From Nitrosovibrio sp. Nv4 (GTDB taxonomy: Bacteria > Pseudomonadota > Alphaproteobacteria > Acetobacterales > Acetobacteraceae), in assembly GCA_943330455.2 (NCBI GenBank), contig CALQHT020000029.1:1-34699 (forward strand): a DNA stretch of 34,699 bases, read 5' to 3'. Shown piece after piece: positions 1-34,699 of the stretch (its first letter is position 1; every line of letters starts with the position of its first letter). Position numbers and translations under genes: made by a program. The notes under the pieces are model-generated. The model did not search any database, was not told the DNA's origin, and saw only the letters and a list, made by a program, of their open reading frames with translations.

Positions 1-135
1 GCGAAGGATTTCGCCACGATCCGATCCGTCCTCTCCACCGCCAGGAAGCAGGGGTGGAGCTTGCTCGAGACCCTGATGACCGATCCGTTCAGCCTGATCG
101 GCCGATTACGATTGGTGGGAGATGCGGCGGGGTAG
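1..135 (+). pseudogene. IS66-family transposase, C-terminal end (cut by window edge)
   Basis: Frame 1 is open from the first base to a TAG at 133-135 and gives 44 residues beginning AKDFATIRSVLSTARKQGWS. The STARKQG segment followed by an L-x-x-L helix resembles the C-terminus of IS66-type TnpC transposases. The upstream part lies outside the window, so it cannot be said whether the gene is complete. The stop codon sits inside the candidate terminal inverted repeat that ends at 147, which is a normal arrangement for a compact insertion sequence. Family assignment rests on a short stretch and is moderate only. Confidence 0.55.
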
Positions 136-147
136 CTGGGCAGTTAC
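1..147 (+). mobile_element. Right end of an IS66-like insertion sequence
   Basis: Read inward on the minus strand, 147-136 is GTAACTGCCCAG. It begins with GTAA like IS66-family terminal repeats and lies directly after the transposase stop. If this is the true end, bases 148-155 (GGAGTATT) would be one copy of the usual 8-bp target duplication. The other end of the element is not in the window, so neither the repeat nor the duplication can be verified here. Confidence 0.45.
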
Positions 148-371
148 GGAGTATTTTGTATAGCCGGCCGGTAAATCCCGGCGCGATATACTGAACGGAG
201 CAACAAAGGCTCGGCACTCTACAGCGAGGCGTCTGGAACTATCGATCCCACATCTTGTGCGAAGTGAGAGGGCCATCCGCTCGTTGAAAAGGTCGGTTGA
301 TGGGTATCGCCTTGATTTCGCGCGCCGCTGCCCCCCGCGCACATGCCGAGCAACAATAAAGCCGACTGGCA

Positions 372-1406
372 TTAGCCACGATGCCAAAAGCGCGAGAAAA
401 AGCCACCGCGTTTCGGCGGCTCAGGGGGGATGGGCAAGGCGTGCCCCGTTGGCGGGATACTACCACCACCTCGGAGGTAGTCCAGAGCGGAACCCGACGG
501 TGAAGGCGTTGTATCCTTAGGTTGAGGTGGAGGGGCCACCGCCACCGCGACGGGCGACGCCTCAGGCGGACTTTGGATCACCGGAGGAGCGAGCTCGGCT
601 TGACTTGCCCCGCGCAGGGCAAACCCGTCCGGTTGATTCCTCAAAGCGCTCGTCATTTCCGCGCGGAACTGGTGCATCTCGTTGTCCGCCTGCCAGGGCA
701 CGCGGTAGAATTGCTCGCCCATGGCACGCTGTGTGAGGACCAGATTGCGTTCGGCTTGTTCCTTGTTGTGATGGCTCGGGGGGCTGTGCACGGTGACCGA
801 GCCTTTGATCATGGCGAACAGCAACGGCCCTTCTGCTCCATCGCTGTGCTCCACCCCGCCATATCCGACCCGGACCAATCGGCGGGAATGCTCGACGTGC
901 TCGTGACCGTAGCCTTTGTAGCGGGGGTCGTAATAGCCGCCGTAGTCCAGTGCCTCACGCGAATAGGACGCACATTGCGCCGTGACCTGGCGACCCATGC
1001 ACGGATCTTCAGGCGTGCCCGCGCCCCGGAAGAACCAGGGTTTGACCCAATCGCCCGCCAGGTTCACATGGCCCCAACGGCGGGCGGCTGCGATCCAATC
1101 CTCCTCCCAGCCAGCCACGTTCGGCTGTGTGTCGTCTTCCAGCAGGATCACGACCTCGCAACGCTGTATTTGGGCCAGGAGGTAGAGCGCGCGGTTCTTG
1201 TTCCAGGCGATTCCCATGTTGACGCCCGTGACGGCCGGAACGCCCAGTCCCCGTAGCATCGCCATTGTTCCATCGGACGAACCGTCATCGGCAACGACGA
1301 AGTCCACATCGTCACGGGTGGTGTATCGGTGGACGCACTCAATCGTCTCGCGGACCAGGTCCTTCCGGTTATACGTGACGATTCCGATGCCTATCCGTCC
1401 CTGCAT
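372..1406 (-). CDS. Family 2 (GT-A) glycosyltransferase with proline-rich C-terminal tail
   Basis: The protein is 344 residues. It begins with a nucleotide-sugar-binding GT-A fold: VTYNR at 10-14, DDGSSDGT at 40-47 and an acidic LEDD motif at 89-92 that should act as the DxD metal/nucleotide site. A GYGHEHVEHS segment at 165-174 resembles the acceptor/catalytic WGxED-type region of galactosyltransferase-like GT2 proteins. It should transfer a sugar from an activated donor onto a glycan or other acceptor at the inner face of the membrane; the acceptor cannot be predicted. No membrane helix is visible. Residues about 274-334 are rich in Pro and Ala and look disordered, ending in a short basic/aromatic tail (GGFFSRFWHRG). 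The gene stands alone, with no other polysaccharide gene beside it, and lies next to an IS end, which suggests accessory origin. No strong Shine-Dalgarno sequence is seen. Confidence 0.75.
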   Translation of the reverse strand: MQGRIGIGIVTYNRKDLVRETIECVHRYTTRDDVDFVVADDGSSDGTMAMLRGLGVPAVTGVNMGIAWNKNRALYLLAQIQRCEVVILLEDDTQPNVAGWEEDWIAAARRWGHVNLAGDWVKPWFFRGAGTPEDPCMGRQVTAQCASYSREALDYGGYYDPRYKGYGHEHVEHSRRLVRVGYGGVEHSDGAEGPLLFAMIKGSVTVHSPPSHHNKEQAERNLVLTQRAMGEQFYRVPWQADNEMHQFRAEMTSALRNQPDGFALRGASQAELAPPVIQSPPEASPVAVAVAPPPQPKDTTPSPSGSALDYLRGGGSIPPTGHALPIPPEPPKRGGFFSRFWHRG

Positions 1407-1550
1407 GAGCCCCGCACCATCTCGCTGCCGCTTCTGCCACCGACCGTCCGTTCGATCCTAGGCCTCCGCCCGCAAACACCCGCTCCCGGTTCGGCCCACG
1501 CGCGACCTAAGTCAGTGCACCCACCTCACCGTCGGCTCCAACGCGCCACA

Positions 1551-1576
1551 CCCGTTCGGCTAGCTGGCCGAACGGG
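1551..1576. terminator. Stem-loop downstream of cobT
   Basis: A perfect 10-bp inverted repeat (1551-1560 with 1567-1576) and a 6-base loop lie 13 bases beyond the cobT stop codon. No T-run follows in the cobT direction, so it is a weak or factor-assisted terminator, or an mRNA 3'-end stabiliser. Confidence 0.45.
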
Positions 1577-1588
1577 GTGCGGGTGGGA

Positions 1589-3469
1589 CTAGACGACGAC
1601 CGCGGAGCGTTCGCTGGCCGATCGGGCCCAGGCCGCGGCGGCGTCTTCGTCGAACAGCTCGGTCAGCTTCTTCATCATGGTTCCGCCGAGTTCTTCGGCA
1701 TCCACGATCGTCACGGCGCGCCGGTAATAGCGGGTGACGTCGTGGCCAATGCCGATGGCGATCAATTCGACCTGATCACGCGCCTCGATATCGCGGATGA
1801 CTTCGCGCAGGTGCTTTTCCAGGTAGTTGCCCGGATTGACCGACAAGGTCGAATCATCGACCGGAGCGCCGTCGGAGATCACCATCAGGATGCGCCGGTG
1901 TTCCGGGCGGACCAGCAGGCGGCGATAGGCCCACAGCAGGGCTTCACCGTCGATATTCTCCTTCAGCAGCCCCTCGCGGAGCATCAGGCCCAAATTCTTG
2001 CGCGCACGCCGCCACGGCGAGTCGGCCGCCTTGTAGATGATATGGCGCAGATCGTTCAGGCGGCCGGGATTGCGCGGCTTGCCTTCCTGCACCCAACGCT
2101 CGCGGCTCTGTCCGCCCTTCCAGGCGCGCGTGGTGAAGCCGAGGACCTCGACCTTCACGGCGCAACGCTCCAGGGTGCGGGCCAGAATGTCGCCGCACAT
2201 GGCCGCGACCGTGATCGGCCGGCCGCGCATGGAGCCCGAATTGTCGATCAGCAGGGTCACGACGGTGTCGCGGAATTCCATATCCAGTTCGCGCTTGTAG
2301 GACAGCGCCAGCATCGGATTGACCACGACGCGCGACAGGCGGCCGGCGTCCAGGATGCCCTCATCCAGGTCGAATTCCCAGGCGCGGGTCTGCTGAGCCA
2401 GCAAGCGCCGTTGCAGCCGGTTCGCGAGCTTGGAGATCACGCCCTGCAAATGCTGCAACTGTTGGTCCAGTTGCTGACGCAGGCGGGACAGTTCATCCGC
2501 GTCGCACAGATCCTCGGCGTCGACTTCCTCGTCATACAGGCGGGTATAGGCCCGGTAGACGGCGTCGCTGTCGGGGTTCGGGCGTTCGCGGCGCGGCTGC
2601 GGGCCGCCCGGACGATCATCGCCTTCCGCGACGGCGGCTTCTTCATCGGAATCGGTGCCGTCATCGTCGGCGGCTTCGCCTTCCATTTCCTCGGGCTGAG
2701 CGCCGAGCATGGAGTCGGATTCGGATTCGGACTGGCCTTCGCCGTCGTCGGAATTGTCCTGCTGGCCGGATTGTTCGCCGCCGTCTTCGCCGTCCTCGGA
2801 ACTGTCATCGGGGTCGGCATCGACCTCGGCTTCGGCCAGGTCCAGGGCCGCCAGAAGCTTGCGGGCGGCGCGGGCGAAGGCCGTTTGGTCTTCCTGCGCC
2901 GAGGTCATCTCGGCCAGCGCGACATCGGCGGTGTCGCCCAAGGTGTCGCGCCACAGGTTCAGGACTCGCTGGGCCGGCTCGGGCGCCGGTTCGCCGGACA
3001 GGCGTTCGCGGGCCAGCAGGGCCAGCGCCTTGTCGATCGGCATCTGCTCCTTGCGGGTCATGCGGTCGTAGCCTTCCGACTCGCATTCCTCGGTCAGCTT
3101 TGCGTAGAGGTTGGCGTTGACCCCGTGCATGAAGCGGGAGCCGATGACCTCCACGCGCACCTGCTCCAGCGCATCGTAAGCGTCTTTCGCTTCCCGGCGT
3201 GCCGGCATGCGCTGGGCATGGACGGCATCGTCGTGGTGGCGCAGGCGGAGCGCTATGGCGTCGGATGCCCCACGCAGGCGGGCCATTTCGGCCGGCGGCA
3301 AGGCCCGGGTCGGCAATGGCAAGCGCGCGCGCTTGCCGGAGACGCCGGATGGGCCGGGTTGGAACGCGACCTGAACGTCGGGTTGTTCCGCGATGGCGCG
3401 AAGCACGCCGGCCGTGGCGCGTTTGAACTCCTCGGCCCGCGTGTTGTCCTTGTTGGCAGTTCCGCTCAT
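1589..3469 (-). CDS. cobT: Aerobic cobaltochelatase subunit CobT
   Basis: CobT is one of the two AAA+/VWA partner subunits that, with CobN, insert Co(II) into hydrogenobyrinic acid a,c-diamide in the aerobic cobalamin pathway. The 626-residue product has the family layout: an alpha-helical N-terminal region, a long strongly acidic low-complexity segment at about 215-285 (runs of D, E and S), and a C-terminal von Willebrand A domain whose MIDAS motif DNSGS is at 409-413. It lies 72 bases downstream of cobS on the same strand, the usual arrangement, so the two are almost certainly co-transcribed. The length matches characterised alphaproteobacterial CobT. CobN is not in the window. A very long antisense reading frame across cobT and cobS is a codon-bias shadow. 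Confidence 0.96.
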
Positions 3470-3507
3470 GCGCCGCTCTGGCCTTCCTGGGGTCGTCTGG
3501 TCATGGA

Positions 3508-3534
3508 CGGATCGCCCGGGTCGCGGGCGATCCG
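3508..3534. other. Stem-loop in the cobS-cobT gap
   Basis: An 11-bp perfect stem (3508-3518 with 3524-3534) with a 5-base loop fills the middle of the 72-base gap between the cobS stop and the cobT start. No U-tract follows, so it is more likely an mRNA processing or stabilising hairpin that sets the CobS:CobT ratio than a terminator. The role is inference. Confidence 0.45.
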
Positions 3535-3541
3535 GTCGTCA

Positions 3542-4555
3542 TCAGAACTTGCGGTTGGTGAAACCGCCGGTGGGGATGTCTTCGTTGAAGCAGCGCTGAT
3601 AGTACTCGGCGACCGTCGAGCGTTCGGCTTCATCGCACTTGTTCATGAAGGTCAGGCGGAAGGCGAAGCCGACATCACCGAAGATGCGGGCGTTTTCGGC
3701 CCAGGTGATGACGGTGCGGGGGCTCATGACGGTGGAGATGTCCCCGTTGATGAAGCCGGCGCGGGTCAGATCGGCCAGAGCCACCATGCTTTCGACGCGC
3801 TTCTTGGTCGCGGGTTCCTTGCTGGCATCGATGCCCATCTTGGACAGCACGATGCCGGTTTCCATCGCATGCGGCAGGTAGTTCAGGGTCGCCACGATGT
3901 TCCAACGGTCCATCTGGCCTTGGTTGATCTGCTGCGTGCCGTGATACAGGCCGGTGGTATCGCCCAGGCCGACGGTGTTGGCCGTGGAGAACAGCCGGAA
4001 CGACTTGTGCGGCCGGATGACCCGGTTCTGGTCGAGCAAGGTCAGCTTGCCTTCGACTTCCAGCACGCGCTGGATCACGAACATCACGTCCGGGCGGCCG
4101 GCGTCATACTCGTCGAACACCAGGGCGCAGGCATGTTGCAGCGCCCAGGGCAGGATGCCTTCGCGGAATTCCGTGATCTGCTTGCCATCCTTCAGGACGA
4201 TCGCGTCCTTGCCGATCAGGTCGATGCGGCTGATATGGCTGTCGAGGTTCACGCGAATGCAGGGCCAGTTCAGCCTGGCGGCCACCTGCTCGATATGCGT
4301 GGACTTGCCAGTGCCATGATAGCCCTGGATCATCACCCGGCGATTATAGGCGAAGCCCGCGCAGATCGCGAGGGTCGTCTCCCGGTCGAACTGGTAGGAT
4401 GTATCGAGGTCCGGCACATGTTCGGTGCGGACGGAGAACGCCGGCACCTCCAGATCGATATCGAGCCCAAAGGCCTCGCGTGCCGACACCGTGGCGTCCG
4501 GCGTATTGACATCCGAGGTCGGGCGGGATTCGGCGATTGCGGCAACCGTGTTCAT
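3542..4555 (-). CDS. cobS: Aerobic cobaltochelatase subunit CobS (AAA+ ATPase)
   Basis: CobS is the MoxR-type AAA+ ATPase that forms rings with CobT and drives cobalt insertion by CobN. The 337-residue protein has a short N-terminal segment, a Walker A motif GYHGTGKST at 78-86 and a Walker B motif LVFDEYDAG at 145-153, followed by sensor and lid regions. The C-terminus GGFTNRKF is typical of alphaproteobacterial CobS. It follows the J-domain protein gene by 68 bases and precedes cobT by 72, all on the minus strand. The start at 4555 gives the normal family length. Confidence 0.97.
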
Positions 4556-4623
4556 AGACCAGCGTGTCCTGTTACATTTCCTGGAAAGTCTACCCCTGGC
4601 GCGCGGAGACGCAAGGGCTAGGG

Positions 4624-5214
4624 TTATCCGGCCGCCGCCAAATGTGGATCCGCGACCAGGCGTGTGCGCAAAGCGGCATAGGCGAGGTTGATGGTTTTCA
4701 GGCGTTCCTCCGCGTCCCGGCTACCACCGTTTGCGTCTGGGTGATGGCGTTTGGCCAGTTCCTTGTAGCGTGTTTTAACCGCCTCCAGGGTGGTTGGCCA
4801 TGCCAGCCCGAGGGTCGCGAGTGGTTCTCTCAGGTCGGAGGGGACCTGGCCCGACGCGCGTTGTCGTGCCTGATCCACCTTCGCCGAGGCTAAAATTCGT
4901 AGAGGGTCGCGTAGCACCTCGCCTTCCCACATGCCAGTCCCGATGCGGCCGAGCGGCCAGGATGGGCGTTGCCAGGAGGTGTCGTCGCGGAGTTGGGCCT
5001 CGACTTCGGCGGGGGACATACCTTTGTAGTAGTCCCAACTGCTGTTGTATTCCCGGACATGGGCCAGGCAGAACCACCAGTAATCGTTCAGGGTGCGACG
5101 GGATTTGGGCGCGCGGTATTCGCCGGCCGCCACGCAGTCGGGCACGTCACAGGCCCGACCGGGCGCGGCCGGGTCGGGAGCATAGGCCCTGGGGCGCGCT
5201 GCACGACGGATCAT
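4624..5214 (-). CDS. J-domain (DnaJ-like) protein upstream of cobS
   Basis: The 196-residue protein has its J domain at the C-terminus (about 135-190), with the HPD tripeptide at 158-160 inside RHHPDANGG. It should stimulate an Hsp70 ATPase. The N-terminal part carries C22-x4-C27 and a later WWFCLAH (C49, H52), which could form a small metal site; this is inference. The family (RAPKSR...[15 protein letters not shown]-like core) is conserved in Alphaproteobacteria and commonly lies between bolA and cobS, as here. I chose the start at 5214 because the conserved region begins just after it and it leaves a divergent promoter gap to bolA. An upstream ATG at 5304 has a better Shine-Dalgarno sequence (GGTGGAG) but would overlap the bolA start codon and add 30 unconserved residues. 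Confidence 0.9.
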
Positions 5215-5293
5215 CGGGAAGTTATGTGCGTGGCGATTGGGGTTGGCAACAGGCTTGGCAACGGCACTTGGCGAGCGGGACGGTTTCGCCAAT

Positions 5294-5614
5294 ATGAAGG
5301 CCATGGACACTCCACCGAACTCATCCCGCGCCGATCGCATCAAGGCGACCCTGACGGATATTTTTTCTCCTCTGCTGCTGTCGATTCAGGACGACAGTGC
5401 GCATCATGCCGGGCATTCGGGTGCTCAGGCCGGAGGGCAGACGCATTACAGCGTGCTGATGGTCTCGTCGGCTTTTGCCGGCCAGACCCGCGTGGCGCGG
5501 TCGCGTGCGGTGCACACCGCTTTGGCCGACGAATTTGGGCCGCCGGAAGTCGGTGGGATGCATGCCCTGGCGCTGACATTGCGCACGCCGGAGGAGCAGG
5601 CGCGGGTCGGGTAG
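5294..5614 (+). CDS. bolA: BolA-family protein
   Basis: The 106-residue product has the BolA fold signature: an N-terminal helix (RADRIKATLTDIFSP), an HHAGHSG segment with candidate Fe-S/glutaredoxin-contacting histidines, a THYSVLMVSSAFAGQTRVARSR strand-helix region, and a C-terminal GGMHALALTLRTPEE. BolA proteins work with monothiol glutaredoxins in iron-sulfur trafficking and can bind DNA. The gene is divergent from the J-protein/cobST block and 22 bases upstream of the flavoprotein gene. The start could be 5294 or 5303; 5294 is preferred because a GGGACGG lies 9 bases upstream, while 5303 has its only purine run too close. Confidence 0.92.
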   Translation: MKAMDTPPNSSRADRIKATLTDIFSPLLLSIQDDSAHHAGHSGAQAGGQTHYSVLMVSSAFAGQTRVARSRAVHTALADEFGPPEVGGMHALALTLRTPEEQARVG

Positions 5615-5636
5615 GGTTGTAGGTCCGACTCATCCC

Positions 5637-6842
5637 ATGACTGACTTCGATGTGATCGTCGTCGGCGCCGGCGCGGCCGGTCTGATGTGCGCAATCTCCG
5701 CCGGGCGCCGAGGGCGGCGCGTGCTGCTGCTGGAGCATGGGCCGGCGCCGGGGGCGAAAATCCTGATTTCCGGCGGCGGTCGCTGCAATTTCACCAATAT
5801 CGGCACCGTTCCCGACCGGTTCCTGTCGGACAACCCGCATTTCTCCCGTTCGGCTCTTGGTCGCTACCGGCCGGCCGATTTCGTGGCTCTGGTGCAGCGA
5901 CACGGGATCGCGTTTCATGAAAAGACCCTCGGACAGTTGTTCTGCGATGGGTCGGCCCGTTCCATCGTTGCCATGCTGCTGGCGGAGTGTGCTTCGGCGA
6001 AGGTCGACCTCCGCCTGTCGCATCGGGTGACGGAGATTTCGCGAGGGGATCGCTTCTGGGTCGATACGGACCAGGGTGGGTTCAGCGCGGACAGTCTGGT
6101 GCTGGCGACCGGGGGGCTGTCGATCCCCAAAATGGGCGCGACTGGGTTCGCCCATGACACGGCGCGGCGCTTTGGCCTGCGACTGGTCGAGCCACGGCCC
6201 GGCCTGGTGCCGCTGACTTTCTCCGGGCCGGTTCTGGATTTGATGCGCTCCCTCAGCGGGGTGTCGCTGGATACCGAGGTCACCCTGGGGCGGCAGCGCT
6301 TCCGGGAGGCGAGCCTGTTCACCCATCGCGGGCTGTCCGGTCCGGCGATTCTGCAGATCTCGTCCTATTGGCGGGACGGTCCGATCGCCGTGAACCTGCT
6401 GCCGGGGACGGATGCCGCCGCCTTTTTTCTGGAACGCAAACGGTCCCGCCCGAAAGCCGAATTGCGGAACGTGCTGGCCGAACTCATGCCGCAGCGTCTG
6501 GCTCATGCCCTGGCGGCGCGGGCGGTTGGGGCGCCATTGCCGGCGGACACCGCGGAACCCGTCACCGCTCGCATGGCGGACCTGCCCGATCGGTTGCTGC
6601 GCGACACGGGATCCACGCTGGCGGCTTGGCAGGTGACTCCGGCCGGGACCGAAGGCTATGCGAAAGCCGAGGTCACTTGTGGCGGGATCGATACCCGCGA
6701 TCTTTCGTCCCGGACAATGCAAGCGAATGCGGTCCCCGGCCTGTTCGTCATCGGGGAGGCCGTCGATGTCACGGGTTGGCTCGGTGGCTACAATTTCCAA
6801 TGGGCCTGGGCGAGCGGCTGGTGCGCGGGTGAGGCGGCTTGA
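5637..6842 (+). CDS. NAD(P)/FAD-dependent oxidoreductase, YhiN/HI0933 family
   Basis: The 401-residue flavoprotein opens with a Rossmann dinucleotide motif GAGAAG at 10-15 and the family hallmark KILISGGGRCNFTN at about 41-54. It ends with a second FAD-contacting segment (VIGEAVDVTGWLGGYNFQWAWASG) near 371-395. The family is conserved and cytosolic; its substrate is not established, and a role in tRNA or cofactor chemistry is sometimes proposed by analogy only. The gene follows bolA by 22 bases and is probably co-transcribed. The length is normal. Confidence 0.9.
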   Translation: MTDFDVIVVGAGAAGLMCAISAGRRGRRVLLLEHGPAPGAKILISGGGRCNFTNIGTVPDRFLSDNPHFSRSALGRYRPADFVALVQRHGIAFHEKTLGQLFCDGSARSIVAMLLAECASAKVDLRLSHRVTEISRGDRFWVDTDQGGFSADSLVLATGGLSIPKMGATGFAHDTARRFGLRLVEPRPGLVPLTFSGPVLDLMRSLSGVSLDTEVTLGRQRFREASLFTHRGLSGPAILQISSYWRDGPIAVNLLPGTDAAAFFLERKRSRPKAELRNVLAELMPQRLAHALAARAVGAPLPADTAEPVTARMADLPDRLLRDTGSTLAAWQVTPAGTEGYAKAEVTCGGIDTRDLSSRTMQANAVPGLFVIGEAVDVTGWLGGYNFQWAWASGWCAGEAA

Positions 6843-6947
6843 GCTTGCGACAGCGGCTATCTTGCGACCTGATTCCGGTCCGGCACGATCTCGTGGGAAG
6901 GCCGTGGCAATTGGTGTATTTGGTGGCACTTCCATGAGGGGCCTGGC

Positions 6948-7271
6948 ATGCAACCGCAGCCAACGAACGATCCCATCCTCGACCGGTTTCTGACCGCGCT
7001 GAACGCGGTCTACGGCGATCGGATTGAGCGCGTGGTCCTGTTCGGCTCCCGCGCTCGGGGCGATGCGCGGCCCGACTCCGACTATGATGTGGCAGTCTTC
7101 TTGCGCCAGATGACTGACCGTTGGCAGGAGATGCATCGACTGGGGGACATCGAAAGCGACATCCTCTACGCGACCGGGGCAAGCGTCCAAGCGATGCCCT
7201 ATCGCGACGGGTTTTGGCGGGAGAGAACGCCATTGATGCATGAAATCCGACGGGATGGCATCGACCTGTGA
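6948..7271 (+). CDS. MNT-type minimal nucleotidyltransferase antitoxin
   Basis: The 107-residue protein is a minimal pol-beta-fold nucleotidyltransferase. The motif GSRARGDARPDSDYD at 33-47 supplies the GS-x(10)-DxD active site that binds Mg-ATP. In characterised MntA-HepT systems the MNT partner neutralises the HEPN RNase toxin by adding AMP groups to it. The downstream HEPN gene overlaps it by four bases (GTGA), so the pair is translationally coupled. The active-site residues all look intact. Confidence 0.9.
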   Translation: MQPQPTNDPILDRFLTALNAVYGDRIERVVLFGSRARGDARPDSDYDVAVFLRQMTDRWQEMHRLGDIESDILYATGASVQAMPYRDGFWRERTPLMHEIRRDGIDL

Positions 7272-7660
7272 AGCCGGAGACGGGGCGCTATCTCGAGAAG
7301 GCTCGAAAGCTGCTGGGAGAGGCCGAGGCGATCCTGACCTTGCAACTCGGCGATATTGCGGGCCGGACGGCCTATCTGGCCGGGTTTCACGCTGCTCAGG
7401 CCTTGATATTCGAACGCCGGGACGTTGTGCCAAAGACCCATCGTGGTGTTCACGGGCAGTTTTCCGACTTGGTGCGAGCCGAACCTCGTCTGGATGCGGC
7501 ACTGCGGTCTTTCCTGACACAGGCTTACAAGCTCAAAGCGGTCGCAGACTATGACACCGGCCCGGAGGCCGACATTCCTGTGACGGAGGCCGAGAAGGCG
7601 CTTGTGACGGCAAAGCGCTTTGTCGCAACGATGGACACATTGATCCGCGACCCCTCATAG
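7268..7660 (+). CDS. HEPN-domain toxin (partner of MNT nucleotidyltransferase)
   Basis: The 130-residue all-helical protein matches the HEPN family by the pattern YLAGFHAAQALIFERR...KTHRGVHGQF near 36-64. An R-x6-H arrangement (R51, H58) fits the HEPN RNase motif RX4-6H, but the HxY target tyrosine of classical HepT is not obvious, so the toxin may be of the PF05168 type rather than the DUF86 type. It starts at a GTG that overlaps the TGA of the nucleotidyltransferase gene. Together they form a type VII-like toxin-antitoxin or abortive-infection module. The family is supported by the motif and the partner; toxicity is inference. Confidence 0.85.
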   Translation: MKPETGRYLEKARKLLGEAEAILTLQLGDIAGRTAYLAGFHAAQALIFERRDVVPKTHRGVHGQFSDLVRAEPRLDAALRSFLTQAYKLKAVADYDTGPEADIPVTEAEKALVTAKRFVATMDTLIRDPS

Positions 7661-7705
7661 CCGCCGGCTCCCGGACCCGGTAAATCGACCGGCAAGGAGA
7701 CCTCC

Positions 7706-9412
7706 ATGACCACAAACCAAAATGTTGCCCTCCGCCTGGCCGAGGCCTTTGCCCGCCACGGTGTCACCGTCACCTTCGGCCAGAGCCTGCCCAGCGCGTT
7801 TCACCTCGCCGCGCCGCATGTCGGCATCAAGCAGGCGGCCTACCGGCAGGAAAATGCCGGCGGCGCCATGGCCGACGGCTATGCCCGCATTTCCGGGCGG
7901 GTCGGCGTCGTCACCGCCCAGAACGGCCCCGCCGCCACCTTGCTGGTCGCGCCGCTGGCCGAGGCCCTGAAAGCCTCGATCCCCATTGTCGCCCTGGTGC
8001 AGGAAGTCACCCGCAACACCGCGGATCGCAACGCGTTTCAGGAACTGGACCACCTGAACATGTTCGCCCCTGTGGCAAAATGGGTCCGGAGGATCGATCG
8101 CGCCGACCGGTTGGAGGACTACGTCGATATGGCGTTCACCGCCGCGGCCTCCGGTCGTCCCGGCCCTGCGGTGATCCTGGTGCCGGCCGACCTGCTGGTC
8201 GAAAATGCCCCGCCCCCGTCCCCCCGAACGGCCAAACTTGGCCTGTATCCGCTGGATCGGATGCTGGCGGATCCCGCCGCCATCGCCCAGGCCGCCGATA
8301 TGCTGGCTGCTGCCCGCTATCCCGTGATCGTCGCCGGTGGTGGCGTGCATCTGTCCGCCGCGCATGACGAACTCGCCGCTTTGCAACAGGACGCGCATCT
8401 GCCCGTCGGCACCACCACCATGGGCAAGGGTGTCGTCGATGAGGCGCATCCGCTGACCATGGGCGTCGTCGGTTACGTGATGGGCCGAGGCGCCAGGACC
8501 TTCGGCATGCGCTTCATGCTGGATCGGGCCGATGTGGTCCTGCTGGTCGGCAATCGCACCAACCAGAACGGCACCGACAGTTGGAAGCTCTTCGCGCCGG
8601 GGACCAAATTCATCCATCTGGACACTGATCCGATGGAAGTCGGCCGCAACTACGAAGCGCACCGCCTGGTGGGTGACGCCAAACTGACCCTCGCCGCCCT
8701 CCGAGACGCGCTTGTCTCCCGCAATCTTTCCGCCCGCAAAGCCGCTCGACCCGCCCTGGAAGCCGAGATCGCCGCCGCGGTGCAGGACTGGCAGGGCATC
8801 GTCGCCAATGTGCGGGCACGCGATGGCGGCCCCGTCCGGCCGGAGCGGGTGATGGCCGAACTTGACCGCCGCATGTCGGCCGAGGACATCGCGGTTGCCG
8901 ACGCCTCCTATTCCTCGATCTGGATCGTCGGCGGATTGACGTCCCGCAAGGCCGGGCAGCGATTCCTGACCCCGCGCGGCATTGCCGGCCTGGGATGGGG
9001 CCTGCCCATGGCGATCGGTGCGCAATTCGCCGCCCCTGATCGCCGGGTCTTCTGCCTGTGCGGCGACGGCGGCTTCGGCCATAGCTGGGCCGAACTGGAA
9101 ACCCTGCGCCGCCTGAACCTGCCGATCACCGTGATGGTGCTGAACAACGGCATCCTCGGTTACCAGAAACACGCCGAGGACGTGATCTTCGGCGAACACA
9201 CCGACGCCGTGGATTTTGCCGCCGTCGATCATGCCGCCATCGCACGGGCCTGTGGCGTGTTCGGCGTGCGGATCGAGCGAGGCGAGGATGTCGGACCGGC
9301 GCTGGACGCGGCGTTCGCTTCCGGCAAGCCGGCCCTGCTGGATATCGTCACCGACCCGGACGCCAAGCCGCCCATCAGCTTCTACGCCGGGCATTATCCG
9401 GAACCGTTCTGA
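7706..9412 (+). CDS. Thiamine-diphosphate enzyme, acetolactate-synthase-like large subunit
   Basis: The 568-residue protein has the three-domain layout of ThDP-dependent decarboxylases. The N-terminal pyrimidine-binding domain has the catalytic glutamate in YRQENAGGAMADGYAR (E49). A central domain follows, then a C-terminal pyrophosphate domain with GDGGFGHSWAELETLRRL beginning near residue 453 and NN about 27 residues later. The family includes acetolactate synthase, glyoxylate carboligase, oxalyl-CoA decarboxylase and related enzymes. No small regulatory subunit (ilvN) lies beside it, which argues against the housekeeping branched-chain synthase. A good ribosome site (AAGGAG) lies 7 bases before the ATG. 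The substrate is not determined from sequence. Confidence 0.85.
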   Translation: MTTNQNVALRLAEAFARHGVTVTFGQSLPSAFHLAAPHVGIKQAAYRQENAGGAMADGYARISGRVGVVTAQNGPAATLLVAPLAEALKASIPIVALVQEVTRNTADRNAFQELDHLNMFAPVAKWVRRIDRADRLEDYVDMAFTAAASGRPGPAVILVPADLLVENAPPPSPRTAKLGLYPLDRMLADPAAIAQAADMLAAARYPVIVAGGGVHLSAAHDELAALQQDAHLPVGTTTMGKGVVDEAHPLTMGVVGYVMGRGARTFGMRFMLDRADVVLLVGNRTNQNGTDSWKLFAPGTKFIHLDTDPMEVGRNYEAHRLVGDAKLTLAALRDALVSRNLSARKAARPALEAEIAAAVQDWQGIVANVRARDGGPVRPERVMAELDRRMSAEDIAVADASYSSIWIVGGLTSRKAGQRFLTPRGIAGLGWGLPMAIGAQFAAPDRRVFCLCGDGGFGHSWAELETLRRLNLPITVMVLNNGILGYQKHAEDVIFGEHTDAVDFAAVDHAAIARACGVFGVRIERGEDVGPALDAAFASGKPALLDIVTDPDAKPPISFYAGHYPEPF

Positions 9413-9496
9413 CCGGCGCTCCTGGGCGCTTGTGTATGCTTGCGTCCGGGTCGAACCGGCGGGAAAGTCTGGCCAGACCCGCGCGGGAGAGGATCG

Positions 9497-10249
9497 ATGG
9501 TACTCGACAAGGAACTGACCGAGTTCGCTCGCATGATCGAGGAGGCCGAACGGGTCGTGGTCTTCACCGGCGCGGGTATCAGCACGGAATCGGGCATCCC
9601 CGACTTCCGCAGCCCCGGCGGCATCTGGACCAAGGTCAAGCCGATCGACTTCTCGGACTTCATGCGGTCCCATGAAGCGCGCCGGGAAACCTGGCGCCGG
9701 CGGTTCGAAATGGAACCGATCCTGCGCCAGGCTCGCCCCAACCGAGGCCATGTCGCGGTGGCGGAACTGGTCCGCAGCGGCAAGGCAACCTCCGTCATCA
9801 CGCAGAACATCGACGGATTGCACCAGGATTCCGGCATCCCGGACGACAAGGTGATCGAGCTGCACGGCAACACCACCTATGCCCATTGCCTCGATTGCAG
9901 CCAGCGCTACGAGATCGATGCCCTGCGCGTGGATTTCGAGCAGGACCGGATCGTGCCGCATTGTGCCTGTGGCGGCTGGGTGAAGACCGCGACCATCTCC
10001 TTCGGCCAGTCCATGCCGGTGAACGAGATGCGCCGAGCGGAGAAGGAAACGCTGCGGGCCGATCTGTTCATCACCATTGGTTCGTCTTTGGTCGTGTATC
10101 CGGCGGCGGGGTTCCCGGAGCTGGCGAAGCGCAACGGGTCCCGGCTGGTGATCGTCAATCGCGACCCGACCGGACTGGATTCGGTGGCGGACCTCGTCCT
10201 CAACCGCTCGATCGGTGAGACGCTCGGCGCGGTGGTGGGGGTGCAGTAG
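9497..10249 (+). CDS. SIR2-family NAD-dependent protein deacylase
   Basis: The 250-residue sirtuin has the NAD-binding signature GAGISTESGIPDFRSPGG at 25-42, TQNIDGLH at 102-109 and the catalytic histidine H123 in ELHGN. The zinc cysteines are C131, C134, C156 and C158. It removes acyl groups from lysines with consumption of NAD. The Y-x-x-R pair of the desuccinylase (SIRT5/CobB) class is not evident. I place the start at 9497, after GGAGAGGA; extending upstream adds only unrelated residues. A 12-bp palindrome GTCTGGCCAGAC lies at 9467-9478, just before the ribosome site. Downstream is a 90-bp palindrome that probably ends transcription. Confidence 0.92.
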   Translation: MVLDKELTEFARMIEEAERVVVFTGAGISTESGIPDFRSPGGIWTKVKPIDFSDFMRSHEARRETWRRRFEMEPILRQARPNRGHVAVAELVRSGKATSVITQNIDGLHQDSGIPDDKVIELHGNTTYAHCLDCSQRYEIDALRVDFEQDRIVPHCACGGWVKTATISFGQSMPVNEMRRAEKETLRADLFITIGSSLVVYPAAGFPELAKRNGSRLVIVNRDPTGLDSVADLVLNRSIGETLGAVVGVQ

Positions 10250-10259
10250 TCGGGCGCGG

Positions 10260-10349
10260 CCTCACCGTCATTGCCGGGCTTGACCCGGCAACCCACCCCC
10301 CGCCGTTGAAGCGCGGGTTGCCGGATCAAGCCCGGCAATGACGGTGAGG
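10260..10349. repeat. Alphaproteobacterial palindromic repeat, copy 1
   Basis: The arms 10260-10294 and 10315-10349 are inverted repeats differing at one position (GACCCGG versus GATCCGG), separated by a loop of about 20 bases. The unit (CACCGTCATTGCCGGGCTTG and its complement) recurs at 21323-21416 and, truncated, near 34549-34570. It lies between the convergent sirtuin and MFS/small-peptide genes, where it can act as a two-way terminator. Confidence 0.85.
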
Positions 10350-10389
10350 GCAGTGGGCAGCTATTGGCCACTGGTGCGGTCGGCCGCTA

Positions 10390-10527
10390 TCACAGGCAGA
10401 ACATCCGCGCCGAAGCGGTCGTCAGATCGAGGAGAATAGCCGCACCGTTGGCCGCCCACGCCGCGCCGCCAACCAGCAGCAGCGTGACTAATCCGACCAC
10501 GATCCAGACCCTCGGCCCCCCTTGCAT
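10390..10527 (-). CDS. 45-aa single-span membrane peptide coupled to MFS gene
   Basis: The peptide begins at an ATG that shares one base with the stop codon of the upstream MFS gene (TGATG), so ribosomes finishing the transporter can restart directly. It has a short charged N-terminus (MQGGPR), one hydrophobic segment (about residues 7-31, WIVVGLVTLLLVGGAAW...) and a C-terminal cysteine (MFCL). No family is recognised. It could be a small accessory subunit of the transporter, as known for other exporters, but this is inference. The hydrophobic segment, the exact TGATG junction and the absence of a competing gene support it as real. Confidence 0.6.
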   Translation of the reverse strand: MQGGPRVWIVVGLVTLLLVGGAAWAANGAAILLDLTTASARMFCL

Positions 10528-11744
10528 CAGGCAGTGGCCTCCGCCGCGACCCGCGCCACCGGACGTTCCCGGATCGGAAAGTTGAACAGCGCCGCAACCA
10601 GCCCCAATCCGGCGGAAATCCACCACATGATGTCGTAGGATTTCGTCATGTCATACAGCACGCCCGCCGCCCACAGCCCGGCGAACGAGCCCAACTGGTG
10701 CGACAGGAACACGAAACCGAACAGCATGGACATCCAACTGGTGCCGAAGAAGGTCGCCACAAGCCCGCTGGTCAGCGGAATGGTGGACAGCCAGAACAGG
10801 CCCAGCAAACCGGAAATCGCGATCACCGTGAACGGCGTGATCGGCAGATACAGCAGGCCCATGAACAGCACCGCGCGAGCCAGATAGATCACCGTCAGCG
10901 ACACCCGCTTTTCCACGAACCGCGCCGACTGCCCGGCCAGCCAGGTGCCGATGATGTTGGCGATCCCCACCGCCATTAACGCCCATACGCCAACCCAGGC
11001 GCCAAGCCCCTGATCCTGCACAAAGGCCGGCAGATGCAGCGAGTAGAAGCTGACATGGAAGCCGCAGACGAAAAACCCGATCGTCAGCAGCCAGAAACTG
11101 GGATGCGCCAGTGCCTCCGCGAAGGCCTGCGACAGGGACTGAGTCCGAGCCACGACCGGAGCCTGATCCGAACGTCCGCTCAGCGGGATGGCGAGCGGCA
11201 GCATCAGCAATCCGGTGCCCGCCAGGACCAGCAGGCTGGTCTGCCAGCCAAACGCCTCGATCAGCAGATGCGCATAGGGGAAGGCAATGAAGCCCCCGAT
11301 CCCGGCGGCCATCCCCAACGATGCAATCGCCGCCGTTCGCCTTTCCGCCGGAGCCGCTCGGCCTACCGCCCCGACCAGTGCGGTGATGCCCGTGCCGCAG
11401 ACGCCCAGGCCCAGCAGGATGCCGCTGCCGATCAGGTCCATCTCGGTTCGCGCGGCGTACATCCAGATCAGACCGGCCACCGTGCACAAGGCCCCGACCG
11501 CGGCGACCCGGGCCGCCCCATAGCGATCGGCCACAGCGCCCGAGACGATCGCGCCAACGCCCCAGACCAGGTTGGCCAAAGCCATGGCGCTGGAGAACGG
11601 CTCCCGGCCGATATTCAGCTCCATGGTCATCGGTCGCATGTAAAGGCCCATGACCTGACGCAGCCCCATCGCCATTCCGACGATACAGCCAGCCCCCAGG
11701 AGAATCAGCCAAAGCGGCCTTGTCGGCGCCGCGGATGCGCTCAT
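10527..11744 (-). CDS. MFS transporter next to MarR regulator
   Basis: The 405-residue protein has about twelve hydrophobic spans and a loop 2-3 motif GAVADRYGAARV typical of the major facilitator superfamily. The overall pattern (GLRQVMGLYMRPMTMELNIGREPFS near the N-terminus) resembles the oxalate/formate antiporter-like or monocarboxylate-type MFS_1 proteins; the substrate is unknown. The start at 11744 has AAAGGA seven bases upstream. It is divergent from a MarR gene across a 73-bp gap and followed by a TGATG-coupled 45-residue membrane peptide. The MarR protein is the likely repressor. Confidence 0.88.
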   Translation of the reverse strand: MSASAAPTRPLWLILLGAGCIVGMAMGLRQVMGLYMRPMTMELNIGREPFSSAMALANLVWGVGAIVSGAVADRYGAARVAAVGALCTVAGLIWMYAARTEMDLIGSGILLGLGVCGTGITALVGAVGRAAPAERRTAAIASLGMAAGIGGFIAFPYAHLLIEAFGWQTSLLVLAGTGLLMLPLAIPLSGRSDQAPVVARTQSLSQAFAEALAHPSFWLLTIGFFVCGFHVSFYSLHLPAFVQDQGLGAWVGVWALMAVGIANIIGTWLAGQSARFVEKRVSLTVIYLARAVLFMGLLYLPITPFTVIAISGLLGLFWLSTIPLTSGLVATFFGTSWMSMLFGFVFLSHQLGSFAGLWAAGVLYDMTKSYDIMWWISAGLGLVAALFNFPIRERPVARVAAEATA

Positions 11745-11817
11745 GATGGTGTCCTTTGATGGTGCGCGCCGGGGTGCCGGTCTGTCTCGGCTGCGGCGTC
11801 GGGATTATTATGGGCAT

Positions 11818-12267
11818 ATGAGTGCAATGGACAAGAACACGGACGCAACCCAGACCGTCTGTAATTGCCAGGCGCTGCGGCAGGCGGCGCGGCGGCTGAC
11901 TCAGTTCTACGACCACGCCTTGGCCCCCGCCGGCTTGCGGGTGACCCAATACCCGATCCTGGCCTGGCTGGCGGTGTCGGGGCCCATGACCTTGAAGGCG
12001 CTGGCCGAGAAAATGGTCATGGATCGAGCCACCTTGGGTCACAACGTGCGGCCGTTGGAAGCGCGAGGTCTGATCGCCTTGACCGTCGGCGCCGATCGCC
12101 GCAGCCGGCTTGTCGCACTGACCGACACGGGACGTTCGGTGCTGCGGGAAGCACGCGGCCTGTGGCGAGAGGCGCAGCGGTCGTTCGAACGCTCCTTCGG
12201 ATCCCAGGAGGCCGCCGAACTGCGGACCGCCTTGGGACGGGTCGCGGCGATGGAATACGCCGAATAG
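11818..12267 (+). CDS. MarR-family transcriptional regulator
   Basis: The 149-residue protein has the MarR winged-helix layout: a dimerisation helix (LRQAARRLTQFYDHALAPAGLRVTQYPIL), the helix-turn-helix (TLKALAEKMVMDRATLGHNVRPLEARGLI) and the wing with GADRRSRLVALTDTG. A CNC motif at residues 15-17 could sense oxidants or electrophiles; this is inference. It is divergent from an MFS transporter gene, the usual layout for a MarR repressor and its export target. The start at 11818 or the ATG at 11827 are both possible; the longer upstream frame would run across the promoter gap and is rejected. Confidence 0.88.
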   Translation: MSAMDKNTDATQTVCNCQALRQAARRLTQFYDHALAPAGLRVTQYPILAWLAVSGPMTLKALAEKMVMDRATLGHNVRPLEARGLIALTVGADRRSRLVALTDTGRSVLREARGLWREAQRSFERSFGSQEAAELRTALGRVAAMEYAE

Positions 12268-12945
12268 CAGCAAGACACCCGATATCCGTGGTTCACGGTG
12301 CCCGCCATGTGAGGCCTGTGCCGACGGACCAGCGCACATAGAAACAAGGCCGCGTCGCCAATAAACGTGACTCGGGCAATCACCACTCCATGTGGCGCGC
12401 GGCCAGCCGGCACCGTCATGGCTTGCGCACGCAGGTCATCGACGGCGTTCCCGTGATCAGCTCAGTCATGCCAGCCGGCCGATGGCGGGTCTGCGCCCGT
12501 CATGACGTGGAGAGACCCGTTCTCGCGACCCTTCGTATCGGTCATTATTGCGTGTCGGAACGTCAAAACACCCTTCCCCAACCCATGACGGGGCGGGTAC
12601 GATCGAGCTGTTTCCGACTCCCCCCGTTGCGCCCCGGAAACCGCCCCATCGATCTCGGGGCGGCGTTCATCCGGCCCACGATGGCGCCCTCCCATCGCTT
12701 CTCCGTTTGGCGGTTTATTGGGCTGTTGAGCGATCATTCGTCAGATTTCGGCACGCTGGACCGTGAGTTCATAGTTTGTTCACTACGCCGAATTGCCTCG
12801 GAAGGCAAGGAAATCGCCCGAAAGCCTCCGATTCTGGATCGGGTGCGCGTTGCAACCTATTGATTCCGCGCTTTTTGTCGAATTCATGTGCAGGTGTTAA
12901 CGGGCGCCGTCGTATTTCTGATACGTCCCGCTCGGCCGATGCGTC

Positions 12946-12956
12946 GGGGGGGGGGG
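12946..12956. repeat. Homopolymer tract of 11 G
   Basis: Eleven consecutive G residues in a non-coding stretch. Long G runs are prone to slippage, and this one could also be a sequencing or assembly weak point. Confidence 0.9.
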
Positions 12957-13044
12957 CGGAAACCTGAGTTTTCACGTCAGGGACGCCACCCATGTGGTTG
13001 ATCGGGCGCCTGTTTTCGATCGTTTTGAGAAAGTACTTTAAATA

Positions 13045-13140
13045 TGGAGTTTTGGTAATCCATTCCGGACCAGCGCCGAAAACCGGGGTTTTTGTTCCGG
13101 TCAGGCGCGGATAACGGGGGGTTTCGTTCCGGATAGGCGC
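13045..13140. repeat. 32-bp-period tandem repeat, three copies
   Basis: Three consecutive 32-base units at 13045-13076, 13077-13108 and 13109-13140 share the core TTCCGG-N2-AGGCGC and a G/T-rich middle. The last two are closely similar and the first is degenerate. Bases after 13141 (GGTTAACC) begin like a fourth unit. Such spaced repeats resemble the multiple transposase-binding sites near the ends of IS21-type elements, but no transposase gene remains, so the origin is only inferred. Confidence 0.65.
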
Positions 13141-13261
13141 GGTTAACCCCACGGTTTCTTTGCCCAAAAATTCACCAATCCGCACGTTTCTTCGGCAACG
13201 GGGATATCGCGCGCCGTCTCAACCGGTTCGGCGCGGCTGAGGCTCTGGCGACACCCACCAC

Positions 13262-13281
13262 GCCCCAATCCGGATTGGGGC
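13262..13281. other. Perfect 20-bp palindrome
   Basis: GCCCCAATCC at 13262-13271 is followed immediately by its exact complement at 13272-13281. It lies just upstream of the vapC fragment and could be an operator or a relic of a recombination site; nothing nearby decides between these. Confidence 0.6.
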
Positions 13282-13303
13282 AATCCGTGTCACCGACCCC
13301 CGG

Positions 13304-13408
13304 CATCGATTGACGTTGTGCGACGCTGCGTACTTGGAATTGGCGGTACGGCTGCGAGTTCCGCTGGCGAAGTGCAATACGGCGTCGGCTCGGTCGGCGG
13401 AGGTCGGA
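13304..13408 (+). pseudogene. Truncated vapC fragment (PIN-domain C-terminus)
   Basis: The translation HRLTLCDAAYLELAVRLRVPLA aligns with HQLTLYDAAYLELAVRQRVPLA of the complete VapC encoded at 14729-15133, and the DNA is also similar. Everything upstream (first Asp, Glu motif) is missing. The last acidic motif has decayed (TFDRAL to KCNTAS), and the frame continues without its own stop into the vapB start at 13499. It is a dead remnant of a third vapC copy. Confidence 0.8.
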
Positions 13409-13498
13409 GGGGCGCGCCATAGTGCGTGTCGTTGCGGTCAGCACACGTTATCCCCATTTCAACCAGTCGAACCAACCAATCGAGCGGACGATCCCCAC

Positions 13499-13744
13499 AT
13501 GATCGAAATCCAGGCATCGGAAGCCAAAACTCACCTCCCCCGTCTGCTCGACGACGTGGAGCGCGGCACCACCATCTCCATCACCCGCCACGGCCGCCGG
13601 ATCGCCCGGATTGTTCCCGAAACGGAACTGCGCAGGGAGGAAATCGCCGCGGCAATTCGCGAGATTGAAGCCCTGCGCGACGCGCCCAGCGGGATGACGA
13701 TCGAGGAAATCCTGGCTGCCCGCCATGAGGGGCACCGATACTGA
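13499..13744 (+). CDS. Phd/YefM-type antitoxin of vapBC pair 1
   Basis: The 81-residue protein starts MIEIQASEAKTHLPRLLDDV, the Phd/YefM fold that dimerises and binds the operon operator, followed by ITRHGRRIARIVPE. The C-terminal half (EEIAAAIREIEALRD...EEILAARHEGHRY) is the toxin-binding tail. Its stop overlaps the toxin start by one base (TGATG), so the two are translationally coupled. The frame extends further upstream only because it merges with a vapC remnant; the true start is 13499. Confidence 0.92.
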   Translation: MIEIQASEAKTHLPRLLDDVERGTTISITRHGRRIARIVPETELRREEIAAAIREIEALRDAPSGMTIEEILAARHEGHRY

Positions 13745-14148
13745 TGCCCTTCGTCCTCGACGCGTCGGTGACGCTGGCCTGGGCATTGGACGAACACAAG
13801 ACCGAAGCGGCGGAGCAGGCGTTGCGGCGTCTGCTGGATGATACGGCGGTGGCGCCGGCGATCTGGTGGTTCGAGGTACGCAACGTGCTGATCGGCGCCG
13901 AACGGCGGGGCCGGCGCACCGACGCGCGCTCGGCGGCGTTTTTGCGCGCCTTGGCGCGTTTGCCGATTGAGATCGATCGCGGTCCGGACGAGACGATGGT
14001 TGTGGGGTTGGCCCGCCGCCATGGGCTGACCGTCTATGACGCGGCCTACCTGGAATTGGCGATCCGGCGACAGGCGCCGCTGGTGACCTTGGCCGCGGCG
14101 TTGCTTCGGGCAGCGGCGGTTGAAGGGGTGAAGAGCCTTGGCGAATGA
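13744..14148 (+). CDS. VapC-family PIN-domain toxin 1, last acidic residue missing
   Basis: The 134-residue PIN-domain protein has D6 (LDAS), E44 (WWFEVRN) and D99 (YDAAYLELA), three of the four acidic residues that hold Mg ions in VapC ribonucleases. In the fourth motif, where VapC2 has TFDRAL (D118), this protein has TLAAAL, so the Asp is replaced by Ala at 117. VapC toxins cleave tRNA or rRNA. Loss of this residue may weaken or abolish activity, although some PIN proteins tolerate variation here. It is coupled to the upstream antitoxin by TGATG. Confidence 0.9.
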   Translation: MPFVLDASVTLAWALDEHKTEAAEQALRRLLDDTAVAPAIWWFEVRNVLIGAERRGRRTDARSAAFLRALARLPIEIDRGPDETMVVGLARRHGLTVYDAAYLELAIRRQAPLVTLAAALLRAAAVEGVKSLGE

Positions 14149-14273
14149 GGGATCGAACCGGTCATTTGATCGGTCCGACGTCGACGCCTGGAACGCCGCC
14201 GTTGTGGTCAAGTAGTCGATCAACATCGAATCTTGGTCCGGTCACGATGCCTGACCTTGCGTTGATACCGACG

Positions 14274-14378
14274 CCATGGCGGAACGAGTCCCGCGCTCCG
14301 CGCATGAGGAGCTGACGGTGATGCGGGACGAGGGGCGGCGCTGACGGTGCCGGCACCGGGGATGTCTCGGTTACGATC
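14274..14378 (+). pseudogene. Decayed vapB end plus vapC start
   Basis: Bases 14274-14343 parallel the 3' end of vapB2 (ATGGCGGAACG..., then CATGAGGAG...ATGCGGGACGAGGGGC, ending CGCTGA). They are followed by a short segment with TCGGTTACGATCGC, identical to the DASVTIA coding start of vapC2. Indels have broken both frames. The piece is a duplicated, eroded junction of a vapBC pair lying directly before the intact vapB2. Confidence 0.75.
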
Positions 14379-14430
14379 GCTGAACAGCAATTGTTTTGCA
14401 CTGGTCGTCCGACCGGTCTATTTTCCCGCC

Positions 14431-14709
14431 ATGAACGCCATCATACCCCAGCCCGCCGCCACGGTTGGTGCCTACGAAGCCAAAACCCACCTCGCGGAGC
14501 TGCTCGACCGTGTCCAACGCGGTGAGCAGATCGTCATAACGCGCCACGGCAAGCCGATCGCGCGACTGGTGCCGGAAGGGCAGCCGGATCTGACTGCTGC
14601 ACATGCGGCGTTGGACCGGTTGTTCGCACGTGCTGATGAAATGGCGGAACGCGGCGTGCGGTTCACCCATGAGGAGTTGATGGCGATGCGGGACGAGGGG
14701 CGTCGCTGA
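14431..14709 (+). CDS. Phd/YefM-type antitoxin of vapBC pair 2
   Basis: The 92-residue antitoxin has the Phd core VGAYEAKTHLAELLDRVQRGEQIVITRHGKPIARLVPEG (residues about 13-50), closely parallel to antitoxin 1, followed by a helical toxin-binding tail ending THEELMAMRDEGRR. It is 19 bases upstream of its toxin gene. The start at 14431 fits the family; an upstream in-frame Met at 14347 would include the decayed copy and is not used. Confidence 0.9.
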   Translation: MNAIIPQPAATVGAYEAKTHLAELLDRVQRGEQIVITRHGKPIARLVPEGQPDLTAAHAALDRLFARADEMAERGVRFTHEELMAMRDEGRR

Positions 14710-14728
14710 TCGCTGAAGCGCCGCATTG

Positions 14729-15133
14729 ATGTTTGTGTTGGACGCCTCGGTTACGATCGCCGCGCTCCTGCCCGAGGAGCGGACGCCGGAGGCTCGGGTC
14801 ATCTTACGGACGGCGTTGAATGGCGTCCTGGTCCCGACGCTTTGGCATCTCGAAGTTGGCAATATTCTTCTGCGCGCCGAGCGCCGAGGCGTAATACGAG
14901 TGGACGAGCGTGTTGGCCATATTGCGGATTTGTCGGCGCTTGCGGTGACGGTGGACCATGAGGGACCTGGACATGCGTGGCACGCAACGACAGTTCTTGC
15001 CCTCCGGCACCAGTTGACACTTTATGACGCTGCGTATTTGGAACTGGCGGTGCGACAGCGCGTTCCGTTGGCGACCTTCGATCGCGCGCTGGTGAGGGCG
15101 GCGCGGGCGGAAGGGGTGGCGGTGGCCGAGTAA
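14729..15133 (+). CDS. VapC-family PIN-domain toxin 2
   Basis: The 134-residue PIN protein retains all four acidic positions: D5 (LDASVT), E42 (WHLEVGNILL), D100 (YDAAYLELA) and D118 (TFDRAL). It should be an active Mg-dependent RNA-cleaving toxin kept in check by the adjacent antitoxin. A TTG directly before the ATG (14726) could also start translation. It is the best match for the truncated fragment at 13304-13408, so the cluster seems to have grown by duplication. Confidence 0.92.
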   Translation: MFVLDASVTIAALLPEERTPEARVILRTALNGVLVPTLWHLEVGNILLRAERRGVIRVDERVGHIADLSALAVTVDHEGPGHAWHATTVLALRHQLTLYDAAYLELAVRQRVPLATFDRALVRAARAEGVAVAE

Positions 15134-15303
15134 CGGTCGCTGCGTGCCAGTCAGCGGAGCGCTTGCACAACCCGGGTGGCAGCATACCACGGCTCAAGAT
15201 CCCAGAATCCGGCCGCCGCACAAGACGTGGACGGTAGAACCCAAGTCGCTCAGCTGGCGCGTCCGCTACGGCAAGTGCAGAACCGCTGACCGGCCGACCT
15301 GAG

Positions 15304-16284
15304 CTACGCTCCCACCTTCGCCTCAATCGCCTCCCAGATCGCCTTCTCTAAATGCACCCCATCAAACCGAGCGATCTCCTGCAACCCGGTCGGAGACGTC
15401 ACGTTGATCTCCGTCAGATAATCCCCGATCACGTCGATCCCGACAAAGATCAGCCCCTGATCCCGCAGGGTCGGCCCAATGGCCTCGCAGATCTCCTGGT
15501 CGCGGGTGGAAAGAGCGATCTTTTCCGGCCGGCCGCCGACATGCATGTTCGACCGAGCCTCTCCCGCCGCGGGCACGCGGTTGATCGCCCCCATCGCCAC
15601 GCCATCCACCAGGATGATGCGCTTGTCGCCGCGGCGGACCGCGGCCTCGTAGCGCTGGATCATCAGAGGCTCGCGGGATCGGGCGAAATGCATTTCCAGC
15701 AGGGATGCCAGGTTCTCGTCATCCGGCTTGATGCGGAAGACGCCGGCGCCGCCATTGCCGAACAGCGGCTTGACGATGATGTCCTTGTATTCGGCGCGGA
15801 AGTCGCGGATCGCCTCGATATCCCAGGTGATCATGGTGGGTGGCATCAGGTCGGGAAAATGCGTGACCAGGATCTTTTCCGGTGCGTTCCGGACGGAGGC
15901 AGGGTCGTTCACCACCAGCGTCTTCGGATGGATATGCTCCAGCAGATGGGTCGCGGTGATATAGGCCATGTCGAAGGGCGGGTCCTGGCGCATCAGCACG
16001 ACGTCCATGCCACCCAGGTCGGCCATCTCCATTTCGCCGAACGTGAAATGGGCACCGCGCTGGCGCTGCACCTTCACGGGGCGCACCCGGGCAAACAGCC
16101 GCTCCTCCCGCTTCTGGCCCGGCCGCTTGACGCATTCCTTCAGGGCCATGTGCCGGACTTCGTAGTGCCACAGGTCGTGGCCTCGGGCCTGGGCTTCCAG
16201 CATCAGCGCGAAGCTGGAGTCTCCGTCGATGTTGATGCTTTCCATCGGGTCCATCTGCACCGCGACCTTGAGCTGGCGTGCCAT
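15304..16284 (-). CDS. gshB: Glutathione synthetase
   Basis: GshB joins gamma-glutamylcysteine and glycine with ATP to give glutathione in the cytosol. The 326-residue protein starts [25 protein letters not shown], the conserved N-terminus of bacterial GshB. It contains [12 protein letters not shown] and an ATP-grasp domain with [14 protein letters not shown] and [21 protein letters not shown], ending [23 protein letters not shown], which supplies the metal-binding acidic and Asn residues. Start 16284 gives the normal family length; a longer upstream frame is not supported. gshA is not in the window. Confidence 0.96.
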
Positions 16285-16383
16285 GGCTTCGTCTCCGTAC
16301 CGTTGCTTCCAGGTGTGTCTAAGGGTTGATCCGAGTCGATGGAAGGGCGCGTGCCGCCACGCCCTCCTCCCCAACGACCGAGC

Positions 16384-17793
16384 CTATCCCTGGTTCGCTC
16401 GCGACATCCGCCGCGGGCGGAACCAGACCCCGGCGGCGATGGCGGTCACCAACGTCACCCCATAGACCACCAAGGCCAGGGCGAGCGCGGCGAAGACCAG
16501 CAGCAGCGACCCCGTCGCGGCATAGACCGCCCAGCCGCCACCGACAGCGATGACCAGCCGCAGCAACCCGGCAAACAGCGGCCAGAACAGGCGCCCTGCT
16601 CCCTGGGACGCGAAATACAGCGACAGGCCGAGGCCGAAGAACCCGTAGGTCGGCCCGACCCATGTCAGATAGGCGACCCCCGTTTCCATCATGGCGGGGT
16701 CGTCGCTGAACAGGCCGAGCCAGGCGTGGGGAAAGAGGGAGGCGAGGATGCCGACGGTCTCGGTGACAAGGAAGGCGAGGCCGCCGCCGGTCAGGGCGAT
16801 CCTCAGCGCGCGTTGGCGTTGCCCGGCGCCGATATTGGTGCCGACCATGGCCACCATGGGTGCGCCGAAGCCGAAGACGAGCGGCACCAGCAGGTATTCC
16901 AGGCGTCCGGCCGTGCCGTAGCCGGCGACCGCGTCGGGGCCGCCCGCATGTCCGACCAATGCGGTGGTCAGCGCGATCGTCAGGGTCGTTTGGACGGTGC
17001 TGACCGCGCCGACCGCGCCGACTCGCAGGATGTCGGCGAACATCGGCCAGGACGGCCGCACGAGGGTCAGGCGCACGAGGTTGCGGCCGGACAGGATGTA
17101 CCAGGCCAGTACCGCGGCGGTCAGGGCGGTTGTCAGCACGATCGCGACCCCGCCACCGGCGATGCCCAGGGCGGGGATGGGGCCGAAGCCGAAGATCAGC
17201 GCGGGGGACAGCGGCAGCAGCAGCACGACCCCCACGCAGACCGCCAGGGCCGGGACCAGCATGTTTCCGGTGCCTCGGATCACGCTTGCCAGGGCGTTCA
17301 TCAGCCAAACTAATGGCGTGCCGGCGAACACCACGTTCGAGTAGGTCAGAGCGGCCACCAGGGATTCCTCTCGCCCGCCCAGCGACCGATAAAGTGACGG
17401 GCCAAAGCCGATCACCAGGGCGGAAAACGCGAAACCGAGCGCGAGGCAAATGATGATGGCGTGCATGACGAGGGCGTTGGCGTCGTCTCGCCGTCCGCTG
17501 CCCAGTGCACGGGCGATGGAGGAGGAGATGCCGCCCCCGACCGCTCCGCCCGACAGCATCTGCATCATCATGAAGCCGGGAAACACCAGCGCCATGCCGG
17601 CCAGCGCATCGGTGCCGAGATGGGAGACGAACCAGGTTTCGATCAGGCCGGTGGACGCCTGGGCCACCATCACCAGGATGTTCGGCCAGGCGAGACGCAG
17701 CAGGGTGGGGACGATCGGGCCTTCCAGCAGGAGTGCTGTGCGTCTGCTGACGGGTGCCGTCGTGGCGGGTGCGACAGGCAGAACGGCGTTCAT
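16384..17793 (-). CDS. MATE-family efflux transporter
   Basis: The 469-residue membrane protein has about twelve hydrophobic spans in two related halves, with the MATE features PTLLRLAWPNILVMVAQASTGLIETWFVSHLG at the start and GTPLVWLMNALASVIRGTGNM in the first half. These transporters export cationic drugs or metabolites using Na+ or H+ gradients. The start codon overlaps the stop of the upstream HxlR gene (ATGA), and AGGGGAG lies seven bases before it. The HxlR protein is the likely controller. Confidence 0.92.
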   Translation of the reverse strand: MNAVLPVAPATTAPVSRRTALLLEGPIVPTLLRLAWPNILVMVAQASTGLIETWFVSHLGTDALAGMALVFPGFMMMQMLSGGAVGGGISSSIARALGSGRRDDANALVMHAIIICLALGFAFSALVIGFGPSLYRSLGGREESLVAALTYSNVVFAGTPLVWLMNALASVIRGTGNMLVPALAVCVGVVLLLPLSPALIFGFGPIPALGIAGGGVAIVLTTALTAAVLAWYILSGRNLVRLTLVRPSWPMFADILRVGAVGAVSTVQTTLTIALTTALVGHAGGPDAVAGYGTAGRLEYLLVPLVFGFGAPMVAMVGTNIGAGQRQRALRIALTGGGLAFLVTETVGILASLFPHAWLGLFSDDPAMMETGVAYLTWVGPTYGFFGLGLSLYFASQGAGRLFWPLFAGLLRLVIAVGGGWAVYAATGSLLLVFAALALALVVYGVTLVTAIAAGVWFRPRRMSRANQG

Positions 17794-18314
17794 GGTGTGG
17801 CTCCCCTGTCGGGTTGGGCGCTCTGTCGGTCCGGATACCGGTTCGCGTAACGCTGCAGGACCGCTTCGGTGGCCGCTGGGCCGGGTGCGACGATAAAGTC
17901 CGGTTCGACGATCGGCTTGCCGGTCACTCGGTCCATCAGGATCGGGTCCGCCGGCACGCCGGTTGCGGCATCGACGATGTGGACGCTGGCCCCTTCCGGC
18001 GCGAAATGGCGGTTTCCCCACGCCAGCATCGTCAGCAGAACCGGGCGGAAGTCCCGGCCGCGGGCGGTCAGGCGGTATTCATCGCGCGGTGGGTGCTCGC
18101 TGTAGCGGTGACGTTCGAGCATGCCCGCCTCGACCAGCGCATTCAGGCGGCGGGTCAACATACCGGGCGCGATGCCGAGGCTCTTCTGGAACGCATCGAA
18201 GCGCGTCAGGCCGGCGAAGGCGTCGCGCAGGATCAGGATGCTCCACCATTCGCCCACCCGTTCCAGGCCGCGGGCGATCGGGCAGGGCATTGTGTCGAAG
18301 CTGGTGCGTTTCAT
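17790..18314 (-). CDS. HxlR-family transcriptional regulator
   Basis: The 174-residue winged-helix protein has the HxlR signature CPIARGLERVGEWWSILILRDAFAGLTRFDAFQKSLGIAPGMLTRRLNALVEAGMLERHRY, with the conserved N-terminal cysteine C11 that in some members senses aldehydes or oxidants. A C-terminal extension beyond residue about 115 contains DAATGVPADPILMDRVTGKPI, a common HxlR tail. It overlaps the MATE efflux gene by four bases, so both are made from one message. Start 18314 is taken because the family begins there. Confidence 0.9.
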   Translation of the reverse strand: MKRTSFDTMPCPIARGLERVGEWWSILILRDAFAGLTRFDAFQKSLGIAPGMLTRRLNALVEAGMLERHRYSEHPPRDEYRLTARGRDFRPVLLTMLAWGNRHFAPEGASVHIVDAATGVPADPILMDRVTGKPIVEPDFIVAPGPAATEAVLQRYANRYPDRQSAQPDRGATP

Positions 18315-18331
18315 GGCGGGCTTTCGGTGGA

Positions 18332-18344
18332 TACCATGATAGTA
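18332..18344. promoter_or_regulatory. Candidate HxlR operator
   Basis: The 13-base near-palindrome TACCATGATAGTA (one mismatched pair around a central G) lies 18 bases upstream of the HxlR start, where an autoregulated HxlR-MATE promoter is expected. It is a candidate only. Confidence 0.35.
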
Positions 18345-18402
18345 GTTAGTGGCGACCGCAGAGCCGTCAAGGACTCGCGCCGCCGGTCTTAGGGAACGCA
18401 TT

Positions 18403-18627
18403 GGGGCTCCGCCCCGGACCCCGCGAGGGGCGTTGCCCCCTCGACCCCCACCAAGGCTGGGCCTTGGATGCCTTCTGTTGGGTCAGGGGGGAAAGGGGGC
18501 CAACCGTGGCATATCAACGTCCGTGTCGGCCCCCTTTCCCCCCTGACCCAATGGATCGCGGTCCAGGGGCCGCAGCCCCTGGTGGGTTCGAAGGGCGAAG
18601 CCCTCGCGGGGTTTGGGGCGGAGCCCC
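18403..18627. repeat. 225-bp palindromic element, copy A
   Basis: The left arm is 18403-18501, the core 18502-18527 (26 bases) and the right arm 18528-18627. The arms are imperfect inverted repeats of each other, beginning GGGGCTCCGCCCC and with a perfect inner stem around GGGTCAGGGGGGAAAGGGGG. Copy B at 24575-24799 has exactly the same length and about 94% identical arms, but its core is inverted. The element lies between the divergent HxlR and hslV genes, ending about 50 bases before hslV. Confidence 0.93.
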
Positions 18628-18639
18628 GAGGCTTTCACC

Positions 18640-18668
18640 CTTGCCCTTACGTCCACGCCACGCCATCT
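18640..18668 (+). promoter_or_regulatory. Candidate RpoH-like promoter of hslVU
   Basis: CTTGCC (18640-18645) and CCATCT (18663-18668) are 17 bases apart and resemble the alphaproteobacterial heat-shock sigma-32 pattern (CTTG...CYTAT). The predicted transcription start would be only a few bases before the hslV ATG, and no Shine-Dalgarno is visible there, which would make the message leaderless. Suggestive only. Confidence 0.3.
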
Positions 18669-18677
18669 AGCGCCGTC

Positions 18678-19250
18678 ATGCACAACAATTCTCTCGCCGC
18701 CGCCGATCCGATCGGATGGCACGGCACCACCATCCTGTGCGTCAGGCGGGATGGACATGTAACCATGGCCGGGGACGGCCAGGTCAGCCTTGGCCCCACC
18801 ATCGTCAAAGGCAACGCCCGCAAGGTTCGCCGCATCGGCGATCCCAAACGAGGCAACGTGATCGCCGGGTTCGCCGGCGCCACGGCCGACGCGTTCACCC
18901 TGCTGGAACGGCTGGAAACCAAGCTCGAACGCTTTCCCAACCAGTTGGAGCGCGCCTGCGTGGAACTGGCGAAGGACTGGCGCACCGACCGCTACCTCCG
19001 CCGCCTGGAAGCCATGATGGCGGTCGCCGACAAGGAGCGCAGTTTCACCCTGACCGGCAACGGCGACGTGCTGGAACCCGAAGACGGCGTGATCGCCATC
19101 GGCTCCGGCGGGAACTACGCCCTCGCCGCCGCCCGCGCCCTCATGGAAATCGACGGCCTCTCCGCCGAAGACATCGCTCGGCGAGCCATGAAAATCGCGT
19201 CGCAGATCTGCGTTTATACCAACGGCAACATCATCATCGAGTCCATCTGA
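18678..19250 (+). CDS. hslV: ATP-dependent protease peptidase subunit HslV
   Basis: HslV (ClpQ) is the proteasome-like threonine peptidase that works with the HslU unfoldase in the cytosol. The 190-residue precursor reads [20 protein letters not shown]; removal of the short propeptide exposes the catalytic N-terminal Thr of the TTIL segment. Further family motifs are [35 protein letters not shown] and [14 protein letters not shown]. The gene overlaps hslU by one base (TGATG). The start at 18678 is chosen because further upstream the frame runs into the palindromic element. Confidence 0.96.
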
Positions 19251-20572
19251 TGGAAGTCCCAACCTACTCCCCGCGAGAGATCGTCTCCGAGCTCGATCGA
19301 TTCATCGTCGGGCAGAACGATGCCAAGCGCGCGGTCGCCATCGCCCTGCGCAACCGCTGGCGCCGCCAGCATCTGCCGGAAGCGATGCGCGAAGAAGTGG
19401 TGCCGAAAAACATCCTGATGATCGGCCCGACCGGCTGCGGCAAAACGGAAATCGCCCGCCGCCTCGCCAAGCTGGCGCAGGCCCCGTTTCTGAAGGTCGA
19501 GGCCACGAAATTCACCGAGGTCGGCTATGTCGGCCGCGACGTCGAAAGCATCGTCCGCGATCTGGTCGATGCCAGCCTGAACCTGCTGCGTGACGCATCC
19601 CGCAAGGATGTGCGGGCCAAGGCGGAACAGGCGGCCGAAGAACGGCTGATCACCGCGCTGGTGGGCGAGGACGCCGCCGCTGACACCCGCTCCAAATTCC
19701 GTCGTATGCTGAGAAACGGGGAGTTCGAGGGCAAGGAGATCGAAATTTCCGTGACGGAACCCGCCTCCAACCCGATCGGCCAGTTCGATATGCCGGGCAT
19801 GCCGCCAGGCCAGGTGATCAACCTGTCGGAGATGATGAAAGGTCTGATGGGCAACCGCCCGCAACAGAAGCGGCGGATGACGGTGGAAGCCGCGCGCAAG
19901 CTGCTGGAAGCCGAGGAAGCCGACCAGTTGCTCGACAACGACCAACTGACCAAGGACGCGGTCTCGCACGCGGAAAACCACGGCATCGTGTTCATCGATG
20001 AGATCGACAAGATATGCGCTCGTACGACGGAGGGTGGCTTCCGGGGCGGCGACGTGTCTCGCGAAGGCGTGCAGCGCGACCTGCTGCCGCTGATCGAGGG
20101 CACCACCGTGAACACCAAATACGGCCTGGTGAAGACGGACCATGTGCTGTTCATCGCCTCGGGCGCGTTCCATCTGGCCAAGCCGTCCGACCTGCTGCCG
20201 GAATTGCAGGGGCGCCTGCCGATCCGGGTGGAACTGGCGCCGCTGTCGCGCGATGATCTGCGGCGTATCCTGACCGAACCCGAACACTCCCTGGTGAAGC
20301 AATACGCGGCGCTGATGGGGACCGAGAACGTGACCCTGGATTTTGCCGAGGACGCGATCGACGCCCTGGCCGATCTGGCATCCGAGATCAACGACCGGGT
20401 GGAGAATATCGGCGCGCGCCGGCTGCACACGGTGCTGGAGCGGCTGCTGGAGGATATCAGCTTCACCGCCACCGACCGCGGCGGCGAATCGATCACCGTC
20501 GATGCCGCCTATGTGAACGACAAAGTGGCGCCGTTGGCCCAGAAGGGTGACCTCAGTCGGTTTATTCTCTAG
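19250..20572 (+). CDS. hslU: ATP-dependent protease ATPase subunit HslU
   Basis: HslU (ClpY) is the AAA+ unfoldase that feeds substrates to HslV. The 440-residue protein has a Walker A motif GPTGCGKT at 59-66, the pore loop GYVG at 92-95, an inserted I domain (about 110-240), a Walker B motif FIDEIDKI near 247-254, and the conserved C-terminus LSRFIL, which docks into HslV. It is translationally coupled to hslV through TGATG. The length and all key motifs are normal. Confidence 0.97.
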
Positions 20573-20592
20573 CCGTGCGTTCCCACGGGTGT

Positions 20593-20598
20593 TATAAC
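20593..20598 (+). promoter_or_regulatory. Candidate -10 box (TATAAC) of abrB-doc
   Basis: TATAACGTCTG appears 28 bases before the antitoxin start and again before the amidohydrolase gene (21453). No good -35 is seen here, so promoter strength may depend on an activator. Confidence 0.35.
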
Positions 20599-20625
20599 GT
20601 CTGTGCAAACCAGGAGGGTTAGCCC

Positions 20626-20850
20626 ATGCAAGCGTTGAAACTGACCCAGATCGGCAATTCCGTCGGTGTTATCCTTCCGCGCGAACTCCTCGCCAAGCTC
20701 GGCCTGGCGAAGGGCTCCACGGTTTACGCGATCGACCAGCCCGACGGAGTTCGGCTGACCACCGCCGATCCCGACTTCGAGGCACAAATGGACGTCGCTC
20801 GGCGCGTGATGCGGGAACGCCGGGCGGTGCTGCGCGAACTGGCGAAGTGA
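20626..20850 (+). CDS. AbrB/MazE/SpoVT-type antitoxin
   Basis: The 74-residue protein has the swapped-hairpin AbrB fold: LKLTQIGNSVGVILPRELLAKLGLAKGSTVYAIDQPDG at residues about 4-42. It binds its own operator and, through the C-terminal helix (FEAQMDVARRVMRERRAVLRELAK), the toxin. An AGGAGG ribosome site lies about nine bases upstream of the ATG. Its last codons overlap the Doc toxin start (GTGA), so the two are translationally coupled. Confidence 0.9.
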   Translation: MQALKLTQIGNSVGVILPRELLAKLGLAKGSTVYAIDQPDGVRLTTADPDFEAQMDVARRVMRERRAVLRELAK

Positions 20851-21227
20851 CCGTCTGGCTGTCCCGCCAGGTCATTCTCGCCGTCCACGACGAACAACTG
20901 GCCGAACATGGCGGCGCGATCGGCGTTCGCGACGAGGGCCTGCTGGACAGCGCCCTCGCCCGTCCTCTGAACCGTGCTGGCTATGGGGAGCCGGACATCG
21001 CCGAGTTGGGCGCGCTGTACGGGATCGCGATCGCGCGGAACCACCCGTTCGTGGATGGCAACAAGCGGACTGCCTATGTGGCTCTGGAGTCGTTCCTACT
21101 GCTGAACGGCTGCCGGTTCCCCGTCAGCGACGCCGAGGCCGTGGTGGTGATGCTCGCCATGGCATCGGGAGAGATCGACGACGCGGAGTTCATCGACTGG
21201 GTGCGGGCCAACACGGTTATAGACTGA
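20847..21227 (+). CDS. doc: Death-on-curing (Doc) family toxin
   Basis: The 126-residue Fic-fold protein has the Doc motif HPFVDGNKRTA at 66-76. The lysine where Fic adenylyltransferases have glycine indicates the Doc branch, which phosphorylates EF-Tu and stops translation. The N-terminal VHDEQLAEHGGAIGVRDEGLLDSALARP is the typical Doc substrate-side region. It starts at a GTG overlapping the AbrB antitoxin gene. The antitoxin is AbrB-like rather than Phd; this pairing is seen elsewhere in bacteria. Confidence 0.92.
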   Translation: MTVWLSRQVILAVHDEQLAEHGGAIGVRDEGLLDSALARPLNRAGYGEPDIAELGALYGIAIARNHPFVDGNKRTAYVALESFLLLNGCRFPVSDAEAVVVMLAMASGEIDDAEFIDWVRANTVID

Positions 21228-21322
21228 ACCGTTACCCGCCCGGTGGCGCCGGACGCCCGGATCATGGCACAAGCCTGCTGACACCAACGGCCCGAACCAT
21301 TGACCGATGCACCTCCACCGCC

Positions 21323-21416
21323 CCTCTCTCACCGTCATTGCCGAGCTTGACCCGGCAACCCACACCCGGCGGTCGAAGCGCGGGTTGCCGGATCAAGCCC
21401 GGCAAGGACGAGAGGG
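21323..21416. repeat. Alphaproteobacterial palindromic repeat, copy 2, with extended arms
   Basis: The inner arms match copy 1 (CACCGTCATTGCC... and GGGTTGCCGGATCAAGCCCGG), with outer CTCTC/GAGAG. Beyond them, about 21284-21310 (AACGGCCCGAACCATTGACC...) and 21426-21450 (...GGTCAATGATTAGGGCCGTG) are also inverted repeats, so the full palindrome is about 165 bases. It lies between doc and the amidohydrolase gene. Confidence 0.85.
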
Positions 21417-21452
21417 ACGGGGACGCTATCGGTCAATGATTAGGGCCGTGGG

Positions 21453-21458
21453 TATAAC
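21453..21458 (+). promoter_or_regulatory. Candidate -10 box (TATAAC) of amidohydrolase operon
   Basis: TATAAC is preceded by GGTCAA (21431-21436) at 16-base spacing, a weak -35, and followed 22 bases later by the ATG. The -35 lies inside the right outer arm of the palindrome, so the repeat may supply part of the promoter. Confidence 0.35.
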
Positions 21459-21479
21459 GTCTGGAACCGGAGCGCAGCC

Positions 21480-22451
21480 ATGCCCGTTAAACCCCTTGGC
21501 AAACCGCGGGTCATAGCCCTCGAAGAGCATTTTCAGGACCCCGAACTGGGTGCCATGTACGGCCCATTGGATGCCAACGCAGCCGCGCATGTGCGCGACC
21601 GATTGGAATCATTGGGAGAAATCCGGCTGAAGGAGATGGATGAGGCGGGGATCGACATCCAGGTCATCTCCCATTCGGCGCCGTCCGTGCAGAAGATGGA
21701 CGCGGAAAGCGCCGTCCGCATGGCGCGTCTGGTGAACGACCGGCTGCACACGGCCATCGGCAACCATCCCGACCGCTTTGCCGGCTTCGCCACCATCCCC
21801 ACGCCCGACCCCAAGGCCGCGGCCGACGAATTGGAGCGCGCGGTCACCAAGCTGGGTTTCAAGGGCGCCATGGTGCACGGCCTGACCAACGGGCGCTTTC
21901 TGGACGAACCCGACTTCTGGCCGATCTTCGAGCGAGCCCAGGCGCTGGATGTGCCGCTCTATTTCCACCCGGCCGTGCCATCCCAGGCGGTGATCGACGC
22001 CTACTACAAGGAATACATGGACAAATTCCCGATCATCCTGCGCGCCGCCTGGGGTTTCACCATGGAAACCGCGACCCAGGGGCTGCGCCTGGTGCTGTCG
22101 GGCGTGTTCGACAAATACCCGGGCATGCAGGTCATTTTCGGCCATCTGGGCGAGGGACTGCCCTTCTACACCTGGCGCATCAACATGACCCTGGCGCGGG
22201 ACGGCCGTCACGAACAATGGTTCCGTGACATTTTCACCTCGCATTTCCATATCACCACCAGCGGCTTCTGGTCCGACCCGGCGCTGATGATGTGCGTGCA
22301 GGAACTCGGGGTCGACCGCATCATGTTCTCGGTCGACTGGCCGTTCGCGCCCAACCGGCCGGCCACCGACTGGCTGCATCGCATTCCGCTCTGCGCCGAG
22401 GACCGCGCCAAGATCGCCAGCGGCAATGCACGCCGCCTGCTGAAGTTGTAA
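21480..22451 (+). CDS. Amidohydrolase-family protein, gamma-resorcylate decarboxylase-like
   Basis: The 323-residue TIM-barrel protein belongs to the ACMSD/amidohydrolase-2 group. Candidate metal and catalytic residues are visible: E15 and H17 in ALEEHF, H163 in YFHPAV, H222 in FGHLGEGLPF and D286 in FSVDWPF. The ALEEHF start and SVDWPFAPN near the C-terminus are closest to 2,6-dihydroxybenzoate (gamma-resorcylate) decarboxylases, which remove CO2 from aromatic acids without a redox cofactor. The exact substrate is inferred. It is followed at 8 bases by sufE and then an MFS gene, probably one operon. Confidence 0.85.
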   Translation: MPVKPLGKPRVIALEEHFQDPELGAMYGPLDANAAAHVRDRLESLGEIRLKEMDEAGIDIQVISHSAPSVQKMDAESAVRMARLVNDRLHTAIGNHPDRFAGFATIPTPDPKAAADELERAVTKLGFKGAMVHGLTNGRFLDEPDFWPIFERAQALDVPLYFHPAVPSQAVIDAYYKEYMDKFPIILRAAWGFTMETATQGLRLVLSGVFDKYPGMQVIFGHLGEGLPFYTWRINMTLARDGRHEQWFRDIFTSHFHITTSGFWSDPALMMCVQELGVDRIMFSVDWPFAPNRPATDWLHRIPLCAEDRAKIASGNARRLLKL

Positions 22452-22459
22452 AGGACCCC

Positions 22460-22921
22460 ATGCAAGACCCGTTCGTCATCCCGGAAGAACCCACCGCCGC
22501 CGCCGCGATCGCCGCGATCGGTGAGGAACTCGACATCTTCGACGACTGGATGGAGCGCTATCAGTTCATCATCGAGATGGGCCGCAAACTGCCGCCGTTC
22601 CCCGAGCCATGGGCCGATGACGCCCACCGGGTGCCAGGCTGCCAAAGCCGCGTCTGGATGGAAGCGACGGTGCGGGACGGCGCCATGTTCTTCGCCGGCG
22701 CTTCGGATGCCGCGATCGTCTCCGGCCTGGTGGCGTTGCTGTTGCGCGTCTATTCCGGCCGTCCGGTGGAGGAAATCCTGGCGACCGACCCGGTCTTCCT
22801 GAAGGACCTCGGCCTGTTGGAGGCGCTGTCGACCAATCGCGGCAACGGCATCGCTTCAATGGCGCGCAAGGTGCGTGAGGCCGCCGCCCTGCAACGCGCC
22901 GCCCCGTCCCGCGCTGATTGA
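22460..22921 (+). CDS. sufE: SufE-family sulfur-acceptor protein
   Basis: The 153-residue protein has the SufE fold, with DIFDDWMERYQFIIEMGRKLPPF and the sulfur-accepting cysteine C61 in RVPGCQSRVW. SufE takes persulfide from the cysteine desulfurase SufS and passes it to the SufBCD scaffold for Fe-S assembly. No other suf gene is nearby; it lies between an amidohydrolase and an MFS gene with 8- and 9-base spacings. AAGGA lies 5 bases before the start. Confidence 0.93.
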   Translation: MQDPFVIPEEPTAAAAIAAIGEELDIFDDWMERYQFIIEMGRKLPPFPEPWADDAHRVPGCQSRVWMEATVRDGAMFFAGASDAAIVSGLVALLLRVYSGRPVEEILATDPVFLKDLGLLEALSTNRGNGIASMARKVREAAALQRAAPSRAD

Positions 22922-22930
22922 TCCCGGCTC

Positions 22931-24091
22931 GTGTGGGTTTCCGCCCGGGTTGGGTTGGTCGTTGGGGCCTATTTCACCTCGATCGCCGTCACGGGCTTCA
23001 TGCCGCTGTGGTATTCCGACCGGGGCATATCGGCCGAGGAAATCGGTCAGATCCTAGGCACTGCCACGTTCCTGCGCATCCTGGCCGGGCCGGGTTGGGG
23101 CAACGTAACCGACCGCATTGGCCGGCGGCGCCCGGTGCTGCTGGTGGCAGGGCTGGCGGCGACCGCGATGGCGCTGATGTTCGTGCCGGCACAGGGCTTC
23201 GTGCTGCTGGTGCTGGTGGCGTCCGGTCAGGGGATCGCGGCGTCGGCGCTCAATCCGTTGATCGACTCCCTGGCCTTGGCCCTGGCGCGCGAGGGACGCA
23301 TGGAATACGGGCCGGTGCGCGCCATCGGTTCGGCCACGTTCATGATTACCACCGCGACGGTGGGATCGCTGTTGACGGCCATCGGGTCCTGGGTGGTGCC
23401 CTGGTTGATGGCGACCGGCTATGGGTTGGCCACCTTGTTCAGCCGGTTCCTGCCAGAGGCCGCCGCTCCGCCCGCGGTGGCTCGCAGCTTCAACGGCATG
23501 GCTCTGTTCCGCAATCCGGGCTTCCGTCTTGCGGTGCTGTCCAGCGGCCTGATCCAGGGCTCGCACGCGGCCTATTACGGGTTTGCGGCGCTGTTCTGGC
23601 GGTCCCAAGGGTTCAGCGACACGGTCATCGGCCTGTTATTGGCCGAGGGCATCATCATGGAGATCCTGCTGTTCGCCCGCGGCCGGCGTCTGATCGCGTA
23701 TCTGGGACCCGCCGGCCTGACCTTCTGCGCCGCCCTGGCCTGCGCCATCCGCTGGGGAGTGACCGCCGCCAGCCCGCCTCTGGCGATCCTGGCGCTGATC
23801 CAATTCCTGCATGCGGCGACCTTCGCGATGCAGCATATTTCGGCGATGACCGTGCTCAGCCGTTACGTCCCGGTGGAACGAGCCGCCACCGCCCAGGCGC
23901 TGCATGGGGCGCTGGGATACGGAGCGCCAAACGGCATCATGATGCTGATCGCCGGCTGGCTCTACGCCCGCTACGGCGGCGTGGCGTTCCTTGCGATGGC
24001 GGTGGTCGGTGGAGCGGCCATGCTGGTGGCCGTGCCGCTTACCCGCCTGGAGGCGGCGAAGGATTCTGATCCCAGTTCGGATCGTCGCTAG
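22931..24091 (+). CDS. MFS transporter, phenylpropionate-permease (PPP/HcaT)-like
   Basis: The 386-residue protein has about twelve spans and the loop 2-3 motif GNVTDRIGRRRPVL. The N-terminal pattern FTSIAVTGFMPLWYSDRGISAEEIGQILGTATFLRILAGPGWG is typical of the MFS_1-like/HcaT group, some members of which carry aromatic acids. This fits a possible aromatic-acid decarboxylase two genes upstream. It starts at a GTG nine bases after sufE. Its last 53 bases overlap the convergent VOC gene, which is unusual. Confidence 0.85.
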   Translation: MWVSARVGLVVGAYFTSIAVTGFMPLWYSDRGISAEEIGQILGTATFLRILAGPGWGNVTDRIGRRRPVLLVAGLAATAMALMFVPAQGFVLLVLVASGQGIAASALNPLIDSLALALAREGRMEYGPVRAIGSATFMITTATVGSLLTAIGSWVVPWLMATGYGLATLFSRFLPEAAAPPAVARSFNGMALFRNPGFRLAVLSSGLIQGSHAAYYGFAALFWRSQGFSDTVIGLLLAEGIIMEILLFARGRRLIAYLGPAGLTFCAALACAIRWGVTAASPPLAILALIQFLHAATFAMQHISAMTVLSRYVPVERAATAQALHGALGYGAPNGIMMLIAGWLYARYGGVAFLAMAVVGGAAMLVAVPLTRLEAAKDSDPSSDRR

Positions 24092-24527
24092 GGCTCAGCG
24101 GTTGATCGGCGGAGGCGAGCAAGCCGCGCCCGGGGACGAAGTTGACTTCCAGGCGGATGCCATCCGGGTCCTCGAAGACGAAGAAGTAGTAGCCCGGTGC
24201 GAAATTGCCCTCCAGCGGGCCGCGGTCGATAGTGCCGCCCATCTCGCGCACTTTGGCCGCCGCCGCGTCGACATCCTCCCGCGAACGCGCGCGCAGACAC
24301 AGGTGGTGCAATCCCACCCGATTGGGCACGAACCGCTCGTTCTCATGCTCCGGCGCGCAACGCTGGATGCCGATCGCGGTGCGTCCGCCGACATGGTACA
24401 GGAAGTTGTTGCCGTCATAGACCTTGGTCATGCCCAGAAACGGCAGCAACTCGGCATAGAAGGCCCGGGCTTTCTCCCATTGGCTCACGGTCAGGATCAC
24501 GTGGGCCATTCCGTTGACTTCGATCAT
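24039..24527 (-). CDS. VOC-family (glyoxalase/dioxygenase fold) protein
   Basis: The 162-residue protein has two beta-alpha-beta-beta-beta modules. Likely metal ligands are H9 (MAHVILTVS), H74 or H75 (GLHHLCLRA) and E127 (IRLEVNF). The family includes glyoxalase I, dioxygenases and resistance proteins; the reaction cannot be assigned. The C-terminal tail (PLSPSDDPNWDQNPSPPPGG) is low complexity and encoded by DNA overlapping the end of the convergent MFS gene. Confidence 0.85.
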   Translation of the reverse strand: MIEVNGMAHVILTVSQWEKARAFYAELLPFLGMTKVYDGNNFLYHVGGRTAIGIQRCAPEHENERFVPNRVGLHHLCLRARSREDVDAAAAKVREMGGTIDRGPLEGNFAPGYYFFVFEDPDGIRLEVNFVPGRGLLASADQPLSPSDDPNWDQNPSPPPGG

Positions 24528-24574
24528 CGATCGGTTGCGCCTTTATCGCTGGAGGGAGTTGGCAAGAGGGCGTC

Positions 24575-24799
24575 GGGGCTCCGCCCCGAACCCCGCGAGG
24601 GGCTTTGCCCCCTCGACCCCCACCAAGGCTGGGCCTTGGATGCCGTTTATTGGGTCAGCGGTGAAAGGGGGCCGACACGGACGTTGAAACGCCAGGGTTG
24701 GCCCCCTTTCACCCCTGACCCAATGAATCGCGGTCCAGGGGCCGTAGCCCCTGGTGGGTTCGAAGGGCGAAGCCCTCGCGGGGTCCGGGGCGGAGCCCC
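24575..24799. repeat. 225-bp palindromic element, copy B (core inverted)
   Basis: The left arm is 24575-24673, the core 24674-24699 and the right arm 24700-24799. The arms differ from copy A at about 7 of 99 and 5 of 100 positions and have the same orientation. The core matches copy A only when reversed and complemented (23 of 26). One stem pair is G-C in A (18490/18539) and T-A in B (24662/24711), a compensatory change. It lies between argJ and the VOC gene. Confidence 0.93.
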
Positions 24800-24823
24800 G
24801 ACGCCTGTCATACCGCGCGGCGT

Positions 24824-26053
24824 CTAAGACCGGTAAGACCCGTTGATGTCGATATACCCATGCGTCAGGTCGCAGGTCCAAACCGTCGATTTGCCGCGAC
24901 CCAGCCCGATATCGATGTCGATTTCGATCTCCTGGCCCTTCATATGCGCCACCACCGGCGTTTCGTCATAGCCGGGCACAACGCCGCCTTCCTTCGCCAT
25001 CCACGTGCCGCCAACCCCGATCGACAGCTTGTCGCGATCCGCCGGCTCCCCGGCCTTGCCGACCGCCATCACGATGCGGCCCCAGTTGGCGTCCTCTCCG
25101 GCGATGGCGGTCTTCACCAAGGGCGAGTTCGCGACCGTCATCGCGATTTTCTTCGCCGACCGCGCGGTCGTCGCACCGGTCACGTTGATCTTGACCAGCT
25201 TCTGCGCGCCCTCTCCGTCCCGCACCACCTGCAAGGCCAGGTCCAGCAACAGATCCCGCAATTGCGCGGCGAAATCCTTCAGGATCGGCCCACCTTCCGC
25301 CGGCACCCGAGGATGCTTGGTCTGCCCGGTCGCAATCAAAAGTACCGTGTCGGACGTGGACGTATCGGAATCCACCGTCGTCGCGTTGAACGTCGTGTCC
25401 ACACCCTTGCGCAACATCGCCTGCAAGGCCGGAGCCGGGATCTTCGCGTCGGTGAACACGAAGCACAGCATCGTCGCCATGTCCGGCGCGATCATGCCGC
25501 TGCCCTTGGCGATGCCGGTGATCCGCACCTCGGCGTCCCCGATCTTCGCCACCCGGGTGGCCGCTTTCGGGAATGTATCCGTGGTCATGATGCCGCGGGC
25601 GGCAGCTTCCCACCCATCCTCGGTCAAGCCGTCATGCAGGGCGGGCAATCCGGCGATCAGCTTCTCATGCGGCAGCACTTCGCCGATCACCCCGGTCGAG
25701 GCCACGAAGACCTGCTTCGGCGGACAGCCGGCAAGCTTGCCTGCCGCGGCGGCGGTGGCGACGCAGGCATCGCGGCCGGCCTTGCCGGTGAACACATTCG
25801 CGTTCCCCGCATTCACCACCACCAACCTTGCCTTCCCCCCACCCAACGCCGCTCGGCACCAATCCACCGGCGCGCCAGGGCATTTGTTGGAGGTGAACAC
25901 ACCGGCGGCGGTGCTACCGGACGGCACCTCCATCATCACCACATCGGTGCGTCCCTTGTATCGGATTCCGACCTCGGCGGCGTTCAGGCGAACCCCAGCC
26001 AATGGCGGCAGCGCCGGCAATGCAACGGCGAGCGGGGAGACGGAACTTGTCAT
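24824..26053 (-). CDS. argJ: Bifunctional glutamate N-acetyltransferase/amino-acid acetyltransferase ArgJ
   Basis: ArgJ transfers the acetyl group from N-acetylornithine to glutamate and, when bifunctional, also uses acetyl-CoA, in cytosolic arginine synthesis. The 409-residue precursor self-cleaves at the conserved KGSGMIAPDMATML motif; T194 becomes the nucleophile of the beta chain. Other family segments are NAGNANVFTGKAG, ASTGVIGEVLP, NATTVDSDTSTSDT and AGEDANWGRI. The start at 26053 has AAGGGAA a few bases upstream. It follows the parvulin gene by 110 bases on the same strand. Confidence 0.96.
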   Translation of the reverse strand: MTSSVSPLAVALPALPPLAGVRLNAAEVGIRYKGRTDVVMMEVPSGSTAAGVFTSNKCPGAPVDWCRAALGGGKARLVVVNAGNANVFTGKAGRDACVATAAAAGKLAGCPPKQVFVASTGVIGEVLPHEKLIAGLPALHDGLTEDGWEAAARGIMTTDTFPKAATRVAKIGDAEVRITGIAKGSGMIAPDMATMLCFVFTDAKIPAPALQAMLRKGVDTTFNATTVDSDTSTSDTVLLIATGQTKHPRVPAEGGPILKDFAAQLRDLLLDLALQVVRDGEGAQKLVKINVTGATTARSAKKIAMTVANSPLVKTAIAGEDANWGRIVMAVGKAGEPADRDKLSIGVGGTWMAKEGGVVPGYDETPVVAHMKGQEIEIDIDIGLGRGKSTVWTCDLTHGYIDINGSYRS

Positions 26054-26163
26054 GATTCCCTTCCTTGTCTTTTTTACCGTGTTCTGGGACCGGCTGGAGG
26101 CCGGAGCGGTTCCGATCGAGCGGGAAACCACTCCGGCACTTTGTTCGGTGAAATGCTTCTACG

Positions 26164-27063
26164 TCAGCGCGAGGGTGGCGGTACCGCCGTATCGGTGGCC
26201 CGGATCGGCGAGCCGTCAAGATTGAACTGCTCGATGGTAACGGCGGCGCGGGCACGGGTGAGCGCGGTCTGCACACCCTGCTGGATCATCTGCTGGCGCA
26301 GTTCTTCCTGAGCGTCCTCAAACGACGGCGGCGCGGCCTTGCGTCGCTCGGTCACCTGGATGACGTGCCAGCCGAATTGGGTCTTTACCGGCGTGGCGGT
26401 CACCTCGTTGTCCTTCAAGGTGAAGGCCGCGGCAGCGAATTCCGGCACCATCTGGTCCTGCTTGAAGAACCCAAGATCGCCACCGTTCTGCGCCGACCCA
26501 GGGTCCTTGCTGTACTGCTTGGACAGGGCGGCGAAATCGGTGCCCTTCTTCAGATCGGCGATGATGGTTTTCGCGGTCGCTTCGTCGGGTACCAGGATAT
26601 GGCGGGCCCGCACTTCGATAGCACCCGCCTTGCCGGCGATGTCGCGGTCATAGCGGGCGCGTACGGCCGCATCGCTGATCTGCGGGCCGACTTCCTTCTG
26701 CAGCAGGGCTGCCTCGGTGGCACGCTCGACCGCGACCGCGACCTGGCGCTGCACCTCCGGGTCCTTGTCCGCGCCGGTCTTGCGGGCTTCCGCCACCAGG
26801 GCACGTCCCCCGATCAACTGGTCGAGCAGGACCGGATACAGCGTCTGCGGCGGCATGGCGCGGGCGTTTTCCGGCAATCCGGACACGGCGGCCTGCACCT
26901 CGCTGAGGCGGATCGGCACGCCATCGACCTTGGCGACGATGGGATCGACCGGCGCGGTCGCTGCTTGAGAGTGGGCGGTCCCGCAAAGCAGAGGCAGCGC
27001 AAGCAGCGCTCCGGCAAGGCAACGGGCCGTGGCCCCGGCGGATGGTGCCGCGAAGAGAGACAT
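26164..27063 (-). CDS. Exported parvulin-type peptidyl-prolyl isomerase
   Basis: The 299-residue protein has a signal peptide (about residues 1-34, a hydrophobic stretch then AHSQA) and a SurA/PrsA-like N-terminal helical region. The parvulin domain at about 151-242 has RARHILVPDEATA, GTDFAALSKQYSKDPGSAQNGGDLGFF and TQFGWHVIQVTER. It should assist folding of periplasmic or outer-membrane proteins. AGGAG lies six bases before the ATG at 27063. It precedes argJ, a common alphaproteobacterial order. Confidence 0.93.
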   Translation of the reverse strand: MSLFAAPSAGATARCLAGALLALPLLCGTAHSQAATAPVDPIVAKVDGVPIRLSEVQAAVSGLPENARAMPPQTLYPVLLDQLIGGRALVAEARKTGADKDPEVQRQVAVAVERATEAALLQKEVGPQISDAAVRARYDRDIAGKAGAIEVRARHILVPDEATAKTIIADLKKGTDFAALSKQYSKDPGSAQNGGDLGFFKQDQMVPEFAAAAFTLKDNEVTATPVKTQFGWHVIQVTERRKAAPPSFEDAQEELRQQMIQQGVQTALTRARAAVTIEQFNLDGSPIRATDTAVPPPSR

Positions 27064-27239
27064 TGAAACTCCTGGGTGAAGCGCCGAACAATGATGACGG
27101 AACCGGCCGTGGCTCACAAGGACAGGAAACGAGGATCGGCGGTTCTCATTTTGACCTGGCACATTGCTTCCGCCGACGTCGCCAAGTTGTGCTCCCTGAC
27201 GGACGAAGGCGACTTCACGTCCCGATCGAACTGAACCCG

Positions 27240-27626
27240 TCACGCCGCGTTCGTCGCCTCCACCCCATACGGCCGAACCAAACCCCGCAACGGCACGTCA
27301 AACGCCTGATGGATCGCCCAGATCATCGCAACCGTCAGGCGCCGCTTGCCGGCCAACACCTCGCTGGCGCGGGAACGCGATCCCAGCACGCGTGCCAGAT
27401 CGGCGGCCGAAAAGCGACCTTGCTCGATATGAAAATGTAGCGATTGCACTGGATCGGGCGGCGGGATCGGCGCCACCTGATCCTCATAGAGGCCGACCAG
27501 GGTCGCAATCACCTCCAGCCGGTCACTGTCCGCGGATCCCGCGGGCGCGCCCCATAGCCGCCCGATCTCCGCCATCGCGGCCGCATGGTCCTCGGGCGAG
27601 CGGATGGGTTTGATGTCAAACATCAA
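27240..27626 (-). CDS. higA: HigA-family antitoxin
   Basis: The 128-residue protein begins MMFDIKPIRSPEDHAAAMAEIGRLWGAP, typical of the COG5499 HigA branch, and has an Xre-type helix-turn-helix at about 70-110 (RFSAADLARVLGSRSRASEVLAGKRRLTVAMIWAIHQAFDVP). It neutralises the toxin encoded just upstream and represses the operon. It is 6 bases downstream of higB, the normal toxin-first order of higBA. Confidence 0.92.
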   Translation of the reverse strand: MMFDIKPIRSPEDHAAAMAEIGRLWGAPAGSADSDRLEVIATLVGLYEDQVAPIPPPDPVQSLHFHIEQGRFSAADLARVLGSRSRASEVLAGKRRLTVAMIWAIHQAFDVPLRGLVRPYGVEATNAA

Positions 27627-27632
27627 AAACTC

Positions 27633-27935
27633 CTACCATTGGTCGACGGTCAAGGCGTCGATCCGGTCATACTCGGCATGGGTCCCCAGAAATTTGATCC
27701 ACACCACGCGCGATGGGAAGTGAATGGCGGTGATCAGCCGGTAGTTTCCGCCGAATATCGGAAAGCGGACGTGTTCGCCATTCAACGGCACCGCCCGGGG
27801 AAGGCTGGCCATGACATCGTTCATCGATACCCATACGACACTCGATACCACGTCGTACCACACACGCAGGGGCGCCTCGGTCTCCGGATGACGGGCCCAA
27901 AACTCACGTAACGTCACCTGCTTGATGATCCGCAT
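27633..27935 (-). CDS. higB: HigB-family mRNA interferase toxin
   Basis: The 100-residue protein is a RelE-fold HigB toxin: MRIIKQVTLREFWARHPETEAPLRVWYDVV, then PLNGEHVRFPIFGGNYRLITAIHFPSRVVWIKFLGTHAEYDRID. This is the HigB_toxin pattern that cleaves translating mRNA at the ribosome. It is the first gene of the higBA pair, and a 13-base palindrome lies 20 bases upstream of its start. Confidence 0.93.
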   Translation of the reverse strand: MRIIKQVTLREFWARHPETEAPLRVWYDVVSSVVWVSMNDVMASLPRAVPLNGEHVRFPIFGGNYRLITAIHFPSRVVWIKFLGTHAEYDRIDALTVDQW

Positions 27936-28461
27936 ATTCTAAACCAATAGTATGTTCCCAAATTGGGATCAAGCGATATGCCAACCAAGCCGCCATGCTC
28001 ATTTTGCCCCATCGCGCTTGTCCTTCTGGACGGAACAACCTTTGCACGGGCGATTCATGGTTCGCGGGATAGAAGAAGGCCAAGATCCCGAGTAGGTCAT
28101 CGCAGAACCGGAATGCCAGGTAAGCCGTCATGATCAGCGAATTCGTGCACTCCGTGGTCGGACGTCGAACCGGCCACAGCTTCGCGAAACACGCGACGCC
28201 ATCGTCAACCACAGATTCGCGGAATCAAGGATTCCCATCCTTGTGGCCGGATCGCATCTGGTCATGACAATGAGCATACCATGTTCCGCGATGACGCCTG
28301 TTGGTGAACGAGTATCCCGGCTATCGCGTTGGGCCGGTGGACGCGCGGCATACGCAGCTTGGGCCAGGCGTGAAGATCCCATTTGCCTGGGCACCCCCTT
28401 ACCGGACCTGGAATAGAACCCAACATCCTGCGTGTACCGTAAACAACGAGGGGGGTTCACC
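27936..28461. other. Non-coding stretch between higB and exported protein gene
   Basis: After the higBA operator this region has no convincing gene. A minus-strand frame (27904-28212) encodes a hydrophobic peptide but overlaps the higB start and lacks a family. Visible structure: a 24-base direct repeat (27978-28001 and 28114-28137, 19 of 24 identical) and a compact three-way-junction-like fold at 28209-28246. Confidence 0.5.
27956..27968. promoter_or_regulatory. Candidate HigA operator
   Basis: The 13-base perfect palindrome TCCCAAATTGGGA (odd centre) lies 20 bases before higB. A possible -35 TTGATC (27972-27967 on the minus strand) abuts it, so a HigA dimer here could block the promoter. 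Confidence 0.5.
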
Positions 28462-29064
28462 ATGCGTATCCGATTGATTGCCGCAACACTCGCGACGTGC
28501 CTGTTCAGCCTTGCGGCCTGGGCGCAAACCGCGCCGCCGACGCGGATCCGCGGCACGATCGCCGCCGTGACCCAGCAGATGCTGACCGTCACCAGCCGTG
28601 ATGGCCAGACAATGGAGATCATGCTGAACGATCCGCTGACCGTGATGACGGTCAAGAATGTGGAGCTGAAGTCGATCGCTCCCGGCACCTATATCGGCAC
28701 CGCGACCCGGACCGTGGGCGGAATCTTGCAGGCGATCGAGGTCCTGGTGTTCCCCGAAGCGATGCGTGGGGCCGGCGAAGGGCATTACGCCTGGGACCTG
28801 GAGCCAGGCAGCATGATGACCAACGCGACCGTCAGCGGCGCGATGGATGCCAGCGTCGGGCGAGAGCTGAAGCTGACCTTCAAGGGCGAAAGCAACACCG
28901 TCGTCGTCCCGCAGGGCGTGCCGGTGGTGACGTTCGTGCCGGCCGAACGGGCGGACCTGAAGCCGGGTGCGAAGGTGTTCCTGGCGGCGACGAAGAACGA
29001 TCACGGTCATTTCGCCGCCGGGCGCGTGACGGTGGAAAAGGATGGCGTCGCGCCCCCGATGTAG
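28462..29064 (+). CDS. Exported hypothetical protein, probable DUF5666-like beta protein
   Basis: The 200-residue protein has a clear signal peptide (MRIRLIAATLATCLFSLAAWAQT) and then alternating beta-strand-like segments. The first (TRIRGTIAAVTQQMLTVTSRDGQTMEIML) is an OB/DUF5666-like repeat, with a second related one near TFKGESNTVVVPQGVPVV. No catalytic motif is visible. It is likely periplasmic with unknown function. The start at 28462 follows a G-rich ribosome site; the upstream in-frame codon at 28432 would spoil the signal peptide. Confidence 0.75.
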   Translation: MRIRLIAATLATCLFSLAAWAQTAPPTRIRGTIAAVTQQMLTVTSRDGQTMEIMLNDPLTVMTVKNVELKSIAPGTYIGTATRTVGGILQAIEVLVFPEAMRGAGEGHYAWDLEPGSMMTNATVSGAMDASVGRELKLTFKGESNTVVVPQGVPVVTFVPAERADLKPGAKVFLAATKNDHGHFAAGRVTVEKDGVAPPM

Positions 29065-29465
29065 CCGATCGGCATCGCGGATCGACTGCATTAGATCGAC
29101 TGGGGCGGCGGTTCCCGCTGCCCTGGTCTTTGTGCCCGTGTCGCTTCAGGACGTGGGTCGACACAGTATCCCGTCCGACCGATCCTCTTCGTGGGTCCGG
29201 CAATAACCGCTTCACAAGGGGCATGACGCCGTCGTGATGGGCGGAGGTCCACAATCCACGACCGTCTCTCGACCCGCATTGCAAGTCGTGGATCACGGAT
29301 CTGCATCCGCCATGACGGGGAAGGGCGGGTCCGTCGCTCCAGCCGCCTCGGTGGCTACCGGACAAGCCGCCTTGGCGCCGCCATGGGGCTGACAGAAACA
29401 TTGTCAGCCGCGTGAATCCCCTTCTATCCTCGGTCCAGGATGGAAATTCCCCAAGGAGCCGCGCC
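29065..29465. other. Intergenic stretch upstream of dioxygenase
   Basis: No gene is supported here. The only clear structure is the inverted repeat at 29387-29409 near its end. Confidence 0.6.
29387..29409. promoter_or_regulatory. Inverted repeat, candidate operator of dioxygenase gene
   Basis: GGCTGACA and TGTCAGCC flank a 7-base spacer, 56 bases before the dioxygenase ATG. The size suits a dimeric regulator such as a GntR or LysR protein, none of which is encoded nearby. It may instead be a short hairpin in the leader. Confidence 0.45.
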
Positions 29466-30350
29466 ATGGCCGTCACCGTAAAGCAACTGCATCCCCTGTT
29501 CGTTGGCGAAGTCAGCGGGGTTGACCTGCGCCAGCCGTTGAACCGGGACGAGGTCACCGCCCTGAACGATGCCATCAACAAGCACGGCATCCTGATCTAC
29601 CACGACCAGCACATCACCGATGAACAGCAGAAGGCGTTCAGCCGCAACTTCGGCGACCTGGAAACCACCGTGCGTGCCATCCGCGGCGACTTCGTGCCGC
29701 GGCTGGACGTCCATATGGCTGACATTTCCAACCTAGACGAGCACAACAAAGTCCTTCCCGCCAATGACCGTCGCCGTCTCAACTCTCTTGGCAACCGTCT
29801 GTGGCACTCCGACAGCAGCTTCAAGCGGGTGCCGGCGCGGTTTTCCCTGCTGTCCGCCCGCGTCATCCCCAGTTGGGGCGGGGAAACCCAGTTCGCCGAC
29901 ATGCGCGCCGCCTGGGACGCCCTGCCGGACCGCATGAAGGCCCGCGTCGAGGGCATGATCTGCGAGCACACCCAATTGTTCTCCCGCGGCAAGATCGGCT
30001 TCACCGATTGGTCGCCCGAGGAACGCGCGAAGATGGATCCGGTGCCGCAGGTTATGGTGCGCACCCATCCCGGGTCGGGCCGCAAGTCGCTATATCTGTC
30101 ATCCCATGCCGGCCGCATTCAGGGGATGGAGGAGCCGGAGGCGCGCATGCTGCTGCTGGATCTGGTCGAGTTCGCGACGCAGCCTCAGTTCGTCCACACC
30201 CATACCTGGCAGGTCGGCGACCTGGTGATGTGGGACAATCGCTGCACCATGCATCGGGCTCGCGAATACGACGAAACCGAGGTCCGCGACATGCACCGCA
30301 CCACCGTGTCCGATGGCGTGGCAACCGTGCCTGAAGCCGTGGCCGCGTAA
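29466..30350 (+). CDS. TauD/TfdA-family Fe(II)/2-oxoglutarate dioxygenase
   Basis: The 294-residue protein has the facial triad H114 and D116 in LWHSDSSF and the distal H263 in CTMHRAREYD, with R278 as the probable 2-oxoglutarate-binding arginine. The segment WHSDSSFKRVPARFSLLSARVIPSWGGETQFADMRAAWDALP is close in pattern to 2,4-D dioxygenase (TfdA) homologues, so it may hydroxylate an aryloxy or other organic acid; the substrate is inferred. AAGGAG lies 9 bases before the start. The next gene begins directly after its stop. Confidence 0.9.
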   Translation: MAVTVKQLHPLFVGEVSGVDLRQPLNRDEVTALNDAINKHGILIYHDQHITDEQQKAFSRNFGDLETTVRAIRGDFVPRLDVHMADISNLDEHNKVLPANDRRRLNSLGNRLWHSDSSFKRVPARFSLLSARVIPSWGGETQFADMRAAWDALPDRMKARVEGMICEHTQLFSRGKIGFTDWSPEERAKMDPVPQVMVRTHPGSGRKSLYLSSHAGRIQGMEEPEARMLLLDLVEFATQPQFVHTHTWQVGDLVMWDNRCTMHRAREYDETEVRDMHRTTVSDGVATVPEAVAA

Positions 30351-31175
30351 ATGAGCGGCGGGCACAGGCTCGCCATTCTGACCCGAGGCGTGCCGGTTCG
30401 ATGGCTGGCACGCGCTGCTTTGCTGCTGGGCATCGGTCTGCTGCTGCCGCGAGCGGGCATCGCCGCGTGCACGCCGATTGCGTTCGGCAAACCCACCGTC
30501 TGGCGCGCTGCGCTGGGCGATCCAACCCTGACGATCACCTTTCTGGGTCATGCCAGTTTCTTGATCGAAAGCCCGTCCGGGGTGCGGGCGGCCACCGACT
30601 ACGGGGCGACGTTCGGGCCGGTCGAGCCACCCGATATCGTGACGATGAACCGCGCCCATTCGATGCACAACACGCCCTATCCCGACCCGCGCATCCGCTT
30701 CCCGCTGAAGGGATGGCAGGAAGGGGCAACGCCACCCAACCACGATGTCGTCCTGCGCGACATGCGGGTCACCAACCTGCCCACAAACCTGCGGTCCTGG
30801 AGCGGCGGGACCGAGATCAACGCGAACTCGGTCTTCATCTTCGAGAGCGGAGGACTGTGCATCGCCCATCTCGGGCATCTGCACCATCTGCTGTTGCCCG
30901 CGGACCTGGACGCGTTGGGCCGTATCGACATTCTGATGATCGCGGTGGATGGCGGATACACTTTGGGCCACCAGGACGCGGTGGAGCTGATCGGTCAGAT
31001 CCATCCCAGGATCGTGCTGCCGATGCATTATTTCAGCCACCAGAACCTGGCGCGGTTCCTGTCGCTGATGCGCGACAAGTTCGCGATCGACGTGCGGGAC
31101 ACGCCGTCGTTCCAGATATCTCGCGCGACCTTGCCCATCGAACCGACGGTGATCGCTCTGCCTGGGCCACACTGA
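30351..31175 (+). CDS. Exported MBL-fold protein with atypical metal motif
   Basis: The 274-residue protein has an N-terminal hydrophobic signal (about 16-39, ending GIAAC, which could be a lipobox) and a UlaG-like metallo-beta-lactamase fold: TITFLGHASFLIES (H67), HLGHLHH (H173, H176), AVDGGY (D200) and LPMHYFSH (H226). The usual HxHxDH is here R-A-H-S-M-H (101-106), lacking the first His and the Asp. Metal binding may differ from the family norm. The start codon follows the dioxygenase stop without a gap, so the two are one operon. Confidence 0.85.
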   Translation: MSGGHRLAILTRGVPVRWLARAALLLGIGLLLPRAGIAACTPIAFGKPTVWRAALGDPTLTITFLGHASFLIESPSGVRAATDYGATFGPVEPPDIVTMNRAHSMHNTPYPDPRIRFPLKGWQEGATPPNHDVVLRDMRVTNLPTNLRSWSGGTEINANSVFIFESGGLCIAHLGHLHHLLLPADLDALGRIDILMIAVDGGYTLGHQDAVELIGQIHPRIVLPMHYFSHQNLARFLSLMRDKFAIDVRDTPSFQISRATLPIEPTVIALPGPH

Positions 31176-31260
31176 GCATGATGATCCGGATCGCGCCCCG
31201 TTGGGCCTGAGTGTCGGACCCTACGGAACTCACACATCTCGAAATGGGGCACTGGCAGGA

Positions 31261-31370
31261 GAAAATCCTCCCCCGCCCCTTGCGGGAGGGGGTTGGGGGG
31301 AGGGATTTTACGCAATATCCATGCGAGCTTACCCCTCCCCCCGCCCCCTCCCGCAAGGGGAGGGGGAGAA
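31261..31370. repeat. GC-rich inverted repeat between convergent genes
   Basis: Arms at about 31261-31305 and 31331-31372 (CCTCCCCCGCCCCTTGCGGG and its complement) surround a loop of about 25 bases. It lies between the convergent MBL and MFS genes and probably terminates both. The CTCCCTTGCGGGAGG-type unit is widespread in alphaproteobacteria. Confidence 0.8.
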
Positions 31371-31447
31371 TTTCCTACCCTGCCGCGATTTGTGAATGCC
31401 GAAAGCGTCGGGCCTGGGCGTCGGAACACCCAGGCCCAAACGTCACG

Positions 31448-32845
31448 CTATACCGAGATTTGGTCGAGGTCCTTTCCGGCATGTTCCGGGCTGCAGGTCC
31501 AGATCACGATCACCTGGATGACCATGATGATTGGGATCAGCAGGAACGCGGCCTGAAACGAGCCGGTGACTTCTCGCAAGTAGACGGACACGAAGGGCCA
31601 CAGGACGTAGCCGCAAAACATCCCGATGGTCCAACTGAACCCGTTGCCGACGCCGCGGATTCGCGTTGGGTACATCTCGGCCGTGTAGGTCGTGATCGGC
31701 CCCCATGCGCCGAGCAGGCCCCAGCCCCAGACGAGGCCCAGGATCAGGAGGGTGGTTTTGTCGGTGGCGAAGATCCACCAGGTCATGAACACGGTGGCCT
31801 GCAACAGAAAGAACGCGAATCCAAGCCGTCTTCCCAGCTTGTCGATGAACCAACCCGCGGTGCAGATTCCCGTGACGCCGACCAGGCCCCACCAGATGTA
31901 GAAGTTGCCATACTCGGCCGCCGAGAACCCGTGGGTTTCCTTCAGGAAGATCGGCATCCACAGTCCGATCGTGCTGAAGGCGATGACCGACGTCGCCGCC
32001 AGGAACGTCGCCAGCATGGTATTCTTGATCAGGTCGGGCATGAACAACTGCTTGATTCCGACCTTGTCGGCCTTGTTGAACCAGGCATTGTCCTCGGGGC
32101 TGAGTGCCTGTCCTTGGGCCACGCGAGCCCGCAGGCGGTTCTTCCGATCCATTGTGCGGACCCAGTAGGGTGATTCCGGGCACATCATTCTGACGTAGAT
32201 CGCGATCAATGCGATGATGGCCGGGGGAATGAACGCCATTCGCCAGCCCCAGCGTTCCACAATGAACATCGCGATGCCGCCGGCCAGCGCCGCGCCGATG
32301 CCCCAGGTGGAGCGGTCGGCGCTGATCACCCGACCTCGCAGCCGCGCCGGCCAGGTTTCCGCGACAAGCATCGACCCGATCGCCCATTCGCCGTTCAAGG
32401 AGAACCGGACCAGGGCATAGGCCGCGACGAAGAACCAGAAGTTCGACGACAGTGCCACCAATGGCATCGACAAGGAAAACAGCGCGATATTGATCGCCAG
32501 AAGGTTACGACGACCATACTTGTCCGCCAGCCACGGCCAGAAATACAGGCCGACGATACCCAGCAACATCGCGATTTGTACACCGGAGCGATAGGTCGTT
32601 AGCTCCACCGCGAATTCCTTGATGACGAAGGGGGCGACGATGGCGAAAATCACCCCGTCCATCCCATCGAAACCCCAGCCCAAACCGTTCGCTGCCGCGA
32701 TGTGCCAATGCGTCGGTGTGATCCGTGATGTGTCCGCCGCGGCGCGAAATGCCGCTGATTGCATGTGTTTCTGTTCGAGCGGTCCCATAACGCCAGGGTT
32801 GTCTTGGACGGTCGAGCCGTCCGACAGTGTTTGTGTCGCCGACAT
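31448..32845 (-). CDS. MFS transporter, aromatic-acid/metabolite:H+ symporter-like
   Basis: The 465-residue protein has a cytoplasmic N-terminal tail of about 60 residues, then about twelve spans. The loop motifs WLADKYGRRNLL and WFIDKLGRRLGF and a PESPYW motif place it in the sugar/metabolite:H+ symporter branch, which includes aromatic-acid (AAHS) importers; the substrate is unknown. A GGAAGGAAA ribosome site precedes the start at 32845. Nearby genes (dioxygenase, acyl-CoA dehydrogenase) suggest uptake of an organic acid. Confidence 0.88.
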   Translation of the reverse strand: MSATQTLSDGSTVQDNPGVMGPLEQKHMQSAAFRAAADTSRITPTHWHIAAANGLGWGFDGMDGVIFAIVAPFVIKEFAVELTTYRSGVQIAMLLGIVGLYFWPWLADKYGRRNLLAINIALFSLSMPLVALSSNFWFFVAAYALVRFSLNGEWAIGSMLVAETWPARLRGRVISADRSTWGIGAALAGGIAMFIVERWGWRMAFIPPAIIALIAIYVRMMCPESPYWVRTMDRKNRLRARVAQGQALSPEDNAWFNKADKVGIKQLFMPDLIKNTMLATFLAATSVIAFSTIGLWMPIFLKETHGFSAAEYGNFYIWWGLVGVTGICTAGWFIDKLGRRLGFAFFLLQATVFMTWWIFATDKTTLLILGLVWGWGLLGAWGPITTYTAEMYPTRIRGVGNGFSWTIGMFCGYVLWPFVSVYLREVTGSFQAAFLLIPIIMVIQVIVIWTCSPEHAGKDLDQISV

Positions 32846-33070
32846 AGCGTTTCCTTCCCAGTCTTGGTGTTTTTTTTGTTCAACAACCAATTGGAGACTA
32901 GGCACGCTCCGGCGCCGCATGCAAACGCGGCTATTGTCAGTCAGTTGCGCGGCATCGGACTATGTTGCGGCCATCGCGACTTCGGTTGGTTGATGGTAGC
33001 GGAACCAAAGACCGATATTTGCGGGCCTCGATCCCGTGGTCAGGGTGCTTGTCTCTTCACAGCACCGTTC

Positions 33071-33111
33071 TTGTGCAAATCCGCCTTCGCGCGAAGGGTA
33101 TTTTCGCACAA
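33071..33111. promoter_or_regulatory. Nested inverted repeat, candidate operator
   Basis: TTGTGC (33071-33076) and GCACAA (33106-33111) surround the perfect 14-base palindrome CCTTCGCGCGAAGG (33084-33097). The outer halves extend further (TTGTGCAAAT against ATTTTCGCACAA). It lies upstream of the MFS gene, so a dimeric regulator may bind; none is encoded nearby. Confidence 0.45.
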
Positions 33112-33175
33112 ATGTTGGGCAAATGATTAGGGGGCGATCATTTTCAGTGAATGATAATCGGCTGTGAATTGCACG

Positions 33176-33212
33176 ATAAAAAGCGGAAACGAGATCATTT
33201 CCCGTTTCCGCT
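33176..33212 (-). terminator. Rho-independent terminator of acyl-CoA dehydrogenase gene
   Basis: On the minus strand AGCGGAAACG and CGTTTCCGCT form a 10-bp stem with an 11-base loop followed by TTTTT. It begins 16 bases after the stop codon at 33228 and is the clearest intrinsic terminator in the window. Confidence 0.9.
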
Positions 33213-33227
33213 CAAGCCAAATCGGCT

Positions 33228-34394
33228 TCAGTAAGACTTCGGCAGATCCAGGACTCGTTCCGCCAAATAAGACAGCACCAGCTCCCGGCTGACCGGCGCG
33301 ATGCGGGGCAGCATGCTTTCGCGGAACAGCCGCTCGACATGGAATTCCTGAGCGTAGCCCATGCCGCCGTGGGTCAGCACCGCCTGCTCCGCCGCGCGAT
33401 AGCCTGCCTCGGCTGCCAGGTACTTGGCGGCGTTCGCCTCCGCCCCGCACTCCATCCCCTGGTCGTATTTCCAGGCGGCCTTGAACACCAGCAGGTCGGC
33501 CGCTTCCAGTTCCGCCCAATTCCGCGCCAGAGGATGCTGGATTCCCTGGTTCTGTCCGATCGGCCGACCGAACACCACCCGTTCCCGCGCATACTTTGCT
33601 GCCCGCGACAGCGCCGCTCGGCCGATCCCGATCGCCTCGGCCGCGACCAGCACGCGTTCGGGGTTCAGCCCGTGGATGATGGCGCGGAACCCTTCGCCTT
33701 CCTCCCCGATGCGGTCTTCCACCGGCACCCGCATGTCCTCAAAGAACACCATGTTCGAATCCACCGCGTGCCGGCCCATCTTGTGGATCAGCCGCACATC
33801 CGCATGGGCGCGGTCGAGGTCGGTGTAGAACAGGGTCAGCCCATGCGACTTGCGCTTGACCTTGTCCAACGGCGTGGTCCGCGCCAGCAGCAGAATCTTG
33901 TTCGCGACCTGCGCCGTCGAGGTCCAGATCTTGGAGCCATTGATCAGGTAGTGGTCGCCATGCCGGTCCGCGCGGGTCGTCATTGCCATCGTGTTGAGGC
34001 CGGCATTTGGCTCCGTGACGCCGAAGCAGGCCTTGTCCTTGCCGGCGATCAGCGGCGGCAGCATGCGCTGCTTTTGCGCCTCCGTGCCATGCACCACCAC
34101 CGGGTTGAGGCCGAAGATGTTGATGTGGACGGCGCTCGCCCCGCTCATGGCCGCGCCGGATTCGGCGATGGCCTGCATCATCAGCGCCGCCTCGATGATC
34201 CCCAGGCCTGCGCCGCCATAGGCTTCCGGCATGGCAATGCCGAGCCAGTTGCCCTCGGCGAGGGCGTCGAAGAAGGCGTGTGGGAAGGTGGCGGTGGTTT
34301 CGCGCTCCAGCCAGTAGGTGTCGTCGAAGCGCTGGCACAGCCGCTGAATTTCATCGCGGATTTGGACTTGATTGCCGGTGAGATTGAAATCCAT
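33228..34394 (-). CDS. Acyl-CoA dehydrogenase family protein
   Basis: The 388-residue FAD enzyme has the usual three domains. Key segments are EAYGGAGLGIIEAALMMQAIAE, FGVTEPNAGLNTMAMTTRA (FAD/substrate loop), INGSKIWTSTAQVANKIL and THGGMGYAQEFHVERLFRE, whose glutamate is in the catalytic-base position of medium-chain enzymes. The C-terminus (RIAPVSRELVLSYLAERVLDLPKSY) replaces the common IYEGT motif, as in one subgroup. It should oxidise an acyl-CoA alpha-beta bond and pass electrons to ETF. Start 34394 is supported by GGAAAGCG upstream. Confidence 0.93.
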   Translation of the reverse strand: MDFNLTGNQVQIRDEIQRLCQRFDDTYWLERETTATFPHAFFDALAEGNWLGIAMPEAYGGAGLGIIEAALMMQAIAESGAAMSGASAVHINIFGLNPVVVHGTEAQKQRMLPPLIAGKDKACFGVTEPNAGLNTMAMTTRADRHGDHYLINGSKIWTSTAQVANKILLLARTTPLDKVKRKSHGLTLFYTDLDRAHADVRLIHKMGRHAVDSNMVFFEDMRVPVEDRIGEEGEGFRAIIHGLNPERVLVAAEAIGIGRAALSRAAKYARERVVFGRPIGQNQGIQHPLARNWAELEAADLLVFKAAWKYDQGMECGAEANAAKYLAAEAGYRAAEQAVLTHGGMGYAQEFHVERLFRESMLPRIAPVSRELVLSYLAERVLDLPKSY

Positions 34395-34548
34395 GGATGG
34401 GACGCTTTCCAGGCCAACAGGGTTAGGACGTGTTGGACCCATCCTATACGGGTATCGGCCGCACGGGAAATCGGGCTGGGTGATGGGGGGGGGCGGGAAG
34501 CGCCTCATACCAACTGACCCTAACCATCGACCGCTTCACCGCCACCTC

Positions 34549-34570
34549 ATCGTCATTGCCGGGTCAAGCC
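34549..34570. repeat. Truncated alphaproteobacterial palindrome, copy 3
   Basis: CATCGTCATTGCCGGGTCAAGCCC matches the outer left arm of copies 1 and 2 fused to a piece of the right arm, then breaks off. The preceding 34505-34548 also resembles the flank of copy 2 (ACCAAC...AACCAT-GACCG). The break probably marks an insertion at 34571. Confidence 0.65.
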
Positions 34571-34699
34571 CACGGCTGTCCGGTTTAAATAACTTGTACT
34601 TTCCATATTTATGGATTCGACTCGAACCCATCGCAACACCGCGAATCGGGACAGGGTCGAATCACATGGAACCGCACAGGAATACAGTCATACACAGCC
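34571..34699 (+). mobile_element. Left end of an insertion sequence, probably IS4-like
   Basis: The palindrome ends abruptly at 34570 and base composition becomes markedly more AT-rich (GGTTTAAATAACTTGTACTT...). A short open frame begins at 34666. The far end is outside the window. Confidence 0.45.
34666..34699 (+). CDS. Start of a probable IS4-family transposase (partial)
   Basis: Only eleven codons are visible (MEPHRNTVIHS). They resemble the beginning of DUF4372-containing IS4 transposases (RHNTVFHQLL-type). A weak ACAGGG precedes the ATG. Too short to be certain. Confidence 0.35.
   Translation, partial: MEPHRNTVIHS

Follow-up and report, generated by a model that had tools for sequence, protein, structure and literature searches.

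Small hairpin-loop inversions in chloroplast DNA, in which a loop between short inverted repeats occurs in either direction, are single loci, whereas the element described here forms a repeat family. In the cited passages, LIMP, the Lobosphaera incisa mitochondrial palindrome, resembles it in being dispersed, always intergenic and equipped with a conserved loop that occurs in either of two directions at about equal frequency; LIMP has 19 copies, a stem of AACCA pentanucleotide repeats and a 7-nt loop, and its copies are associated with rearrangements (PMC4524435). Unlike LIMP, the repeat here resides in a bacterial chromosome, has far more copies, long complex arms and a 26-bp tip, and did not show AACCA/TGGTT stem repeats.

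Template-switch mutations in hairpins, as the relevant parts of two reports describe them, produce the same complementary stem changes and an inverted loop of unchanged length, as single events in genes and mostly with short spacers (PMC8604942, PMC8794818). In yeast, template switching makes hairpin arms alike and reverses the spacers between them, the inversions being a few bases long and shorter than the 26-bp tip here (in the cited part of PMC8604942); it also gives rise to hairpin stems, repairs them and inverts their loops, bacterial rRNA included (in that of PMC8794818). The loop of the repeat described here is also inverted with its length kept, but in a repeat family, with both directions at about equal frequency and with the arm region inverted too.

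REP and BIME elements with RAYT transposases are likewise high-copy intergenic palindromes, of about 20–50 nt and with a GTAG-type tag according to excerpts of PMC8266576 and PMC3733652; the present repeat measures at least 225 bp, and its consensus edges, drawn from 40 copies, contain no GTAG-type tetranucleotide. Bacterial MITEs share with it a size of 70–300 bp, a non-coding nature and presence or absence at a site between close species, but have short terminal repeats around a unique middle (PMC3733652, section on these elements), whereas ours is palindromic almost throughout. No description of this repeat family was found among the matches listed from open-licence literature.

The palindromic repeat and its family

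The window, i.e. the whole stretch of 34,699 nucleotides analysed, belongs to a genome of 6.48 Mb in 470 contigs (G000), which we compared with a close relative (G017) and a second species (G007). It contains two copies, A and B (Table 1), of a dispersed intergenic palindromic repeat. The sequence-only reading had described two elements of equal length with arms about 94% identical and an inverted 26-bp core, and this is borne out: both are 225 bp long and in register with a spacing of 6172, their arms are identical at 187 of 199 positions (94%), and their cores agree at 13 of 26 positions directly and at 23 of 26 once one of them is reverse-complemented. That even the direct comparison yields 13 matches reflects a partly self-palindromic core; the best other offset of the copy A core against the reverse complement of the window gives 17/26. 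One stem pair differs on both sides, G18490/C18539 in A and T24662/A24711 in B, and the bases named earlier for this compensatory change are correct. The single-strand folds of both copies are far below those of shuffled sequences (z −15.2 for A and −16.8 for B). Ungapped self-complementarity of the arms is only 57/99 and 59/99, respectively; with gaps, the arms pair nearly throughout. Both copies are intergenic, as had also been read from the sequence: copy A lies between two divergent genes, its end at 18627 leaving 50 bp before the start of hslV at 18678, and copy B is flanked by two minus-strand genes, argJ and one of the glyoxalase family.

Table 1. Positions in the window of the two repeat copies, their parts and their neighbouring genes
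Feature	Positions	Strand	Remark
Copy A, palindromic repeat	18403..18627	+	core direction taken as forward
Core (tip) of copy A	18502..18527	+	23/26 to core of B after reverse complementation
Left inner stem, copy A	18478..18501	+	
Right inner stem, copy A	18528..18551	+	complementary to 18478–18501
Copy B, palindromic repeat	24575..24799	+	arm direction as in A, core inverted
Core (tip) of copy B	24674..24699	-	inverted relative to A
Left inner stem, copy B	24650..24673	+	
Right inner stem, copy B	24700..24723	+	
HxlR-type regulator gene, divergent neighbour of copy A	17790..18314	-	
hslV, downstream neighbour of copy A	18678..19250	+	NCBIfam HslV, 282.8 bits
Glyoxalase-family gene, neighbour of copy B	24039..24527	-	
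argJ, neighbour of copy B	24824..26020	-	longest ORF extends to 26131

A first look at the window's genome gave 258 candidates for the repeat, and all 40 that were scored matched. A profile search covering the window and 60 further stretches, 1.235 Mb in all, found 25 copies, 23 of them full-length and two cut by contig ends, which by proportion suggests about 130 copies in the genome, perhaps an underestimate since contigs break at copies. Isolated half copies were absent from this 1.235 Mb, except for the two cut by contig ends. Altogether, the distinct copies or partial copies read number 51 in the window's genome, 20 in the close relative and 24 in the second species. Of 33 genomes in the genus, 10 (the window's included) match the repeat at 1e-12; among 16 genomes from other genera of the class, none did at 1e-3. 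The exact pattern of tip and stem edges, in a search that may omit records near the window's own genome, was found in 11 stretches, all in two metagenome assemblies (7 and 4), G007 and G017. A plasmid or phage home was rejected, as neither collection contained a match.

The copies share a common anatomy. Outer and middle arms, which contain several short hairpin motifs, are conserved in sequence; the inner stem varies from copy to copy yet remains complementary, and the 26-bp tip is conserved. Between subfamilies, the inner stems beside the tip are unrelated, the tip is still recognisable and the GGCC edges beside it are always kept. Conservation exceeds the 225 bp by about 20 bp on each side in 40 subfamily-1 copies, with consensus sequences AAGAAAGCC and GGCTTTCTTT; in A and B the outer edges are rather degraded.

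The best reading is that the repeat is mobile or recently was. When 41 flank pieces from the window's genome were compared with the close relative, 22 matched and 20 counterparts were fetched. In nine of these both flanks are present but no copy was detected, the flanks being separated by 20 to 180 bp that are mostly unalignable; in one, the two flanks enclose other DNA of about 380 bp; ten are one-sided or at a contig end, three of them with a copy or part of one. Conversely, a copy in the close relative (L100) has both its flanks but no copy in the window's genome. A check for target-site duplications met alignments of empty sites that are strongly diverged at the junctions. Mobilisation by a RAYT was rejected: the Y1 tyrosine transposase gave no match in the window's genome and was found in one of nine copy-bearing genomes (the second species), being absent from seven of the eight others searched, in a search whose controls were positive in 5 of 14. 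The only match (L219, G007 C60:30789-31145) has no repeat copy within the surrounding 2,060 bp.

Other repeats are also present in the window. A second palindromic repeat, starting CTCACCGTCATTGCCGGGCTTGACCCGGCAA, occurs at 10261–10343 and 21328–21410 (93% identical over 83 nt), with a partial match at 34540–34563; by eye it resembles CGTC-tagged REPs, which are reported missing in Acetobacteraceae in the cited passage of PMC3733652. A third inverted repeat at 31260–31376 is of another sequence type, with 45-nt arms at 84% and 27 nt between them. Stretches at 14276–14380 and 14641–14760 are neighbouring duplications (69 nt at 83% with spacing 365, and 21 nt at 90% with spacing 380), perhaps a duplicated small gene.

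Direction of tips and arms

Fifteen full-length subfamily-1 copies lie in the 1.235 Mb of the window's genome fetched regardless of tip, seven with a forward and eight with an inverted tip; the window was chosen for the finding, and without it the split is 6:7. Tips in the second species are forward in eight copies, inverted in ten and ambiguous in one, and in the close relative five are forward and three inverted, 18 of 20 stretches from the former and one set from the latter having been chosen for holding copies like A. The tally over all 40 subfamily-1 copies read in the window's genome, 28:12, leans forward and is not usable as a frequency, since stretches L002–L030 were ranked by likeness to A. 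Cores are ambiguous in five of eight subfamily-2 copies in the window's genome, in one of seven in the close relative and in two of 21 copies in the second species. Copy B is thus not a lone rearrangement in a family that otherwise has one core orientation, and the earlier proposal that the tip can flip is upheld both by the 7:8 split and by the shared sites described below. An opposite pair also exists at different sites: window copy A and copy L092 of the close relative have arms 97% identical, the same stem and opposite tips, which match at 30 of 34 positions inverted and 20 of 34 directly (counting eight letters of the GGCC edges). The arm tree was rejected as a history of flips; on it, the tip directions of 48 copies need 12 changes, no better than shuffled directions (mean 13.0; 96 of 300 shuffles at 12 or fewer), and the tree is weak, with seven of 45 inner branches starred.

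Ten sites could be compared between the window's genome and its close relative, the flanks being about 87–94% identical. Scoring arms and core, in that order, against the flanks, two sites are same/same (pairs 4 and 5), three same/inverted (pairs 1, 2 and 9), three inverted/same (pairs 3, 6 and 8) and two inverted/inverted (pairs 7 and 10), so that the tip differs in direction relative to the arms at six of ten. At the three same/inverted sites, opposite cores lie between arms of the same direction. Pair 4, copy A and its counterpart, is unflipped, and its stem remains complementary through joint changes. In pair 8 the arms are inverted and an unusual stem is kept; the stems differ in pairs 1, 2, 3, 6, 9 and 10. 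Pair 5 is ambiguous, being same/same against the copy that shares the right flank, while against window copy B, which shares the left flank, it is inverted/inverted by eye; pair 10 was scored on small margins. In the reciprocal comparison, 13 of 14 flank pieces from the close relative were usable: four gave scorable pairs, one was the other end of such a pair, five were cut by contig ends (one of them pair 11, uncounted) and three had no detected copy in the window's genome.

At four shared sites the arms were compared more widely. Their identity between the two genomes, 0.892–0.944, is no higher than that of unrelated copies (mean 0.901, sd 0.025), and 5 to 35 of 40 copies in the window's genome are closer than the counterpart at the same site; the contents of sites have therefore been replaced, and flips need not have taken place in situ. 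Direction is unstable over the time separating the two genomes, and site contents are exchanged too. What is surprising is that the two tip directions are nearly equally frequent and that flips occur at two nested levels. In the close relative, near 4772–5002 of L092 (contig C245), a repeat copy has the left flank of window copy B on one side and, on the other, the right flank of a copy on contig C4 of the window's genome; at this junction the chromosome may have been rearranged through the repeat, or the assembly misjoined.

Stem pairing and the origin of the inversions

Base pairing is maintained, as had been suggested from copies A and B. The two halves of the inner stem agree at 0.970 within a copy and at 0.657 between copies (77 copies, seven of the 84 full-length ones being left out where the script found no core edges; 0 of 2000 permutations), and a stem half finds its own partner best, or tied for best, in 64 of 77. 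The same holds for subfamily 1 in the window's genome (0.953 own against 0.841 other), for the second species (1.000 against 0.763) and for the other subfamilies (0.980 against 0.573), each with 0 of 2000 permutations. Flanks 20–55 nt outside the repeat are still more complementary within copies than between them, at 0.517 against 0.441 for 39 copies in the window's genome and 0.548 against 0.453 for 18 in the second species (0 of 2000 permutations in both), though a flank's own partner fits it best in no more than 9 of the 39 and 9 of the 18. In part of the copies, then, the palindrome extends into copy-specific flank. It continues into flank absent from other copies at L004:1400-1840, L010, L028 and L089; such copies look as if they sat inside an older hairpin or had grown their arms.

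We lean towards hairpin strand switching during replication, in a mobile or once-mobile repeat, as the source of both flips and pairing. Single-stranded during replication, the palindrome would fold into a hairpin, and the growing strand would switch template between its arms. Switching out and back would invert the segment between the switch points, either the tip or the whole arm region; the same switching would copy one arm onto the other, keeping the arms complementary, and exchange between copies would add reshuffling. Because one process would yield both inversion and arm copying, flips and pairing are explained together, and we infer strand switching to be the simplest single source of tips and arm regions that are inverted and of complementary stems that are rewritten. 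Counting against it, no event has been seen directly and all the genomes compared are drafts. The shortness of the published yeast inversions, the arms at four shared sites that are no closer than those of unrelated copies, and the stems that differ in six pairs count against it too.

The main rival, which probably also acts alongside strand switching, is exchange between dispersed copies by ectopic recombination or gene conversion: copies that can be aligned either way would import arms, stems and tips, which then appear flipped. We regard it as possible, though rather unlikely, as the principal explanation. The arms at the four shared sites that are no closer than unrelated copies point to it, as do pairs 9 and 10, in which the same site holds different stems, and the junction in the close relative that combines the flanks of two copies. 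However, the longest exact match between left and right arm within a copy has a median of 23 and a maximum of 47 (84 copies). An inverted alignment would thus rest on short exact matches and a direct one on about 90% identity over the full length, so exchange should mostly preserve tip direction; alone, it also leaves the two-sided stem changes unexplained. Since site contents differ, either exchange acts too or the assemblies mix copies, and the shares of strand switching and exchange are indistinguishable in the present data.

In draft assemblies of a high-copy repeat, copies might have been mixed up or pieces turned round. Some contigs of the window's genome and of its close relative break off within a copy, all 33 genomes of the genus examined have at least 60 contigs, and the L092 junction is possibly a misjoin; among the matches listed in a literature search for the assembly method, no paper names these assemblies. 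An artefact is nevertheless improbable as the source of the flips, because either tip direction is seen in each of three separate assemblies and the two halves of a stem match within their own copy. Moreover, no exact arm-to-arm match exceeds 47 bp in the 84 copies, and joins made on longer words cannot turn the tip round. Replacement of whole copies is less protected from assembly error than the flips are.

Pairing could instead be maintained by selection on an RNA hairpin, such as a two-way transcription terminator, with flips as incidental events. Both neighbours were called, by a simple gene caller of our own that tolerates overlaps of up to 60, for 45 of 48 full or near-full copies, part of which had been fetched for likeness to A. 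All 45 are intergenic, although one extends 28 bp into a called gene; 17 lie between convergent, 16 between tandem and 12 between divergent genes. Convergent neighbours are in excess, their background share being 0.177 when intergenic regions are counted (p 0.001) and 0.201 when intergenic bases are (p 0.005), and this, with the very stable fold, fits a terminator, a role that some copies may have. The 12 copies between divergent genes, A among them, do not fit, and the flips are left unexplained; in the window, no Rfam family reached the gathering score (0 matches, on which a known RNA family was rejected). We hold such selection improbable as the general cause.

The sequence-only reading had attributed the flip to recombination between the arms or to a dedicated invertase. 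The flip itself is supported; the invertase is not, as the stems bordering the tip, its would-be sites, differ completely between subfamilies. A site-specific recombinase inverting the tip, as in phase variation, would fit the GGCC edges kept in all subfamilies, but beyond these four letters the bordering stems are unrelated, the arms flip as well, and a 26-bp tip flanked by palindromic arms offers little that a switch could change. None of eight neighbouring frames in the window encodes a recognisable recombinase (five matched a family, three nothing), and we consider this explanation very improbable. Nor can recombination between the two arms of a single copy account for everything, because the arms also flip against the flanks and contents are exchanged between copies.

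Long palindromes in a bacterial chromosome

In E. coli, a 246-bp palindrome forms a lagging-strand hairpin that is cut by SbcCD, and the cited part of the same report calls such lengths longer than the palindromes naturally found in the bacterial genome (PMC3315005). None of the 33 genomes of the genus has an SbcD match above the curated cut-off, although all 33 have weaker matches; this may represent a permissive background. Loss of SbcD was rejected as the cause of copy number, since copy-rich and copy-poor genomes alike lack a match over the cut-off.

A wider interpretation, which we offer tentatively and think rather doubtful, is that this is a selfish bacterial palindrome kept palindromic by a mutation process and not by selection: nested segments would flip to equilibrium, stems would be rewritten as complementary pairs, and the flip would possibly be part of spread through a single-stranded hairpin. 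Hairpin-ended viral genomes have flip and flop ends, and, if the interpretation is true, the outcome for the selfish palindrome would be comparable. Strand switching at bacterial palindromes has usually been deduced from isolated events; this family offers a record of it that each genome contains in many copies. Compensatory base pairs can plausibly arise here without selection, and covariation in such repeats is then no proof of a functional RNA.
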